Shown: one piece after another, positions 1-64,000 of the stretch | Numbering within the stretch: position 1 is the first letter of the stretch | Layout: every line of letters begins with the position of its first letter | From: an uncultured Eubacterium sp. | GTDB taxonomy: Bacteria; Bacillota; Clostridia; Lachnospirales; Lachnospiraceae | DNA: 64,000 nt | Assembly: GCA_947089855.1 (NCBI GenBank) | Contig: CAMUML010000014.1 | Location: 1-64,000 of the forward strand | Reading direction: 5' to 3' | The notes under the pieces: model-generated | Database searches by the model: none | What the model saw: the letters and a program-made list of their open reading frames with translations, nothing else | Told to the model about the DNA's origin: nothing | Made by a program: the position numbers and the translations under genes

Positions 1-150
1 TAGTACCGGGCGAGGAAGAATCCAGCGCAGTAGTACCGGGCGAGGAAGAATCCAGTGCAGTAGTACCGGGCGAGGAAGAATCCAGCGCAGTAGTACCGGG
101 CGAGGAAGAATCCAGCGCAGTAGTACCGGGCGAGGAAGAATCCAGTGCAG
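1..150 (+). repeat. Five tandem 30-bp repeats inside a coding region
   Basis: Five perfect-length 30-bp units starting at 1, 31, 61, 91 and 121. The only visible variation is a silent c/t change in the Ser codon near the unit's 3' end. The array keeps the reading frame (10 codons per unit) and extends off the window, so total copy number is unknown. The near-identity suggests recent expansion by slippage or recombination. Confidence 0.95.
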
Positions 151-530
151 TAGTAGATAGTTCAGTGGCAGTTAGTATAACATCAGATTCAGTTACATTT
201 AGTGGTAGCGTATCGGGTAGTGCAATTGTTACAGCAGGGTCAATTACTATTTCTAGTTCGGGTATTAGTGTAACGGGCACTACGGATCAACTGAATGGCA
301 TAGGTACATCGCCGAATCCAAACACAAAAAAAGATGTGGTATTCGATGGTATTGCAGTAGGTGCAACAGGTGACAGTTTAAAGAAAGAATTTTATATAGT
401 GGTTGGCACTCAAGAATATACTGTAACAGTACAATTTACATTAGGTAACAACTCTGTAAACGTTGATCAAGTTACGGTTTCAGGTGGTAACGGAGGCAAT
501 AATCCAAGTACAAACAATAGTGGTTCATAA
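1..530 (+). CDS. C-terminal part of a repeat-containing surface/secreted protein (5' end outside window)
   Basis: The open frame runs from the window edge (first full codon at base 3) to the stop at 528-530. Its first 150 bases are five copies of a 30-bp unit coding for the decapeptide VPGEEESSAV. About 125 residues follow that are rich in Ser, Thr, Val and Gly (many alternating beta-type residues), ending in a Gly/Asn/Ser tail (GGNGGNNPSTNNSGS). There is no LPXTG motif or membrane anchor at the C-terminus. The GTG at 165 is only an internal codon, because the frame stays open upstream through the repeats. Composition and repeats suggest an extracellular, flexible, acidic stalk followed by a small beta domain. 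Function is unknown. A strong hairpin follows the stop, so the gene ends its own transcript. Confidence 0.75.
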   Translation, partial: VPGEEESSAVVPGEEESSAVVPGEEESSAVVPGEEESSAVVPGEEESSAVVDSSVAVSITSDSVTFSGSVSGSAIVTAGSITISSSGISVTGTTDQLNGIGTSPNPNTKKDVVFDGIAVGATGDSLKKEFYIVVGTQEYTVTVQFTLGNNSVNVDQVTVSGGNGGNNPSTNNSGS

Positions 531-567
531 TGTAAACTGCTTTGATAAATAAGCAATTGAATTACAA

Positions 568-609
568 AGTAAAAATCTCAGAGGTTAACAAATCTCTGAG
601 ATTTTTACT
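568..609 (+). terminator. Hairpin terminator after the repeat protein
   Basis: Perfect 16-bp inverted repeat, 568-583 pairing with 594-609, around a 10-nt loop. The arms carry A5/T5 runs, so it can act in either direction. It lies between the stop at 530 and the glycosyltransferase start at 656, and shows that the open frame upstream of 656 is not part of that gene. Confidence 0.8.
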
Positions 610-655
610 GATAAGGCCAAAACACAAGGATAAAGAAGGAAGGTTAAGCTATATT

Positions 656-1624
656 ATGGAAAAAAAAATGAAGGAAAAGAAAAAACTTTCGCTTATAGTT
701 CCATGCTTTAATGAACAAGATGCTTTGCCTTTTTTCTATAAAGAAGCAAAGGCAATTTTAAAACAGATGTGTTACGATTACATATTTATTTTTATAGATG
801 ATGGTTCAAAAGATAATACGCTTCAAATCATTAAAGATTTAGCTAAGAAAGATCCACATGTATGTTACTTGTCGTTTTCAAGAAATTTTGGAAAAGAAGC
901 GGCTATTTATGCTGGATTTTGTAATATGGATGGTGATTATGCAGCTGTGATGGATGCAGATATGCAGGATCCTCCATCTTTATTGCCTAAGATGATGCAG
1001 ATATTAGATGATGGGGAATATGACAGTGTTGCTACAAGGCGTGCGGGCAGGGAAGGCGAGCCGCCAATCCGGAGCTGGTTTGCACGGAAATTTTATAAAA
1101 TTATTAACAGGATTTCGGATGCGGATATTGTGGATGGGGCAAGAGATTTCCGTTTGATGAAAAAAGAAATGGTGGATGCAATTGTGTCTATGGGTGAATA
1201 TAACCGTTTTTCAAAAGGTATTTTTGGCTGGATTGGATTTCAGACATATTGGCTGTCTTACGAAAACGTGGAGCGGATTGCAGGGGAAACGAAATGGAAT
1301 TTTTGGAAATTATTTAAATATGCAATTGATGGAATTATTAATTTTTCACAGGCACCATTGAGTATCGCATCTTGGTTTGGAATTGGGATGACTGTATTTT
1401 CATTTATTATGCTGTTGGCAGTTATAGTGAGGAAAGTATGCTTTGGCGATCCGGTGGATGGGTGGGCTTCTACTATTTGCGTAATGATATTTATTGGAGG
1501 TATACAGCTGTTTTGTATGGGGGTTATGGGACAGTATATAGCCAAAACATATATGGAGACAAAAAAGAGGCCACATTATCTTGTTTCTGATAGTAATATA
1601 AAAGATGCAAAAAATATCGGATAA
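656..1624 (+). CDS. GT2 family polyprenyl-phosphate glycosyltransferase (GtrB/DPM1-like)
   Basis: Predicted 322-aa membrane-linked glycosyltransferase that would move a sugar from a nucleotide donor to undecaprenyl phosphate. The GT2 fold is shown by VPCFNE near the N-terminus, the donor-binding DDGS at residues 48-51 and the DAD metal motif at 100-102 followed by MQDP. The GxxR-type region and two C-terminal hydrophobic segments are typical of GtrB proteins, as is the length. I chose ATG 656 (AAGGAAGG about 12 bases upstream) because the longer open frame from 542 runs through a 16-bp hairpin. It is the first gene of a tightly spaced operon that ends in gtrA, its usual flippase partner. The exact sugar cannot be read from the sequence. 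Confidence 0.9.
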   Translation: MEKKMKEKKKLSLIVPCFNEQDALPFFYKEAKAILKQMCYDYIFIFIDDGSKDNTLQIIKDLAKKDPHVCYLSFSRNFGKEAAIYAGFCNMDGDYAAVMDADMQDPPSLLPKMMQILDDGEYDSVATRRAGREGEPPIRSWFARKFYKIINRISDADIVDGARDFRLMKKEMVDAIVSMGEYNRFSKGIFGWIGFQTYWLSYENVERIAGETKWNFWKLFKYAIDGIINFSQAPLSIASWFGIGMTVFSFIMLLAVIVRKVCFGDPVDGWASTICVMIFIGGIQLFCMGVMGQYIAKTYMETKKRPHYLVSDSNIKDAKNIG

Positions 1625-1670
1625 AAATAATAAAAAATGGCATGGAAAAATACAGAGGAGGATTTGGTAA

Positions 1671-4418
1671 ATGAAAAAAGAAATTATGGCGGATGATACT
1701 GTTATTTGTTTGAAAAGACAGTCATGGATAAAATCTTTATGCATTTACCTATTGGCATTTGCCGTGCCATTTACAATTATGTGTGTAGCATTTGCATATG
1801 TGAAAATATATCCTTTTGGCGGTCAGCAGGTATTGACCATTGATGCGTGGCACCAATATTATCCTTTTTTATTGGAGTTGAAGAGAAAAATACTTGGAGG
1901 GGAATCATTGCTTTATTGTTGGCGTATGGGGCTTGGAAGCGGTTTCTCTGCATTAATGGCATATTATCTTGCGAGTCCCATTAATTTACTGTTTATCCTA
2001 TTTCCTCAGGCATTTTTAAAGGAAGTATTTGCTCTGCAGATTTTGATAAAAATAGGGTTAGCCGGTTTATTTTGTACATTTTCGTTAAGCAAGATATTCA
2101 AAAAAAAGGAATATGGCGTTGTTATATTTTCAACACTTTACGCTTTATGTAGTTGGCTTCTTGGTTATTATTGGAGTATCATTTGGCTTGATACATTTGC
2201 AATTTTTCCATTGGTAGTGGCAGGGATTATATTGTTGATACAAGAAAAAAAGTACAAGCTTTATACAATATCGCTTGCTGTAGCAATTGTAACAAATTAC
2301 TATATTGGCTTAATGGTGTGTATTTTTACAGCTATTTACTTTTTTGCACAATGTATAATTTGTAAAAACAATAAAAGGGAGTTATTTGAAAATCTTAGAA
2401 ATATAATTGTTTTTTCAATTATATCAATACTAATGGCGGCAGTTGCTATATTGCCTACAATAATAGCTTTAAAGCGTACTGGAGGGCAGGAAAATGCTCC
2501 TGTTAATTGGGCTGCTATTAATGGTTGGTTTGAAGTGCTCGCAAATTCTTTGGCATATTTGGAGCCTACTTTTCGTGAAGGGCTTCCTAATATTTACTGT
2601 GGTGTAGTGAGTATTATTTTTTTGTTTGTTTTTTTTAAATTAAAAGATATACCAAATCGAGAAAAAATCGTGTATGGTGCATTGCTTTTGATTTTTTATT
2701 TAAGTATGAATATTAATATGCTTAATTATGCGTGGCATGGTTTTCATAATACAAACCAGATGCCATACCGATATACTTTTATGTTTTCTTTCCTTTTGAT
2801 TATGATTGCATACAGAGCATATTTGACAATAAAAATAAATGGAATGAGTGTAATAAGTAAAGCAGGCATTAGATTTGTATGTATAGCGGCAGCGGCATAT
2901 TTTTTTGTTGCAGCGTTACAGCAGATGGATGGTTATTTTGTTGATGAAAGTGTTGCAGCCGATTATACGTCGCTATGGGTGTTTTTGATTAAAAATTTGC
3001 TGATCATAGCCGCATATTTGGGTGTTTTATTACTAGTTATTAAAAAGAAGATAGGTAAAAGGGTATTTACCTTCGTATTGGCAATTCTTGTTGGATTAGA
3101 ACTTGTCCCGACGGCTATAGCAGCGCCAAAAGCAGTTGGGACGACAGAAAGAGATGTTTATCCAGACAGGAATAATGCAGTTCAACAAATATTAGGGGAT
3201 ATTAATTCAGAAGAAAAAGGAAGTGATTTTTACAGGATAGAACTTGCCAGACGCTATTCGAGAAATCCATCTATCTTATATGGGTATAATGGCCTTGCAT
3301 CTTTTACATCAACAGCAGATAATGCAGTTCGTCAAATATATGAAAATATGGGGCTACCAGTTTATAAGAAGGCGGCGTTGTGGTATTATTACCAGAATTC
3401 GACGCCGGTTAACAATGCGTTTTTAAATATTAAATACTTAATTGCATCAGGATCGAAAATTGCAAATAGAGAATATTTTACGCAGGTAAATAGTGTAGAG
3501 GATGTATATGCATATAGGAATGAAGCTTATCTGCCAATGGGCTTTATGGTAGAAAATACGATGGCAGATTTTGAATTTGAAGGTGAAACCCCATTTGAAA
3601 AGCAAAATAATTTGTTGAAAGCTGCTACTGGAATAACAGAAGATGTATTTGAACCATTAGATATTGTGCATGTTGGACATGAAAATATTGATGTGGAACG
3701 GATAGATTATGGCAAATACAGGTATCAACCATCAAAAGATGCAGATTCGACGAAAAACGAAAAATTTAAATATAATTATGAAATGCCAGAAGATGGATGT
3801 GTATATACATATGTGAATATGAATTTAAATGAAAATAAGGATGCATATGTTGGAATTGATGAAGATACAAATGCTTATGAAATCAGGGATGCATGCATTT
3901 TTCCGGCGGGAACCTATGAAAAGGGCCAAGTATTTTCCGTAAAATCGGAGTTGGAGGCTGGAAGGTCTGGAGATTTGGAAGTATACGTCAGTATGCTGAA
4001 CCAAGATGTATTTAATAAAGCATACGATATACTAAAAGATGAAGTGCTGGATGTAACAGAATATACGTCCAAAAGTATAAAAGGCAAAATCGCAGCGAAA
4101 AAAGATGGATTAATGTATACGTCAATCCCTTATGAGCCAGGATGGAAGGCATATGTAGACGGCAAGAAAGTGGATATTAAATTGGTCGGCGGTGCATTAA
4201 TGGCTGTTTCATTAGCGGAAGGGGAGCATGAAGTGGAGTTTCTATATGCCCCAGCACATGTCTATGTGGCTGCTCTCTTATCAGTGGCAGGGATAGGGTT
4301 GTTTATCGGTATATGTATAGTGGATAAGAAAAAGAAATTATTCAGTTCAGGCAATGCTTTAAAAAATCCGGATACTAAGAGGAAGATTTCAAAAAATGCA
4401 ACTGCTAGGCACAAATAG
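1671..4418 (+). CDS. YfhO family multi-pass membrane protein
   Basis: 915-aa integral membrane protein. The N-terminal half has about a dozen hydrophobic segments, with the family-typical stretch DAWHQYYPFL and RMGLGSGF in the first extracytoplasmic loop. A long soluble region follows (residues about 480-850), then a last membrane helix and a basic tail. YfhO proteins are GT-C-like enzymes; in Bacillus one is implicated in decorating lipoteichoic acid from a polyprenyl-phosphate sugar. GAGGAGG precedes the ATG. Placement directly after a GtrB-like enzyme fits a role as the transferase that uses the lipid-linked sugar outside the membrane. The acceptor is unknown. Confidence 0.85.
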   Translation: MKKEIMADDTVICLKRQSWIKSLCIYLLAFAVPFTIMCVAFAYVKIYPFGGQQVLTIDAWHQYYPFLLELKRKILGGESLLYCWRMGLGSGFSALMAYYLASPINLLFILFPQAFLKEVFALQILIKIGLAGLFCTFSLSKIFKKKEYGVVIFSTLYALCSWLLGYYWSIIWLDTFAIFPLVVAGIILLIQEKKYKLYTISLAVAIVTNYYIGLMVCIFTAIYFFAQCIICKNNKRELFENLRNIIVFSIISILMAAVAILPTIIALKRTGGQENAPVNWAAINGWFEVLANSLAYLEPTFREGLPNIYCGVVSIIFLFVFFKLKDIPNREKIVYGALLLIFYLSMNINMLNYAWHGFHNTNQMPYRYTFMFSFLLIMIAYRAYLTIKINGMSVISKAGIRFVCIAAAAYFFVAALQQMDGYFVDESVAADYTSLWVFLIKNLLIIAAYLGVLLLVIKKKIGKRVFTFVLAILVGLELVPTAIAAPKAVGTTERDVYPDRNNAVQQILGDINSEEKGSDFYRIELARRYSRNPSILYGYNGLASFTSTADNAVRQIYENMGLPVYKKAALWYYYQNSTPVNNAFLNIKYLIASGSKIANREYFTQVNSVEDVYAYRNEAYLPMGFMVENTMADFEFEGETPFEKQNNLLKAATGITEDVFEPLDIVHVGHENIDVERIDYGKYRYQPSKDADSTKNEKFKYNYEMPEDGCVYTYVNMNLNENKDAYVGIDEDTNAYEIRDACIFPAGTYEKGQVFSVKSELEAGRSGDLEVYVSMLNQDVFNKAYDILKDEVLDVTEYTSKSIKGKIAAKKDGLMYTSIPYEPGWKAYVDGKKVDIKLVGGALMAVSLAEGEHEVEFLYAPAHVYVAALLSVAGIGLFIGICIVDKKKKLFSSGNALKNPDTKRKISKNATARHK

Positions 4419-4444
4419 GTTTGCGGAAAGGGGGATACGCACAG

Positions 4445-6535
4445 ATGAAGATTCGGCAAAAATATTTTATCTTTGCAATTCCGTTTTTGCTAGAGTTCAT
4501 TGTTTGTAATGCTGGATTTTGGACATCTCGTATTTCAAATTGGCAATCAGAAAGAAGCTTGGTTTCGTCAGAGTTTCATGCGGAGGGTTTACAGCAGGAA
4601 CAATCAGGCGGGAATACATTTAGTGTAACAGATTCAGAATCAGGGCAGCATTATCTGGAATTTGGGCCGATGGATGAAGATGCTAGGTCAATTTATCTGG
4701 ATCTTGCATTGGAAGGGGCAGATTATGTAAGTTGTGATATTTATGCAAAAGATGAAGGGAATAGCGCATATTACCATATACCAAGTGATGGTGCCAAATC
4801 GATAATTGTACCTTCGGTTTCGGAAAGCAAGTGGTTTCGGACACACTTTTATGGAAAATTACAAGGGTTGCGGATCCAGTTGGATACGTCGCAGGCAGTA
4901 GTAGGTTCTAGGGTATCAATATCTGAAATTAGTATAAATAAACGGAAAGCAATGCATTTTTCGCTTCTTCGTGTATTGGCAATGGAAATATTCATTATGC
5001 TTGTTGCTATTTTTAGAAAAGGAAGCAGTTATTATGATTTGAGTTATGATGAACAGAAAGCTTGCCACAAAGCGGGTGTAGGAGCGGTAATATTAATTAA
5101 TATCTTGTTTTTTGTGTTTCTGACTAAAACAGTGAGCCCATATATAGAGAAGTATTTAACAGAAGGCGGGAGCCATGAACAGTATCAAAAGCTTGCAGTA
5201 GCGATGACAGAAGGGCATGTGTACTTAGACGATAAAGTTCCAGATTGGATGATAGAAATGGATAATCCATATGATCAGAATGAACGGGACAGGGTAATTA
5301 AGGAAGCGGGCGGGGAACCATATTTGTGGGATAATGTTTATTATGATGGGCATTACTATGTATATTTTGGCATTGTTCCAGTTTTGCTTTGTTATCTGCC
5401 TTATTATCTTATTTTTCATACAGGGCTGCCTAATTATATACCGATATTGATCAGTTGGATAGTAACGAGCATAGTTTTAGTGCGTCTAATAGGGACGGTT
5501 ATTAAAAAATGGTTTCCTAAATTTCCTTATATTATGTATTTGCTGATGGCAGCAGTATTGCCATCTAGTATTGGCAGTATTGCGATCTTACAGAGGCCGA
5601 CTATTTATGAAGTGCCGATTTCTATGGGGGTAATGTTTGCTATTTTGGGCCTGGATTTGTGGTTAGAAGCTGTTGAGGGTAAAGAAATTGTATCTATCCC
5701 TAAAATGGCAGCAGGTTCACTGTGTATGGCGTTAGTTGCAGGATGTAGGCCAAATGTTTTTCTGATATTTTTGTTCAGCTTTTTTATATTTGGTAAATTT
5801 ATAGTACGTGATAAAAAGCTGTGTATTCAAAAATATTGGAAAGAGGCGGCTATATTTGCTGCGCCATTTGCCGTTGTTGCAGCTGGATTAATGTATTACA
5901 ATTGGAGCCGTTTTGGATCAGTCTTTGATTTTGGCGCTAATTATAACCTGACAAATAATGATTTAACAAAAAGGGGAATAGATATAAGCAGGATTGGGGT
6001 CGGTTTGTTTGAATTTCTATGGAAACCGTTTTCTATGTCAGTTAAGTTCCCTTTCATTAAAACGCAAGGTGTGGAAAGTGCGTATATGGGCAAAACAATT
6101 GCAAGCTGGGGAATTGGAGGGGTTTTATTGCTTTGTCCGTTTTTAATGTTTGCATTATTGGTATTTATTTTAGGAAAACGGATCAAACAGTATAAGCAAC
6201 CGTTTCAATTTGCAATTGTCTCAATAGTATTGACCCTAGTGCTTGTTATGGTCACAACTAATACGGCAGGGATTTATCCAAGGTATAAAGCAGATTTTTG
6301 TTTCTTAATCGGTCTTGCAGGTGTGATCGCAGTTTGTATGGCGGATAAGTATTTCGTAGCAGAAAAACAGGAAATTGATATGCTGGGAAGTTTCCGTTGG
6401 ATTGTGTTTCTTACATGTATGATAAGTATGATATTGAATTTCTTATCATTTTTTGCATCTGTTGAATTTGCTTTATGGAAACATAATCCAAACTGTTTTT
6501 ATACATTAAAATATATCTTTGAGTTTTGGAACTAA
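4445..6535 (+). CDS. Large multi-pass membrane protein of the surface-glycosylation operon (family not identified)
   Basis: 696 aa from ATG 4445, chosen because an AAAGGGGG site lies about 11 bases upstream; a TTG eight codons earlier is possible. A signal-anchor-like N-terminal helix is followed by an extracytoplasmic domain of about 140 residues, then roughly ten transmembrane segments. The loop near residues 245-300 carries HEQYQKLA, YDQNERDR and YYDGHYYVYFG. This layout resembles GT-C-type polyprenol-sugar transferases, but no diagnostic DD/DE motif was firmly assigned. It sits 26 bases after the YfhO-like gene and 32 bases before the next large membrane protein, so it is almost certainly co-transcribed. 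Function is inferred from context only. Confidence 0.65.
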   Translation: MKIRQKYFIFAIPFLLEFIVCNAGFWTSRISNWQSERSLVSSEFHAEGLQQEQSGGNTFSVTDSESGQHYLEFGPMDEDARSIYLDLALEGADYVSCDIYAKDEGNSAYYHIPSDGAKSIIVPSVSESKWFRTHFYGKLQGLRIQLDTSQAVVGSRVSISEISINKRKAMHFSLLRVLAMEIFIMLVAIFRKGSSYYDLSYDEQKACHKAGVGAVILINILFFVFLTKTVSPYIEKYLTEGGSHEQYQKLAVAMTEGHVYLDDKVPDWMIEMDNPYDQNERDRVIKEAGGEPYLWDNVYYDGHYYVYFGIVPVLLCYLPYYLIFHTGLPNYIPILISWIVTSIVLVRLIGTVIKKWFPKFPYIMYLLMAAVLPSSIGSIAILQRPTIYEVPISMGVMFAILGLDLWLEAVEGKEIVSIPKMAAGSLCMALVAGCRPNVFLIFLFSFFIFGKFIVRDKKLCIQKYWKEAAIFAAPFAVVAAGLMYYNWSRFGSVFDFGANYNLTNNDLTKRGIDISRIGVGLFEFLWKPFSMSVKFPFIKTQGVESAYMGKTIASWGIGGVLLLCPFLMFALLVFILGKRIKQYKQPFQFAIVSIVLTLVLVMVTTNTAGIYPRYKADFCFLIGLAGVIAVCMADKYFVAEKQEIDMLGSFRWIVFLTCMISMILNFLSFFASVEFALWKHNPNCFYTLKYIFEFWN

Positions 6536-6567
6536 AGCGTAAAAGGAAACGGCGGGAGTAACGCAGG

Positions 6568-8841
6568 ATGAATATTAAGTTAAAAAAATATTTTTGGGTC
6601 ATTTATCTGGTGGAAGCTATCATTTTAATAACCGCTGGGGCGATGGCTTATACAGCCTATCACAATCATACTAAGATTGAAACGTCATTAAGTGATTGGA
6701 AGTCTAATCTTATTGCATTTGATAATGGATGGTATGTAGATGAAGAAACCGTACAGTTATCAAATGAAGCAGGCATTATTTATGGGCCGTATATTGCATT
6801 GGAAAAAGGCTCCTATTCGATCAATATCCAATACGAATGCAGCAGCGAGCAAAGTTTTAAAGCTTATGCAGCGAATGGAAATGATGCCTATATTAAAGGA
6901 GGGATAGCAAGGCTTGACCACAGCCAGACTGCTGTAACATATAAAGTAATCCTTACAGAAGATATAGATAATTTTGAAGTTGTCGTAAATTATAACGGAA
7001 AAGGTTCCCTAAGAATTAGGGATATAACAATTACGACAAATGCTGTTTTAGCAACAAGACGGTTTTTTGTTTTACTGCTATGTTGCATTTTATTCCATAG
7101 TTGTTTGCTATTTTATAGAAAGATAAAGCAGCATAGGAATTTTTTGCTGGCATTCGGCGGAGTGGTTTTTCTATCCTGCATTCCGTTATTTATGAAAGGG
7201 ATCGTTAGAGGGCATGATCTAACGTTTCATCTTATGCGGATAGAAGGGATTGCACAAGAGCTTCGCATGGGCAATTTTCCAGTTAAACTTTCTTCTATAT
7301 TTATGGGCGGTTATGGCTATCCAGCTTCTATATATTATGGAGATTTACTGTTGTATATTCCTGCATTTCTAAGAATTGCCGGATTTTCGGTTGTAGAATC
7401 TTATAAAGTATTTATCTTTTTCATTAATACTTGTACAGCCATTGTATCCTATTGCTGTTTTGAAAAAATCTTTAAAAACAGGCGCACTGCATTTTTAACC
7501 TGCTTTGCATATATGACTGCCAGTTATCGTCTTGTTAATATATATGTCCGCGCAGCAGTTGGTGAATATAGTGCAATGTTGTTTTTGCCGATTCTTGCGT
7601 TAGCTATCTATCGTATTTATACGCAGGATACGGTAGATTGGAAAAAATATAAAAAGAATGCAGTGTTATTGGCGGTAGGGATGAGTGGCCTTATAGGGAC
7701 GCATGTGCTTACCGTAGAAATGGCGGTCAGTATCATGATATTTCTATGCATGGTGCTTTGGAAGAAGACAATAAAGAGAAATACCATTTGCCTGTATATA
7801 TGTGCGGTGATACAAACGTTGCTGTTAAACCTGTATTTCATTGTTCCATTTTTAGACTATTACAAAAATGTCAAGGTTAATATTAACAGCATCGTATCAG
7901 ATTCGGTTATGAAGATTCAATCCAGTGGAGCGGATGTTGGATATTATTTTTCTTTCTTCAGGAACATATTTGGGGATGGTATTATGACAATATCGCCTGG
8001 GCCAGTGCTAATGATTGCATTTATTTTGGCAATTATTTTATGTATCAATGGCAAAGTGGCTAAGAAAATGTATCTGTTGGTTATTTGCTCCGTATTGACA
8101 TTGTATATGGCTTCCAACCTGTTTCCATGGGATCATTTGGCAGCAAATTTCAAATTAGGAAATTTCCTGGCACAAATACAATTTCCGTGGCGGTATATGG
8201 AATTTGCAGTTATCTTTCTTACCGTGCTGCTTGGAGTTGTTTTGAATCAAGCGCTAGATGGTGTGGAATGTTTATCGTTAAGTTATCGGCAGCTTGGAAC
8301 CGGGGTTTTTACAATAAGTGTATTGATGGCTGTTATCTTTGCAAGCAACTATAGCGAAAGGATAAATTCAGGAAATGTTATGGTTGTAACCGAAAGCTTT
8401 GAAACGGCAGAGTTAAGTTCTTATTCAGCTGGGGCATGTGAATACTTACGCGCAGGGACAGATAAAAATGCTTTAAATGGTGCATATTCATATGCAAATA
8501 TGCAGACAGTTGCACTTGTTTCCAGAAATGGCACACATATGGAACTATATTGTGAAGGTACGGATCAGGATGGGATGATAGAAATCCCAGTCTTTCATTA
8601 TAAAGGTTACCATGTCAGGGATCAAAATGGTACTGAATATGAGATTAAAGATGGAACTAATAATGTGATAAATTTTTCGCTTCCAGCCGGATTTTCTGGC
8701 AATGTTACGATAGATTTTGAAGAACCGTGGTATTGGCGCGTAGCAGAATTATTGTCGTTGGCCACAGCAATTTTGTTAAGCCTCAATTGGATTTTACAAA
8801 TTGTAGGTAGTAAGCAAAAAACGATAGGAGAAAAGAAATGA
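6568..8841 (+). CDS. Multi-pass membrane protein with '6-pyruvoyl-tetrahydropterin synthase-related' GT-C-like core
   Basis: 757-aa membrane protein. After an N-terminal helix and a beta-rich extracytoplasmic domain (to about residue 165), the core contains [14 protein letters not shown] followed by GNFPVKLSS and [19 protein letters not shown] recognise this as the motif set of the bacterial family named PTPS-related (a misnomer; members are polytopic membrane proteins likely to be GT-C glycosyltransferases). A soluble region (about 600-720) and a final membrane helix end the protein. The stop overlaps the start of the next gene by four bases (ATGA), so translation is coupled. It is the third large membrane protein in a row in this operon. 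Confidence 0.75.
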
Positions 8842-10388
8842 AAAGAGCATTGATTATAGGGGCGGGCCCAGCTGGGCTGACAGCGGCTTATGAATTATTA
8901 ACCAAATCAAAGGATATAGAGGTTGTGATATTTGAAGAAAGCGATTGCTTTGGTGGAATATCAAAGACGGTAGAATATAAAGGGAACCGCATGGATATGG
9001 GAGGGCATCGTTTCTTTTCCAAAATGCCCGAGGTGAATGAATGGTGGAATAAAATGTTGCCAATGCAAGGGAAGCCAGCATGGGACGACATTTTGCTTGG
9101 CCGTAGGGTGCCGCTTACATCTGGCGGGCCTGATCCAGAAAAAAAAGAACGTGTTATGTTGACTAGGCATCGTGTTTCACGTATTTTGTTTGACTCTAAA
9201 TTTTATGATTATCCGATTTCGCTAAAAGTAGAAACGTTTAAAAACATGGGTTTACTTAATACGATAAAAGTTGGGTTTAGTTATTTAGCTTCCCTGATAC
9301 ATAAACTTCCCGAGGATAATCTGGAAAATTTCTATATTAACCGTTTTGGGCGGAAACTTTATTCGATGTTTTTTGAATATTATACGGAAAACCTATGGGG
9401 AAGGCATCCGAGGGAGATCGATGCATCTTGGGGTGCCCAGCGGGTAAAAGGGCTTTCCATTATTGCGGTAATAAAAGATGTATTTGGAAAAGTGTTTAAG
9501 AAAAAAAACCGGAAAGTAGAAACCTCATTGATTGAGGAATTTAAGTATCCAAAACTCGGGCCAGGCCAGCTATGGGATGTAACTGCAGCAGAAGTAGAAA
9601 AACTGGGCGGGACAATTATTAAAAACGCAAAGGTAGTTAGGTTGAACAAAAATGTAGATAATGTAATTACTTCTCTAGTGTATGAAAAAGATGGGAAAGA
9701 AATTTCTATGTCAGGAGATTATTTTATCTCATCCATGCCAATCCGGGATTTAGTAGGGGGTATTAATGATGTCCCTAAAGAACCTGCCAGGATTGCGGCA
9801 GGGCTCCCATATAGGGATTATATGACATTAGGGGTTCTGGTATCTAAGATTGATTTGAAAAATAAAACAAATATGCGTACAGTAGCAAATATTGTGCCAG
9901 ATTGTTGGGTATATGTGCAGGACCGGAATGTAAAATTAGGGCGGTTTCAGGTGTATAATAACTGGTCGCCTTATATGGTGAAAGACCTGGCACGTACAGT
10001 ATGGATTGGCTTGGAGTACTTTGTAAATGAAGGAGATAAGCTATGGTGTATGGATGAAAAAGAATTTACAAAACTTGGCGTTTCGGAAATGATGAAATTG
10101 GGGTTGATTCATAATCCGAAAGTGGTATTAGATACACATATGGAGAAAGTAAAGAAAGCATATCCGGCATATTTTGATACGTATGACGAAATAGACACAC
10201 TGATTGATTATTTGAATACAATAAGTAATTTGTATTGCGTAGGCCGTAATGGGCAGCATCGGTACAATAATATAGATCATTCTATGGCTACATCTTTTGA
10301 AGCAGTTAAAAATATATTGTCAGGTTCCAAGGATAAGGCTAACATTTGGAATGTCAATACTGAAACAGAATATCACGAGGAAAAATAA
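8838..10388 (+). CDS. NAD(P)/FAD-dependent oxidoreductase, amine-oxidase / UDP-galactopyranose-mutase-like
   Basis: 516-aa soluble flavoprotein. The N-terminal dinucleotide-binding motif GAGPAG is at residues 8-13, followed by an acidic residue at the end of beta-2 (VVIFEES). A second FAD-contacting motif lies near the C-terminus ([15 protein letters not shown]). The middle shows GGHRFFSK and [10 protein letters not shown], features seen in UDP-galactopyranose-mutase/protoporphyrinogen-oxidase-like enzymes of glycan clusters. Its start overlaps the preceding gene by four bases, with GGAGAAAAG upstream. In this operon it may isomerise or oxidise the sugar that the neighbouring transferases handle. 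The substrate is not determined. Confidence 0.8.
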
Positions 10389-10432
10389 GCCATAAAAATG
10401 GCAAAGAGGATAAAAGGAGAAGCAGTAATACG

Positions 10433-10858
10433 ATGAACCAACTGAAAGAACTATATAAAAAAAATAAAGAGATTATGAACTATTTGTTAGTAGGAGGTAC
10501 TGCCACTGTAATAAGTTTGGGTACTTATTATTTAAGTGTTTTGACTATTTTAGATCCTAGTTCAGCGGTTCAACTGCAATTGGCCAATATGCTTTCCTGG
10601 TCGGCAGCAGTTATTTTTGCATATTTAGCAAATCGGATATATGTATTTGAAAGTAGCAATGAAAATAAATGGAAAGAAGCAATGTCTTTTATTTTATCCA
10701 GATTTTTTACTTTATTAGTTGATATGGGAATCATGTTTGCAATGGTTACGGTTCTTGGATTAAATGATAAAATAATTAAAATGCTAGTTCAAGTAATTAT
10801 AACTATTTTGAACTATATTTTAAGCAAGTATTGTGTCTTTAGTAAAGTAAAAAATTAA
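10433..10858 (+). CDS. GtrA family membrane protein
   Basis: 141 aa with four predicted transmembrane helices and the family-typical N-terminal YLLVGGTATVISLGTYY and central LANRIYVFES. GtrA proteins are thought to flip undecaprenyl-phosphate-linked sugar across the membrane and usually accompany a GtrB transferase, here the first gene of the same operon. AAAAGGAG lies upstream of the ATG. The gene closes the operon; the following 158 bases before the next secreted protein contain no obvious gene. Length matches the family. Confidence 0.9.
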   Translation: MNQLKELYKKNKEIMNYLLVGGTATVISLGTYYLSVLTILDPSSAVQLQLANMLSWSAAVIFAYLANRIYVFESSNENKWKEAMSFILSRFFTLLVDMGIMFAMVTVLGLNDKIIKMLVQVIITILNYILSKYCVFSKVKN

Positions 10859-11016
10859 TTTGTATAAATTATAATACGATCCTTTGCATTTATCATCAGT
10901 GCCAGAGAGGAAGCGATCTTTATGGTACGGCAAAAAAACATCCATACAGCCAGGGCCAGGCCGCCTCCCGCCTTTGGGTTCGACAATGCAGGCATAAAAA
11001 ATCAAGGAGGGAAAGC

Positions 11017-14000
11017 ATGTTGAAACGCAAAGGAAATCTAAAAATGATAGCAGCGTTGTTCTGCGCATCTGCCTTTTTCGCTGCAGCCGTTCCATTCAAC
11101 GGCCAAGCTGCCCAAGCGGCTGCAAAAAAAGCCAGTAAAATAACGCTGAATAAAAGCACTGCAACCATGCTTGCCGGCAATAGCCTAAAGCTAAAAGCCA
11201 GCAAAGTTTCCCCGGCAAACGCTTCCAAAAGCGTAACCTGGAAAACATCCAACAAAAAACTGGCTACGGTTACCAGCAAAGGCGTTGTTAAGGCAAAAAA
11301 GGCAGGTACGGTGAAAATAACCGGAGTGTCCAAAACGAACCCAAAGGCAAAAGCAAGCTGTAAGGTCACCATTTATAACAAGACCAAAAAACTCACCCTG
11401 TATAGCGACAAAAACTATACATTATCAATCGATGAGTTTTTACAGCTGGAAGCGGAAGTTACCAGCCCATCCAGCAAGACGCAGCCAGTGAGCTGGAAAT
11501 CCAGCGATGCCGATATAGCAAAGATCAGCAAAAAAGGTTTGGTAAAAGCTTTAAGCGAAGGCACCGCAAAGATGACAGCTACATCCGGCGGCAAAAGCGT
11601 ATCGGTAAAGATTACCGTAGAAGAACCGGAGGAATACAATCCATCCGGCAATGAAACACCGGTATCGACTTACATAGTAGCATTTGACCCATCCGGCGGC
11701 AGTGCAGTCAATGCACAGAATGTCGTAAGCGGCAATACAGCTGTAAAGCCGGCAGATCCAGTACTCGCAGGTTATACATTTGCAGGCTGGTACAAAGACC
11801 GTATGCTGACGATGGCCTATGATTTTGCGTCTCCGGTTACTGAAAACCTGACGCTGTTTGCGAAATGGGAAATCGTAAAGCCGGCATCCTACCAGGTAAC
11901 CTTTGATTCTAATGGCGGCAGCGCAGTAGCGCCGCAGACAGTGGAAACGGGGAAGAAGGCGCAGCGGCCGGAAAATCCAAAGAAGCCAGGCCGTGTATTT
12001 ATCGGCTGGTTTACGGATAGCAGTTTCAAGGAAGCGTATGATTTTAATGCTGCTGTTACCCAGAATATCACGCTGTATGCAAAATGGGACAATACCTACG
12101 ACAACCGTCCGCCAAGCGGGTCAAACAGCGGCGGCAGTACGACACCGTCCCCGTCGCCATCGCCGGCAAGCTATACGGTTGCATTTAACAGCAATGGCGG
12201 CAGTGTAGTAGCATCCCTAACCGTAGAAAGCGGAAAAGCAGCTGCAAAACCAGCAGACCCAACAAAAGCAGGCTTTACATTTGGCGGCTGGTATACAGAC
12301 GCGGAATTAAAGCAGGCATATGACTTTCGTACCAATGTATCCGGGAACATTACATTGTACGCGAAGTGGAATGCAATTACCCCTTCCCAGCCAGAACAAA
12401 ATGTTCCGGTAAAGGGCTTGGACGACAATGACCCGGATATTGAAATTTACAGTGCGCAGGCGGATATAAAAAGCGTTGCTGTTAAGCAGCCTACGTTGGT
12501 TACCTTTACGGCAAATATCTTTGCAAATGTTGTATTAGGCAATGAAGATATACGGGTAGTTGCAGGCAGTACCTTGGTTGGCTATATGAAAGACGACGGT
12601 ACGCAAGGCGATGCGGTTGCAAATGACGGCATCTATACGCTGCAGGCCAGCCTTTCCAGTGAAAAAGAGGAATATGCCGAGTATCAGGTTGTTGCAAAAG
12701 ACGTTTCCAGTGAAAAGATAGGGATCGGTTTTTATGTACCTCTTTCGGATGCTGAAATCAGAGCTATGCAGCAGGTAGATACGCAGATTTCCAGCTTATT
12801 TGCACAGGCGCGGTTTGCAAGAAGCTCTGACAACACAAAGAAAGATGCTGTACAAAACCTGCTGGATGGATTGGCAGCGCAGGATCTGGTCAAAGCGGAT
12901 TCCATTTATTATGATGATACACAAAAATCGTTTTCTTTCCAATATGCATGCGGGGTTGATGGCGGCGTTTCCTTCCAGCAATTTAATGATGAGCTGGATT
13001 CCGGCATGGGCGGCAAAGCAGCCAGGGATACCCTTTATGCGGCAAATGCGGATAACGGGGACAGCGGTGATGCAGGCGCGGCAGGGACGGACCCTTACAA
13101 GGCCATTGTATTGAATGGTTTTGAAAATACATCGTTCCGCAGGGATTTTTACAATTCGTTGAAAAATGACTGGGACAGGCTTGGAATGCCAACCACAGTG
13201 GATACAGATGTGACAGTTGCAGATTTAAAGGCATTGCAGGGCTATGATGTTGTAGTCTTTGCTATGCACGGCAATGTTTATGTACAAAATGCAAGGTCGA
13301 GGAAAGTGCCTGTTTTATGTATTAACGAAGCAGTTTCACCAGTTACAGATTTGAATTATTCCTATGAACTGCGTTCCAGAAAATCGGTAAAGAAAGTAAT
13401 GCGTATGGATGGTACGTTAATGTATCTTATTATGCCGTCATTTTTTACCGATAGTTATGGGCTTAAGGAATTAAGCGGAAAATTTATCTATGCACAGCCA
13501 TGTATGTTCTTTGGATGCGACTGCCAGGGTACGGATCCTGACTACACAATGGCCCGTGCGCTGACTGGGCGTTCTGCAGAAGCGGTCGTAGGGTACCATA
13601 ACAGCGTCCGTTCCACATATGGCCGTGATGTTATGAAATGGACGGTTGAAAGAATGCTTGAGGGTGCGACAGTGCGCAATGCGTTGACTGCTGCAACCAG
13701 CAAATATGGCGCCAATGATGGCTGGGAAGATCCGTCAGATGATAAATATAAGGCATATCCAATGATCGAAGGCAATGAGCGCTTTACATTGGGAACCAGT
13801 GAAACACCGACGCAGGACAGCGGTATTTTAGTAGGAAAAGTATTAAAAGCATCTGACAGCACCCCAATTTCCAACGCTTTGGTTAGGGTTTACAAGGATG
13901 GGGCGCTAGTAGCAAGTGTACGTACTGGAAGCCGGGGCGACTACAGGGTTTCAAACCTTGCGCCAGGTACTTATTACGCACAGATTACAGCCGGGCACTT

Positions 14001-14910
14001 TAAGAGTATGCGTGCCGCAGTTGAAATTACAGCAAACCAGGTAACGTATCTGGAAAGCGCGCTTCTGATACAGGTAAGCGGCGTGAATTCTGGTATTGCA
14101 AACGGCACGATTACAAATTCTGTTACGACGGAAGAAGTAGGCGGCGTCCAGGTCCGCATGCGCAGGAACTGGAATAATAAGGCGGGGGCAGTACTGCATA
14201 CTACTACGACAAATGAAAACGGGCTTTACAACATTTCGTATACGCCTGGTTTCTATACGTTGGAGCTTTCAAAAGAAGGTTTTGTTACTGCCTATAAAAA
14301 TATCATCATCGGGATTGTAGACCTTGCGGCACAGGATGCAAACATATCCCCGGCTATGGTTGAAGGGACGTACCGTATCGTGCTTACCTGGGGCGAAGAT
14401 CCAAGGGATCTGGATTCCCATGTTGTTGGTACACTTTCCGACAATGAAAGGTTCCATGTATATTTCTCAGATAAGGAACAGTATGATGGGGATACGCTGG
14501 TTTGTGACCTGGATGTGGATGATGTAACCAGTTACGGGCCGGAAACGGTTACCCTGACCACACAGAATGACCAGCCTTACTATTACTATATCCACCATTA
14601 TTCCGGGGACGGTTCTATTTCCAGCTCATATGCTAAGGTAGTTGTTTATGAAGGAAGCAGGATCGTTGGTACTTACAATGCACCTACCGACCAGGGGACA
14701 GAGATTTACTGGAATGTATTTGCAATTGTAAATGGCCAGCTAGTTGTGAAAAATACCATTACGGAACGTCCGGATGTAAGCTATGCCGGTGCAGGCGGCA
14801 ACGTGGATGGCCTAGTGGATGGTTCAAAAGCGCGGCGTTCTTCACAGCGTGTGGAAGATTTTGTACAGAAACTGGTAAATGACACGAAAAAGAACAAAAA
14901 AGCTGCTTAA
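11017..14910 (+). CDS. Large secreted protein: Big_2 domains, InlB repeats, caspase-fold-like core, carboxypeptidase-regulatory-like repeats
   Basis: 1297 aa with a signal peptide (first ~32 residues, Ala-rich cleavage region). In order: two bacterial Ig-like (Big_2) domains (about 38-200); three Listeria-Bacteroides (InlB) repeats of the AGYTFAGWY...LFAKW type (about 217-455) separated by a Ser/Pro linker; a central domain; two carboxypeptidase-regulatory-like beta domains (about 945-1110); and a C-terminal beta domain beginning LTWGEDPRDLDSH. The central domain has a His-Gly pair (H751-G752 in FAMHGN) and a Cys-rich strand end (FFGCDCQG, C834/C836), spaced as in caspase-fold (C14/C25/CHAT-like) peptidases. 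That assignment is an inference. AAGGAGGG precedes the ATG. It is the first of three consecutive giant secreted proteins. Confidence 0.8.
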   Translation: MLKRKGNLKMIAALFCASAFFAAAVPFNGQAAQAAAKKASKITLNKSTATMLAGNSLKLKASKVSPANASKSVTWKTSNKKLATVTSKGVVKAKKAGTVKITGVSKTNPKAKASCKVTIYNKTKKLTLYSDKNYTLSIDEFLQLEAEVTSPSSKTQPVSWKSSDADIAKISKKGLVKALSEGTAKMTATSGGKSVSVKITVEEPEEYNPSGNETPVSTYIVAFDPSGGSAVNAQNVVSGNTAVKPADPVLAGYTFAGWYKDRMLTMAYDFASPVTENLTLFAKWEIVKPASYQVTFDSNGGSAVAPQTVETGKKAQRPENPKKPGRVFIGWFTDSSFKEAYDFNAAVTQNITLYAKWDNTYDNRPPSGSNSGGSTTPSPSPSPASYTVAFNSNGGSVVASLTVESGKAAAKPADPTKAGFTFGGWYTDAELKQAYDFRTNVSGNITLYAKWNAITPSQPEQNVPVKGLDDNDPDIEIYSAQADIKSVAVKQPTLVTFTANIFANVVLGNEDIRVVAGSTLVGYMKDDGTQGDAVANDGIYTLQASLSSEKEEYAEYQVVAKDVSSEKIGIGFYVPLSDAEIRAMQQVDTQISSLFAQARFARSSDNTKKDAVQNLLDGLAAQDLVKADSIYYDDTQKSFSFQYACGVDGGVSFQQFNDELDSGMGGKAARDTLYAANADNGDSGDAGAAGTDPYKAIVLNGFENTSFRRDFYNSLKNDWDRLGMPTTVDTDVTVADLKALQGYDVVVFAMHGNVYVQNARSRKVPVLCINEAVSPVTDLNYSYELRSRKSVKKVMRMDGTLMYLIMPSFFTDSYGLKELSGKFIYAQPCMFFGCDCQGTDPDYTMARALTGRSAEAVVGYHNSVRSTYGRDVMKWTVERMLEGATVRNALTAATSKYGANDGWEDPSDDKYKAYPMIEGNERFTLGTSETPTQDSGILVGKVLKASDSTPISNALVRVYKDGALVASVRTGSRGDYRVSNLAPGTYYAQITAGHFKSMRAAVEITANQVTYLESALLIQVSGVNSGIANGTITNSVTTEEVGGVQVRMRRNWNNKAGAVLHTTTTNENGLYNISYTPGFYTLELSKEGFVTAYKNIIIGIVDLAAQDANISPAMVEGTYRIVLTWGEDPRDLDSHVVGTLSDNERFHVYFSDKEQYDGDTLVCDLDVDDVTSYGPETVTLTTQNDQPYYYYIHHYSGDGSISSSYAKVVVYEGSRIVGTYNAPTDQGTEIYWNVFAIVNGQLVVKNTITERPDVSYAGAGGNVDGLVDGSKARRSSQRVEDFVQKLVNDTKKNKKAA

Positions 14911-14940
14911 CAAAGAAGCAGGCGGGATAGAAACCGCCGC

Positions 14941-14976
14941 GGGAGGCCAGGGGAAGCCAGGCCTCCCAGGCTTTTT
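14941..14976 (+). terminator. Rho-independent terminator
   Basis: GGGAGGCC at 14941-14948 pairs with GGCCTCCC at 14960-14967, followed by CTTTTT at 14971-14976. It lies 30 bases after the stop of the Big_2/InlB protein and separates it from the next secreted protein. Confidence 0.85.
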
Positions 14977-15136
14977 AGGTTCCATAACATTAAATGGCGC
15001 CAAAAGGGTTCCTGCCGGTAGGGGAGGGGGAGTAGGAGTATTTTTGGTACGGTTTAATTTCGGAAACTTAAATGATCGGCAACTATTGGCTAGCAGTTAC
15101 TTGCAACTGCTTAAAAATAAATAAAGGAGAATTTGT

Positions 15137-18100
15137 ATGAAAAGAAAAATGATTGCAATGACACTTGCAATTACAGTAACCTTGTCAGGAGCAGCGGTAT
15201 CGGATGTGTACCAGGCGGATGCGGCGGCTGTCCAGGAAATCGGTGCAACAGACGGTGCGGTCACGGAAGATGTGTCGGGCCAGTTGATTCAAAATGGCGG
15301 GTATCTGGCGGAAGCACCAGACGATGGGGTGATGCCGCTGGCTGACATTGATAATGCCAAGAAACAGCGGATACAGGAGAAGCTGAAAGCAGCGTGGGAT
15401 TCGGTTTCCGATGGGTGTGATTTAACCGAATTCCAGCTTACAAGGGAAGAATTAAAATCTATTTATTTTGAAACGGTCAACCAATATCCGAGGTATTTTT
15501 ACGTAGCAGGCGGATATAGTTCGTATTATGATTCCGAAGGCTGGGCTACCAGGCTGGTAAATATTGGATATTCCACGCAGGATACGGCTAAGATCAGGGA
15601 TATGCTGAATGAGTATGATGCCGCAGTCGCAAAGGTAACAGGGGCCGCACAGGCTTCCTGGAGCGATATGGAAAAGGCGCTTTATATCAACGATTACCTG
15701 GCCCGCAATTGCGCTTACGATACGACATATTCCAAACATAATGCCTATGATGTATTGGTCGGGCGTTCCGCAGTCTGCCAGGGGTATGCGCTTGCATTTA
15801 GGGAACTGGCACAGCAGTTAGGGCTGTCTTGTGAAATTGTAAGCAGTACTGCGTTGAACCATGCATGGGATCTGGTAAAGGTCGGTGGGTCATACTATCA
15901 CGTAGATGTTACGTGGAACGACCCAGTCAAAGACCGCATTGGAAGGGCCAGGCACCATTATTTTATGAAAAGCTCCAGCTTTTTCCAGAGTACAGCGGGC
16001 AAACATGCCGCCAATGACTGGGAGATTACCGGGGGAATAACGGCTGCAGCCGCTGCTAATACAAGCTATGACAGCTATTTTTGGAATGATATAGATACTG
16101 GTTTTGAATATGTTGACGGAAACTGGTACGGATTTGACGGGGTAGATGCCATCAAAAAATATACCTGTGATGGCGCAGGCTTTACCCCAGTTGAAGATCT
16201 GGTAAAAATCGAAGACGTCTGGACCGTTATTGGAAGCACTAGTTATTATACGGATAAATTTACTGGTTTAGGTGTTTTAGACGGGGCATTGTGCTATTCC
16301 GGAAAAGACAAAATATATGAACTAAATCTGCAGACAAAGACAAGCGAAGCCATCTTTGAATTGCCGGATGCACAAAAACAGACAGGCTGGATTTATGGTA
16401 TGAATATATCGCCAAGCGGGGAAATCCAATATGTCCTTGCACCAGATCCAAATGTGGAAGGTACGGTATATAAGGCGGAGCTAAGTTCCTGCCAGGTTAC
16501 CTTTGACGGAAACGGTGCAGACACCGGTAGTATGGCAGCGATGCTGCTGCGCAGGCCGGGCCAGGAATACCAGCTGCCGGCAAACGTGTTTACAAAAAAA
16601 GGCCATGATTTTAAAGGCTGGAATACCAGGGCAGACGGCAGCGGGGATTCTTTTGCAGACCAGGCAGCAGTTACCCAGGCAGCCATTGGCGGCAGCGGGG
16701 CTACCCTCTATGCGCAGTGGGAGATAGAAACAGAGCATACAAATACCGAAGTACGGAATGCAAAGGAAGCGACCTGTACCGAAGAAGGCTATACCGGGGA
16801 TACCTACTGCAAAGATTGCGGTACCTTAGTAGCACAAGGGGAGGCAATCCCAAAAACAGAGCATAGCTGGAATGACTTTTATACAGTAGATAAAGCGCCA
16901 ACCGCACAGGAAGCAGGCAAGGAATCAGTCCATTGCCAAAACTGCGACGCTACCAAGGATGAGCGGGAGATTCCAAAGCTGGAAGAAGGCGAAACGCAGG
17001 TATACCAGATCACGTTCCAAGGCAATGGCTCCAGCAGCGGGGAAATGGAAACGATGCCCCTCTATACCGCAGGCCAGCAGTATATCCTTCCAGAAAATAA
17101 ATTTACCAGGGACGGGTATATTTTCAAAGGCTGGAATACCAAAGCAGACGGCAGCGGGGACGCTTATGCAGACCAGGGGGCGGTTAGCCATGCAGAAGAA
17201 GATACCAGCACAGGGATGGTGTTGTACGCACAATGGGAAGAACATGAACATACAATCGTAATTAAAGACCAAAAAGATGCGACCTGTATCGAAGACGGCT
17301 ATACCGGGGACAGTTATTGCGAAACATGCGGAAAACTGGTTTCACAGGGCGAGGTGGTTGAAAAGAAAGGCCATACGGAAGTCATTGACGAAGCGGTTGC
17401 AGCGACCTGTACCGAAGACGGCAAAACCCAGGGAAGCCACTGCAGCGTATGCAACGTTTTTATCATCAAACCGGAAACGGTCCCAGCCAAAGGGCATAGC
17501 TGGGAAACTGACTATACGATAGACAAAGCGCCGACAACAGAAGAAACGGGGTTAAAATCCATCCATTGCAGCAACTGCGACGAAAGGAAAAACGAACAGG
17601 AGATTCCTAAGCTGACAGAAGGTGAAGAGGCATACGAAGTCACCTTCGACGGGAACGGCGCTGGCAGCGGAACAATGGACAAGCTAGTAATAACAGCTAC
17701 AGGCCAGCCATTTAACCTTCCAGCAAATAAATTTGCAAAGCCAGGGTTTACTTTTAAAGGCTGGAATACCAAAGCAGACGGCAGCGGGGCTTCCTATGCC
17801 GACCAGGCCGCAGTCAGCCGCGCAGAAGGGGATACCGGCACAGGGATGACGCTGTATGCACAATGGGAAGCGCAGGCCGTACATGTACATACCACCGAAA
17901 TCCGCGGCAAAAAAGCGGCAACCTGCACCGAAGACGGCTATACCGGCGATACCTACTGCACTGATTGTGGGGAATTGGTTGCAAAAGGCGAGAAAATCGA
18001 AAAACTGGGCCATTCCTGGAATAATACCTATACAGTAGACAAAGCGCCGACTTATACAGAAACCGGAGTCGAATCCATCCATTGCAAAAACTGCAGCGAA

Positions 18101-19354
18101 GTCAAAGACAAACGGGTAATTCCAAAACTGGCTACAAGCAGTTCCGGAAACGGCGGTTCTGGAAGCGGCGGCTCTGGAAATGGCGGTTCCGGCAATACAA
18201 CCAATAATAACAACAACAATAACAGCAATAACAACAATAACAACAATAACAATCAAAATACGGGCGCAATTAAGCCAGGTAACGGGAATCCGTCTACGAC
18301 AACAGTAAATAATGCGGACGGAAGCGTTACCGTAACCAAAGAAACGACGGATGCCCTTGGCAGGACAGAAAAAAGGGTAACAACAACGCACCAGGTAAGC
18401 CCGACTACGAAAAAAGTAACGGAAACGGTTACAACCTATGCTGGGACGACAAAGACCGAGACTATCACAGAAAACAGGGCTGATGGATCAATCGTACAGA
18501 CCCAGACGGCTATTTCTGCAGACAACAAAGTGGTGGTAACAACAGCGGTTACCAATGCCGATGGCTCTGCGGTCAAAACCGAAAATAAGGCGGTTGCCAA
18601 TGCAAACGGTTCGGAAACATCTGTTACAACCACAACTGCATTAAACAGTGCAGGGCTGGTTACAGGGGTAACAGAAAAATCTGTCTTGAATGGCATAGCA
18701 AATACGCAAGTAGCGGTTACTGTCAAAAAAGATGGGTCGCAAAAGGTATTTAGCGCTACAGCTGCAGCAACCAGGCAGGCGGGCAACGGGGATACCTGTA
18801 TCCTGGATGCAGATATGGTCAGCCAGGTCAAAGAAGCGGCAGGCCAGGATGTAGCGATAACCCTGACCGTAAAGGAAGCGGACGGCACTAACAAATATAA
18901 GTTAAAAGTCGATACAAAAGACCTATCTGCCGGAAACAAGCTGTTTCTATACAGGCTAAAGTCAACAGGGGAATATATTATGGTCAACGGGGATATTTAT
19001 GCGGTCAGCGATACTGGGGCGGTAGCGGTTTTTATGGAAGATAAGGTAACATATGAACTTGTCAGCCAGGAAAAAGCATCGCAAATTAATAAGGAGATTT
19101 TAAAGACCGTAGCGGCAAGGAAATCTACCGCTTCCCTTAAAAGGAAAGGCAGTACCCAGTTCAAATTCAGTACCAGGCTGAATAAGCGCAATGTAAAGGG
19201 TATCCGGTATAAAACGTCGAATAAGAAGGTCGCGGCTGTGTCAAGCACCGGAAAGATTACAGGCAAGAAAGCTGGAACGGCAACCGTAAAGGCAGTGGTA
19301 ACATTGAAAAATGGGGCTTCCAAGACGGTTTCTGTGAAGGTGAGGGTAAAATAG
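15137..19354 (+). CDS. Large secreted transglutaminase-like protein with InlB repeats and a poly-Asn linker
   Basis: 1405 aa with a signal peptide (cleavage probably after ADA near residue 30). A transglutaminase-like cysteine protease/cross-linking fold occupies about 60-290, with the Cys-His-Asp triad C214 (SAVCQGYA), H242 (NHAW) and D257 (VDVTW). Then come three InlB-type repeats (GHDFKGWNT, YIFKGWNT, FTFKGWNT) alternating with Cys-x2-Cys repeats of the GYTGDTYCxxCG type. A Gly/Ser then almost pure Asn linker (about residues 1005-1045) leads to a Thr/Val-rich beta region and a C-terminal Big_2 domain. AAAGGAGA lies eight bases before the ATG. It probably acts at the cell surface. The substrate is unknown, and there is no LPXTG anchor. 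Confidence 0.85.
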   Translation: MKRKMIAMTLAITVTLSGAAVSDVYQADAAAVQEIGATDGAVTEDVSGQLIQNGGYLAEAPDDGVMPLADIDNAKKQRIQEKLKAAWDSVSDGCDLTEFQLTREELKSIYFETVNQYPRYFYVAGGYSSYYDSEGWATRLVNIGYSTQDTAKIRDMLNEYDAAVAKVTGAAQASWSDMEKALYINDYLARNCAYDTTYSKHNAYDVLVGRSAVCQGYALAFRELAQQLGLSCEIVSSTALNHAWDLVKVGGSYYHVDVTWNDPVKDRIGRARHHYFMKSSSFFQSTAGKHAANDWEITGGITAAAAANTSYDSYFWNDIDTGFEYVDGNWYGFDGVDAIKKYTCDGAGFTPVEDLVKIEDVWTVIGSTSYYTDKFTGLGVLDGALCYSGKDKIYELNLQTKTSEAIFELPDAQKQTGWIYGMNISPSGEIQYVLAPDPNVEGTVYKAELSSCQVTFDGNGADTGSMAAMLLRRPGQEYQLPANVFTKKGHDFKGWNTRADGSGDSFADQAAVTQAAIGGSGATLYAQWEIETEHTNTEVRNAKEATCTEEGYTGDTYCKDCGTLVAQGEAIPKTEHSWNDFYTVDKAPTAQEAGKESVHCQNCDATKDEREIPKLEEGETQVYQITFQGNGSSSGEMETMPLYTAGQQYILPENKFTRDGYIFKGWNTKADGSGDAYADQGAVSHAEEDTSTGMVLYAQWEEHEHTIVIKDQKDATCIEDGYTGDSYCETCGKLVSQGEVVEKKGHTEVIDEAVAATCTEDGKTQGSHCSVCNVFIIKPETVPAKGHSWETDYTIDKAPTTEETGLKSIHCSNCDERKNEQEIPKLTEGEEAYEVTFDGNGAGSGTMDKLVITATGQPFNLPANKFAKPGFTFKGWNTKADGSGASYADQAAVSRAEGDTGTGMTLYAQWEAQAVHVHTTEIRGKKAATCTEDGYTGDTYCTDCGELVAKGEKIEKLGHSWNNTYTVDKAPTYTETGVESIHCKNCSEVKDKRVIPKLATSSSGNGGSGSGGSGNGGSGNTTNNNNNNNSNNNNNNNNNQNTGAIKPGNGNPSTTTVNNADGSVTVTKETTDALGRTEKRVTTTHQVSPTTKKVTETVTTYAGTTKTETITENRADGSIVQTQTAISADNKVVVTTAVTNADGSAVKTENKAVANANGSETSVTTTTALNSAGLVTGVTEKSVLNGIANTQVAVTVKKDGSQKVFSATAAATRQAGNGDTCILDADMVSQVKEAAGQDVAITLTVKEADGTNKYKLKVDTKDLSAGNKLFLYRLKSTGEYIMVNGDIYAVSDTGAVAVFMEDKVTYELVSQEKASQINKEILKTVAARKSTASLKRKGSTQFKFSTRLNKRNVKGIRYKTSNKKVAAVSSTGKITGKKAGTATVKAVVTLKNGASKTVSVKVRVK

Positions 19355-19356
19355 GC

Positions 19357-19512
19357 AACATTGCCGTTACCAAATAAATGGCAATGTTAAGTTGCATATG
19401 TAATACATGCTTATATTACTTTGTGGTTAAAGTAATATTTATTTAGTTACTCCCTGTCAAATCGGAAGATAACGGTTTGACGGGGAGTTTGGAATCAAAA
19501 AGCTGCTTTTTA
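19357..19512 (+). terminator. Two or three hairpins ending the transglutaminase-protein transcript
   Basis: Three stacked inverted repeats fill the gap. The first is 19357-19365 with 19380-19388 (9 bp). The second is 19449-19461 with 19476-19488 (13 bp with one G-U). The third is a short A5/T5 hairpin near 19496-19512 that gives a U-rich end. Together they read as a terminator region; which hairpin is used cannot be told from the sequence. Confidence 0.6.
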
Positions 19513-19570
19513 AGTAAGTAAAAGGGATATGCAAATTAAATATTGCCAAATAATTTTATGGAGGAAAAGA

Positions 19571-22500
19571 ATGAGAAAAAGCTTTATGAAAAGAGCGGTT
19601 GCGGTTGTATTGTCAGCAGCAATTATAGTTTCAATGCCTTTTGCAAAAAACATTACAGCCGTATCAGCAGTACCTAAGTATGTTGGATTGAAAACAAAAT
19701 TTAAGACTTTGAAAGCCGGCGATATTTATAATTTGAGGCTCCAGAATAATACGCTTAACTGGAAAATTCAAAAGGCTGTTTCAAATGACACATCTATCTG
19801 CCAGGTAACAAACAAGACGAAGTATGTAAAGATTACTGCCAAAAATAAGGGTAGGGCATCCGTATGGGTGACTTTAAAAACAACCCAAAAACCAGCAGGA
19901 CGCAAGGATACTAAGAGGTTGAAATGCCGGGTAAATGTCAAATCGGCAGATGCCTCAAAGCCAGCAGACCCTATGGAGCCAATCAGTTCATCAGAGCCAA
20001 CCAGCTCTTCGCAGCCAGTGGTTGATACAGCCAAAACAGTTGCAACGCAATCAGAGCTGGACGAAGCATTGTCGAATGCAAGCTTTACTAATATAACAAT
20101 TAAGTCTGGCGAAGAGGATTTGGTAATAAAAGCGGGTGAATATAGGAATGTAAACTTGATTGTAGATGCACCAAATTCAGAGGTTGTTAACAACGGTATC
20201 TTTAAGTCTATTTCAATAAAGGCGATTAAAGATAACACTTGGACGGAAAAAGTATCCGGCAATAGTATCAAAGTAGAGGCTTTAAAAGCAAGTATTATTC
20301 TGGAAGATAGGACTGTATTATCAAATATATCATGCACAAAACCTGGAGCAGATATAAAATTGATTATAAAAGGTTCCGGACGAGTAGAGGCGGTTTCATT
20401 GGATGCAAAACTGAAACTAACGATACATGGTGATTCTGCAGTTCAGGTTCCAGTCATAATCAATGCGCAGGCAAAAGATGCAGAACTGGTTACAGACCTA
20501 TCAGCAGCAGTTACAACATCGATAGATGCATCCATTGTTTTCCAGAAAGGCGCAGAAAATAGCACAGTTCAGATTAGCAATGCCGCAGCGGTTGTTAAGG
20601 TACAAAATAACAGTACAGCTCCGATTACCGTTACGAAAGCCAACAATTCTACACAAAATGTGATAGCAGGGATGGTTGTTACCTTTAAGCCGGTATCGGA
20701 CAATACGAGCAGTGGCAATTTTACCGGGGGGGGGTATTATCCAAACGGGGGATACCATCCAGGTAGCGGAACAAACCCAGGCACCAGTGAACCAAGCAGC
20801 AGTGAACCAGTAAACAGCGAACCAAGCAGCAGCGAACCGGAAAATAGCGAACCAAGCAGCAGTGAACCGGTAAACAGCGAACCAAGCAGCAGCGAGCCGG
20901 AAAATAGCGAACCAAGCGGAAGCGAACCGGGTAGCAGCGAGCCGGAAAATAGCGAACCAAGCAGCAGTGAACCAGCGAACAGCGAACCAAGCAGCAGTGA
21001 ACCAGCGAACAGCGAACCAAGCAGCAGTGAACCGGCAAACAGCGGACCAAGTAGCAGCGAACCAGTAAATAGCGAACCAAGCGGAAGCGAATCGGGCAGC
21101 AGCGAGCCAGTAAACAGTGAACCAAGCAGCAGCGAACCGGTAAACAGTGAACCGGACAGCAGCGAGCCAAGCAGCAGTGAGCCGGTAAATAGTGAACCAA
21201 GCAGCAGCGAACCGGGTAGCAGTGGTTCATTTGTTGGTAATACACCTGTAAAAGTACATAATGATTTGGGGGATATTATTCTAGAACAATCAAAAGTAAA
21301 TGAGACAGGTTTAACAATTAAGATAGAAAACGTTGACAATATCTTAAAAGAAGGAAATGCAGACAAGGTTAAAATTACTGCAAAAATGTATTATAATGAT
21401 ATTGCTACGCAGGAAGTCACAGAAATAATTCCATTAGAAAATAATAAGCCGGAATACTTTGTGGATCTTAATAATTTTGGTAAGTTTACAGTGGATGTAG
21501 AATATGTAAAGAATGAGGAAACCCTATCACCATCAGAACCGGTTATTGTAGGAATTGCATCAGAATCTTATAACCTGGCCCCAATCAGTGCAACTTTCCC
21601 TGCGCTGCTGTTTTCGCTATCAATATGGGAAGGGTCTGATTATTGCATAACAAAAAGAGCAGATGGCACATATATTCCAACGATTACTGTTTTTGAAAGG
21701 GCGGATTCGTGGAATTGGGGCAATCTTCCGGAACATGTATATAAGCTTCCGACAGCTTCTGAAGAAGATTTTACAGGCGTAACTTGGGGAGGGCAGAAAT
21801 GGCTGGATTGCAGAAATAAAATGTCTGCTTACATTAAAGATTTGTATGAAATCAGCCCAAATGCAGAATTTAACCTTTATTACACAGACAATTACGTAGA
21901 AAATATGCTGATGCTGCTTGTAGCAAACCAGATACCAGAGTCACAGTATCATGTTGTCCTTCTATCCGATGGCAGTGGGACATATTCCTATTTTAAAGAG
22001 GCGTTCCAAAATGATACAGATGGATCTTTATATAATGCTATGCGCAAAGATTGGGAAAATCTAAAAGAGCAGACGAGGAAAGAAGGCAAGTTTGACCCAT
22101 CGAAGGCTGCTTATAGGGATTCTGTAAACCTTAAAAATACATGCCTTCCGAAATATGCTGCGGTTGCGGCAGAGGATGAAAATGTGGAATGGTGGGTAAA
22201 TAGGGCCAGAACAACCGATACGTTCAACATTAGCAATACAGAGCTTTCTGAAAAAGTTGTTGGGAATTGTACAGAAAGAAATGCATCCAAAATGCTCCAG
22301 TCATTAAGCGACGCTGATAAGGCGGATGATTTTAAGAATTTATATCATTTTGATAATGAGATGTTTCACCAGGCAGGTGAAGAAGGAAAACAAGTGATGC
22401 TGATTTTAGGTACTACAGTTGGAAATGAAAACAGTGAAGGTAATTTTAGCTCCTATGCCAAATTGGTAATGGATTATTATGGTGATGGCTATGTATATTA

Positions 22501-22936
22501 CTATAAAGGGCATCCAGGTACCCCAACCATCTTGTACCCTTCCAAGCAAAACCAATTAAATGAACTTGGTATAATAGATGTAGATTCTAGCATCCCTGCA
22601 GAGTTGATATTGTTCTTCTATCCAGACCTTTCGTTATGCGGCTATAATTCAACGACATTCCAAAGTGTGCAGTCTGCGCAAATGGCTTGCGGCATGTTTA
22701 ATATGACAAAGGAAAATGGGCTGGCAGAGCCTTATGGGCAGCTGCTTGATTTCTTTACTTACCGCATTAATAAAGACCATACTACTTATGGGTCTTATTG
22801 TTTAGAAGATAGCCACGCATATTTTGTACTGGAATTTAATGATACGGCGGACCATGAATTTGGAATTTACGATGCACAATTACAGACTTTCACCTACCCA
22901 GAAAATACGGAAGAAACATTAGATCCAGCAGCATAA
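19571..22936 (+). CDS. Secreted protein with Ser/Glu/Pro repeat stalk and GT80 (PM0188-like) sialyltransferase-like C-terminal domain
   Basis: 1121 aa from ATG 19571 (GGAGG eight bases upstream; the frame from 19529 has no ribosome site). A signal peptide (~1-35) is followed by a Lys-rich Big_2-like domain (~36-130), a parallel-beta-like region (~160-385), a 145-residue NSEPSSSEP stalk (~405-550), a small beta domain (~555-660) and a C-terminal domain (~670-1110). The last has the motif order of bacterial GT80/GT52-type sialyltransferases: an LLSDGSGTY strand (D800), a GTTVGNENSEGN loop, YYKGHPG (H981, the HP motif) and an STT phosphate-site-like motif (S1027-T1029). The family assignment rests on these motifs alone. 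An exported CMP-sugar transferase would be odd, because its donor is cytoplasmic. Confidence 0.7.
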   Translation: MRKSFMKRAVAVVLSAAIIVSMPFAKNITAVSAVPKYVGLKTKFKTLKAGDIYNLRLQNNTLNWKIQKAVSNDTSICQVTNKTKYVKITAKNKGRASVWVTLKTTQKPAGRKDTKRLKCRVNVKSADASKPADPMEPISSSEPTSSSQPVVDTAKTVATQSELDEALSNASFTNITIKSGEEDLVIKAGEYRNVNLIVDAPNSEVVNNGIFKSISIKAIKDNTWTEKVSGNSIKVEALKASIILEDRTVLSNISCTKPGADIKLIIKGSGRVEAVSLDAKLKLTIHGDSAVQVPVIINAQAKDAELVTDLSAAVTTSIDASIVFQKGAENSTVQISNAAAVVKVQNNSTAPITVTKANNSTQNVIAGMVVTFKPVSDNTSSGNFTGGGYYPNGGYHPGSGTNPGTSEPSSSEPVNSEPSSSEPENSEPSSSEPVNSEPSSSEPENSEPSGSEPGSSEPENSEPSSSEPANSEPSSSEPANSEPSSSEPANSGPSSSEPVNSEPSGSESGSSEPVNSEPSSSEPVNSEPDSSEPSSSEPVNSEPSSSEPGSSGSFVGNTPVKVHNDLGDIILEQSKVNETGLTIKIENVDNILKEGNADKVKITAKMYYNDIATQEVTEIIPLENNKPEYFVDLNNFGKFTVDVEYVKNEETLSPSEPVIVGIASESYNLAPISATFPALLFSLSIWEGSDYCITKRADGTYIPTITVFERADSWNWGNLPEHVYKLPTASEEDFTGVTWGGQKWLDCRNKMSAYIKDLYEISPNAEFNLYYTDNYVENMLMLLVANQIPESQYHVVLLSDGSGTYSYFKEAFQNDTDGSLYNAMRKDWENLKEQTRKEGKFDPSKAAYRDSVNLKNTCLPKYAAVAAEDENVEWWVNRARTTDTFNISNTELSEKVVGNCTERNASKMLQSLSDADKADDFKNLYHFDNEMFHQAGEEGKQVMLILGTTVGNENSEGNFSSYAKLVMDYYGDGYVYYYKGHPGTPTILYPSKQNQLNELGIIDVDSSIPAELILFFYPDLSLCGYNSTTFQSVQSAQMACGMFNMTKENGLAEPYGQLLDFFTYRINKDHTTYGSYCLEDSHAYFVLEFNDTADHEFGIYDAQLQTFTYPENTEETLDPAA
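20785..21220 (+). repeat. In-frame Ser-Glu-Pro repeat array
   Basis: About 28 imperfect 15-bp units alternating between codings for PSSSE and PVNSE/PENSE/PANSE, giving an acidic, proline-rich, extended stalk of about 145 residues. Third-base variation between units (agc/agt, ccg/cca, ggt/gta) shows selection for the peptide rather than for DNA identity. Expected to vary in length between strains. Confidence 0.9.
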
Positions 22937-23148
22937 TGCAGATTGGTTTTATTTTATTGTTATAAATTGCTTTTATTCTTGATATGACGGAAATGGCAAA
23001 CAATAAACGAAGTGGGTTAAAAATCTATAAAATAGATGGTCGCAGACAGAAAATATATTTTGACTGGATGTACTGCAAAACATCGTTACCATGAGCGGCC
23101 CACAGGCTGTGAATCAATGTCATTAACTTAAGCCATCTGGCCCTTGAT
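22937..23148. other. Non-coding stretch before the 188-bp repeat
   Basis: A/T-rich start after the secreted protein's stop, then about 100 bases of mixed composition. No open frame with a ribosome site, no convincing terminator and no RNA gene seen. The segment from about 23050 could be the relic of an insertion, but nothing in it is recognisable. Confidence 0.4.
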
Positions 23149-23336
23149 CCAGGAATATCAGGGATTTTACGGAAAGCAGGGTGGTGTTTACCTTCCGCAA
23201 TGGGAAGGAAGCCAGCGCAAGGATTTGAAGGCGGCGGGCAGGTTTTGGGGAGTTCCAGGTATCCTGCCCGCTGTTTTTGTGTGTATGAAAAGGCCAAAAG
23301 GCAGAGTGGAAATGTGCAAAAGGTTGAGGTATAATT
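23149..23336 (+). repeat. 188-bp dispersed repeat, copy 1
   Basis: Matches 30411-30597 with four substitutions and one single-base indel by direct comparison. It contains a strong hairpin (23234-23242 pairing with 23263-23271, GCGGGCAGG/CCTGCCCGC) followed by TTTTT at 23274-23278, so it works as a terminator on the plus strand. It ends in GAGGTATAATT, a possible -10 box for whatever lies to its right. In both places it stands to the left of a tnpW/Rpn cassette. Confidence 0.9.
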
Positions 23337-23382
23337 CTTAGGTTGGCAGAGTCGGAATGTTACATGGGAGGAATGAAGAATA

Positions 23383-23649
23383 GTGAAAAAATATCAATGT
23401 CCCTGTTGTGGGTATTATACATATAATGTTCCTGTAGATGAAGACTGCGGATATATTTGTCCGGTTTGTTTTTGGGAAAATGATCCTTTCATTGCTTTAG
23501 ACAGTGAGCCGAGCGACTCCAATCATGGAATAACGTTAAAAAAGGCAAAAAGCAACTATCTGAAGTTTGGCGCTTGCGAAAAAGAAATGCTGTGTCATGT
23601 CCGCCTGCCGAAAGATGATGAGAAAGAGCAGTTATGGCAGAAGATATAA
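23383..23649 (+). CDS. CPCC-type cysteine-rich small protein
   Basis: 88 aa beginning MKKYQCPCCGYYTY with a second metal-ligand cluster ICPVCFWEND. This is the pattern of the CPCC family of small cysteine-rich proteins, likely a zinc-ribbon-like fold. The start is GTG at 23383, with GGGAGG about 11 bases upstream; no ATG fits. Members are often found near toxin-immunity or accessory loci, but no biochemical role is established. It lies directly behind the 188-bp repeat, whose 3' end may supply a -10 box, and just before a GNAT remnant. Confidence 0.75.
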   Translation: MKKYQCPCCGYYTYNVPVDEDCGYICPVCFWENDPFIALDSEPSDSNHGITLKKAKSNYLKFGACEKEMLCHVRLPKDDEKEQLWQKI

Positions 23650-23651
23650 AT

Positions 23652-23774
23652 GTGTTTGAAGATAAGTATAAAGGAATGGGAATAGGGAGTATGCTGTTGG
23701 CAGAGTGGCATAGGCTTTATCATAATAAAGTAGATTCCTTTTTATTGTGGATTGGTATGGACAATGGATCTTGA
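23652..23774 (+). pseudogene. Remnant of a GNAT acetyltransferase
   Basis: A 40-codon open stretch read in frame from 23652 contains KYKGMGIGSMLLAEW, the acetyl-CoA-binding motif A (Q/R-x-x-G-x-G/A) of GNAT enzymes, ending at TGA 23772-23774. The N-terminal half of the fold and any proper start are missing. It is therefore read as a decayed fragment rather than a gene. Confidence 0.5.
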
Positions 23775-23873
23775 AATAGAAATACTGGTAAAGGATTGGA
23801 ATATCATCATTTTGCCTGTTGCTGTTTGTCAAGGACTTATTCATCATTTTTTATCACTTTTTCTTGGTTTGAC

Positions 23874-24044
23874 CTATTTTCCATGCTCTAAGTCATGGAG
23901 AATGACACGCTTTAGCTTGTCCTCTACGCTTTGGGTACTTGTAGTAGAAAAATATACTTCTACTAAATACTTTGTCTTGCCAATCGTCTGTTGCACGCAA
24001 GGCGGTGTCTGCCCTGTGGTAGTGGTCTGAATATTGTCGTTCAT
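23874..24044 (-). CDS. TnpW-like small protein
   Basis: 56 aa, read as MNDNIQTTTTGQ... then IGKTKYLVEVYFSTTSTQSVEDKLKRVI, ending HDLEHGK. The core I-G-x-T-x-Y-x-V-x-V-x-F-S-x-T-S-x-x-x-x-x-D-K resembles the short transposon-encoded TnpW proteins found beside clostridial large serine recombinases. AGGAGG lies just three bases before the ATG. It is downstream of, and in the same orientation as, the Rpn nuclease gene, beyond that gene's terminator. A frameshifted copy occupies the same position in the second cassette (30726-30894). Function is unknown; small DNA-binding or accessory roles have been assumed for the family. Confidence 0.65.
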   Translation of the reverse strand: MNDNIQTTTTGQTPPCVQQTIGKTKYLVEVYFSTTSTQSVEDKLKRVILHDLEHGK

Positions 24045-24062
24045 GTTCCTCCTTTTGGACGC

Positions 24063-24103
24063 AAAAAAGACGCATGGTTTACAAATTTACTGTTCCATGC
24101 GCC
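24063..24103 (-). terminator. Terminator of Rpn nuclease gene, cassette 1
   Basis: On the minus strand GGCGCATGG pairs with CCATGCGTC (one mismatch) around a 17-nt loop, and TTTTTT follows. It lies 38 bases after the nuclease stop. The same structure stands at 30912-30950 in cassette 2. Confidence 0.8.
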
Positions 24104-24140
24104 TTTACGCTGTTATTTTGATATTAAATTAATTCTCAGA

Positions 24141-25004
24141 TTATGATAACTGCATAACCTCGGCTTCAAGTTCTTTTAGCTCGTCAAACGATAAAGCCGG
24201 CACACATAAACCAATTTCTTCTAGTGATAACTTTCCCATTTTTATCATTCTTTCGGCTGTTTCTCTTTCCGTTTCCCTTTTAAGGTCTTTCTCATAAGTT
24301 CTCATAATCTGCTCATCATCAAATAAACTCATCATAATCGTTACCACCTCCACTTCCTTACTGCTTAAATATTGTTTGAGGATATTTCTATCCTTGCAGA
24401 TACGGATTGTTTCTGTAACTGCCTGTTTCGTCATTCCATGCACTTTTACCTGTTCATTAAAGACTTTGCAGAAGACAATGTACTCATTGATTATATTGTC
24501 CCTGTCACTCTCATATATGACTCTGGCTTTTATTTCAATGTCAATATCTGCTCCGTTAAAAAACTCTTTCGATAACGATATTATATCGGATTTCCTGCCT
24601 TTATTGCCCGTATAGATAACATACAATTCGGGTTTTGGCATTTTAACTTTTTTGCTCTTATACAGACTTTGTGATGTCCTTTCAAAATATTCATGATAGC
24701 TCTGTGCCAGATAGAGCAGTATTCTGATCAAAATATTTACCGTCCATGAAGCCTGTGCCTCCAAAAGTAAAAGCAGTTTATTGTTGCCTACCATGATCCC
24801 AAGATCATTATACAGATTATCAGTCAACACATTGTCTATCGTAACAATGTCCAGTTTGTCCTCTGTTGTGTCTGCATCCTCTGGGTGCAGTGTCTTATAC
24901 AGTTCCAGCAAATTCTTCTTATCTTGGAAAAGGTCTAAAAAAACACTGTTTTTAGCGGTGCGCTTTGCCTTAACTTCCTGCGTCTGTTTCGTATCGTCCG
25001 ACAC
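24141..25004 (-). CDS. Rpn family recombination-promoting nuclease / PD-(D/E)XK transposase-like, copy 1
   Basis: 287 aa. The N-terminal third carries the family pattern KNSVFLDLFQDKKNLLELY then YNDLGIMVG...LLLLLEAQASW, where the Asp and the E-x-Q form the PD-(D/E)XK nuclease centre. TYHEYFERT-like and KMPKPELYVIYTG motifs follow, with a charged tail. Rpn proteins are nicking nucleases linked to RecA-independent recombination of dispersed DNA. The gene has a consensus promoter at 25071-25099 and its own terminator. It is clearly homologous to the gene at 30987-31865, though the two have diverged. It abuts the mobilizable element on its upstream side. Confidence 0.85.
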   Translation of the reverse strand: MSDDTKQTQEVKAKRTAKNSVFLDLFQDKKNLLELYKTLHPEDADTTEDKLDIVTIDNVLTDNLYNDLGIMVGNNKLLLLLEAQASWTVNILIRILLYLAQSYHEYFERTSQSLYKSKKVKMPKPELYVIYTGNKGRKSDIISLSKEFFNGADIDIEIKARVIYESDRDNIINEYIVFCKVFNEQVKVHGMTKQAVTETIRICKDRNILKQYLSSKEVEVVTIMMSLFDDEQIMRTYEKDLKRETERETAERMIKMGKLSLEEIGLCVPALSFDELKELEAEVMQLS

Positions 25005-25070
25005 TTTATCACCCCGTCTTCAAAAAATTTATGGCAAAAAATACAGCATAGGCTATCCTGACACATTTCA

Positions 25071-25099
25071 ATTATACAAAAAAACTCTTGCCTTTACAA
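25071..25099 (-). promoter_or_regulatory. Consensus sigma-70-type promoter for Rpn copy 1
   Basis: On the minus strand TTGTAA (25099-25094), 17-bp spacer, TATAAT (25076-25071). The same boxes with the same spacing precede Rpn copy 2. Confidence 0.8.
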
Positions 25100-25123
25100 T
25101 AAAATTCTCATTAAATTGCAAGA

Positions 25124-25308
25124 TTACAATTCCATATCCCATCCTTTCACCTGTCTGTGCTGGGGCTGTTCCGGCTGCATCACCCGTTTCACATCCCGCA
25201 TAACAATGCTGGCTTCTTTTGCTTTATCCCTTAACCCGCACATTTCGTCATACAGCTGGTCTTTCTCCGATACAAGCCTGGCAGCATCGCCTTTCCATGC
25301 CCCCCAGT
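25124..25308 (-). pseudogene. Out-of-frame 3' tail of the MobL relaxase gene
   Basis: Beyond the G6 tract at 25303-25308, the frame shifted by one base reads AWKGDAARLVSEKDQLYDEM and continues to ...VMQPEQPQ...WDMEL before TAA at 25126-25124. This is a normal-looking relaxase C-terminus (charged, coiled-coil-like). Removing one G from the tract would join it to the upstream relaxase frame. It may be a true frameshift, a slippage-prone switch or a sequencing error. Confidence 0.7.
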
Positions 25309-26570
25309 GTTACTTTCCGGTCAGAGGTATGCTCAATCAGATACCGCTCCGCATGGCTGTAAAGCGCAAGCTCCGTCCGGTGGCTTTCCGCAAAATACGC
25401 CTGTCTGCGCGGTTTTGTCTTTTTATACTGGACGTAACACTCACGGTTTTCATGGTAGATATTTGCCTGCCGGATCATTTCCTGCCGCTCATGCAGTCTG
25501 CCTTCCACTTGTTTAATCTGCTCCGTAACACACCTGCACCGGCTCCACAATTCCGATGCCGTCTCCTGAAGCTCCTGTATGGATTCAATGCTGTTTTCCC
25601 TCAAGAATGACGCACCGTCCGCAAAATCTATCGCGTCATTGTGTTTTCCATCCTTAAGCGCCCGGTTCATGGCCGCATCAAACAAATCTGCAAGCGTTGG
25701 ACCGCACTCCCTATCTTCTTTCTGTCCATTCAATTTTTTTAGATAAAGGCACAGCCACGCGATTTTGCGTTCTGTTTCTTCCAGCAGGCGGTTCTGTTCC
25801 ATGATCCGCCTGTTCTCCATTCCCCTTGCGGTGGATATGCCCCGGCGCTCCATCTGCGAAGCTGCCGCCCCCATATGCACAGTGGGAATTTTTTCTATTC
25901 CCTGACGCTTATAAGAGCGGTGGTCTACCGTTTCATGAAATCCCTGCTCCGCAAGCGTATGGTTCACGCAGTCTTCCCATGCCTTACGCCATTCCTCCGC
26001 CTTATCCCTGCTGTTCCAGTCGGTGGTGTCTGCCCGGCGGCTCTTATACCGGCCGTCTGCTTTTTTAAGCCGGTTTCCGTTCTTATCAAGGATATATTTT
26101 TTCCGGCATTTCGCTCCCCATTCCCCGGACTGTTCCAGAGGGCGCATTGTAAGCATGATGTGAGCGTGTGGGTTGCCGTCCTGCCTGTCATGGATGGAAA
26201 AATCGGCGCACATCCCGGCTGGCACGAAGCATCCATTTACATAATCTCTGATAAGCTGCATCTGGCTTTCCCTGTCCAGTTCCTTTGGAAGTGAAACTTC
26301 GACCTCCCTTGCAAGCTGCGCATTGCCGCTCTTTTCAATTCTTTCAACAGAGTTCCATAAGACAGAACGCTCCGAAAATTTTTCAGGCGCATGCGGCGGC
26401 AGCATATTCTCACTGTAAACAACTCCCTGTTTCCTTGTGTAGTCATGTGTAACGCCGTCATATTCATTCGTCATTTTCGTGCCGCTGCGGTACGCCGCCG
26501 ATGCAACCGCAGACCTTGGCTTTATTTCTCCCCTGCCTATTATTTTTATGCTGCAGTGATAGACTGCCAG
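25248..26570 (-). CDS. MobA/MobL family relaxase (3' end frameshifted)
   Basis: About 440 aa. The N-terminus LAVYHCSIKIIGRGEIKPRS and the metal-binding HDRQDGNPHAHIML (three-His motif) mark the MOBQ/MobL relaxases, which nick oriT and lead plasmid or element transfer. I place the start at the CTG at 26570, seven bases after AAAGGAGG, because MobL proteins begin at this point. An ATG at 26597 would put the ribosome site inside the gene. The frame ends early with a non-family tail (MERRCCQACIGERPAV) after a run of six G (25303-25308). The proper tail is in the next frame down to 25124. An oriT-like region lies just upstream. Confidence 0.85.
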   Translation of the reverse strand: MAVYHCSIKIIGRGEIKPRSAVASAAYRSGTKMTNEYDGVTHDYTRKQGVVYSENMLPPHAPEKFSERSVLWNSVERIEKSGNAQLAREVEVSLPKELDRESQMQLIRDYVNGCFVPAGMCADFSIHDRQDGNPHAHIMLTMRPLEQSGEWGAKCRKKYILDKNGNRLKKADGRYKSRRADTTDWNSRDKAEEWRKAWEDCVNHTLAEQGFHETVDHRSYKRQGIEKIPTVHMGAAASQMERRGISTARGMENRRIMEQNRLLEETERKIAWLCLYLKKLNGQKEDRECGPTLADLFDAAMNRALKDGKHNDAIDFADGASFLRENSIESIQELQETASELWSRCRCVTEQIKQVEGRLHERQEMIRQANIYHENRECYVQYKKTKPRRQAYFAESHRTELALYSHAERYLIEHTSDRKVTLGGMERRCCQACIGERPAV

Positions 26571-26601
26571 ACGCACACCTCCTTTCGGGCGATGCATTCA
26601 C

Positions 26602-26794
26602 ACTTCATTTTCAGCTGAAGCCGGCAGGGATGCAGCGCATCCGCATGACGGTTTCTGCTGAAAATGAAGTTCACAAGGGGTAGGGCGCAAGCCCGTAGGG
26701 GAACAGTGTTCCCCTATGGATGCGGAGCAGCCATGCCCCGCAGGGCGCACGGCACCCTTTAGGGTGTATAAGTGCGCCCTTGTCAGGACAAGGG
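26602..26794. other. Candidate oriT of the mobilizable element
   Basis: A dense set of perfect inverted repeats between mobL and the DUF3847 gene: 26602-26615 with 26657-26670 (14 bp); 26628-26633 with 26637-26642 (6 bp); AGGGGAAC/GTTCCCCT near 26697-26715; nested 26743-26750 with 26772-26779 and 26753-26758 with 26761-26766; and 26777-26784 with 26787-26794. At 26769-26780 is TAAGTGCGCCCT, which matches the nic-site motif I know from MOBQ-type and related oriT regions. Motif, repeats and position next to the relaxase together support an origin of transfer. The 3' end of the DUF3847 gene overlaps the last repeat. Confidence 0.75.
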
Positions 26795-27070
26795 ACTGCC
26801 AGATGCCCCGCCGCCAGTATCAGACTGCCGTAAAAACTCCTGTGCCTGTGGTGTCAGCAGGGCGATTTCCAATAGACTTTTTATCTGTCCGTTGTCATAC
26901 TGCTCCGGCTGTTCCAGCAGGCTTTCCAGAATCGCCCCGCGTTCAATGAGGCGGCGCGTCCTTGCTTTACGCTCTGACGCTTTCTTTTCATTCAGCAGCT
27001 TCTTCTTTTTATTTTGAAGCTGCCGGATTTCCTCCTCGGTTTTTGCTATCTTTTCATCAATACCCGGCAC
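26783..27070 (-). CDS. DUF3847-type small protein of mobilizable elements
   Basis: 95 aa from GTG 27070 (AAAGGAAT eight bases upstream). The protein is highly charged and helical: EEIRQLQNKKKKLLNE then RKARTRRLIERGAILESLL, which I recognise as the DUF3847 pattern common beside MobL relaxases and thought to be an accessory DNA-binding protein. A longer frame from ATG 27148 runs through a terminator hairpin and is rejected. It lies between the recombinase and the oriT-like repeats, in the same orientation as mobL. Confidence 0.75.
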   Translation of the reverse strand: MPGIDEKIAKTEEEIRQLQNKKKKLLNEKKASERKARTRRLIERGAILESLLEQPEQYDNGQIKSLLEIALLTPQAQEFLRQSDTGGGASGSPLS

Positions 27071-27100
27071 TGCAAATTCCTTTCCGCTAATCTGCCCAAA

Positions 27101-27131
27101 AGAAAAACAGGAAGCCTTTCCCGGTTTCCTG
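27101..27131 (-). terminator. Terminator between recombinase and DUF3847 gene
   Basis: On the minus strand CAGGAA (27131-27126) pairs with TTCCTG (27113-27108), with an inner CC/GG, followed by TTTTTC. It lies about 200 bases beyond the recombinase stop and immediately upstream of the DUF3847 ribosome site. Confidence 0.65.
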
Positions 27132-27326
27132 CCTTTCATAACATTCATTCATTTATTTTTAACATCCCCTGCCGTATCGAAACACCATATCATCAATATT
27201 TGTGAAGAGGGCGAAAGCCGGATTCTGCTACCCCTCCGCATGCCAGACACATTCCGTTTTTATATTCTCTCCCGAATTCCCCTTTGCCGCCGTAACAGCT
27301 TACAATCCCGTCTGTCTGCTCCTGCT

Positions 27327-29228
27327 TCATACGCCGCTCCTTTCCACGCTTTGAGCCGTCTGCCTTTTTTCTGCCCTCGGTATCTCTGGCACGCCCGCTT
27401 CGGTCACGATATAATAAACCCCGTCCGCGCGGTCTTTTGCCCGCTCCGCTTCTTTCATCGCGTCAACCTCTGCTGTTCTCTGTGCTTTGGTGCGCTCCTC
27501 ATAGGCTTTTTGCTGCCCGTTTGCCTTGCGCCTTAAATAATTCCGGTGCAGCCTGTCCTTCCTCGCTTCTTTTTTCCGTATTTCCTCCATTTCTTCCGGT
27601 GTCGGCTCCTTTTCCTGCATGGACGGCGGTATGAATTGCCCAATCAGGTTAAAATAAATTTCAATCTTCTGCGTGGTGTCCATGCTGCCCTTGCGGTCGC
27701 GCTCATGGACGACTATCTTCTCTATAAATTCATTCAGCATGACAGTTGTAAGGGTATCAAAATTTTCGTACCGTTCCACCAGCGCAAGGAACCTTGCCGC
27801 TGATTTCCTGTCATTCTCATACGCATCCTGCGCAGCCTTATAGCCTGCCATTTCCTGTAAAAGCTGCTCCTGCTCCTTTTCGTACTGGCACGACAGCATT
27901 TCATACCTTTTGTCGGGCAGCTTTCCAAGGGCATTGTCCTCATAAATCTTTGCAATCAGAATCTCAAGCTCCCCGGTGCGCTTTTCACAGGCCGCCATGC
28001 GCTTTTTCTGTGCGCTGAAATCAGCCGTCTGCCTCTGCTTCATATCCGCCCTTATCTCTTTTGCAAACGCCTCCCTGTCCACATCTGCATAACGTATCAC
28101 CTCTTTTATCATCTCCGACACAAGCGCCATGACGTCATCCGCTTTGACACGGTGCGCTGACTTACAGAGTGTGCCGATCGGTACCTTGCCATAATTAGCA
28201 CATGTGTACTGCGGGATGCGTTTCCCATTGTTTACCCTGTGGACATACATCTTGCCGCCACAGTCGGCGCAGTACATCAGCCCCGTAAGCGGGTGTGCCT
28301 CGCCCCACCCGTCCGGGTAGCGCCGCACCTGCCCACGGATACGCTGCACGTTGTCAAAAGTCTCCTGATCGATAATGGCCGGATGCGTGTTTTCAAAGAT
28401 AAGCCACTGGTCTTGTGAAACATAATGGCTTTTTTTGTCCTTAAAATGCTTTCGCGTCTTAAAATTCACCGTGTGGCCGAGATACTCCTGCTTTGCGAGG
28501 ATGCTGCAGACCGTAGTGCTGCTCCACTGGAACGGGTCTTTAAATTCCCTGTTCTGGTGCAGGCCGAGCCCAAGCTGTGCCTGATGGTATCTGGGGATCG
28601 GTATTTTATTCTCTGACAGCTTCTTTGCAATCTGGTACGGCCCAAAGCCCTCTATCGTCATACGGAAAATCCGGCGGACAACGGCAGCGGCTTCTTCGTC
28701 CACTATCCACTTATCCTTATCTTCCGCTGATTTTAAATACCCATACGGCGGCGCGCTGGCAACGTGTTTCCCCGCATTCCCTTTTGCAAGGAACGTGGAG
28801 CGGATTTTTTTGCTCGTGTCGCGGGCATACCACTCATTCATGATATTTCTAAAAGGCGTGAAATCATCATCCCCTCTGAAACTGTCAACGCCGTCATTGA
28901 CCGCAATGAGCCTTACGCCCATCTTGCGCATGGTTTCCATGTACATTCCGACTTTCAGATAGTCGCGTCCAAGCCGGCTCATATCTTTGATGCAGACAGC
29001 CCCGACATTCCCCTTTTCAACCTGTTCCAGCATCGCCACGAAGCCGGGGCGGTCAAACCGGATGCCGGAGATCCCATCGTCCGTAAAATGCCGTATGTTT
29101 CCAAGACCGTTCCTTTTTGCGTAGTCCTCTAAAAGACGCTTCTGATTGGAAATGCTGTTGCTTTCGCCCTGCAGTTCATCATCATGCGACAGACGCTCGT
29201 ACAAGGCCGTAATCTTTTGCTGTGCCAT
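27327..29228 (-). CDS. Large serine recombinase (TnpX/resolvase-invertase type)
   Basis: 633 aa. The resolvase domain begins ITALYERLSHDDE with the nucleophile S14, and continues with KDMSRLGRDYLKVG. Then come a recombinase domain (GFGPYQIAKKL...), a zinc-ribbon (MYCADCGG...YTCANY...C) and a long coiled-coil C-terminus ending in the DUF4368-like region (QKIEIYFNLIGQF). Length and order match the TnpX-like recombinases that excise and insert clostridial mobilizable elements. On the same strand follow DUF3847, oriT and MobL, forming one element. The right end of the element should lie shortly beyond 29228. Confidence 0.92.
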   Translation of the reverse strand: MAQQKITALYERLSHDDELQGESNSISNQKRLLEDYAKRNGLGNIRHFTDDGISGIRFDRPGFVAMLEQVEKGNVGAVCIKDMSRLGRDYLKVGMYMETMRKMGVRLIAVNDGVDSFRGDDDFTPFRNIMNEWYARDTSKKIRSTFLAKGNAGKHVASAPPYGYLKSAEDKDKWIVDEEAAAVVRRIFRMTIEGFGPYQIAKKLSENKIPIPRYHQAQLGLGLHQNREFKDPFQWSSTTVCSILAKQEYLGHTVNFKTRKHFKDKKSHYVSQDQWLIFENTHPAIIDQETFDNVQRIRGQVRRYPDGWGEAHPLTGLMYCADCGGKMYVHRVNNGKRIPQYTCANYGKVPIGTLCKSAHRVKADDVMALVSEMIKEVIRYADVDREAFAKEIRADMKQRQTADFSAQKKRMAACEKRTGELEILIAKIYEDNALGKLPDKRYEMLSCQYEKEQEQLLQEMAGYKAAQDAYENDRKSAARFLALVERYENFDTLTTVMLNEFIEKIVVHERDRKGSMDTTQKIEIYFNLIGQFIPPSMQEKEPTPEEMEEIRKKEARKDRLHRNYLRRKANGQQKAYEERTKAQRTAEVDAMKEAERAKDRADGVYYIVTEAGVPEIPRAEKRQTAQSVERSGV

Positions 29229-29552
29229 TTCTTCTCCTTTCCGCCGGAATGCTGATATTTACAACTTTCCGGCAGGTATTATGCAATCTGATTAATAAGT
29301 CTCTTACAGCTTACACCACCGTTAATAATTAAATGTGTCATAATATCAGTGTTGTTCTACCGAGGAGGAACGTGCCTGAAGGTATATTAAAATAATGAAA
29401 TCAGGGCATTTTGTTGTACAATAATACATTAGTGAGGGAAAATAACAACCGAAGTATGTTTTGGGGGTTTATTTTTATCTGCAATATGGATATAATAAAA
29501 TTTAAGATGATAATTGAATTTGACTGCAGTTGAATGAAAAAGGGGAATATAT
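29229..29552. other. Gene-free stretch upstream of the recombinase
   Basis: Contains the recombinase ribosome site (GGAAAGGAG near 29232-29240), a short GCCGGAA/TTCCGGC inverted repeat (about 29243-29275) and A/T-rich DNA. No supported gene. The right end of the mobilizable element probably lies here. A ribosome-site-like GAGGAGGAACGTG near 29361 leads to no usable frame. Confidence 0.4.
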
Positions 29553-29783
29553 ATGAGGTTAACGAGAAAACAAATGGAAAAAAAATATCCAAACCAGTGG
29601 TTAGGACTGAAAAATGTAATATATAAGGATGATGATGGTGTTACAATGGAATCAGCAGAAATTGTATATACAGATAAATCAAAAGAAGAACTGCTGAAAA
29701 TGCAGATTTCAGGTGTTGATGGAATTATAGGGTGGTATACGGCAGAAGAAGGAATGATGCTTGGAATGGCAGGTGTGATATAA
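29553..29783 (+). CDS. Small protein paired with a retropepsin-like protease
   Basis: 76 aa, MRLTRKQMEKKYPNQWLGLKN... with VTMESAEIVYTDKSKEELL and a C-terminal GIIGWYTAEEGMMLG. I recall similar short proteins directly upstream of retropepsin-like genes in gut Clostridia, but no function is known to me. AAAAGGGGA precedes the ATG. The stop (TAA) overlaps the ATG of the next gene (TAATG), so the two are translationally coupled and probably act together. No signal peptide or membrane helix is visible. Confidence 0.7.
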   Translation: MRLTRKQMEKKYPNQWLGLKNVIYKDDDGVTMESAEIVYTDKSKEELLKMQISGVDGIIGWYTAEEGMMLGMAGVI

Positions 29784-30322
29784 TGCAGATTACATTAAAT
29801 CTGGATAGTGAATCAAGACGGCCAGTTGTGCAGATTGGCTGGTTCCACGGATGCCGTGCAATGTTAGACACAGGAGCATTGTTTCCTATATGGGTTGCCA
29901 GTGATGAACTGCTTATGGGGCTGGGTGCAAGGTTAATAAAAAAGAATTTGAAATTCAGTGGATTCGGAGGAGATGCAGTTGGTAATCTATACAGGGTAAA
30001 TTTTGTGTTGAATGATTTAATTTATATAGATATGCCAATCGTTGCAAAAGAAATGGATAATCTGCAGTGCCATCTGATATTATCTGCTACAATGTTTGAA
30101 AATACGGTTTATGAAATTGACATGAGAAATCACAGGCTGAAAATAGATACAAAGGATAATCAGCCGGTCCGGCTTTTAAAACTGTCAAATGATAATGGAA
30201 AATTTTCTGTATATTTGGTAGGTACATATGAAAATGAACAAATATGCAGATCAGCATCTTTATTCAAAAATTCTCTGTATGATAAAATGGACAGTAACGA
30301 TGGAAAGCCTTTTCCCATATGA
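29783..30322 (+). CDS. Retropepsin-like aspartic protease
   Basis: 179 aa. A single-domain aspartyl protease pattern: AMLDTGALFPIW with the catalytic D29-T30-G31, a flap-like GARL...GFGGDAVGN region, and the second hydrophobic motif HLILSATMFENTVYEID that closes the half-barrel in retropepsin-like folds. Such proteins work as homodimers. The start is the ATG at 29783, which overlaps the upstream stop; an ATG 51 bases earlier lies inside the partner gene. No signal peptide is seen, so it is cytoplasmic. The target is unknown; the coupled 76-aa protein is an obvious candidate substrate or regulator. Confidence 0.75.
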   Translation: MQITLNLDSESRRPVVQIGWFHGCRAMLDTGALFPIWVASDELLMGLGARLIKKNLKFSGFGGDAVGNLYRVNFVLNDLIYIDMPIVAKEMDNLQCHLILSATMFENTVYEIDMRNHRLKIDTKDNQPVRLLKLSNDNGKFSVYLVGTYENEQICRSASLFKNSLYDKMDSNDGKPFPI

Positions 30323-30410
30323 TGCAGGCCGTCCACATGAATTTAAGTATTATGAAGACGCAGTACAGAGCGAGCCTACGCAGCAAGGGGAAAGGAAGAT
30401 TATATTATAA

Positions 30411-30597
30411 CCAGGAACATCAGGGATTTTACGGAAAGCAGGGTGGTGTTTACCTTCCACAATGGGAAGGAAGCCAGCGCAAAGATTTGAAGGCGGCGGG
30501 CAGGTTTTGGGGAGTTCCGGGTATCCTGCCCGCTGTTTTTGTGTGTATGAAAAAGGCCAAAAGGCAGAGTGGAAATGTGCAAAAGGTTGAGGTATAA
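30411..30597 (+). repeat. 188-bp dispersed repeat, copy 2
   Basis: Near-identical to 23149-23336 (four substitutions, one extra A). It includes the same terminator hairpin, 30496-30504 with 30525-30533 and TTTTT at 30536-30540, and the same GAGGTATAATT end. It follows the retropepsin pair, whose transcript it would terminate. The two copies are in direct orientation and bracket the mobilizable element. Confidence 0.9.
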
Positions 30598-30725
30598 TTT
30601 TTATATTGGCGCGGGGAATTAATATGGGCAATATATATGACGGTGCATTCCGGACAATATAAAAAAGTACCATCTTGAATGTGCTGTTTGTCAAGGACTT
30701 TTTCATCACTTTTTCTTGGTCTGCC

Positions 30726-30894
30726 CTGTTTTTCATGCTCTAAGTCGTAGAGAATGACACGCTTTAGCTTATTCGCTGCTTTGGGTACTCGTATCAAAAA
30801 AATGTACTCCGACTAAGCAGGTTGTCTTATCAATCTTCTTTTGCAAACAGGGCGTTAATCGACCTGTAGTGTTAGTTTGAATATTATCGTTCAT
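30726..30894 (-). pseudogene. Frameshifted TnpW-like gene, copy 2
   Basis: Starts MNDNIQTNTTGR..., clearly the same gene as 23874-24044, with KTTCLVGVHFFDTSTQSSE then a stop at about 30769. Relative to copy 1 two bases are missing at the EDKLKR codons. Reading on in another frame gives NKLKRVILYDLEHEK, matching the end of copy 1. The stop of copy 1 is lost here (TAG to CAG). It is a decayed copy. Confidence 0.7.
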
Positions 30895-30911
30895 AATCCT
30901 CCTTTGGACGC

Positions 30912-30950
30912 AAAAAGACGCATGGTTTACAATCTACTGTTCCATGCGCC
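30912..30950 (-). terminator. Terminator of Rpn nuclease gene, cassette 2
   Basis: Minus-strand GGCGCATGG/CCATGCGTC stem (one mismatch) followed by TTTTTG. It is the counterpart of 24063-24103 and lies 37 bases after the nuclease stop. Confidence 0.8.
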
Positions 30951-30986
30951 TTTTTGCTGTTATTTTGATATTAAATTATTTTCTGC

Positions 30987-31865
30987 TTATACCAACTGCA
31001 CAACCTCACTCTGTAAATCCTTAACTAAATCAAGCGATAGCTCTGTGTAATCCGCTATGTCCTCCAATGACATTTTACCTGCCTTAATCATGCGAATAGC
31101 CGTCTTTTTCGCTTTATCTTGTTCAGCTTCATAGCGCTCACTTTTGATATAAGACCTTATAACTTCTTCCTCGTCAAACAAACTCATCATAATTGACACA
31201 ACCTCCTTTTCCCTGTCAAGCAAGTATTCCCTTAATATATTTTTGTCTTTACAGATACGAATTGTTTCAGTAACAGTTTTTCTTGTTCTGCCATAAAGTT
31301 TCATCTGTTCATTATACACTTTACAGAAAATAATATACTGATTGAGTATGCTGTCCGTATCATTCTCGCAAATAACTTTAACCTTTACATCAACAGCAGT
31401 ATCAACTCCGTCAAAAAATTCCTTTGATAAGGATATTGTATCAGGAATGTTTTTTCGGTCACCTGTGTAAATTACATACAGTTCGGGTTTTGGCATTTTT
31501 ACTTTCTTGCTCTTGTATAGATTTTGATTGGTACGCTCAAAATAATCATGATATGTCTGCGCAAGATATAGCAACGCTCTAATAATAATATTCAACGTCC
31601 ATAATGATTGCGCTTCTAACAGAATCATAAATTTTTCCCCTAAAAGGAAACCTAAATCATTATAAATCCCGTCTGTCAGAACATTCTTAATCGTAATATC
31701 TGTTAGTTCACTCTCGGTGGCTGTTTTATCTTCTGGGTGGAGTGCCCTATATAATTGCAACAGGTATTTTTTAATCTTAAATAAGTCAGAAAATACACTG
31801 TCCTTGATGGTATATTTAGCTATTGTTTCTTCTTCGGGTACTATCTGCTTTGTATCGTCTTGCAT
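30987..31865 (-). CDS. Rpn family recombination-promoting nuclease / PD-(D/E)XK transposase-like, copy 2
   Basis: 292 aa, same architecture as the gene at 24141-25004: KDSVFSDLFKIKKYLLQLY, the nuclease centre YNDLGFLLG...MILLEAQSLW (Asp, E-x-Q), TYHDYFERTNQNLYKSKKVK and MPKPELYVIYTGDR. The C-terminus is Lys/Asp-rich with a short helix LSLEDIADYTELS-like. It has its own consensus promoter (31933-31961) and terminator (30912-30950). The two proteins differ at many positions, so the duplication is old compared with the near-identical 188-bp repeats to their left. Confidence 0.85.
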   Translation of the reverse strand: MQDDTKQIVPEEETIAKYTIKDSVFSDLFKIKKYLLQLYRALHPEDKTATESELTDITIKNVLTDGIYNDLGFLLGEKFMILLEAQSLWTLNIIIRALLYLAQTYHDYFERTNQNLYKSKKVKMPKPELYVIYTGDRKNIPDTISLSKEFFDGVDTAVDVKVKVICENDTDSILNQYIIFCKVYNEQMKLYGRTRKTVTETIRICKDKNILREYLLDREKEVVSIMMSLFDEEEVIRSYIKSERYEAEQDKAKKTAIRMIKAGKMSLEDIADYTELSLDLVKDLQSEVVQLV

Positions 31866-31932
31866 TTTAACACCTTGATTTCTAAAAATCTATGACACAA
31901 GATACGATATATCCTTCTCTTGCCACACTTCA

Positions 31933-31961
31933 ATTATACAAAAAAACTCCTGTCTTTACAA
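31933..31961 (-). promoter_or_regulatory. Consensus promoter for Rpn copy 2
   Basis: On the minus strand TTGTAA (31961-31956), 17-bp spacer, TATAAT (31938-31933). Boxes and spacer length are identical to those before Rpn copy 1. Confidence 0.8.
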
Positions 31962-32008
31962 TAAAATTGATATTAAATTTGCTCCGCCATCCATTTCGTC
32001 CTGCTTTG

Positions 32009-32299
32009 TTACTGTTTATCAGGGAAATTTTCATCATTCAGGAATTTTTTCAGATCTGAGCTGTCATTCAAAATTAGAGAATTTTTAGGAGCATGGAACA
32101 CCCGGCATGGTCCATTTTTGCTTTTCAGATACGTGTTGAGTATCGTCGAAAGTTCCATGGAGATTATCTGATGCTCCTGTGACGGGCTGGCCATATCATA
32201 GACAATGCCATCAAAGACTTCTACCCTTTTTTCCCCTGGAAGAGCCTCATACTGCTCCAGGGTGATTATTTCTGACGGCGGCTGTAATTCTGGCGGCAT
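32009..32299 (-). pseudogene. Truncated Uma2-type nuclease gene
   Basis: The 96-residue frame from ATG 32299 (AAAAGGAAG eight to nine bases upstream) gives MPPELQPP...ITLEQYEALPGEKRVEVFDGIVYDMASPSQEHQIIS. This is the N-terminal half of Uma2-family PD-(D/E)XK proteins (full length near 190 aa). After CRVFHAPKNS the family pattern stops; the rest of the nuclease core is absent. It is read as a remnant cut off when neighbouring DNA was rearranged. Confidence 0.65.
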
Positions 32300-32402
32300 A
32301 ATATACACTTCCTTTTAATTATGGTATTCCTATATAGACGGTTGCAGGCATTTGGAAATTGTAAAAGTATTCACATAGGAAATTTAGCCATCCCGTTTGC
32401 GT

Positions 32403-33740
32403 TTATTCCAGCCTGCGGTAAACAGTCAGCCACATCGTAATAAAACTTGCCAGCCCGCCAATTACATTGGAAATAGGCTCTGCCAAAAACACGCCGTCCA
32501 CCCCAAAACCAACGGCTGGCAAAAGCAGCGTCAGCGGGACTACAATAATCACTTTCCGGAACAGGGAAAAGAAAACCGCGCGTTTTGCAAAGCCAAGTGC
32601 CTGAAACGTGCTTTGCCCGGTAAATTGGAAAGCCATAAAGAAAAATCCAAAAAAATAGGTCTGCAGCGCCGGGGTGCCGGATGCCGCCATAGACTGGCTG
32701 CCAGTAAAGATCATAAACAGCAGGGATGGGAATTGCATCACCAGCATCCAGGCAAACAACGTATAGGTAGTCCCGGCCAAGGCATTAAAGCGGATCCCGG
32801 CTTTGACACGCGAAAACTGCCTGGCGCCATAATTATAGCCCAGGACAGGCTGGCTGCCGCTGGTAAGCCCCATCACAGGAAGCGATAAAAATTCCCTGGT
32901 GGAATTTAAAACCGTCATAATGCCAACGTATAAATCCCCTCCGTAACGCTGCAAAGACGCGTTGCAGACAATCTGTACAAAGGCGTTGGTAGCCTGCATA
33001 ATAAAGCCGGAGGTGCCAAGGGCCACAATATCGCAGGCCATCCTGCGTTCAATTTTAAGGTTGCATTTTTTGATGCGCAGTAAAGTTTTATTCCCTGTCA
33101 AAAAGCAGAGGACCCAAATGCCGGAAACCGCCTGGCTGGCTATTGTAGCAAGTGCAGCCCCGCGTACACCCATATGCAGGGCAAAAATGAAGATGGGGTC
33201 TAAAACCAGATTTAACACTGCGCCAATGACAGTTGTGAGCATCCCAATGCCCGCAAACCCCTGCGCATTGATAAAGCCGTTCATTCCAACAGCAAGCATA
33301 GAAAAAACCGTTCCAAACAGGTAGATCTGCAAATAGGCATCCGCATAAACATAAGATGCGTCGCTGGCGCCAAACAGGTATAGGATAGGCCTGCGGAACA
33401 AGTAGCAGAGAACGAAAAGGGCGGCGGAAGTACAAAGCAGCAGGGAAAAAACGCAACCCATGATTTTCTCCGCGTAGGCGTCTTCTTTACGCCCCCTGGC
33501 AATGGAAAATAAAGGCGTACCGCCAGTACCAAACAGGTTGGTAAATGCCGCTATGATCGTGATCACTGGAAAAGTCAGGCCAACACCTGTCAAGGCCATG
33601 TTGTCTGTGCCAGGCAGGCGGCCAAGGTAGATGCGGTCAACTACATTGTATAATAGCTGTACGAGCTGTGCCAGGGTTAGGGGGATTGCCTGGCGGATAA
33701 TATTTTTTGATACTGTCCCTTGTGAAAAATCTGTTGCCAA
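32403..33740 (-). CDS. MATE family efflux transporter
   Basis: 445-aa membrane protein with twelve predicted helices in two six-helix halves. The N-terminus IIRQAIPLTLAQLVQLLYNVVDRIYLGRLPG and GTGGTPLFSIARGRKEDA are typical of MATE proteins of the MepA/NorM/DinF type, which export drugs or metabolites using a sodium or proton gradient. The start is TTG at 33740, eight bases after AAGGAGG. It is divergent from a BlaI-like repressor gene; the 162-bp gap holds two operator-like boxes that could control both genes. The substrate cannot be predicted. Confidence 0.9.
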   Translation of the reverse strand: MATDFSQGTVSKNIIRQAIPLTLAQLVQLLYNVVDRIYLGRLPGTDNMALTGVGLTFPVITIIAAFTNLFGTGGTPLFSIARGRKEDAYAEKIMGCVFSLLLCTSAALFVLCYLFRRPILYLFGASDASYVYADAYLQIYLFGTVFSMLAVGMNGFINAQGFAGIGMLTTVIGAVLNLVLDPIFIFALHMGVRGAALATIASQAVSGIWVLCFLTGNKTLLRIKKCNLKIERRMACDIVALGTSGFIMQATNAFVQIVCNASLQRYGGDLYVGIMTVLNSTREFLSLPVMGLTSGSQPVLGYNYGARQFSRVKAGIRFNALAGTTYTLFAWMLVMQFPSLLFMIFTGSQSMAASGTPALQTYFFGFFFMAFQFTGQSTFQALGFAKRAVFFSLFRKVIIVVPLTLLLPAVGFGVDGVFLAEPISNVIGGLASFITMWLTVYRRLE

Positions 33741-33845
33741 TGAAAAGGCCTCCTTTTAGTAGAGATAGTGTTTTGTTTTTAGTTTATCATAGAATATAGT
33801 GGTTGTCGAAACATAAATTTTTCTCCCAGGCCTTGCATTACTACT

Positions 33846-33888
33846 TACACTGTGTTAATATATTTGCATACCTACGCAGCGTTAACAT
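33846..33888 (+). promoter_or_regulatory. Paired operator boxes upstream of the BlaI-like repressor
   Basis: Two 16-bp direct repeats, TACACTGTGTTAATAT at 33846-33861 and TACGCAGCGTTAACAT at 33873-33888. Each is built on a small palindrome (ACACTGTGT, ACGCAGCGT), 27 bp apart centre to centre. BlaI/MecI/CopY repressors bind such dyads in their own promoters, so autoregulation, and possibly control of the divergent MATE gene, is inferred. Confidence 0.65.
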
Positions 33889-33902
33889 AGAAAGGAGCAA
33901 AC

Positions 33903-34304
33903 ATGGCTAGGCAAATATCCGAATCCGAGCTAGTCCTAATGAAAATTATTTGGAACAATGGCGGGGCTGCCCGATACTCCCTGATCATGGAGGAATTAGC
34001 CCAAGAAAACAACGAGTGGAAAAATAACACAGTACTGACGCTGCTTTCCAGGCTTGTAGAAAAGAAGTTCTTAAAAGTCAATAAAATCGGCAGGCGGAAT
34101 GAATACGTAGCAACCGTAACCGAACAGGAATATCAGGGCATGCAGACCCACAGTTTTCTGAATAAGATTTTTGGAGGCAATGTCAGGAATTTAGTATCGA
34201 CTTTGCTGCAGCAGGATATTCTCTCGGCGGACGAATTAAAAGAGATCGAATCCTTTTGGAGAAAAGAAAATGAATGCCTTAAACCGAGGGGGCGGAGCAA
34301 ATAA
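33903..34304 (+). CDS. BlaI/MecI/CopY family repressor
   Basis: 133 aa. The N-terminal winged helix begins ISESELVLMKIIWNNGG and continues NNTVLTLLSRLVEKKFLKVNKIGRRNEY, the canonical BlaI DNA-binding pattern, followed by a helical dimer region. The ribosome site AAAGGAG is close to ATG 33903. BlaI genes are normally followed by a blaR1 (M56 peptidase sensor). Here the next gene is a small secreted protein instead, so inactivation by a cognate sensor is not evident. The paired boxes upstream suggest it represses itself and perhaps the MATE transporter. Confidence 0.88.
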   Translation: MARQISESELVLMKIIWNNGGAARYSLIMEELAQENNEWKNNTVLTLLSRLVEKKFLKVNKIGRRNEYVATVTEQEYQGMQTHSFLNKIFGGNVRNLVSTLLQQDILSADELKEIESFWRKENECLKPRGRSK

Positions 34305-34323
34305 AAGAAAGGTTAGGTGCGAT

Positions 34324-34758
34324 ATGGATGATAAAAGAAAAACGGTGCTGGCTGGTATGTTGGCGTTGTGCATTATCTTTGTGGCTGCTTTTGCCGGGGG
34401 CGGTCCTGTTGCGGCCAGTCCTATGCCAAAAGAAAAAGATAATACTGGTTGGATAACAGGGGGCCCGGATGGGGAAGTTTTGGACAAAACACTGTCTGGG
34501 GCGTATGCAGGCTGCGGCATAGAAAGGAAAGGCGGCTCTTATTACTATAAAGGAAAGCGGGTAAAGGTGATCAAAGATCAAAGCCCGGACGGTTCGGTAT
34601 ATCGGTTTGACCCACACCTGAAAGGGTCCGTAAGTATTAAGGTTGTCCGAAATGCAAAAGGGAAGGTTAAGCGCATTTCTTATCTGTCCAGAAAAAAAGC
34701 TGCAAACTTGATAAAACGTGCCGGGTTAAACGACGGGAAAAGTAATCCTGGCAAGTAA
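34324..34758 (+). CDS. Small secreted protein, unknown function
   Basis: 144 aa from ATG 34324 (AAAGGTTAGG upstream). A signal peptide, MDDKRKTVLAGMLALCIIFVAAFAGG, cleaves probably near VAAS. The mature part is basic and Gly/Lys-rich, with GSYYYKGKRVKVIKDQSPDGSV and KGKVKRISYLSRKKAANL. An upstream ATG (34270) lies inside the repressor gene and would break the signal peptide's position. It probably shares the repressor's transcript and occupies the place where a BlaR1 sensor would be expected. I recognise no family. Confidence 0.6.
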   Translation: MDDKRKTVLAGMLALCIIFVAAFAGGGPVAASPMPKEKDNTGWITGGPDGEVLDKTLSGAYAGCGIERKGGSYYYKGKRVKVIKDQSPDGSVYRFDPHLKGSVSIKVVRNAKGKVKRISYLSRKKAANLIKRAGLNDGKSNPGK

Positions 34759-34830
34759 TCAGGAAAAGTGATACCGGAAACATTATCTGGATTTATCAAA
34801 AGAAACGAAAAGCTGTATAGCGGTAATTTC

Positions 34831-34891
34831 ACAATGGGTACAAAAAACAGGAAAACAAGAAACCGTTTCCTGTTTTTTTTATACCCATTGT
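34831..34891 (+). terminator. Long-armed terminator
   Basis: A 23-base arm from 34831 (ACAATGGGTA...ACAGGAAA) pairs almost fully with 34866-34891, whose descending arm includes a run of eight T. It ends the repressor/secreted-protein transcript and, being A- and T-rich on both sides, could work in both directions. Confidence 0.85.
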
Positions 34892-34978
34892 AAAATTGCC
34901 TGGATGATTTTTCGGATAAAAGATATAATCTGTAAAAGGATAATCGTACGAAGGCCAAAGGAGGCAGGAGGAAATATT

Positions 34979-35563
34979 ATGTGCGGAAGATATTATGTAG
35001 ACGGCGAAACGGCTAGAGAGGTTGCCCATATCGTCAAAAATACAGGGGCACAAGCCACCAAAATGCGGACAGGGGATATTTACCCGTCCCATACTGCAGT
35101 TGTGGTCAATGGAAGCACGGCAGCACTGAAGCTGGAAGAAATGCAGTGGGGGTTCCCGCAGTACAAAAAAAAGGGGCTCCTTATCAATGCCCGGGCAGAA
35201 ACGGCGTTGGAGCGGAAAGCCTTTTGCGCCAGCCTGCTGCACCGGCGCTGCGTTATCCCGGCAAAGCATTTTTATGAATGGGATCCGGATAAAAATAAGG
35301 CTATCTTTTATAGGGAAGGCCGGCCGGTTGTGTATATGGCGGGGTTTTATAACTGTTTTTCGGACCAGCCCCGGTTTATGGTTCTGACGACGCAGGCCAA
35401 TGCGTCTGTGCGTCCGGTCCATCACAGGATGCCGCTTATTTTGGAAGAAGCAGAACTGGAGGACTGGGTTTTTGACCACCATTTTATGGAATATGCACTT
35501 TCCAGGACTCCGCCAATGCTTAACCGGGAACAGGAATATGAACAGCAAAGGTTGTTTTTATAA
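34979..35563 (+). CDS. SRAP (SOS response-associated peptidase, YedK/HMCES-like)
   Basis: 194 aa beginning MCGRYYVD, where C2 becomes the catalytic N-terminal Cys after Met removal. The family core is present: NARAETALERKAF, RRCVIPAKHFYEWD (with the Glu/His pair) and HHRMPLIL. These proteins bond covalently to abasic sites in single-stranded DNA and protect them. The start ATG at 34979 directly precedes the essential Cys and has GGAGG seven bases upstream. It stands alone between a terminator and the TetR promoter. Length is a little short compared with YedK (about 220 aa) but motif-complete. Confidence 0.92.
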   Translation: MCGRYYVDGETAREVAHIVKNTGAQATKMRTGDIYPSHTAVVVNGSTAALKLEEMQWGFPQYKKKGLLINARAETALERKAFCASLLHRRCVIPAKHFYEWDPDKNKAIFYREGRPVVYMAGFYNCFSDQPRFMVLTTQANASVRPVHHRMPLILEEAELEDWVFDHHFMEYALSRTPPMLNREQEYEQQRLFL

Positions 35564-35584
35564 ATAAAAGATAACAGGTACCTA

Positions 35585-35632
35585 TTGACTTTCCGACATA
35601 TGTGTCGTATAATAATTTCAGACACGCGTGTC
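35585..35632 (+). promoter_or_regulatory. Promoter with two palindromic TetR-type operators
   Basis: TTGACT (35585-35590), exact 17-bp spacer, TATAAT (35608-35613). One dyad, CGACA-N4-TGTCG, fills the spacer (35594-35607). A second, GACACGCGTGTC (35621-35632, perfect), sits just after the -10. Both share GACA/TGTC half-sites, so the downstream TetR protein probably binds both and shuts its own operon. Confidence 0.85.
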
Positions 35633-35667
35633 GGAAAACAAAAAAGGGGGAGGGGATAAGGTACATA

Positions 35668-36249
35668 GTGAATAAAAAGGGGCAGCAGACAAGGGAGCAT
35701 ATCAAACAAAGCGCCTATCCCCTGTTTGCGGAAAAGGGGTTTAAACAGGTAACGATGAAAGATATTTGTGAAGCGGCCAATTTAAGCCGGGGCGGCTTAT
35801 ATGGCCATTACGAAAGTACACGCCAGATTTTCCAGGAAATGGTAGAGGATATGGTGGGCCGGCAGGAGGATGAGGTCAATGGCCGCATTGGCCAAAACGA
35901 ACCGGCAGTTTCTATTTTAGGCAGTATTTTGGAAAAGTACCAGGAGGAAATGATCGACAGCCAGTCATCCTTAAGCACCGCCATTTATGAGTATTTCAGT
36001 ATGCAGGATATAGCAGGCCAAAAGAACCTGCTGTACAAACAGTATGAAAAGTCTGTGCATACATGGAAAACACTGATACAGTATGGGGTTGCCAGGCAGG
36101 AATTTTACGACGTGGAGGCAGGGCCAGTGGTTGACCTGATCTTATTTTCCTACCAGGGGGTACGCATGTACAGCAAACTGATGCCTGTGGATAAAGGGAT
36201 ACCGGCGGGTATTGTAAGGCAGGTCAAAAAAATATTGGTAAGGGGGTAA
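35668..36249 (+). CDS. TetR family transcriptional regulator
   Basis: 193 aa from GTG 35668. The helix-turn-helix lies at the N-terminus (TREHIKQSAYPLFAEKGFKQVTMKDICEAANLSRGGLYGHYES), followed by an all-helical ligand domain. An in-frame ATG at 35602 lies inside the promoter/operator region and is rejected. The gene has a strong promoter with two self-type operators and is followed after five bases by a nucleoside phosphorylase gene, so both are likely one autoregulated operon. The ligand may be a nucleoside or related compound, but this is a guess from context. Confidence 0.88.
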   Translation: MNKKGQQTREHIKQSAYPLFAEKGFKQVTMKDICEAANLSRGGLYGHYESTRQIFQEMVEDMVGRQEDEVNGRIGQNEPAVSILGSILEKYQEEMIDSQSSLSTAIYEYFSMQDIAGQKNLLYKQYEKSVHTWKTLIQYGVARQEFYDVEAGPVVDLILFSYQGVRMYSKLMPVDKGIPAGIVRQVKKILVRG

Positions 36250-36254
36250 GTAAA

Positions 36255-37028
36255 ATGGCAACGATTTTTAACCGGTTTTGTAAAGAAAAGGATGCATTTA
36301 TCAATCCTTGCGATGTGGTCAAGGAAGCCGCCGGTTTTCCGCAAGTGTGCATTACGACATTTTCAGAAATCACGGTCAAAGGTTTTTTGGAACAGCATCC
36401 GGCGAGGGAAATTGCAGTATTGCGTACGGAAAATGGGGGAGTGCCGGTGTATGAAATTACATATAAAGGCAAAAAGTTTGGGCTGTTTATTTCCAGGGTA
36501 GGGGCGCCGGCCTGTGCGGTAGGGCTGGAAGAGGTGATCGCATTAGGGGCGAAAAAAATCGTACAGTTTGGCAGCTGCGGGGTATTGGACAAGGCAAGCG
36601 TAGGCAGCCGGGTGATTATCCCATCGTCCGCGGTCCGGGATGAAGGTACCAGCTACCATTATATTCCGGGCCAGGAAGAAATCGATGCGGACAGCCAATC
36701 CGTTGGTACGGCAGCCAGATGCATGGAACAGCATCAAATCCCATATATAATAGGAAAAGTCTGGACGACGGATGCTGTGTACCGGGAGACAAGGCAGGCT
36801 GTAAAAGAGCGCAAAGCCCAAGGCTGCCTTGCGGTTGAAATGGAATGTGCTGCATCGTTAGCCGTCGCCAGGTTTAGGAATATCCCAATCCTGCAGTTTT
36901 TCTATGGTACCGACAGCCTGGAAACAGACCAATGGGATCCGGGGGATTTACTGGATGGCCAGTCTGGCCTTAGAGGCAATTATATGGCCGTTGCTTTGGA
37001 GTGTGCCGTTGCTTTTAATGGCTGCTAG
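36255..37028 (+). CDS. Nucleoside phosphorylase (uridine/purine phosphorylase superfamily)
   Basis: 257 aa of the PNP/UDP phosphorylase fold. It shows GAPACAVGLEEVIALGAKK, the phosphate-loop-like QFGSCGVLD, WTTDAVYRET and the ribose-binding VEMECAA, in the usual order. It would cleave a nucleoside with phosphate to base and ribose-1-phosphate; the base preference is not clear. The start ATG has only a weak ribosome site (GGGGGTAAG) that overlaps the regulator's stop, consistent with coupling to the TetR gene five bases upstream. Confidence 0.85.
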   Translation: MATIFNRFCKEKDAFINPCDVVKEAAGFPQVCITTFSEITVKGFLEQHPAREIAVLRTENGGVPVYEITYKGKKFGLFISRVGAPACAVGLEEVIALGAKKIVQFGSCGVLDKASVGSRVIIPSSAVRDEGTSYHYIPGQEEIDADSQSVGTAARCMEQHQIPYIIGKVWTTDAVYRETRQAVKERKAQGCLAVEMECAASLAVARFRNIPILQFFYGTDSLETDQWDPGDLLDGQSGLRGNYMAVALECAVAFNGC

Positions 37029-37066
37029 ATACAAAACTGCAAGGCAGCGGCAGAAAGGAGGGGGCA

Positions 37067-40000
37067 ATGGAAGCAGGGAACGGACCGCGCCCGGTCCCCG
37101 GTTTCAGCCGGGAAGCGGAAGAAGCGCAGCTTAAACTGGTTATCCAGGCAGCACAGGAAAATTTAGAAAAAGCGGAACAAAATATACGTAAACTATCAGA
37201 CGATTTGGACGATTTAAGGGAAATCTATGGAACGAAAGATAAAGAAGCGCTGGCGTTGTTCCATAATACCCATGCACAGATCTCCGAACAAAAACGGAAT
37301 CTGCTGCGCTGCCAAAAGGCAAGGAAAAAGCCGTATTTTGGAAGGATTGATTTTAAAGACTCAAAGCAGCCCTATGAAGAGTCCTACTATGTAGGGCGTG
37401 TCGGCATTGCAGGGGACGGTACCCAGCCGCTTGTAATTGACTGGCGCGCGCCGGTGGCATCGGTTTATTATGAAAACGCCGTCGGGCCATGCCGGTATAC
37501 GGTAAAACAGGAAGGGGCCTACGAGATCGACTTAAAACGCAAGCGCACATATGAAATCGAGGAGGACAGGTTAAAAGATTTTTATGATTCGGATGTGGTG
37601 GCAAATGATGAGCTGCTGACACAGTACCTGGCGAAAAATAAAAAGGCGGTGCTGGGGGAAATTATCGCGACGATACAAAAAGAACAAAATGCCATTATCC
37701 GCCAGTCGCCCAAGACAAACCTGATCGTCCAAGGGGTTGCAGGCTCCGGCAAAACGACCGTAGCAATGCACCGTATTTCCTATATTTTGTATAATTATGA
37801 AAGCCAGTTCCGCCCGCAGGATTTTTATATTATCGGGAGCAACCGTATTTTACTCAATTACATCACCGGGGTGCTGCCGGATCTGGATGTGTATGGGGTA
37901 TTGCAGATGACAATGGAGGAAATGTTTGCCAGGCTGTTATACGAAGACTGGGATCCACGCTGCCATCAGATCTGCCCAGTGGATAAAGAGGATAAAAATG
38001 CCTGCAGGAAAGGCAGCAGTGCATGGTTCCATGACCTGGAGCGGTTTTGCAGGCAGCTGGAATACGAAACGGTCCCGCAAACAGCAGTATCCATCCCCAA
38101 AAACGGCGTACCTTTATTAGACGGGCCTTCCATCCGCACTTATTTGGAACAAAACCCGCAAGTATCCATACAGGGCAAGGTCAATATGCTAAACCAGATG
38201 CTGTTAGCGCGGCTCGAAAATGAGCTGTCTGGAAAGCATGTTTCTTATACAGCTGCAGAAAAAAAGGAGCTGCGCCGGACTTTTGGGCGGCATTTTGGGG
38301 GAGATTCCTGGAAAGGTTCCATCTTCGAGGCCTACCGGCAGTTTTTAGAAGCCCAGGCCAAGGATGGGAAAGCAGTACCGGTACCAGGCCATACATTTGA
38401 TGTCTACGATCTGGCGGCTTTGGCATACCTTTATAAACGGATCAAGGAGACCGATGGTATCCGGGAAGCATCCCATGTGATTATTGATGAAGCCCAGGAT
38501 TTTGGCATGATGGCTTACCATGCATTGGCATACTGCCTGCGCGGCTGTACCTATACGGTAATGGGGGATGTGTCCCAAAATATTTATTATGGCTATGGCC
38601 TGGATGATTGGCGTGAACTTCAGTCCCTTCTTTTGACTGGTACCTATGACCATTTTGGACTGTTAAAAAAAAGCTACCGCAACACAGTAGAAATCTCCCG
38701 TTTTGCGACGGAAATACTAAGGCACGGAAATTTCCCGGCCTATCCAGTAGAGCCAATCCAGAGGCATGGGAACAAGGTGTGTATAAAAGCATACCGCAGC
38801 GAAGCGTCCATGCTGCAGGGCATAGTAGAAATAATCCAGGCATGGCAGGCACAGGGCCGGGAGACAGCCGCAGTCATCTGCAGGGATGAAGAGCAGGCGC
38901 AAGCCGTCAAAGACAGCCTTTCCGGCAGGATACCCATTGCCGGCAGCAGCCTGGAAACTACAGATTTTGGAAACGGTGTTATGGTGCTGCCGGTAGCCTA
39001 TGCCAAGGGGCTGGAATTTGACGCCGTGCTGTTATATAACCCATCCTCCCAAAGCTATCCGGCGCAGGATGCCTATGTCAAGCGGCTGTACGTAGCAGCT
39101 ACGAGGGCGCTGCATGAACTGGCAATTGTCCATCTGGGGGATTTAACTGGTTTGATCAGTGATCCAGTACCGCAAAAAAAGCGGATGCAGTCCTTGGAAT
39201 ATGGGATGCGCAAAGATGCCATACGGTACCAAAAGAAAGAACAGACTGCTAGGGAACAGGAGCTGCAAAAAGCAGCGCAAGGGGAAACCGAACGTGCCCT
39301 GCGCAGCAAAATGGGCCCAAGGCCAGTTGCAGTACCGCAAACAGCGCCAGGCACATCCGGCATCCAACGGATGGCCGCAATGTCCAGTGCGGAACCTGCA
39401 GCCGCAACGTCCAGCGTGAAACCTGCAGCCGCAAACGCACCGAAAACAAAGCAAGGGCCAGCTAATACACAAGGCATAAAACCAAGGCCAGGTTTGCCAG
39501 GCCAGCCGGCCGCAAAGCCAGCCGTGCAAAGCCAGGCAGCGTTTTTTTATACAAGCCGTAAAACGCCAGCATGCAAACCGGACAGCAGCGTGGCAGGAAC
39601 CGTGGCAGGCCGGCAAAAATCCCAAGAAGGCAAAAACACCCCAATCAACCAATCCCCTTACCGTTTCGGGGCGTGCCCGGACAACAGCCTGCTGCGGCCC
39701 AAGGGCCATGGGCATATAGACCATTCCGTGCGGATTGTAAGGAAAACAGAAACGGCACTGGAGCTAATCAGCAATTACGGGCTGCTGCGCCTAACCCCAG
39801 CCACAGGAGACATTATCCACGTCCAGTTCAAAAAAACCGGAACAGCGGAATTTGCCCCGAGCTACTGGGACTACCGCCCAGTGCAGCCGGTTTTATGGAA
39901 CGTAAAAGAAGGCAAAAAACTAGTAGAAGCTACAACAGAAAAGCTAATCATACGTATCGATAGAAAAACCGGTGCAGTCCAGTTTTTTACAAAACAAAAC

Positions 40001-40372
40001 AAGCTGCTGCTGGCAGAAAAAGCAGCGCTCCCACGCCAAGTAGAACAAAATGGCGCCTTAGAAGCCTGGACTTATTTTGAATGGCAACGCAGCGAAAAAA
40101 TATCTGCAAAAGGCATTGGGCGCGACGATTTCGAACCGATGGGCAACAAAGCAAGGTATATCAGTTTCGGCGGAAAAAAGATGCGCATGCCATTGCTATA
40201 TTCAGAATACGGATATGGGATCGGTGCAGCCGCCACAACAGCCATATGCTGTACAATTCCCATGTACGGCCAATATCTATACACGCAAGGGAGCGGACAG
40301 GCCGATTATTATTTTTTATATGGCGGCGGTTACGAAGGGGTACTAGCTTTATACAAAGAGGTAACCAAATAG
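37067..40372 (+). CDS. HelD-like UvrD-superfamily helicase fused to a GH31 N-terminal-like domain
   Basis: 1101 aa. Residues ~15-100 form a coiled coil. A HelD-type core follows, with Walker A GVAGSGKTT (~223-231), DEAQDF (~473), GDVSQNIYYGYG and the motif V/VI region AKGLEFDAVLLYNP...RLYVAATRALHE (~645-685). HelD removes stalled RNA polymerase from DNA. HelD proteins normally end here, near 740-780 aa. This one continues through an Ala/Pro/Gln-rich linker (~745-855) into about 240 residues resembling the beta-sandwich that precedes the catalytic barrel of GH31 glycosidases (RMPLLYSEYGYGIG, MYGQYLYTQGS, DYYFLYGG). The stop comes where the barrel would start, so no glycosidase site is present. 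AAGGAGGGGG precedes the ATG. Confidence 0.8.
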   Translation: MEAGNGPRPVPGFSREAEEAQLKLVIQAAQENLEKAEQNIRKLSDDLDDLREIYGTKDKEALALFHNTHAQISEQKRNLLRCQKARKKPYFGRIDFKDSKQPYEESYYVGRVGIAGDGTQPLVIDWRAPVASVYYENAVGPCRYTVKQEGAYEIDLKRKRTYEIEEDRLKDFYDSDVVANDELLTQYLAKNKKAVLGEIIATIQKEQNAIIRQSPKTNLIVQGVAGSGKTTVAMHRISYILYNYESQFRPQDFYIIGSNRILLNYITGVLPDLDVYGVLQMTMEEMFARLLYEDWDPRCHQICPVDKEDKNACRKGSSAWFHDLERFCRQLEYETVPQTAVSIPKNGVPLLDGPSIRTYLEQNPQVSIQGKVNMLNQMLLARLENELSGKHVSYTAAEKKELRRTFGRHFGGDSWKGSIFEAYRQFLEAQAKDGKAVPVPGHTFDVYDLAALAYLYKRIKETDGIREASHVIIDEAQDFGMMAYHALAYCLRGCTYTVMGDVSQNIYYGYGLDDWRELQSLLLTGTYDHFGLLKKSYRNTVEISRFATEILRHGNFPAYPVEPIQRHGNKVCIKAYRSEASMLQGIVEIIQAWQAQGRETAAVICRDEEQAQAVKDSLSGRIPIAGSSLETTDFGNGVMVLPVAYAKGLEFDAVLLYNPSSQSYPAQDAYVKRLYVAATRALHELAIVHLGDLTGLISDPVPQKKRMQSLEYGMRKDAIRYQKKEQTAREQELQKAAQGETERALRSKMGPRPVAVPQTAPGTSGIQRMAAMSSAEPAAATSSVKPAAANAPKTKQGPANTQGIKPRPGLPGQPAAKPAVQSQAAFFYTSRKTPACKPDSSVAGTVAGRQKSQEGKNTPINQSPYRFGACPDNSLLRPKGHGHIDHSVRIVRKTETALELISNYGLLRLTPATGDIIHVQFKKTGTAEFAPSYWDYRPVQPVLWNVKEGKKLVEATTEKLIIRIDRKTGAVQFFTKQNKLLLAEKAALPRQVEQNGALEAWTYFEWQRSEKISAKGIGRDDFEPMGNKARYISFGGKKMRMPLLYSEYGYGIGAAATTAICCTIPMYGQYLYTQGSGQADYYFLYGGGYEGVLALYKEVTK

Positions 40373-40445
40373 GTTGCCAAATGGACTGCTGTAGCCATAC
40401 CACCACAAAAGAATCCAAACATAAAAAGAAAGGGCTAAATATACA

Positions 40446-42200
40446 ATGAAAAACCTAAAAAGCCAAGAAATGCGCAGGCTGGCCCCAGAACTGGATCCCT
40501 TACGTATCGGAACCGGCTGGTCGCCGCAGGATCTGGAAAAGCCGCAAATACTAATAGAAAGCACATATGGCGACAGCCACCCCGGCAGCGCCCATTTGCA
40601 TATTTTAGTAGAAGAAGTAAAAAAAGGGATAGCACAGGCCGGAGGGTTTGGCGCCCGGTATTTTTGTACCGACATCTGCGACGGGGAAAGCCAAGGCACA
40701 GACGGCATCAATTATAGCCTTGCCAGCCGTGAAATGATCGCAAATATGATTGAGGTCCATGCAAATGCGACGCCTTTTGATGCCGGCGTATTTTTGTCCA
40801 GCTGCGACAAAGGGATGCCGGGCAATTTAATCGGGCTTTGCCGGCTAAACATCCCAGCAGTTGTTGTACCGGGCGGCACCATGAATGCCGGGCCGGATAT
40901 GCTCACGTTAGAGCAGCTTGGCATGTACAGTGCGAAGTATCAAAGAGGGGAAATTGACGAAGAAAAGCTGAACTGGGCAAAACGCAATGCCTGCCCAAGC
41001 TGCGGGGCATGTTCTTTTATCGGTACGGCTTCTACCATGCAGATTATGGCGGAAGCACTGGGCTTGGCACTGCCTGGCAGCGCCTTAATGCCTGCGGCAA
41101 GCCCTGACCTGATGGATTACGCAAGGGAAGCGGGCAGGCGGGCCGTACAGCTGGCACAGTCGGGGCATATGCGCCCAAGTGACCTTGTCACAATGGACAG
41201 TTTTGAAAACGCAATCCTGGTGCATGCAGCAGTATCCGGCAGCACAAACTGCCTGCTCCATTTACCAGCCATTGCCCATGAGCTGGGTATTGAGGTTACA
41301 GGCGATACCTTTGACCGCCTGCACCGCAATGCGGCCTATATCCTGGATGTACGCCCGGCGGGCCGCTGGCCGGCAGAGTGCTTCTACTATGCAGGCGGGG
41401 TACCGGCTGTGATGGAAGAAATCCGTAGCCATCTACATTTGGATGCAATGACCGTAACCGGCAAGACGCTTGGGGAAAACCTGGAAGAATTAAAACAAAA
41501 TGGATTTTATGGGCGATGCAGCAAATGGCTGGAGGAATTTAACAAACGCTATGGCTGCTCCCTTGCCAAAAATGATATTATCCGCCCGGCAAGCCAGGCA
41601 ATTGGGACAGACGGAAGCATTGCCGTACTGCGCGGCAACCTGGCGCCGGAAGGGGCAGTGATAAAGCATACTGCATGCCCAAAGGAAATGTTCCACGCAG
41701 TGTTGCGGGCAAAGCCATTTGACTGCGAGGAAGATTGCCTGGATGCCGTATTAAAGCGCAAAGTGGAAAAAGGCGACGCTGTATTTATCCGCTATGAAGG
41801 TCCAAAAGGCAGCGGGATGCCGGAGATGTTTTATACTTCGCAGGCGATCAGCAGTGATAAAGAGCTGGGAAAAAGTATAGCGTTAATCACAGACGGACGC
41901 TTTTCTGGTGCATCCACCGGCCCGGTGATTGGGCATTGCAGCCCTGAAGCAGCAGATGGCGGGCCAATTGCCCTGGTAGAAGAGGGGGATTTGATAGAAA
42001 TCGACATTGCCGGGCGTAAATTAAATATCGTCGGCATCTGCGGGGAACGTAAAACATTGGCGGAAATAGATGAAATTTTGGCACAACGCAGGAAAAACTG
42101 GAGGCCGCGGGAATTACGCTATAAAAAGGGTGTGCTGCGCTTGTTTATGGAACATGCAGCTAGCCCGATGAAAGGGGCTTATTTGGAATATAAGGAATAA
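40446..42200 (+). CDS. IlvD/Edd family dehydratase (dihydroxy-acid or sugar-acid dehydratase)
   Basis: 584 aa with the iron-sulfur and active-site motifs of the family: DICDGESQGTDGINYSLASRE, SSCDKGMPGNL, CPSCGACSFIGTASTMQ, and C-terminal ITDGRFSGASTGPVIGH and EGDLIEIDI. Members dehydrate either 2,3-dihydroxy acids (IlvD, branched-chain amino acids) or sugar acids. The N-terminal ILIESTYGDSHPGSAHL and lack of other ilv genes nearby tilt toward a sugar-acid dehydratase, but this is not certain. It lies 73 bases after the HelD fusion and ends at a clear terminator. The ribosome site is weak (AAAGAAAGGG). Confidence 0.85.
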   Translation: MKNLKSQEMRRLAPELDPLRIGTGWSPQDLEKPQILIESTYGDSHPGSAHLHILVEEVKKGIAQAGGFGARYFCTDICDGESQGTDGINYSLASREMIANMIEVHANATPFDAGVFLSSCDKGMPGNLIGLCRLNIPAVVVPGGTMNAGPDMLTLEQLGMYSAKYQRGEIDEEKLNWAKRNACPSCGACSFIGTASTMQIMAEALGLALPGSALMPAASPDLMDYAREAGRRAVQLAQSGHMRPSDLVTMDSFENAILVHAAVSGSTNCLLHLPAIAHELGIEVTGDTFDRLHRNAAYILDVRPAGRWPAECFYYAGGVPAVMEEIRSHLHLDAMTVTGKTLGENLEELKQNGFYGRCSKWLEEFNKRYGCSLAKNDIIRPASQAIGTDGSIAVLRGNLAPEGAVIKHTACPKEMFHAVLRAKPFDCEEDCLDAVLKRKVEKGDAVFIRYEGPKGSGMPEMFYTSQAISSDKELGKSIALITDGRFSGASTGPVIGHCSPEAADGGPIALVEEGDLIEIDIAGRKLNIVGICGERKTLAEIDEILAQRRKNWRPRELRYKKGVLRLFMEHAASPMKGAYLEYKE

Positions 42201-42321
42201 TAGATATTATAAAATTGTAAAGAAAATGCTATACATTGTGTATTCGATATGATGTTATAAAGAAAAAGATGGTGCAGTTATTATTGCATCATGCAAAAGG
42301 CATTATAACGATAAATAGAAA

Positions 42322-42359
42322 TATCAAAAAAACAGGGTTTGTACTCTGTTTTTTTGATA
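42322..42359 (+). terminator. Bidirectional terminator
   Basis: TATCAAAAAAACAG at 42322-42335 pairs with CTGTTTTTTTGATA at 42346-42359, with a short loop. It ends the dehydratase transcript and faces the convergent secreted-protein gene. The 120 bases before it contain no gene. Confidence 0.85.
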
Positions 42360-42433
42360 CAATGTTTAGCATGCAAGATATACATGTGTTGGGCTTAAGT
42401 GAATGGCATTGATAGCATATGTTCTCCATTAGG

Positions 42434-43075
42434 TTAGGGTTCCAAAATCAAGCTGTAATAATCGGCTGCCTGTTTTTTATCATCGCCATGCTTTTTATTA
42501 TAGCAGCGGACTACGGAACGGATTCCTTTGCGGGTCATATATGGGAGCATAAACGAAATGCAGCCCCAGTCCCCATTAGACTGCATAATAAGCAAAGCAT
42601 GGCCGTCGATGTCTTTGCGGGTAAGCGCTTGGGCAGGTTTATGTTTTCTGGCAGCGTTGATCTGCTTTTTGGTAAATGCCAGTTTTTTGCCAGTCTCCAT
42701 ATCGGTCCAGCCAGCCCATTCTGACTGCTTGGAAGCAGGAAGCAGTTTCTTTACGCCCTTTTTTGACATATACGGTACAAAAAAAGCTACCCAGTCCCAT
42801 ACCCATATCTTGTCCGTTAGCGCTAATGCCATTTTGTCAGCTTGTGTTGGAGTGATTTCCGCATCGCCGCTGTTTACAGCAGACCAGATCCTTGCAGTGG
42901 AAGCTTTGGGGATTGTGGCCGGTGCGCACTGCTTTGCATCGTTTGCCTGTGTACTGGCTTTTATAGGTAAAGCCGCAGCAGTTAAAGGGCTGGAAGAAAT
43001 AAGGCTGGAGTTAAATATAGTTATAGTTAAAATAATGGGGCATATTTTTTTCATGACGTTATTTGTTATGTTCAA
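42434..43075 (-). CDS. Secreted protein, unknown function
   Basis: About 213 aa with a signal peptide (KKICPIILTITIFNSSLISSS, cleavage likely near TAAA). The mature part has IWSAVNSGDAEITPTQADKMALALTDKIWVWDWVAFFVPYMSKKGVKKL and a similar second segment ISFMLPYMTRKGIRSVV, suggesting two related short repeats (F-x-x-P-Y-M-S/T-x-K-G). I favour the TTG start at 43075 because AAAGGAGA lies about 12 bases upstream. An ATG at 43054 has no ribosome site, and the longer frame to 43183 crosses a hairpin. No family was recognised. Confidence 0.65.
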   Translation of the reverse strand: MNITNNVMKKICPIILTITIFNSSLISSSPLTAAALPIKASTQANDAKQCAPATIPKASTARIWSAVNSGDAEITPTQADKMALALTDKIWVWDWVAFFVPYMSKKGVKKLLPASKQSEWAGWTDMETGKKLAFTKKQINAARKHKPAQALTRKDIDGHALLIMQSNGDWGCISFMLPYMTRKGIRSVVRCYNKKHGDDKKQAADYYSLILEP

Positions 43076-43116
43076 TTTGACGTATCTTCTCCTTTCAAAG
43101 TTTGCAGCTGTTAGAA

Positions 43117-43160
43117 CGTGTTTGAAAAATGCTTTCCGTAAGATGTATTTTTCAAACACG
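43117..43160. repeat. Perfect 14-bp hairpin upstream of a secreted-protein gene
   Basis: CGTGTTTGAAAAAT at 43117-43130 pairs with ATTTTTCAAACACG at 43147-43160. It lies in the leader region of the minus-strand secreted protein, 42 bases before its start. It could be a terminator/attenuator or a stray palindromic repeat. The remaining gap up to 43356 shows no gene. Confidence 0.6.
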
Positions 43161-43356
43161 CTTTCGTGTTGTGCCCGGTACATTGGTGGCCATCTGGACA
43201 GAAATGGCTAACCTGTGTCAGGTAATAATGATATTATTGCATATTTTCCCATTAAATGGAAGTTTTTAGTGAAATATTTTTCATCGTCAGGCCCTTGTTA
43301 TATGACAGTTTCGATAGGGTGTTATATTGTGGCGTCCCGGAGGCCACAATTAACAG

Positions 43357-45699
43357 CTATTCCCCAGCCAGCAGCTCTTTCGGCACAATTTTTCGGATAC
43401 GTGCAGCCAATAAGCAGGCAGCCGCAAAAGCAAACACACAGAGCCCAGCCCCAGCAGCTACGACAAACCCGGCCGGTACTGCAAACGAACATTCCACAAT
43501 CCCAATCCCGCTTAAAAATACCCCGATCAGCGGGTTGATCAACAAACAGCTCACCGCAAGCCCTACTACCGTAGAAAGGATAACTGCGGGCATAAAGCTG
43601 GCTGCAGTCTGCACAATCAGCTCCCAGGTTGTATACCCAAGCGCTTTTAATACCCCATAGTCCCGCTTTTTATTGTTAAGCATCGTGCGTACCAAAAGGT
43701 ATAGGACAAATACGATAATTAAGATACTCAAAATGGAAACAGCGGTTACGATCATTTCCATAAGCGCCACATATACGCTGGAAGAACCGTCGATAATGGA
43801 AGAAACATTGAGGGTGGCATTAACGCTGCCTCCAAACGCTGCATTTATTTCTTCATTAAAGTGGTCAATGGATACGTTTTTAGCAAGGTTTAAATAATAG
43901 CTTAGGTTATCCGGGTGCCCTAGCCTTTCATACCCGTTTCTAGCCAGCAGGCAGTCTTTGCCAAGGTTGTTGCTGATCTGGGTAAATCCGCAGATCAGGT
44001 AGCGGGCCTCTTTCCCGTATGCGGATAGGGTGATTTCATCCCCGATCTGCAGGCCATGTTCGCCTGCGTATTTTACTGCTATGGCCATTTCATTGTCGTA
44101 TTTTGGAAAACGGCCTTTTAGGCAGACGTCTGGGTTATTTACTTTGGAAAAGTCGTCGCAAAACGTTGCGGTAAGCCCGATGCCGCCGACGTGCTGGATC
44201 TGTTCGGAGTGGTATAGGTAAATGTTTTCCACACGTTTGTCGGATTGCATGGCCTGTAAAAATTCCGATTCAAACTCTGGATCGATATTGATGCAGCTGT
44301 CTGCTGTTTCCCCTACGACCAGGTTTAAAAATGGCGTCATATCAGATATGACATTTTTTACCATAACACCGGAAAAGACGGTTACAAGCGATAGGATAAG
44401 CATGGTGATACTTATGGTAAGGTTTTGCTTGGCCCCGGAATATGCCGTTTTTAAGGCTAGTGCAAGGTGCAGGGGTGCCCTGGATGATTCCAGCGGGATA
44501 TGGTTGCGTTTAAAATTATGTGTCTGGATGCCCTGGCGCAGTGCTGTGATCGGCTCGATTTTTTTGATCTTGCGTGCAGACAGCCATACGGTAAGCGCGG
44601 CCGCCCCGTTTAAAAGGGCAAGCGTCGCAGCAAATGGCAGCGGCAGGAAATGGACCGCATACGGGATGCCTGTCTGCGAGACCATTAAGGTATTGACCGG
44701 CGGGAACAGGCCATAGGAAAGCGCTGCGCCAACCGAAGCTGCTGCCAGGCATATCCCGAGGAACTGGAGCAGGAGCGAGCGGACCAGCTGCCCGCTTGTA
44801 TAGCCGATGGCTTTTAGGGCACCCAGGTTTTTCATGTTTTCCTGAATATAGTTGATAATATTGGATGCAATAACGGCCAATGCGATTAATAAAACAAAAA
44901 ACGCCATAGCGCTGACAATGCCAGAGCAGATCATCTGCGAAATATAGCGGGACTGCGCTACCAGTGTATAGGAGTTGCTCAGTATCCGTGTATCCGGGAA
45001 ATTTCCGGAAACCGTATCATTGAGCATGGCTTGAAAATCTTCGCTTTGGGATTTGTCGAAAATCCGCACGGAAACCAGGGTAGATGCAGGCGCATAGCCC
45101 AGGTGTTTTAGTTCCTCGTATTTATCCTGCGTCAGCATAATTAGGCAAAGCGAGCAATTATGGGAACCAGCCATAACATTATTGAAAAAGCCACATACGG
45201 TGTAGTTTAACGTATGGTTCCCGATGGTCAAGGCGATGGCCTTTCCTACTGCGGTTTCTTCCGTTTTATACAGCATAGGCAGATAGATGCCGCTTGTATA
45301 GCTGCTGTCTTCTACCAGTTCTGTTTTGCCGATTGTCCGTGACAGCGCTTTTTCTTTTGGAAGGATGATAAAGTTTGTGGTTATTTCGCCGCCATGATAG
45401 GTAAAGGAGCCGGCCATGTCCATTGCATCGTCTAGCTGGTATGCAGCCGTGCGGCGGTCTGTTTCCAGGGTATCTGTCAAAATGCTGCGCAGTTTGGCAT
45501 CGGTACTGTCAGCGGCGAGTATCACATGCTCCGCATTCAGACGGTTATGGCAGCGGTCAAAATTTTGTTTATAGTCTGTCGCAAGCATCAGCCACAGGTT
45601 CAGCATAAAGGATGCAAGCAGCATCAGTACAGCGATTGCAGCCATCTGGCCTTTTGCCCTGCGCAGGTTGGAATGGGCGAGGAGGATACTTTTTTTCAT
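43357..45699 (-). CDS. ABC transporter permease, FtsX/MacB type
   Basis: 780 aa from ATG 45699 (GGGGTGGT upstream). One N-terminal transmembrane helix (AAIAVLMLLASFMLNLWL) is followed by a large extracytoplasmic domain, an FtsX block of three helices (~275-395), a second extracytoplasmic domain and a final three-helix FtsX block (~660-770), plus a central helix near 445-465. This two-FtsX layout is typical of permeases that remove antimicrobial peptides or move lipoproteins. Its start lies three bases beyond the stop of the ATP-binding subunit, so the pair is one transporter. A two-component system lies just upstream. Confidence 0.9.
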   Translation of the reverse strand: MKKSILLAHSNLRRAKGQMAAIAVLMLLASFMLNLWLMLATDYKQNFDRCHNRLNAEHVILAADSTDAKLRSILTDTLETDRRTAAYQLDDAMDMAGSFTYHGGEITTNFIILPKEKALSRTIGKTELVEDSSYTSGIYLPMLYKTEETAVGKAIALTIGNHTLNYTVCGFFNNVMAGSHNCSLCLIMLTQDKYEELKHLGYAPASTLVSVRIFDKSQSEDFQAMLNDTVSGNFPDTRILSNSYTLVAQSRYISQMICSGIVSAMAFFVLLIALAVIASNIINYIQENMKNLGALKAIGYTSGQLVRSLLLQFLGICLAAASVGAALSYGLFPPVNTLMVSQTGIPYAVHFLPLPFAATLALLNGAAALTVWLSARKIKKIEPITALRQGIQTHNFKRNHIPLESSRAPLHLALALKTAYSGAKQNLTISITMLILSLVTVFSGVMVKNVISDMTPFLNLVVGETADSCINIDPEFESEFLQAMQSDKRVENIYLYHSEQIQHVGGIGLTATFCDDFSKVNNPDVCLKGRFPKYDNEMAIAVKYAGEHGLQIGDEITLSAYGKEARYLICGFTQISNNLGKDCLLARNGYERLGHPDNLSYYLNLAKNVSIDHFNEEINAAFGGSVNATLNVSSIIDGSSSVYVALMEMIVTAVSILSILIIVFVLYLLVRTMLNNKKRDYGVLKALGYTTWELIVQTAASFMPAVILSTVVGLAVSCLLINPLIGVFLSGIGIVECSFAVPAGFVVAAGAGLCVFAFAAACLLAARIRKIVPKELLAGE

Positions 45700-45701
45700 A
45701 G

Positions 45702-46460
45702 TTACCACCCCATTTCCGTTAGAAAACCAGCAAGTTTTTTGTGCCTTGCCGTATCGCCGTGCCGGTAGGCGCCCAGTGCGCATTCCCCTAGTATAACGCC
45801 GTCTTTTAGGTATAAGATCCGGTTTCCGCGCCTTGCAGAGCGCATATCGTGCGTGACCATAACGACGCTTTGCCCTTGTTGATGGAACGAAGTCAGCGTA
45901 TCCAGCACATCCAGGCCGGTTTTGGAATTGAGCGCGCCAGTTGGCTCATCGGCAAATAAGATTTCCGGGCGGTTGATCAGGGCCCGTACAATCCCGGCAC
46001 GCTGTGCCTCGCCCCCTGAAATCTGTGTAGGAAATTTTTTCTGCGTGCTTTCAGGCAGGCCGACGGCTGCAAACAGCTCTTTTGCACGTGCAGTAATTGC
46101 CCGGCGGTCTTTGTTGACAAGCAGCCCGGCCGAGAGCACATTGTCCATTACGCTCATGCCGTCTATTAAATATATCTGCTGGAATACAAACCCGCAGTGC
46201 CTGCGCCGGAATACGGCCAGCCCGTCGGAAGTAAGGCTGGAAATGGCCTCATTTCCAAAGGTGACCGTCCCAAGCGACGGCGTATCCATACCGGATAGGG
46301 CATATAGGAGCGTGGATTTCCCAGCGCCGCTTGCCCCCATGATCACGGTAAAATCGCCCTGGTAAAGTTCCAGGCTGATGTTTTTTAAAACGTGCTGCAA
46401 AGCCCCTCCACTGGAAAAGGATTTGCTTAGATTTTCGGTTTTTAACAGTACTTGCTGCAT
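45702..46460 (-). CDS. ABC transporter ATP-binding protein (MacB/LolD-like)
   Basis: 252 aa. Walker A GASGAGKST at residues 42-50, Q-loop FVFQQ, signature QISGGEAQR, Walker B EILFADEPTGAL and the switch His in VTHD. Sequence style is that of MacB/BceA-type ATPases that work with FtsX-like permeases, here the next gene. GGAGG lies before the ATG. It begins 207 bases downstream of the histidine kinase stop; that gap has no gene and could hold a regulated promoter, though no confident boxes were found. Confidence 0.93.
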   Translation of the reverse strand: MQQVLLKTENLSKSFSSGGALQHVLKNISLELYQGDFTVIMGASGAGKSTLLYALSGMDTPSLGTVTFGNEAISSLTSDGLAVFRRRHCGFVFQQIYLIDGMSVMDNVLSAGLLVNKDRRAITARAKELFAAVGLPESTQKKFPTQISGGEAQRAGIVRALINRPEILFADEPTGALNSKTGLDVLDTLTSFHQQGQSVVMVTHDMRSARRGNRILYLKDGVILGECALGAYRHGDTARHKKLAGFLTEMGW

Positions 46461-46666
46461 ACGGGCCTCCTTGTCTGCTGCCCCTAGTACGCCATCCAGA
46501 CAGAAATTAGAGTCTGAAACTGTCTAATTTGTACCACACAAACAACTTGCCAGTATCGTTTGGCGGCCGTACCGAATGCCGGCGGGCAACAATATTTTTT
46601 CCTTTTTGCACGTTTTATTTTACGGCCGGTATCCTTAAATGTCTTTAGGCAGTCCTTAAATATTCC

Positions 46667-47944
46667 TTAAATCGTAGATTGGCATATCCCTTCCAGCGCA
46701 ATCTTTACGGTGGCCTTGAATCCATGTTTGCCGTTTTCAACCGTAAGCTCCCCATGCATTTCTTTCATAAAATAATCCGAAATATAAAGCCCAAGTCCGC
46801 TGCCTTCAATATCTTTAATATTTGTACCGCGCTTGAATTTTTCTTTTAATAAGGGCAGTTCCGCAGGGCTGATGCCGCCGCCGTAGTCTTCCAAAGTAAC
46901 GGCAAGGCAGCCGCCGTCCTGGCATACCGTAAGGTCAATCCTGGTATCTGCATATTTGTAGGAGTTGGCAAACAAGTTGTCAAATACTTGCTGTAGGCGG
47001 AGCCGGTCGGCATACAGCAGGCAGTCTGGCACAGCAGGCACGGCTGTCCGGTGGAGGTAGTCTGCATTCAGAAGCAATACTTCCAGTTCTTTGCCTTCCA
47101 TGCAGCCGGGTGTTACCGTAAGCTGGCTGAGTTCTTCCAGGGCGGCGGTAAATAAGTTGGTGATCAATGTATGGATCTGGTCGGCCTTGCGGATGATCTG
47201 TACGTAATTGTCCCGGCTTTTTTGCGTTTCCGCAAGTACCGCGCCAACTTCGCAGGCAGCTTTGATGCTGGCAACTGGTGTTTTGATGTCGTGGGAAAGC
47301 TTGGCGACCAGTTCTTTTTTGTCGGCATTTGCTTTGGCTTGCGCAATGCGTGCCTTTTTTAACTCGGAACGCATCAGGTCAAATGCCTCGGTAAACGCGC
47401 CAAACAGGTTGCGGCGGTCCATTTCCAGCGGAATGTCCAGGTTCCCGTCTGCAATCCGTTCGGCAAACCCTTTTAATTGGGAAAATGGCCGGATCATAGT
47501 GTGGTGGATATACAAAAGGTACCCAGCGCAAATACAGCCCTGCAGGCAGGCTGCAATGGCCAAAAACAGGGCCGTGTGCCGTTTTTGGGCCTGCATGGCC
47601 GGTATACTGTCATTGGCAATCAGGATCCAGCCTACTGCGTTGCCTCCCGTTTCCAGCTCCAGGATGGTATCCCTGTGGATGATTGCCTGGTTTTTTGTTT
47701 CGCTTAACCCATCCTTTGTCCGGTAGCGGACATTTCCGTCCAGATCCAGTACAACATAGGATAGCCCCGCAGCATTCTTATGCTGTGCCAGCCTATCCCA
47801 GTTATCCTGTACAGAATGGACGGCCTCATTGACAGCCACGGAATCTTGCAGGGTTTCGGTATCCGATAATGCGAATATGGCAAGCGTTAAAATTTCTGCT
47901 GCAAAAAGCAACAGCAGGATGGCCAAAAAGGTCCGTTGTTTCAT
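46667..47944 (-). CDS. Sensor histidine kinase
   Basis: 425 aa from the ATG at 47944, which overlaps the response-regulator stop (ATGA). It has an N-terminal transmembrane helix, an extracytoplasmic sensor of about 95 residues, a second helix (~115-140) and a HAMP linker. The H-box KLSHDIKTPVAS has phospho-acceptor H218. The N-box DNLFANSYKYAD and the G-boxes DYGGGIS and GSGLGLYISD follow. It phosphorylates the regulator encoded just upstream. Adjacency to an ABC/FtsX pair suggests it senses a peptide antibiotic or envelope stress and controls that transporter. A short HK-typical in-frame extension (MRKGAKG) was rejected because it covers the ribosome site. Confidence 0.93.
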   Translation of the reverse strand: MKQRTFLAILLLLFAAEILTLAIFALSDTETLQDSVAVNEAVHSVQDNWDRLAQHKNAAGLSYVVLDLDGNVRYRTKDGLSETKNQAIIHRDTILELETGGNAVGWILIANDSIPAMQAQKRHTALFLAIAACLQGCICAGYLLYIHHTMIRPFSQLKGFAERIADGNLDIPLEMDRRNLFGAFTEAFDLMRSELKKARIAQAKANADKKELVAKLSHDIKTPVASIKAACEVGAVLAETQKSRDNYVQIIRKADQIHTLITNLFTAALEELSQLTVTPGCMEGKELEVLLLNADYLHRTAVPAVPDCLLYADRLRLQQVFDNLFANSYKYADTRIDLTVCQDGGCLAVTLEDYGGGISPAELPLLKEKFKRGTNIKDIEGSGLGLYISDYFMKEMHGELTVENGKHGFKATVKIALEGICQSTI

Positions 47945-48627
47945 GCCTTTTGCCCCTTTCCGCAAAATTTATAGCCGCTGCCCCATACCGTTACGATATA
48001 GGCAGGGCTGCCAGGGTCACGTTCAATTGCTTCACGTATTTTACGGATATGTACATTTAAGGTGCCATCTGCGGTAAACTTATCTGCCCACACGTTTTCA
48101 AACAGTTCCTGCTTGGAAACCACTTGGTTTTCCTGTTTGATCAAATAGGACAATAACCGGAATTCCAGTGCTGTCAGTTTGACCGTCTTCCCCTCAACGG
48201 CCGCCTGGCCAGCTTTAAAATCAACCGACAGGTATCCGTCGTGGTATCCGGCAGCCACATCCTGGCTGCAGCGTTTTAACACAGCCTGCACTTTTGCAAG
48301 CAGGACGCCGAGTGAATACGGTTTTTGCACATAGTCGTCCCCGCCGATATGGAGTGCGGCAATTTTGTCGTCGTCGCTTGTGCGTGCAGAAATAAATAAA
48401 ATCGGGACGTCAGTCTGGCCGCGCAGTTTTTGGCAGAGCGTAAATCCGCTGCTGCTGCCAAGGTTAATATCCAAAAGCAGCAGGTCTGCGGTATGTTCTT
48501 TAAAAAATTCCATACAGCCCTCGGCGTCGTATACAACGGCTGTATTTACCCCGAATAGGTTAAAATATTCGGCTGTGCTGTCAGCGAGAAGCTGTTCGTC
48601 GTCTATAATTAGGCAATTGTATTTCAT
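47941..48627 (-). CDS. OmpR/PhoB family response regulator
   Basis: 228 aa. The receiver domain has the acidic pair D9-D10, phospho-acceptor D53 (LLLLDINLG) and K102 (VQKPYS). The C-terminal winged helix (AVEGKTVKLTALEFRLLSYLIKQENQVVSKQELFENVWADK...LNVHIRKIREAIE...VWGSGYKF) is of the OmpR type. It is first in a two-gene operon with the overlapping histidine kinase. Expected targets are the ABC transporter genes downstream. Confidence 0.94.
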   Translation of the reverse strand: MKYNCLIIDDEQLLADSTAEYFNLFGVNTAVVYDAEGCMEFFKEHTADLLLLDINLGSSSGFTLCQKLRGQTDVPILFISARTSDDDKIAALHIGGDDYVQKPYSLGVLLAKVQAVLKRCSQDVAAGYHDGYLSVDFKAGQAAVEGKTVKLTALEFRLLSYLIKQENQVVSKQELFENVWADKFTADGTLNVHIRKIREAIERDPGSPAYIVTVWGSGYKFCGKGQKA

Positions 48628-48702
48628 AGGGCCTCCTTAACGGTTTTGGTTTGAATGGAAGTACCCTTATTATAGCTGGTTTGGGGGAGTATGGCAAGCT
48701 GG

Positions 48703-48861
48703 AGGCCTGGTTACTATTCACGGCCTGGGGGCCGCTCATAGCAACCATTCGGGGCGATAATTGGAAGTTTGCTTCGCAAAATCGCCCCTCACTCCTGAAT
48801 CATGTTCTCACGGAATGCGCAGTTTATGCGCATTCCTGGCCCGTGAATAGTAACGAGGCCT
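48703..48861. repeat. Nested palindromic intergenic element (about 160 bp)
   Basis: Outer arms 48703-48725 and 48838-48861 are inverted copies (AGGCCTGGTTACTATTCACGG type, few mismatches). Inside are GGGGCGAT/ATCGCCCC (about 48753-48788) and a perfect 10-bp hairpin, 48812-48821 with 48827-48836. The whole can fold into a three-way structure. It sits between the divergent response-regulator and LacI genes with no open frame. It looks like a MITE or large palindromic repeat, or a structured RNA. Confidence 0.75.
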
Positions 48862-48965
48862 GCTGCTTATCAATTAAAAAATGAAAAAGGCCATTCCCTT
48901 TCAAAAAAAAGTCAGTTATAATAAGTACATCAGTTTTATTTACATTTAGAAAGCAGGGATTTACA

Positions 48966-50033
48966 ATGAAGGTGACTATCCAGCAGATTGCAGACAAGGC
49001 AGGCGTCTCGCGCGGGACTGTAGACCGGGCGCTAAACCAGCGGGGGCGTATCAGCCCGGAAGTAGCACAGAAAATACTGGATATTGCAGATGAAATGGGA
49101 TATGTGCCAAAGCGCAAACGGGCAGGTGCAGCGGGTGTGCCTGTTTTTCATGGAAGAAAGCGGACCGTAAAAATCGGGATCGTAACGCAGCTTGCCAAAT
49201 CTTCGTTTATGATCGAGGTAAACCGCGGCATCCGTGCTGCCGGGGAGGAGTTGGCGGAGCGGGGGGTAGAGCTGCTTTTGGAAGAAGGGGATTCCGTGGA
49301 TGAAAAAGAACAATTAGCAGCAGTGGAACGGCTGCTGGATAAGGGCATTGACGGCCTTGCACTGATGCCGGTGGATAGTGAAGGCATCCGGATGAAGATC
49401 AACCATATCATAGGAGAAAAAAATATTCCCATCGTAACCTTTAATTCGGATATTGTAGGCACCAGGCGCTCCTGTTTTGTAGGGATGGACAACCGCCAGA
49501 GCGGCCGGGCTGCAGCCGGGCTGATGGGGCTGATGTCACGTGGGGTAGGGAAGATACTGGTGATTACTGGTTATTTCAGCAACCATGTAGATAATATGCG
49601 TGTCGATGGGTTTGTGGAAGAACTAAAAAATAGTTATCCGGATATGGAATTGGCAGGCGTGCAGGGCAGCTTTGACGATGCCGCACAGGTAGAGCGCATT
49701 ATAACGAATACGATGCTTGGGATGCAGGGGATTACCGGGATTTTTGTCGTATCCGGCGGGCAGGCTGGCATAAGGGCAGCTTTTGGGACTTTGAAACTGG
49801 ACAGGCGGCCATATGTTATTATCTATGACCTGACCCCCAGAAATGAGAAGCTGCTGGAAGACGGCATTGCGGATTTTTTGATTGACCAGGGGGGTTATGT
49901 ACAAGGGTACCGCCCGCCGCATATCCTGGCTGAATTGCTGCTAAAAGGCCAGGCGCCGCAGGAAGAGCATATCTATACTGAGATAAATATTAAGACGAAA
50001 TTTAATATTTATTCAGGCCAGAACACGCCCTAG
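48966..50033 (+). CDS. LacI family transcriptional regulator (substrate-binding-protein-like effector domain)
   Basis: 355 aa. The helix-turn-helix is at residues 4-23 (TIQQIADKAGVSRGTVDRALNQRG), then a hinge, then a periplasmic-binding-protein-type effector domain (KIGIVTQLAKSSFMIEVNRGIRAAGEEL...GIDGLALMPVD...FVVSGG). The domain resembles sugar- or inositol-binding regulators of the RbsB-like class. It lies one gene upstream of the inositol operon, which has gcacgc-type repeat pairs around its promoter, so it is the best candidate for the operon's repressor. That link is by position only. Confidence 0.88.
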   Translation: MKVTIQQIADKAGVSRGTVDRALNQRGRISPEVAQKILDIADEMGYVPKRKRAGAAGVPVFHGRKRTVKIGIVTQLAKSSFMIEVNRGIRAAGEELAERGVELLLEEGDSVDEKEQLAAVERLLDKGIDGLALMPVDSEGIRMKINHIIGEKNIPIVTFNSDIVGTRRSCFVGMDNRQSGRAAAGLMGLMSRGVGKILVITGYFSNHVDNMRVDGFVEELKNSYPDMELAGVQGSFDDAAQVERIITNTMLGMQGITGIFVVSGGQAGIRAAFGTLKLDRRPYVIIYDLTPRNEKLLEDGIADFLIDQGGYVQGYRPPHILAELLLKGQAPQEEHIYTEINIKTKFNIYSGQNTP

Positions 50034-50115
50034 GGCGGATAAAGCATATGCTGCCGACAGTAGTTTATAAATCGTTTAACTGAGCAAATATTGGGCAAAA
50101 AGGAAGAAAAGGAAA

Positions 50116-50778
50116 ATGGATAGGAAAGAAAAAGAGGTTTCAATTATTGGAGGCGCCGACGGGCCGACGAGTATTTTCCTGGCAGGGAAATTTCCAGGGG
50201 AACAGCCGCGGCCGCTTAAATGGCGTATCCGCCAATGTATTTATCATTACAGGCGAAAAAGGGCGGCGAAGAAGGTCAGCGCAAACCCGCATACTTTAAA
50301 ACAGGTGGCCGCGTATGCAAAAAAGAAATACCATGCAGCTGAAATCCCGAAAACAAAAAGGCAGTATGCAGAACAATATAAGAGTGCAAAAGAGGGGCTG
50401 ATCCTGACGCACAAGCCGCAATTATTAGGCAGCCTGCAGGAGATTGCATGTCCGGATGTGCTGGATAAAAAAGCTGCAAAAGAACTGCTGCGCCAATCCC
50501 AGCTGCGCAGCAAAATGGCGGCCAAGGTCCCGGACAGCGAGATGCCGATGGATTTCCATATTTTTCAGATCAGGATAGCGGGCGGGCAGATGGAAATAGC
50601 AATGGACTACCGGTGGGGCCTTTTTGGGCCGTCTTATTCAGGGGACAAAAAGGCAATGAAAAAGCTAAAAAAGATCGCCAGGGAGCTGTACCTGTATTAT
50701 GGGGTATCACAAGAGGATATACAAAACAAGACCCAAAGGTATTTGTCGCTGCTATCTGCCATAAGCGGCAGTACCTAA
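50116..50778 (+). CDS. Basic protein with a GGADGPT motif, unknown function
   Basis: 220 aa. Residues 9-21 read SIIGGADGPTSIF, the same short motif that is conserved in the beta subunit of sodium-pumping oxaloacetate/methylmalonyl-CoA decarboxylases. Here it is at the very N-terminus of a soluble, Lys/Arg-rich protein without membrane helices. The rest contains a helical KRQYAEQYKSAKEGL stretch and MDFHIFQIRIAGGQMEIAMDYRWGLFGPSYSG. GGAAAAGGA-like bases precede the ATG. I know the motif recurs in small clostridial proteins but know no function. A clear terminator follows. Confidence 0.6.
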   Translation: MDRKEKEVSIIGGADGPTSIFLAGKFPGEQPRPLKWRIRQCIYHYRRKRAAKKVSANPHTLKQVAAYAKKKYHAAEIPKTKRQYAEQYKSAKEGLILTHKPQLLGSLQEIACPDVLDKKAAKELLRQSQLRSKMAAKVPDSEMPMDFHIFQIRIAGGQMEIAMDYRWGLFGPSYSGDKKAMKKLKKIARELYLYYGVSQEDIQNKTQRYLSLLSAISGST

Positions 50779-50818
50779 GGCCGTTGATGAAAAAATAGAA
50801 AGTCGGGGAATAAGTAAC

Positions 50819-50846
50819 GCCGGGGATTTTATTTCCCGGCTTTTTT
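50819..50846 (+). terminator. Rho-independent terminator
   Basis: GCCGGG (50819-50824) pairs with CCCGGC (50835-50840), followed by six T. It isolates the inositol operon from the upstream gene. Confidence 0.9.
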
Positions 50847-50872
50847 CGATTGCCTTATCCACCAGCCTGTAC

Positions 50873-51049
50873 GCGTGCTTTTGCGTGCAAATTATCTTTG
50901 TGCAATACCTACAAATAAACCATAAAAAATTGTTAAAAACGTAGAAACCTCAAAACCTAAAAAAATACCCCTTGCAATCAGCAATTTTCCATGCTAAGAT
51001 AAGCACATCAAAGGAACACAAAAGAACGTAAAGCACGCAAAAAGCACGC
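50873..51049 (+). promoter_or_regulatory. Inositol operon promoter region with flanking repeat operators
   Basis: Promoter TTGCAA (50972-50977), 17-bp spacer, TAAGAT (50995-51000). On the far side, 50873-50888 is GCGTGC-TTTT-GCGTGC. After the start point, 51033-51049 is GCACGC-AAAAA-GCACGC, its reverse complement except for one base in the spacer. Two such mirror-image sites about 160 bp apart around a promoter suggest a DNA-looping operator pair, plausibly for the upstream LacI-family protein. The leader of about 80 bases shows no riboswitch. Confidence 0.65.
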
Positions 51050-51086
51050 ATTTTTGCAAATAAAATAAAAATGGAGGATATGTGAA

Positions 51087-52121
51087 ATGAAGTACATTGC
51101 ATTCGACGACGCAAGGCCATACGACTTAATCCTGTTGGGGAGGGTAGCTATTGATTTTAACCCGGCTTACAACGACCAGGTGAAAGAAGAGTTTAAGCCG
51201 CTAAAGAAAGTGCATATGTTTGAAAAATTTGTAGGCGGTTCCCCGGCGAATATTGCCGTAGGGGTGACGAGGCATGGTATGAAAGCAGGGTTTATTGGGA
51301 AAGTTTCCGATGACCAGTTTGGGGAATTTGTTGTAGATTATTTTAATGAACAAGGGATCGACACGTCGCAGATTACAAAATGTACGGGCGGCGAAAAACT
51401 TGGGTTGACATTTACCGAGATGCTCTCTGCAAAAGAAAGCAGCATTTTAATGTACCGCAACCGTATTGCAGACCTGCAGTTATCAGTGGACGATATAAAC
51501 GAAGGCTATATCCGCCAGGCAAAGGCAATTTTGATTTCCGGCACAGCCCTTGCGGAAAGCCCTTCCAGGGAAGCGGCGATCAAGGCTGTTATGCTGGCAA
51601 AGAAAAATGATACAAAGATCATTTTTGACATCGACTACCGCGAATATAACTGGAAAAATACGGATGAAATATCGATCTATTACTCAATGGTAGCAAAAGA
51701 AGCGGACATTATTATGGGTTCCAGGGAAGAGTTTGACCTGACTGAAAAATTAATCCAGCCAGGGATGACTGATGAGCAGTCCGCCGCTTTCTGGCAGGGG
51801 TACCATGCCAAGATTGTTGTGATCAAGCATGGGATGCAGGGTTCTACCGCTTATACCAACGACGGGCAGAGTTTTTCCATAAAACCGTTCCCAGTACAGG
51901 CAAGAAAAGGGTTTGGCGGCGGCGACGGCTATGGCTCCGGATTTTTATATGGGCTGTACCAAGGCTGGGAAGTGATCGACTGCCTGGAATTTGGTTCCGC
52001 AGAAGCATCGATGATGGTAAAGAGCAACAACTGCTCGGATGCGTTGCCAGGCCCAGAGGAAGTGCACGCATTTATAAAAGAAGAAAAAGAACAGTACGGC
52101 GAAATGATCGCACGTGTATAA
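51087..52121 (+). CDS. iolC: 5-dehydro-2-deoxygluconokinase (inositol catabolism)
   Basis: 344-aa PfkB-family sugar kinase with VGGSPANIAVGVTRHG near the N-terminus and the ATP/anion-hole motif GGGDGYGSGFLYGL near the C-terminus (the Asp is the catalytic base; the family consensus has GAGD). It phosphorylates 5-dehydro-2-deoxygluconate before aldol cleavage. IolC identity is supported by DILLGRVAIDF-type N-terminus (YDLILLGRVAIDFNP), RNRIADLQL and FDIDYREYNW, and by its position as first gene of an otherwise complete iol cluster. GGAGG lies 11 bases before the ATG. Confidence 0.95.
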   Translation: MKYIAFDDARPYDLILLGRVAIDFNPAYNDQVKEEFKPLKKVHMFEKFVGGSPANIAVGVTRHGMKAGFIGKVSDDQFGEFVVDYFNEQGIDTSQITKCTGGEKLGLTFTEMLSAKESSILMYRNRIADLQLSVDDINEGYIRQAKAILISGTALAESPSREAAIKAVMLAKKNDTKIIFDIDYREYNWKNTDEISIYYSMVAKEADIIMGSREEFDLTEKLIQPGMTDEQSAAFWQGYHAKIVVIKHGMQGSTAYTNDGQSFSIKPFPVQARKGFGGGDGYGSGFLYGLYQGWEVIDCLEFGSAEASMMVKSNNCSDALPGPEEVHAFIKEEKEQYGEMIARV

Positions 52122-52199
52122 TGCAGTATCAATGAATAGATTTTCTGGTATCAGGGAATGAAAAAATCGAAATGAAACAGGAAAAAGGAGAATAGACCT

Positions 52200-54131
52200 A
52201 TGGCAGATACAATCAGAATGACTACCGCCCAGGCAATCGTAAAATTTTTGGATAACCAATATGTATCAATGGACGGTATAGAAACCAAATTTGTAGAAGG
52301 CTTTTTCACGATCTTTGGACACGGCATTGCAGTGGGCCTTGGTGAAGCGCTGGATACCAACCCGGGGCAGCTTAAGGTGCTGCAGGGCAGGAATGAACAG
52401 GGCATGTGCCATGTAGCAACTGCATTTGCAAAACAAAGCGGACGTAAAAAGATCATACCATGTGCTTCTTCCGTAGGCCCTGGCGCTGCTAATATGGTAA
52501 CGGCATGTGCAACGGCAACGGTAAACAATATCCCGCTTTTGGTGTTCCCGGCCGATACGTTTGCTTCCAGGCAGCCGGATCCAGTGCTCCAGCAGCTGGA
52601 ACAAAGCAACAGCCTGGCGACGACGACGAACGATGCATTTAAGCCGGTGTGCAAGTATTGGGACAGGATTACAAGGCCGGAAATGGTAATGACAGCATTG
52701 ATCAATGCAATGCGTGTGCTGACGGACCCGGCGGAGACTGGGGCGTGCTGTATTGCACTCTGCCAGGATGTAGAAGGGGAATCTTATGATTTTCCAGAGT
52801 ATTTCTTCCAAAAACGTGTCCACAGGATTACCCGTCCAGTTGCAGTAGAAGAAGAACTGGAAGATCTCGTAGCGGTGATTGCAGGGGCAAAGAAGCCGCT
52901 TGTGATTGTAGGGGGCGGGGTACGTTTCTCGGAAGCAGGGGAAACGGTTGAAAAGTTCTGTGAGGAGTTTAAAATCCCGTTTGGCGAAAGCCAGGGCGGC
53001 AAGAGCGCCTGCAAATCCAGCCATCCATACTGCCTGGGCGGCATTGGCGTAACCGGTACCTATGCGTCCAATATCATTGCAAAAGATGCAGACGTAGTCA
53101 TTGCAATCGGTACCAGGCTGTCTGATTTTACAACCAGCTCCAAACGGCTGTTTAAAAATGAAAATGTAAAATTTGTTACGGTCAACAACTGCAGGTACCA
53201 TGCATATAAGATGGATGCGGTAAAAGCAGTCGGGGATGCGAAAGCAACCGTGGCAGCGCTTTCGGAAAAGCTGCGTGCAAAAGGCTATGTTTCTGCTTAC
53301 CAGGATGAAATCGCACAGGCGAAGCAGGCTTGGGATGAAGAAATGCAGCGGCTTGGCAGCATTGCTTATACTGGTGAGGATTTCGAGCCGATCATCAAAG
53401 CGCGTGATCCAAGGACGATCCCGGAATTTGTCAAACTGACGGATGGGAAGATCACACAGACTGCAGCGCTTGCGGCAATCCGCAGGGTAATTGATGCAGA
53501 CGCTACGATCGTTACGGCAGGCGGTTCCCTTCCTAGCTGTATGCAGCGTATGTGGACGACTGACAAACGGGGCGGCTACCATGCAGAATACGGCTATTCC
53601 TGCATGGGCTATGAAGTGGCTGCTACGCTGGGCGTTAAATTTGCAGAGCCGGATAATGAAGTATACTGTGTTGTAGGCGATTCCAGCTTCCAGATGCTGC
53701 ATAGCGAAATTATGACCATTATGCAGGAAAAACAAAAGGTAAATATAATTATCTTTGACAACTGCGGGTTTGGCTGTATCAATAACCTGGAAATGAACCA
53801 CGGGATTGGAAGCATTGCAACGGAGTTCCGTTATACAGACGGCAAAAAACCTTGTGGGGAATTGATCCCGGTAGATTATGCAAAGATCGGCGAAGGCTAT
53901 GGATTAAAGGCTTATACCTGCCGCACGATCGGCGAGCTGGAAGCAGCGCTTACAGATGCGAAGCAGCAAAGCCGTGCCTGCCTGTTTGACCTAAAGGTTA
54001 TTCCAAAGACGATGACAGACGGCTATGAATCCTGGTGGAATGTGGGCATTGCAACAACTTCTGAAAAAGAATCGGTAAGGAAGGCATGCGAGGGCGTTTT
54101 GGAAGGCCGCAGGGAAGCAAGGGATTATTAA
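52200..54131 (+). CDS. iolD: 3D-(3,5/4)-trihydroxycyclohexane-1,2-dione hydrolase
   Basis: 643-aa thiamine-diphosphate enzyme that opens the inositol-derived ring. Evidence: N-terminal TMTTAQAIVKFLDNQY-like stretch and GIAVGLGEAL, the activating Glu region GRNEQGMCHVATAFAKQSGR, and the C-terminal ThDP/Mg motif VVGDSSFQMLHSEI...IIIFDNCGFGCINNLE (GD...N spacing). The long insert and 640-residue length are typical of IolD rather than acetolactate synthase. GAAAAAGGAG lies before the ATG, 78 bases after iolC. Confidence 0.95.
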   Translation: MADTIRMTTAQAIVKFLDNQYVSMDGIETKFVEGFFTIFGHGIAVGLGEALDTNPGQLKVLQGRNEQGMCHVATAFAKQSGRKKIIPCASSVGPGAANMVTACATATVNNIPLLVFPADTFASRQPDPVLQQLEQSNSLATTTNDAFKPVCKYWDRITRPEMVMTALINAMRVLTDPAETGACCIALCQDVEGESYDFPEYFFQKRVHRITRPVAVEEELEDLVAVIAGAKKPLVIVGGGVRFSEAGETVEKFCEEFKIPFGESQGGKSACKSSHPYCLGGIGVTGTYASNIIAKDADVVIAIGTRLSDFTTSSKRLFKNENVKFVTVNNCRYHAYKMDAVKAVGDAKATVAALSEKLRAKGYVSAYQDEIAQAKQAWDEEMQRLGSIAYTGEDFEPIIKARDPRTIPEFVKLTDGKITQTAALAAIRRVIDADATIVTAGGSLPSCMQRMWTTDKRGGYHAEYGYSCMGYEVAATLGVKFAEPDNEVYCVVGDSSFQMLHSEIMTIMQEKQKVNIIIFDNCGFGCINNLEMNHGIGSIATEFRYTDGKKPCGELIPVDYAKIGEGYGLKAYTCRTIGELEAALTDAKQQSRACLFDLKVIPKTMTDGYESWWNVGIATTSEKESVRKACEGVLEGRREARDY

Positions 54132-54194
54132 AGGAAAATTAAATTCAAAATATAAAACTATGATGTAATAACTATAAAATGCAGGAGGGCAAAA

Positions 54195-54980
54195 ATGGGT
54201 GAAGTATTCGGCTATCCGGAATATGACGGCAATGGTGAAAAAATCCTTACGACTTATGACAATGAATATCAGGCAATGATGATGGACATCCGCGTTTACC
54301 ATATGAAAGCGGGCGAAAGCAGGACGTTTGGCAGAAGCGGCGAGGAAACAGCAGTGCTCCTGCTGTCCGGCAAGGTTGCCTATGAATGGGAAGGGAACAA
54401 AGCAACAGCCAGCAGGAAAGATGTATTTACACAAGGCCCGTGGTGCCTGCATATCTGTACGGGGAAAGAAGCAGTTGTAACGGCGGAGGAAGAAACCGAA
54501 ATTTTAATGCAGTGTACCAAAAACGAAAAGGAATTTGCCAGCAAGCTCTACCAGCCAGAGGATGCACCGTGGGGGTATTCCAGCGTAGGGAAATTTGGAA
54601 ATGTGGCAAAGCGCCGGGTAAACACGATCTTTGACCATGATATAGCGCCGGATTCCAATATGGTTTTAGGCGAAGTGTTAAATGACAGGGGCAACTGGTC
54701 TGGCTACCTGCCGCACAGGCATCCGCAGCCGGAAACCTATTATTTCCTGTTTGACCGGCCGGAAGGCTTTGGCGCAAGCTTTGTTGGGGATCAGGTTTTT
54801 AAGAGCGTAAACGGAAGCTTTTCTGCGATACCGGGCGGCGAGCTGCATCCGCAGGCCGTTGCGCCAGGGTTCCAGATGTATACCTGCTGGATGATACGCC
54901 ATCTGGACGGAAATCCATGGCTGCAGACAGACCGCTGTGAAGATGAACGGTATACCTGGATGCATGATGCACAGTTTTAA
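54195..54980 (+). CDS. iolB: 5-deoxy-glucuronate isomerase
   Basis: 261-aa double-cupin protein. Metal-binding residues are visible in YLPHRHPQPETYYFLF and GGELHPQAVAPG. The N-terminal cupin includes EETAVLLLSGKVAYEW. It converts 5-deoxyglucuronate to 5-dehydro-2-deoxygluconate, the IolC substrate. GGAGGG precedes the ATG. Just after the stop, bases 55001-55037 repeat the gene's last 35 bases in decayed form. Confidence 0.95.
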   Translation: MGEVFGYPEYDGNGEKILTTYDNEYQAMMMDIRVYHMKAGESRTFGRSGEETAVLLLSGKVAYEWEGNKATASRKDVFTQGPWCLHICTGKEAVVTAEEETEILMQCTKNEKEFASKLYQPEDAPWGYSSVGKFGNVAKRRVNTIFDHDIAPDSNMVLGEVLNDRGNWSGYLPHRHPQPETYYFLFDRPEGFGASFVGDQVFKSVNGSFSAIPGGELHPQAVAPGFQMYTCWMIRHLDGNPWLQTDRCEDERYTWMHDAQF

Positions 54981-55083
54981 AGTCCAGGGCAGGCTATGCT
55001 GCAAAGATAAACGGTATACTTGGATGCACGGTGCATGATTACAAAAACAAAGAACGAAAAACATAGAAATAAAGGAGGGCTTT

Positions 55084-56238
55084 ATGGCACGGGAGTTTAT
55101 CGTACCAGGGCAGATCATATCTGGCTCTGGGGCGCTTGAAATGGCACAGGAGTCGTTAAAGGGGCTTGGGAAAAAGGCTCTGGTTGTTACAGACCAGGTG
55201 ATGATCGACCTTGGCAATTGCGCAAAGCTGGAACAGGCATTAAAAAACGTAGGGGTAGCATATGCAATCTATTCCGAAATAACAGGTGAACCTACGGATA
55301 AGATGATTGAAAAAGGGCTGGCTGCCTATAAAGAAGAAGCATGTGATTTTCTGGTAGCATTGGGCGGCGGCAGCCCGATCGATTCGATGAAGGCAATCGG
55401 GTCCCTGGTGGAACATGGCGGCAGCATTTCGGATTATATGGGCAAAGTCATTGATGTAAAAATGCCTCCAATGGCAGCAATTCCTACGACGGCAGGGACG
55501 GGTTCCGAAGCAACCCAGTTTACGATCATTACCGATACCCAAAAAGATATAAAAATGCTTTTAAAGGGCAAAGTGCTGATGCCGTCCCTTGCGATTATCG
55601 ACCCGCAGTTTACGATGACGGCACCGCCAAAAATTACGGCCGCTACTGGGCTGGATGCATTGTGCCACGCAGTAGAGGCGTATACATCCAGAAAGGCGCA
55701 GACGTTGTCAGATACATTTGCCCTGTCCGCGGTGAAACGGATCTTTACTTACCTTCCGGTTGCTTATCAGGATGGTAAAAATGAAGAAGCAAGGGTGCAG
55801 ATGTCAGTGGCAGCACTGGAAGCCGGCATTGCATTTAACAACGCTTCGGTAACGCTGATCCACGGAATGAGCCGCCCAATTGGGGCCCTGTTCCATGTAG
55901 CACATGGGCTTTCCAATGCAATGCTGATGAAAGAATGCCTGGGTTTTGCACTGGAAGGTGCATATGGGCGTTTTGCGGCATTGGGCAGGGCCATTGGGGC
56001 AGCTGGCAGCCAGGATGCTGATAAAGAGGCGGCGGAGAAGTTCCTGGACAAAATCGCACAGCTGGTAGATCAGCTGGATACGCCAACTTTGGAGCAGTTT
56101 GGCATTGACCGCGGGAAATTTATGGAAGTAGTGGATAAAATGGCGCACGATGCGATGGAAAGCGGCAGCCCGCAGAATACAATGCGTGATATTACCAAGG
56201 AAGATATTGTGCAGATGTACCACAATCTGTGGAATTAA
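55084..56238 (+). CDS. Iron-containing alcohol dehydrogenase embedded in the inositol operon
   Basis: 384 aa of the group III (Fe-ADH) family: NAD-binding GGGSPIDSMKAIG, PTTAGTGSEATQF, and the metal-ligand stretch GLDALCHAVEAYTS...HGMSRPIGALFHVAHG with Asp and His ligands. Although not part of classical iol operons, it lies between iolB and iolJ in the same orientation with an AAGGAGGG site. This operon lacks iolA (methylmalonate-semialdehyde dehydrogenase), so a likely role is reduction of the malonate semialdehyde released by IolJ to 3-hydroxypropionate, or balancing the NADH made by IolG. The substrate is inferred from context only. Confidence 0.88.
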   Translation: MAREFIVPGQIISGSGALEMAQESLKGLGKKALVVTDQVMIDLGNCAKLEQALKNVGVAYAIYSEITGEPTDKMIEKGLAAYKEEACDFLVALGGGSPIDSMKAIGSLVEHGGSISDYMGKVIDVKMPPMAAIPTTAGTGSEATQFTIITDTQKDIKMLLKGKVLMPSLAIIDPQFTMTAPPKITAATGLDALCHAVEAYTSRKAQTLSDTFALSAVKRIFTYLPVAYQDGKNEEARVQMSVAALEAGIAFNNASVTLIHGMSRPIGALFHVAHGLSNAMLMKECLGFALEGAYGRFAALGRAIGAAGSQDADKEAAEKFLDKIAQLVDQLDTPTLEQFGIDRGKFMEVVDKMAHDAMESGSPQNTMRDITKEDIVQMYHNLWN

Positions 56239-56267
56239 ATCCAGATAAAATTTGCAGGAGGTAGCTT

Positions 56268-57110
56268 ATGTTAAAAACAATGAAGGAGCTGCTTGCAGGG
56301 GCACAGGGCAAAAGCCGCGGGATCGGCGCATTTAGCGTCGGAAATATGGAAATGGTAAAAGGCGCAGTGCAGGCAGCAGAAGAACTGCAAACGCCGATTA
56401 TCCTTCAGATCGCGGAAGTGCGGCTGAAACATTCCCCGTTAGACCTTATGGGGCCTATGATGGTACAGGCAGCGAAAGCAGCCAGCGTAGACATTGCCGT
56501 CCATTTAGACCACGGCCTGACGCTGGATGTTGTAAAAAAGGCATTAGGCCTTGGGTTTACGTCGGTGATGTACGACAGTTCTACTTATCCGTTTGAAGAA
56601 AATATTGCACGTACAAAAGAAGTTGTATCGATTGCAAAAGATTTTGGCGCAACGGTAGAAGCAGAGCTTGGGTTAGTCGGCGGCAGCGAAGACGGCAGCA
56701 GCGACCACGGTGTGCGCTGCACCAACCCGGACGATGCGCAGGCCTTCTGCGCGCAGACCGGAATCGACGCGCTTGCAGTTGCGATCGGAAATGCACACGG
56801 CAATTATCCGGTAGCGCCAAAGCTGGCTTTTGATGTACTAGAACAAATCCAGCAAAAAACCAATATCCCGCTTGTGCTTCATGGCGGCAGCGGGATTACC
56901 GACGAAGATTTCCGGCGCGCGATTTCACTTGGCATTGTAAAGGTAAATATTGCTACCGCAAGCTTTAACAGCCTGACCAGGAAAGTGGAAGCTTATATCG
57001 CAAAAGAAGGGGCCCATAATTACTTTGACCTAAATACGGCAATGGTGCAGGGTGTATATGAAAATGTAAAGCACCATATAGAAGTATTTAACTGCGAAAA
57101 GCCGCTATAA
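56268..57110 (+). CDS. iolJ: Class II aldolase, probable 6-phospho-5-dehydro-2-deoxy-D-gluconate aldolase
   Basis: 280-aa zinc-dependent aldolase of the fructose-bisphosphate family: zinc and active-site motifs VHLDHGLTLDVVKKAL, YDSSTYPFEENI, AELGLVGGSEDG, IGNAHGNYP and LHGGSGITDEDF. By position in the inositol operon it should split the IolC product into dihydroxyacetone phosphate and malonate semialdehyde. Sequence alone cannot separate it from fructose- or tagatose-bisphosphate aldolases. GGAGG lies seven bases before the ATG, 29 bases after the alcohol dehydrogenase. Confidence 0.88.
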   Translation: MLKTMKELLAGAQGKSRGIGAFSVGNMEMVKGAVQAAEELQTPIILQIAEVRLKHSPLDLMGPMMVQAAKAASVDIAVHLDHGLTLDVVKKALGLGFTSVMYDSSTYPFEENIARTKEVVSIAKDFGATVEAELGLVGGSEDGSSDHGVRCTNPDDAQAFCAQTGIDALAVAIGNAHGNYPVAPKLAFDVLEQIQQKTNIPLVLHGGSGITDEDFRRAISLGIVKVNIATASFNSLTRKVEAYIAKEGAHNYFDLNTAMVQGVYENVKHHIEVFNCEKPL

Positions 57111-57225
57111 AGAAGGCTGCAGCTAATGAAAGACGATAGATTTTGTAAATTTTACATTTAAAATTTATATGGAAACGGCAATAATTCAATAGAAAACGGT
57201 GGACAAACAACAAGGAGGAAACACA

Positions 57226-58122
57226 ATGTTTGACAAAAGCAAGGTAAAATTAGGGATCGCTCCAATTGTATGGACAAATGACGATATGCCAGATTTGGGC
57301 AAGGAAAATACCTTTGAACAGTGCATCAGCGAAATGGCATTGGCAGGGTTTACAGGCTCTGAAGTAGGCAACAAGTATCCAAAAGATACAAGCGTACTGA
57401 AAAAAGCGCTGGAATTAAGGGGGATGGAAATCTGCAACCAGTGGTTTTCCTGCTTCCTGATCACAAAGCCGTTTGAAGAAGTAGAAAAAGAATTCCGAAG
57501 CCAGCTGTCATTTTTAAAGGAAATGGGCGCAAAGGTAATTGGGGCTTCCGAACAGAGCCACAGCGTACAGGGGCAGGATATACCGGTATTCGGACATAAA
57601 TATGTGATGAATGACGAAGAATGGAAGACCTTTTGCGAAGGCATGAACCGCCTTGGCAAGATCGCAAAAGATGAATACGGCATTAGCCTGACTTTCCACC
57701 ACCATATGGGTACGGTTGTACAGGATGCGGATGAAGTAGAACGGATGATGGCAAATACCGATCCGGAATATGTCAGCCTGCTATTTGATACCGGACATTT
57801 TGCATACTGCGGCGCAGACCCGTTGGAAATGGTGAAAAAATATATAAACAGGATTAAACATGTACACTTAAAAGACATCCGCAAAGATCTGGTGGAAAAA
57901 GTAAAAGCAGAGAACTTAAGTTTCTTAGCAGGGGTAAGGTTGGGTACCTTTACTGTGCCGGGGGATGGCTGCATTGACTTTGAACCGATTTTCCAGGTAC
58001 TTGCTGACAACCATTATGAAGGTTATATGCTGGTAGAAGCGGAGCAGGATCCAGCTAAGGCAAATCCGTTTGAATATGCGCTGAAAGCAAGGAAATTTAT
58101 CAAAGAAAAAGCAGGCCTGTAA
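57226..58122 (+). CDS. iolE: myo-inosose-2 dehydratase
   Basis: 298-aa TIM-barrel protein of the sugar isomerase/endonuclease-IV type. Family features: VKLGIAPIVWTNDDMPDLG, GFTGSEVGNKYP, LTFHHHMGTVVQ, LLFDTGHFAYCGADP and VHLKDIR, with His/Glu/Asp metal ligands (final EAEQDP). It dehydrates 2-keto-myo-inositol to the trione substrate of IolD. ATG 57226 was chosen over an ATG nine codons upstream because AAGGAGG lies eight bases before it. Confidence 0.95.
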   Translation: MFDKSKVKLGIAPIVWTNDDMPDLGKENTFEQCISEMALAGFTGSEVGNKYPKDTSVLKKALELRGMEICNQWFSCFLITKPFEEVEKEFRSQLSFLKEMGAKVIGASEQSHSVQGQDIPVFGHKYVMNDEEWKTFCEGMNRLGKIAKDEYGISLTFHHHMGTVVQDADEVERMMANTDPEYVSLLFDTGHFAYCGADPLEMVKKYINRIKHVHLKDIRKDLVEKVKAENLSFLAGVRLGTFTVPGDGCIDFEPIFQVLADNHYEGYMLVEAEQDPAKANPFEYALKARKFIKEKAGL

Positions 58123-58179
58123 GAAGCTGGAACAGCTCTCTATATATAAAACGGGAAAAATGAAAGGAGAACAAAAATT

Positions 58180-59193
58180 ATGATTACAGTAGGGATCATC
58201 GGTGCAGGCAGAATTGGGCGTGTACATGTAGAAAGTATCTGCACACAGGTGCCGGATGCAAAGATTAAAATGCTCGCAGACCCATTTATGAACGCGGATA
58301 CTGAAAAATGGGCAAAAGATATGGGCGTAGCAGCTACCACAAAAGATTACAAAGATATTATCAATGACCCGGAAATCGATGCAGTATTGATCTGCTCTTC
58401 TACCGATACGCATTCCCCGATTTCCGTAGAAGCGATCAAGGCTGGAAAACATGTATTCTGCGAAAAACCGATCGACCATGATGTTGCAAAGATCCAGGAA
58501 GTAATTGATGCGTTAAAAGAAAACAAAGTAAAATACCAAGTAGGCTTCAACCGCCGGTTTGACCATAACTTTGAAGCAGTAAGGGATGCCGTAGCGGCCG
58601 GAAAGATCGGCGATACGCACATCATCAAAGTAACTTCCAGGGATCCGGAACCGCCTTCCGCAGAATATGTAAAAGTATCCGGCGGCATGTTCCTGGATAT
58701 GACGATCCATGATTTTGACATGGTACGCTTCTTGGCAGGCTGTGACGCAGAAGAAGTATATGTACAGGCAGCTGTACTGGTAGATCCAGCCATCGGTGAA
58801 GCAGGCGATGTGGATACCGCTGTTATCACATTGAAAATGAAAAACGGTTCCATCGCAGTGATTGACAATTCCAGAAAGGCAGTATACGGATATGACCAGC
58901 GCGTAGAAGTATTTGGATCCAAAGGTATGGTAGCCGCAGAAAACGACAGTGCATCTACTGCAGTGATCAGCAACGCAGATGGCGTAACAGGTGAAAAACC
59001 GCTACATTTCTTCTTAGAGCGCTATATGGCTGCTTATGCTAAGGAAATTAAATGCTTTATTAAGGCAATTGTGGAAGACGCCGATACGCCATTGGGCGTT
59101 ATGGATGGATTAGAGCCGGTATTGATGGGGCTTGCAGCTAAAAAATCGATGGAAGAGCATCGTCCGGTAAAAATTTCTGAAATTACAGCATAA
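58180..59193 (+). CDS. iolG: myo-inositol 2-dehydrogenase
   Basis: 337-aa Gfo/Idh/MocA oxidoreductase. Rossmann motif GIIGAGRIGRVH at the N-terminus, catalytic CEKPIDHD (Lys), GFNRRFDHNF, and the active-site DMTIHDFDMVRFL (Asp/His). It oxidises myo-inositol to 2-keto-myo-inositol with NAD, the first step of the pathway. It is the last gene of the operon and is followed by a good terminator. AAAGGAG precedes the ATG. Confidence 0.95.
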   Translation: MITVGIIGAGRIGRVHVESICTQVPDAKIKMLADPFMNADTEKWAKDMGVAATTKDYKDIINDPEIDAVLICSSTDTHSPISVEAIKAGKHVFCEKPIDHDVAKIQEVIDALKENKVKYQVGFNRRFDHNFEAVRDAVAAGKIGDTHIIKVTSRDPEPPSAEYVKVSGGMFLDMTIHDFDMVRFLAGCDAEEVYVQAAVLVDPAIGEAGDVDTAVITLKMKNGSIAVIDNSRKAVYGYDQRVEVFGSKGMVAAENDSASTAVISNADGVTGEKPLHFFLERYMAAYAKEIKCFIKAIVEDADTPLGVMDGLEPVLMGLAAKKSMEEHRPVKISEITA

Positions 59194-59267
59194 TTTAAAA
59201 TTGGCAGATATAGCGTTGGTTTCTGCTGGTTTTTAGAAGATATAGTATAAATTTTATTTATTGTCAA

Positions 59268-59310
59268 GATACAGAAGACAGCCTTGTGAGCGGGGCTGTT
59301 TTTTGTATCG
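59268..59310 (+). terminator. Inositol operon terminator
   Basis: ACAGCC (59278-59283) pairs with GGCTGT (59294-59299), followed by TTTTT. Flanking GATAC and GTATC extend the stem. It lies 75 bases after iolG. Confidence 0.85.
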
Positions 59311-59461
59311 GTATTTTGCCTGCCCTGGCTAACGCAGCAGATAGGCGCCGCCTGCCTTGTTATATTCCTTTTTTTCAATGTAACGGGCATTTTGCTCCAT
59401 TGAACGCAATCCCATTGGTTTTCTACTTAATTCTATTACGTTTGTTTTAGTTGAAAATGCA

Positions 59462-59490
59462 TTGAAATATAAAGTGCCATGTGGTATGAT
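59462..59490 (+). promoter_or_regulatory. Promoter for the small membrane protein gene
   Basis: TTGAAA (59462-59467), exact 17-bp spacer, TATGAT (59485-59490). It implies a leader of about 165 bases before ATG 59661. In the rest of the 59310-59660 gap no gene or named RNA motif was recognised, though GTAT/ATAC hairpins occur near 59580-59600. Confidence 0.6.
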
Positions 59491-59660
59491 AAACAATAGC
59501 CATTTACATTCGGGCAATATACATTTAACATAAAAAAACACTGTATAGAAGCCGCTTTGCCGCGTTTTATTGTAGCCGGGGGTATGTAGATACATGGATG
59601 GAAGGCTTTTGGGGATGGTAAAAGTGGTACGAAAATAGAAAAGGTCAGGATAAAGAAGCA

Positions 59661-60101
59661 ATGAATGGGTTGAAACAAAAAGAAAAAGAAATCGGCTTGA
59701 TTGATTTGGACGATATAGATGATTTCGATGATACAGATGGTACAGGCACTCCCGAATCGGACAAGGCAGGTACGCAGCCAGATGCATCATTGGAAACTTC
59801 AGGAAGGAACAAAAAAAATGAGGGCATGGCGCTGGCAGGCATCCTAGCAGGCAGCCTGATCCTAATTGTTATTGGGACGATGCTGTTTAAAGTATCGTTG
59901 ATCACAACTGGATTTACAATTGTTATCGAGGCAGTAGTGGCAGCAGCTTTAAATGACTCCAAACTTTGGGTCCATATCGCGGTTATGGCAGCACAGGTGG
60001 TGCTTGGCTTTTGTTTGGGGCATGCGTTATTCCTTATTTTAGCAGCGGCTTATTATTTTGTACTTGTAGTGGCATTGAAACTGCTGGAATTGGACCTGTG
60101 A
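59661..60101 (+). CDS. Small membrane protein with acidic cytoplasmic N-terminus
   Basis: 146 aa. The first ~60 residues are hydrophilic and acidic (LIDLDDIDDFDDTDGTG). Three to four hydrophobic helices follow (AGILAGSLILIVIGTMLF, TGFTIVIEAVVAAAL, IAVMAAQVVLGFCLGHALFLILAAAYYFVLVVAL). No catalytic motif. GGATAAAGAA-type weak ribosome site. It has its own promoter. I recognise no family; a regulator or membrane scaffold role is only speculation. Confidence 0.6.
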   Translation: MNGLKQKEKEIGLIDLDDIDDFDDTDGTGTPESDKAGTQPDASLETSGRNKKNEGMALAGILAGSLILIVIGTMLFKVSLITTGFTIVIEAVVAAALNDSKLWVHIAVMAAQVVLGFCLGHALFLILAAAYYFVLVVALKLLELDL

Positions 60102-60212
60102 AAGAAATAAGGCAAAATTTTGACAGCGATGTTGGCCATTGGCTAAAAATGATAACATTGCGATGGCGGAAAGCAGGCTGTGTGTAGCAGCCTGCCATAT
60201 ACTGCAAACCAT

Positions 60213-60668
60213 TTAGTCTCCCAAAATATGTTTCAGCAAAGCCTCGCAGCCTTCTGTTATCTGGTCGTACACTTCATCAAATGCCCCAGTATACCACGGG
60301 TCTTCAATATCCCCTTGTATACCGGCAAAGCTCCGCAGCTTGGAAACTTTCCCTTGTGGGTCGCTGCCAATAATGCGGTTTAAATTGCGTACATTCATAC
60401 GGTCCATTACAATCAGGTAATCGAAATATCCGTAGTCCGCTTTGGTTACTTGCCTGGCATGATGCCCTGAGCACCCTATGCCGTGGCGGGCTAAGGTATC
60501 CCTTGCCGGCGGGTACACAGGATTCCCAATTTCTTCTGTGCTGGTCGCAGCGGAAGCAATCTCAAAATCCGAAGACAGGTGCCTGCTTTGGACTAAGTGT
60601 TTCATAATATATTCAGCCATTGGGCTGCGGCAGATGTTGCCGTGGCAGATGAAAAGTATTTTTATCAT
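60213..60668 (-). CDS. Low-molecular-weight protein-tyrosine phosphatase
   Basis: 151 aa. The phosphate-binding loop C8-H-G-N-I-C-R14-S is at the N-terminus (consensus C-x5-R-S/T), and the general acid Asp is in DIEDPWY near residue 122. Length and order are complete. Such phosphatases act on bacterial tyrosine kinases that control capsule or exopolysaccharide, or on arsenate-like substrates; here no kinase gene is adjacent. AAAGGAGG lies before the ATG. Confidence 0.93.
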   Translation of the reverse strand: MIKILFICHGNICRSPMAEYIMKHLVQSRHLSSDFEIASAATSTEEIGNPVYPPARDTLARHGIGCSGHHARQVTKADYGYFDYLIVMDRMNVRNLNRIIGSDPQGKVSKLRSFAGIQGDIEDPWYTGAFDEVYDQITEGCEALLKHILGD

Positions 60669-60818
60669 TGTGGTTTTTCCTCCTTTATTGCGGTGATTTG
60701 CTTATGTTTGCGGCGGTTTGCGCGGGTTGGTTTTTGTGGGTAGATTGTTAAAAATATCACAGATTTGGCAAAACGGGGCAGAATGCGGCGTATTGAGACC
60801 GTGAAACGTAGTCAAAAC

Positions 60819-60845
60819 GTAGTAAAAGATGGGGTGTTTTACTAC
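60819..60845. repeat. Perfect 9-bp hairpin in a gene-free gap
   Basis: GTAGTAAAA (60819-60827) pairs with TTTTACTAC (60837-60845). It is flanked by CGTAGTCAAAACGTAGT direct repeats just before it. It lies upstream of the phosphatase gene on its minus strand. It could be an operator or terminator; no other feature was found in 60669-60942. Confidence 0.5.
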
Positions 60846-60942
60846 TCTGGTATTTTAACACGAACCTATATCGCAAAACAATGTATCAGCAATTTTAATA
60901 TTATAATATTATTTTTTTAATGTCATACCCTGTTCTAATTCC

Positions 60943-61992
60943 TCACTCTACCGCCCAATCTTTATCTAAAAAGTTTGGAATTTCGTCCATTTGTATAGGC
61001 TGGTATTGTATTCCAAAAAAGTTATCCAGTCCTAAAAACCCAAGATCTGGATAACCCGTATTTTCCTGAGCAAGTTGTATCAACTTCTCATTCGACTCTA
61101 TATCCATCTGAATCGTTTTGGAAATAAAATAATTCTCTGCATATGCGAATACAATATAATTCAAAAATTGGAGAACTTTCTGTTCTGATAAACTATTTAA
61201 TTGATGTCTTAATTTTCTATATAATTTATCTCTTTTATGGCAGAATGCTAAAATCACGCTTTCTTCTTTCAAAGGCAAAATCACCAAATGCATAAATTGC
61301 ATTCTCACCGTGTTTGACATATCAAAAACATCATTGACTTCATTCCCTTCTAAATCTTTCGTCAAAGCAATAGCACTCTGAATTGCAATGGGAACTTTAT
61401 AGGGTAACACAGACCAATATAATATCTGATATCCACCCGCAATATTTTTATCAGCAATGTCCTTATGAAACTGTAGTTCTTCTATATAATCTTTGACGTC
61501 TAATTCCTTAATCCTTTCCAAATCCTCTAAATTAGCATAAGCATGAAATTCTTCTTGCAATTCACGATACAATTCTTTTTCCTGTCCTCGTTTACTTAAT
61601 TGCAATAGCATATTTTTTACTGCAATTTCCGCAAGCATTTTATCAGTAGGTATTGCTTTTAAATTCTGCTCATTCTCATAATCTTGAAAAAACGTCCCAT
61701 CACATCCATTGCATATAAAATGAAATGTACCTGAGTTATTAACCCCTTTTTCAATATCTATAACATCTATCCCCATCAGCACTGACGCATGTAATACTTT
61801 TCCATTCTCAGCAATATTCTTAAGTGACAATTGCGGAACCGAATGTGAATTACAAAAACTTGTTTGAGGCTTTCCACATAAAATACATTTATCTGGTTTT
61901 GCACTATTTCTTGCTTTTGAAAGCAAGTTATTCACTTTTTTGCGAACACCAATTATATCAGTACCTTCAGGTATATCAATTAGCTTTGGCAT
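60943..61992 (-). CDS. HNH-like zinc protein, unknown role (integrase cargo)
   Basis: 349 aa from ATG 61992 (AAAGGA eight bases upstream). The N-terminal third has a treble-clef/HNH-like pattern: C36-I-L-C39-G-K, then FCNSHSVPQ (H50), then HFICNGCDGTFFQDYEN (C94, C97). Spacing and the S-H-x-V-P piece resemble HNH-type proteins of the CxxC...SHxIP...CxxC(E/D) kind. The remainder is helical and unrecognised. It is A/T-rich compared with its neighbours and stands next to a tyrosine integrase, so it is probably accessory cargo. Nuclease or defence function is a hypothesis. Confidence 0.55.
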   Translation of the reverse strand: MPKLIDIPEGTDIIGVRKKVNNLLSKARNSAKPDKCILCGKPQTSFCNSHSVPQLSLKNIAENGKVLHASVLMGIDVIDIEKGVNNSGTFHFICNGCDGTFFQDYENEQNLKAIPTDKMLAEIAVKNMLLQLSKRGQEKELYRELQEEFHAYANLEDLERIKELDVKDYIEELQFHKDIADKNIAGGYQILYWSVLPYKVPIAIQSAIALTKDLEGNEVNDVFDMSNTVRMQFMHLVILPLKEESVILAFCHKRDKLYRKLRHQLNSLSEQKVLQFLNYIVFAYAENYFISKTIQMDIESNEKLIQLAQENTGYPDLGFLGLDNFFGIQYQPIQMDEIPNFLDKDWAVE

Positions 61993-62090
61993 ATAAAATG
62001 TCCTTTCACTATTTTTCACAAATCTTCCTAAGTATTCATTATAAAGCGTCTAGCTAATATACACAATATATTTCTTTAAAATAGTTCAGC

Positions 62091-62118
62091 AAAAAACGCC
62101 CCGCCGAAGCAGAGCGCC
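62091..62118 (-). terminator. Integrase terminator
   Basis: On the minus strand GGCGCTCTGC, tetraloop TTCG, GCGGGGCG (stem with two G-U pairs), then TTTTTT. It starts 16 bases after the integrase stop. Confidence 0.85.
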
Positions 62119-62133
62119 TTATCGTTTTCTTAC

Positions 62134-63411
62134 TCAAATCGCCCGGAACATCTTCTGCGACACCGGCTGTTCCTCTTTCGCCTTTTCCAGTTCCTTTCTG
62201 GCATCCGCCAGCTCCTCCATACGTTTCAGCTCGTCCGTTGCATCCTCCAGCCCCAAATGTGTGTATGTATTCAGCGTCACCCCGATGTCGCTGTGCCCCA
62301 TCAGGTACTGCAGCGTCTTCGGGTTCATGCCGGATTTCGCCATGTTGCTGCAGTAGGTGTGGCGGCAGACATGCGGCGTGATGTTCGGCATCTGCACCCG
62401 GTAGATGTCGTTGTACCTCTTTACCATGTGATTGAACCGGTGCTCCCAGTGCATCGCCACAAGGGGATTGCAGTCATTATCCACAAAAAGGAATCCGGTG
62501 TATCCGCCTATCACTTTCTCATACCTGGGCGGCTCCCTGTCTTCAATGATGCCCTGGAAGCACCGCGCCACGTCATCCGTCATTGGTATTTTCCGTGTGC
62601 CCGCGTTAGTCTTGGTTGATTCCACAATCAGCCTCATATCGGAAGTCCTCTGGAGCTGGTGGTCTATGTTCAGCACCTTATTCTCAAGGTCAATGTCCCG
62701 CAGCGTCAGCCCGCAGAATTCCGATATGCGCAGGCCGGTATGGAAAAGTATGTACACCACTTCATAATATTTGCAGTAAACATTGTCATCATGCACAAAT
62801 TTCAAAAACTTCCGCATCTGCTCCTTTGTAATGGCCTCCCGCGTCACGCTGTCGTTTACCACCACCGTTGCCAGCTCAAAGCCGAACGGGTTCTTGTGCA
62901 GCACGTCATCGTCAACCGCCATCTGGAAAGCCGGGCGCAGGACGCCCCGCACGGCCTTGATGCTGCTGTGCCGCTTCCCGTCGCCCTGCAGTTTTATGAG
63001 AAACAGTTTTGCGTCTGATGTCTTTACCTGTGAGATGCGTTTTTCGCTGAATGCCTCTTTCCGGAGCAGATTCTGCACAAAATTGTAGTTGGCGAGCGTG
63101 TTCGGCTTTACCCCTGTTTTGGTTGCAAGGTACCGCTCCACAAGCTCTGCAACCGTTATATTCTTCCCGACCGGGTCGGACAGCGTGTCAAGGTCATACC
63201 CGATCTGCTTTTCCAGCTCCCGCAGCGACAGGCAGGGCTTTTTTCCTGCGGGCAGCTTATCGGTCGGCTCAAGCCTCCAGCTGTAGACGAAATGCGGCTT
63301 CCCGTTTATGTGGTACTTGAACTGGTACTTCCCGTCCGCCCGGACGGACTCCCCGCGGCGCAGGACGCGGTGCTTCGCGTCACGCCTCGCCTTTGTTTTT
63401 CCTGCTGCCAT
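62134..63411 (-). CDS. Tyrosine site-specific integrase (Tn916 type)
   Basis: 425 aa from ATG 63411 (AAGGGAGG upstream; an earlier in-frame ATG gives an untypical 16-residue extension). The N-terminal arm-binding domain (RRGESVRADGKYQFKYHINGKPHFVYSW) resembles Tn916 Int. The core-binding domain follows, then the catalytic R in HTGLRISEFCGL, H-x-x-R in HVCRHTYC, H in MGHSDIG and the nucleophile Tyr in TLNTYTHL. It integrates or excises the local element. Its start overlaps the end of the excisionase-containing gene by about 30 bases. Confidence 0.92.
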   Translation of the reverse strand: MAAGKTKARRDAKHRVLRRGESVRADGKYQFKYHINGKPHFVYSWRLEPTDKLPAGKKPCLSLRELEKQIGYDLDTLSDPVGKNITVAELVERYLATKTGVKPNTLANYNFVQNLLRKEAFSEKRISQVKTSDAKLFLIKLQGDGKRHSSIKAVRGVLRPAFQMAVDDDVLHKNPFGFELATVVVNDSVTREAITKEQMRKFLKFVHDDNVYCKYYEVVYILFHTGLRISEFCGLTLRDIDLENKVLNIDHQLQRTSDMRLIVESTKTNAGTRKIPMTDDVARCFQGIIEDREPPRYEKVIGGYTGFLFVDNDCNPLVAMHWEHRFNHMVKRYNDIYRVQMPNITPHVCRHTYCSNMAKSGMNPKTLQYLMGHSDIGVTLNTYTHLGLEDATDELKRMEELADARKELEKAKEEQPVSQKMFRAI

Positions 63412-63832
63412 TTTTAAGCGCCTCCCTTTCTTCCGGATTCCCATCCAGGTATTTTTCAAACTCTTTCCTGATGACCAGCCTGTGGCTGCCGTAAAGCGCC
63501 GTAAAGCCGTTTTTCTTCTTTTCCTTTAACAGCCTGTAAAACTTCCTCCTGCTGAGTCCGTACAGTTCAATGGTCTCTTCCGGATTTAAAAAGTCTTTTT
63601 CTGATAATTCCTCCATCTCCTCATCGTAGAAGGAAAGCCCATCCGTGGGGTCTGACGTTTCCATGCTGAGGGACAGCTTCAGCTTGTGTTCGCACAGGCT
63701 GTGGGCATCGGTGCCCTGCTGTGCGTATTCGCTGCCTGTATCCTCATAGTTCTCACAAAGCCTCGCAGACGGCGGGCAGGCAAGCCACCGGTGGCTGGAG
63801 GATGCTGATAATAAAGCGTGTTTCCCTATCAC
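63380..63832 (-). CDS. DUF2800 N-terminus fused in frame to a Tn916-type excisionase
   Basis: 150 aa. Residues 1-75 (IGKHALLSASSSHRWLACPPS...QGTDAHSLCEHKL...SFYDEEMEE) match the beginning of DUF2800 phage/ICE nucleases (normally about 350-400 aa). Residues 77-140 (DFLNPEETIELYGLSRRKFYRLLKEKK...LYGSHRLVIRKEFEKYLD) are a complete excisionase-type winged helix like Tn916 Xis. The start is GTG at 63832, which overlaps the stop of the upstream gene. The nuclease core of DUF2800 is gone, so the protein likely works, if at all, as an excisionase expressed from the phage/ICE operon. Confidence 0.8.
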   Translation of the reverse strand: MIGKHALLSASSSHRWLACPPSARLCENYEDTGSEYAQQGTDAHSLCEHKLKLSLSMETSDPTDGLSFYDEEMEELSEKDFLNPEETIELYGLSRRKFYRLLKEKKKNGFTALYGSHRLVIRKEFEKYLDGNPEEREALKNGSRKNKGEA

Positions 63833-64000
63833 AATGCCTCCCCTTCCGCAAGCAGTGCAGGGTATTCCGCCGGGTCGATCTCCGACAGCTTATCCGCGCC
63901 GTGCTTATTCAGCAGGGCCCTCACTTCCTCCGTGTGTCCGGCGCGTGACTTCTCCGCAAGCACCCCGCGGACCTCCTCCAGCGTCAGCGGCTTTTCTTCC
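63829..64000 (-). CDS. Phage/ICE replication-module protein (5' end outside window)
   Basis: Minus-strand frame open from the window edge to TGA at 63831-63829. It reads KPLTLEEVRGVLAEKSRAGH...VRALLNKHGADKLSEIDPAEYPALLAEGEAL. This pattern is that of the short helical proteins (often labelled rrp5-like) that stand directly before DUF2800 genes in Firmicute prophages and ICEs. Its stop overlaps the next start by four bases (GTGA), so the two are coupled. Function unknown; recombination or DNA-end binding has been guessed for such proteins. Confidence 0.65.
   Translation of the reverse strand, partial: EEKPLTLEEVRGVLAEKSRAGHTEEVRALLNKHGADKLSEIDPAEYPALLAEGEAL

Follow-up and report, generated by a model that had tools for sequence, protein, structure and literature searches.

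A predicted exported GT80-like protein from an uncultured Eubacterium with a conserved sialyltransferase-type active site

In the laboratory, sialyltransferases of family GT80 are tools for sialylation, and the sialidase and trans-sialidase reactions that they also catalyse have been treated as nuisances. According to passages of a study on PmST1, the Pasteurella multocida enzyme, the residues D141, H311, E338, S355 and S356 are important (PMC4202792); in part of another report D140 points to the core of the protein and D141 is the suggested base, and the D/E-D/E-G and HP motifs of GT80 are said to lie some 50 residues farther apart than those of other families (PMC2169525). The equivalents in a GT38 enzyme, as given in an excerpt on that family, are a Lys to cytosine, a Glu to ribose, the His of HP and a Glu base (PMC5517516). 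For PmST1 it puts the distance from base to His at 8.4 A in the closed and 14.0 A in the open form. Beyond transfer, sections of one article describe, for three enzymes from Photobacterium, a sialidase activity that CMP stimulates and that is strongest in P224-ST, which we take to be the enzyme of strain JT-ISH-224, while also mentioning conflicting reports of GT80 sialidase activity and one enzyme for which CMP was not essential (PMC4521712). In the available text of two further papers, the sialidase and trans-sialidase activity of PmST1 is attributed mainly to reverse sialylation (PMC10795189), and activities of this type are placed at pH 5 to 6.5 (PMC12797295).

The window analysed here is a stretch of 64,000 nucleotides from an uncultured Eubacterium sp., which holds an intact ORF of 1135 codons at 19529-22936 (+). 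A GGAGG box lies just 5' of an ATG at 19571, so this ATG is probably the start and the gene (19571..22936, +) would encode an exported GT80-like protein of 1121 aa, though the ORF could begin at 19529. The residue numbers D800 and H981, as in the earlier note on this DNA, are counted from ATG 19571 (they become D814 and H995 if counted from 19529). Judged by eye on the translation, the protein opens with a signal peptide, a hydrophobic segment followed by an AVSA-type site (19571..19669, +). After parts that bear no Pfam name come a Ser/Glu/Pro-rich repeat stalk (20792..21208, +; low-complexity extensin-like match at residues 422-560, E 0.043), an Ig/FnIII-like beta domain (21260..21559, +) and, C-terminal to it, the GT80-like GT-B domain (21560..22897, +), placed by residues 101-546 of an AlphaFold2 model and by profile comparison. 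No LPXTG was seen by eye at the C-terminus.

By eye, the stretch before the gene, 11017-19354, codes for a pair of large repeat proteins whose starts look like signal peptides; they carry InlB-like and Ig-like repeats, one of them with a transglutaminase-like part, and appear to form a run of surface proteins with the GT80-like gene. Downstream, ORFs resembling, again by eye, an Rpn-like nuclease (24141-25004), a MobA/MobL relaxase (25248-26597) and a serine recombinase (27327-29228) stand together, which suggests a mobile element at 24141-29228. Clustering of neighbours within 6 kb of the gene at 48 loci gave ChW/GH25-like surface proteins (named by eye) as the largest group, at 10 of the 48 loci, and this group probably arises from a shared repeat module. 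A conserved operon was rejected, no sialic-acid operon being present among the 25 neighbour groups listed.

The earlier note had linked the C-terminal domain to GT80, and a predicted structure and the PF11477 model were its proposed checks. The AlphaFold2 model supports a GT-B fold for the domain, and in a structure comparison the top 21 entries were all GT80 sialyltransferases, far above the next, with identities of 12-16% in the structural alignments. Comparison of the family profile with a true Vibrio GT80 by hhalign gave E 7e-5 at a probability of 63% (63-68% across runs), and its score of 44.2 stands against a maximum of 25.3 in 100 shuffles. The link is thus upheld by the predicted fold together with a profile match of middling probability. 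The PF11477 check came out negative: the window protein has no match, and a search of its own genome found none, 14 control genomes being likewise silent; in the family, 7 of 47 members match at E <= 1, with a best E of 8.6e-5, and one relative (L005) scores 21.5 bits, below the cut-off of 25. A profile of the 47 sequences found no PDB chain at E 10, the window sequence gave chance-like PDB matches only, and an NCBIfam search of the window protein returned nothing useful. A GT38 (PF07388 polysialyltransferase) assignment was rejected on Pfam score, a fold match that appears weaker and other motif spacing: PF07388 gave 21.7 bits (E 1.7e-4) on a 558-aa piece of the window protein, 22.3 bits on a shorter piece and 15.6 in the genome search, all under the cut-off of 23.3, and did not match the full-length protein. 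Because it lacks the full D/E-D/E-G motif and does not reach the PF11477 cut-off, two strict features, the window domain is not filed as a GT80 member; we place it on a GT80-like sister branch which most likely works like GT80.

A pattern search of genome contigs yielded 48 relatives, and a single-sequence search of genome contigs yielded none. Two patterns did the recruiting, one of them built on KGH (40 loci by the KGH pattern only, 5 by both, 3 by the other only). The alignment has 47 rows, 46 of them different and some near-copies, and omits two loci cut by contig ends (L046 and L050). The motif set named in the earlier note is borne out, with LLSDGSGTY (21959-21985, +), GTT (22409-22417, +), KGHP and STT (22649-22657, +) all present in the window. 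The alignment confirms, at the level of sequence, that these motifs exceed chance, because the D and G of S/T-D-G, the K, G, H and P, and a downstream Glu are invariant in all 47 rows.

Some of these motifs hold less strictly than they had been described. The S-D-G motif (21965..21973, +) aligns with the DDG of the Vibrio GT80 and occupies the D/E-D/E-G place, but its second acid and Gly (both 47/47) are kept whereas the first acid is replaced by Ser in 42 rows and Thr in 5. The Asp, D800 (21968-21970, +), is by alignment the equivalent of the catalytic base D141 of PmST1. Since the first acid of PmST1 faces the core and the second is the suggested base, Ser or Thr at the first position need not, by analogy, abolish catalysis. 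A conserved Arg after WW (22202..22204, +; 45/47) is aligned with the Arg of TYHMLRAD in the Vibrio GT80. The G-T turn (LGT; 22409..22414, +) is aligned with the VGT of that enzyme, and the GTTxxxxN loop of the earlier note, though it has its GTT in the window, is loose in the family, only the G being invariant (47/47; then T 38, S 8, N 1). KGHP (22505..22516, +), with H981 at 22511-22513 (+), corresponds to the H311-bearing KGHP of PmST1; its conservation in 47/47 rows is partly recruiting bias, since KGH was a search pattern. Also by alignment with PmST1, a Glu at 22601..22603 (+; 47/47) is equivalent to E338 and an S-T pair at 22649..22654 (+) to S355-S356 (S 41/T 6, then S 39/T 8, in 47 rows); the phosphate-binding-like S-T-T is present in the window and mostly SST in relatives.

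Whole-profile searches, which are free of the pattern, found 20 loci, and KGHP is present in 20/20; nine repeat alignment rows and 11 are new, at 34-66% identity to the nearest row (L054 is identical to L047). The D, K, H, P and E are kept in 11/11 of the new relatives, one of which (L072) has Asn at the first position of the Ser pair. The spacing from base to His is 181 residues in the window, 168-217 in the family, 170 in the Vibrio GT80 and 117 in a PF07388 protein, so that, on sequence, the long distance from D/E-D/E-G to HP is GT80-like. A further Asp invariant in the 47 rows (model residue 210) lies in the N-terminal half, where true GT80 aligns too badly for a known counterpart to be assigned. 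The position after DGS is mostly Ala or Gly (38/47 rows); an excerpt on a 2,6 enzyme gives Ala there (A235; PMC8512710), by our own reading the Photobacterium phosphoreum 2,3 enzyme has Ala too, and a linkage call of 2,3 versus 2,6 from this residue was dropped.

A tree of the 47 rows comprises 33 Bacillota, 12 Actinomycetota, 1 Mycoplasmatota and the window, and its phylum labels require 4 changes against a minimum of 2, which is no proof of transfer. The family occurs in 4/98 genomes of relatives, 5/397 of the window's taxonomic family, 15/296 of the class around a Collinsella genome and, for the whole phylum, 1/398, namely the window genome itself; its distribution is patchy. Named strains with relatives include Collinsella, Slackia, Sellimonas and Actinomyces, and a gut site (cecum, colon, rectum, omasum or rumen) is named in the record titles of 8 relatives. 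One family piece (L050:2-481) sits on a contig of 3.4 kb that was binned, perhaps wrongly, as Prevotella. A phage or plasmid origin was considered and rejected: viral contigs gave 40 pattern matches and no relative, plasmids gave no match, and a phage search returned three records only, at E 0.3-0.7 over 24% of the query. Among the papers covered by a literature search, none joins GT80 with Collinsella and none joins sialyltransferase with PF11477; in the portions of the literature reached by wider searches, no such enzyme is evident.

Export was called by a simple hydrophobicity and motif rule on the 48 relatives, with a crude subtype split. An N-terminal hydrophobic segment is found in 39 of 48 (16 with a lipobox, 12 with an AxA site, 11 other), and one more relative (L024) has it farther in, making 40/48. 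Three of the remaining eight are cut by contig ends. As to the five that are left, a lipobox-like segment lies in frame ahead of L010, the hydrophobic segment of L019 and L033 stands in a different frame, L007 contains a run of N, and L006 has its 5' part in another frame with no hydrophobic segment seen there; the frame difference in L006, L019 and L033 may be sequencing error or decay. A module scan covering the nine relatives picked for length, with many short members outside it, found LRR_5, fn3, ChW, SLH with InlB-type, or ricin-type lectin modules in 9/9. Given the export segments and these extracellular modules in relatives, the domain most likely sits outside the cell. The claim that GT80 enzymes are mostly cytoplasmic proved not simply so, as a lipobox-like segment opens both the Vibrio GT80 and 2z4t; Vibrionaceae thus probably have exported GT80s, which leaves the contrast with cytoplasmic GT80s weaker than had been stated. 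A word search of the review PMC2996176 found signal, lipoprotein and membrane absent.

Donor genes were searched for in 48 carrier genomes, the window genome included and that of L049 outside the set. NeuB matches over the cut-off occur in 16/48 genomes, and only three of these carry matches that are both strong (E below 1e-60) and full-length: G099, G108 and the window genome with its 7 copies. In the remaining 13 they are partial and weak, presumably related DAHP synthases. Strong CTP_transf_3 matches (E below 1e-15) were found in 6/48. The genomes of nine strains (L018, L020, L021, L022, L024, L031, L038, L047 and L051) show no strong NeuB; many of the other carriers are MAGs, in some cases smaller than 1.5 Mb, where a missing gene counts for little. 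The window genome has 7 NeuB and 7 CTP_transf_3 matches, more than any other of the 48, on contigs C5, C22, C23, C25, C33, C45 and C95, several close together on one contig. The proposal that the protein has no obvious donor thus fails for the cytoplasm of the window genome, but full-length NeuB is lacking in 45/48 carriers. About 4 kb from a NeuB/CTP_transf_3 pair, the window genome also encodes a separate PF07388 protein of 361 aa (L073:1192-2277, G000:C45), perhaps its own nonulosonate transferase, which shows EEG, HP and SS motifs and lacks an evident signal peptide; against the GT80-like family profile it gave no useful match (E 0.053, 22 columns). BNR_2 sialidase matches occur in 9/48 carriers and not in the window genome.

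We consider it slightly better than even, at about 55%, that the protein is exported and acts as an extracellular enzyme on sialic acids or a related nonulosonate, with a sialyltransferase fold of the GT80 type and a catalytic site that is intact for CMP binding. Tools support the export segment, the predicted fold, the homology and the conservation of active-site residues; donor, acceptor and reaction direction are what we infer. D800 would act as general base, and the Lys, His, Glu and Ser/Thr pair would hold CMP. The Ig-like domain, together with the ChW, SLH, LRR and ricin-type modules of relatives, may position the enzyme on glycans or at the bacterial surface. Given that donor synthesis does not take place outside the cell and that its genes are missing from most carriers, we propose, with less certainty, that either environmental CMP moves sialic acid between glycans by reverse sialylation, in the trans-sialidase/sialidase manner of known GT80s, or host-derived CMP-sialic acid serves as donor. 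An exported, donor-less enzyme of this kind could use environmental CMP as a shuttle, since the known GT80s can free and relocate sialic acid, and do so to a greater extent with CMP. A further-reaching reading, possible but less likely than not, is an extracellular CMP-driven trans-sialidase system, by which Gram-positive commensals including Collinsella aerofaciens might shift sialic acid from mucin or other glycans to new ones, their own surface among them, most species making no CMP-sialic acid; exported Vibrionaceae GT80s might be of the same kind.

The same intact active site (47 rows) would also serve a surface sialyltransferase working forward only, in which putative host-derived CMP-sialic acid caps bacterial or mucosal glycans. 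Parts of PMC11078009 provide a precedent in gonococci, which have no sialic acid synthesis of their own and use CMP-NANA scavenged from the host to sialylate their surface, but they also place the gonococcal enzyme inside the cell, and we regard this forward reading as possible rather than probable. The low identity to known GT80s (12-16% in structural alignments), the Ser/Thr at the first acid and the invariant Asp of the poorly alignable N-terminal half could instead point to a GT80 pocket retuned for another CMP- or nucleotide-activated sugar. This is rather doubtful, as the family has retained all the counterparts of the CMP-pocket residues Lys, His, Pro, Glu and Ser/Thr, and any nucleotide sugar meets the same problem of supply outside the cell.

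Export, and the fusion of some relatives to ricin-type lectin and cell-wall-binding modules, makes adhesion plausible, and the GT-B fold might then bind sialylated glycans as a catalytically dead lectin. One would expect some catalytic residues to be lost in a pure lectin, and the base Asp and phosphate-binding His are invariant in 47/47 rows and in 11/11 new profile-found relatives, so we think this unlikely. A cytoplasmic transferase for the cell's own nonulosonate glycans, its export signal misread, would suit the clustered NeuB and CTP_transf_3 genes of the window genome, but one such locus (G000:C45) has its own PF07388 protein, and the relatives show lipobox, signal-peptide-like or N-anchor segments, with extracellular modules in the nine long ones. 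A plain cytoplasmic capsule enzyme was ranked low for the same features, and we hold the cytoplasmic reading highly improbable.

An enzyme acting outside the cell, the reading we prefer, would belong to a mainly Gram-positive, exported branch, some of whose members are modular surface proteins, and whose site is strongly conserved though most carriers show no donor route. If active, it would give gut commensals a way of editing sialic acids, host or bacterial, that sialidase surveys leave uncounted, and it raises the question of why some GT80s are exported at all.

With the GT38/PF07388 polysialyltransferases (e.g., 5wc6), the window domain has in common a GT-B fold, an HP motif and the weak Pfam match (E 1.7e-4). 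PmST1 (PM0188; GT80; 2ihk, 3s44) is 14-16% identical to the model, in an alignment that begins at the GT-B domain, at about model residue 101, with the Ig domain outside, and its D140 is Ser or Thr in the window family. The GT80 of a Vibrio harveyi plasmid (WP_017817635, L075; PF11477 E 7.9e-30), annotated as a hypothetical protein and encoded at L075:1595-2809 on a plasmid predicted to be conjugative, resembles the window family in its profile match, its base-to-His spacing (170 against 181) and its lipobox-like start, but at 404 aa it has no room for an Ig domain or surface modules. The best structural match, at 12% identity, is the alpha-2,6-sialyltransferase of Photobacterium sp. JT-ISH-224 (GT80, 2z4t), whose deposited sequence has a lipobox-like segment near its start, and which comes from a Gram-negative marine host and, unlike the window domain, retains the first acid of its DDG.
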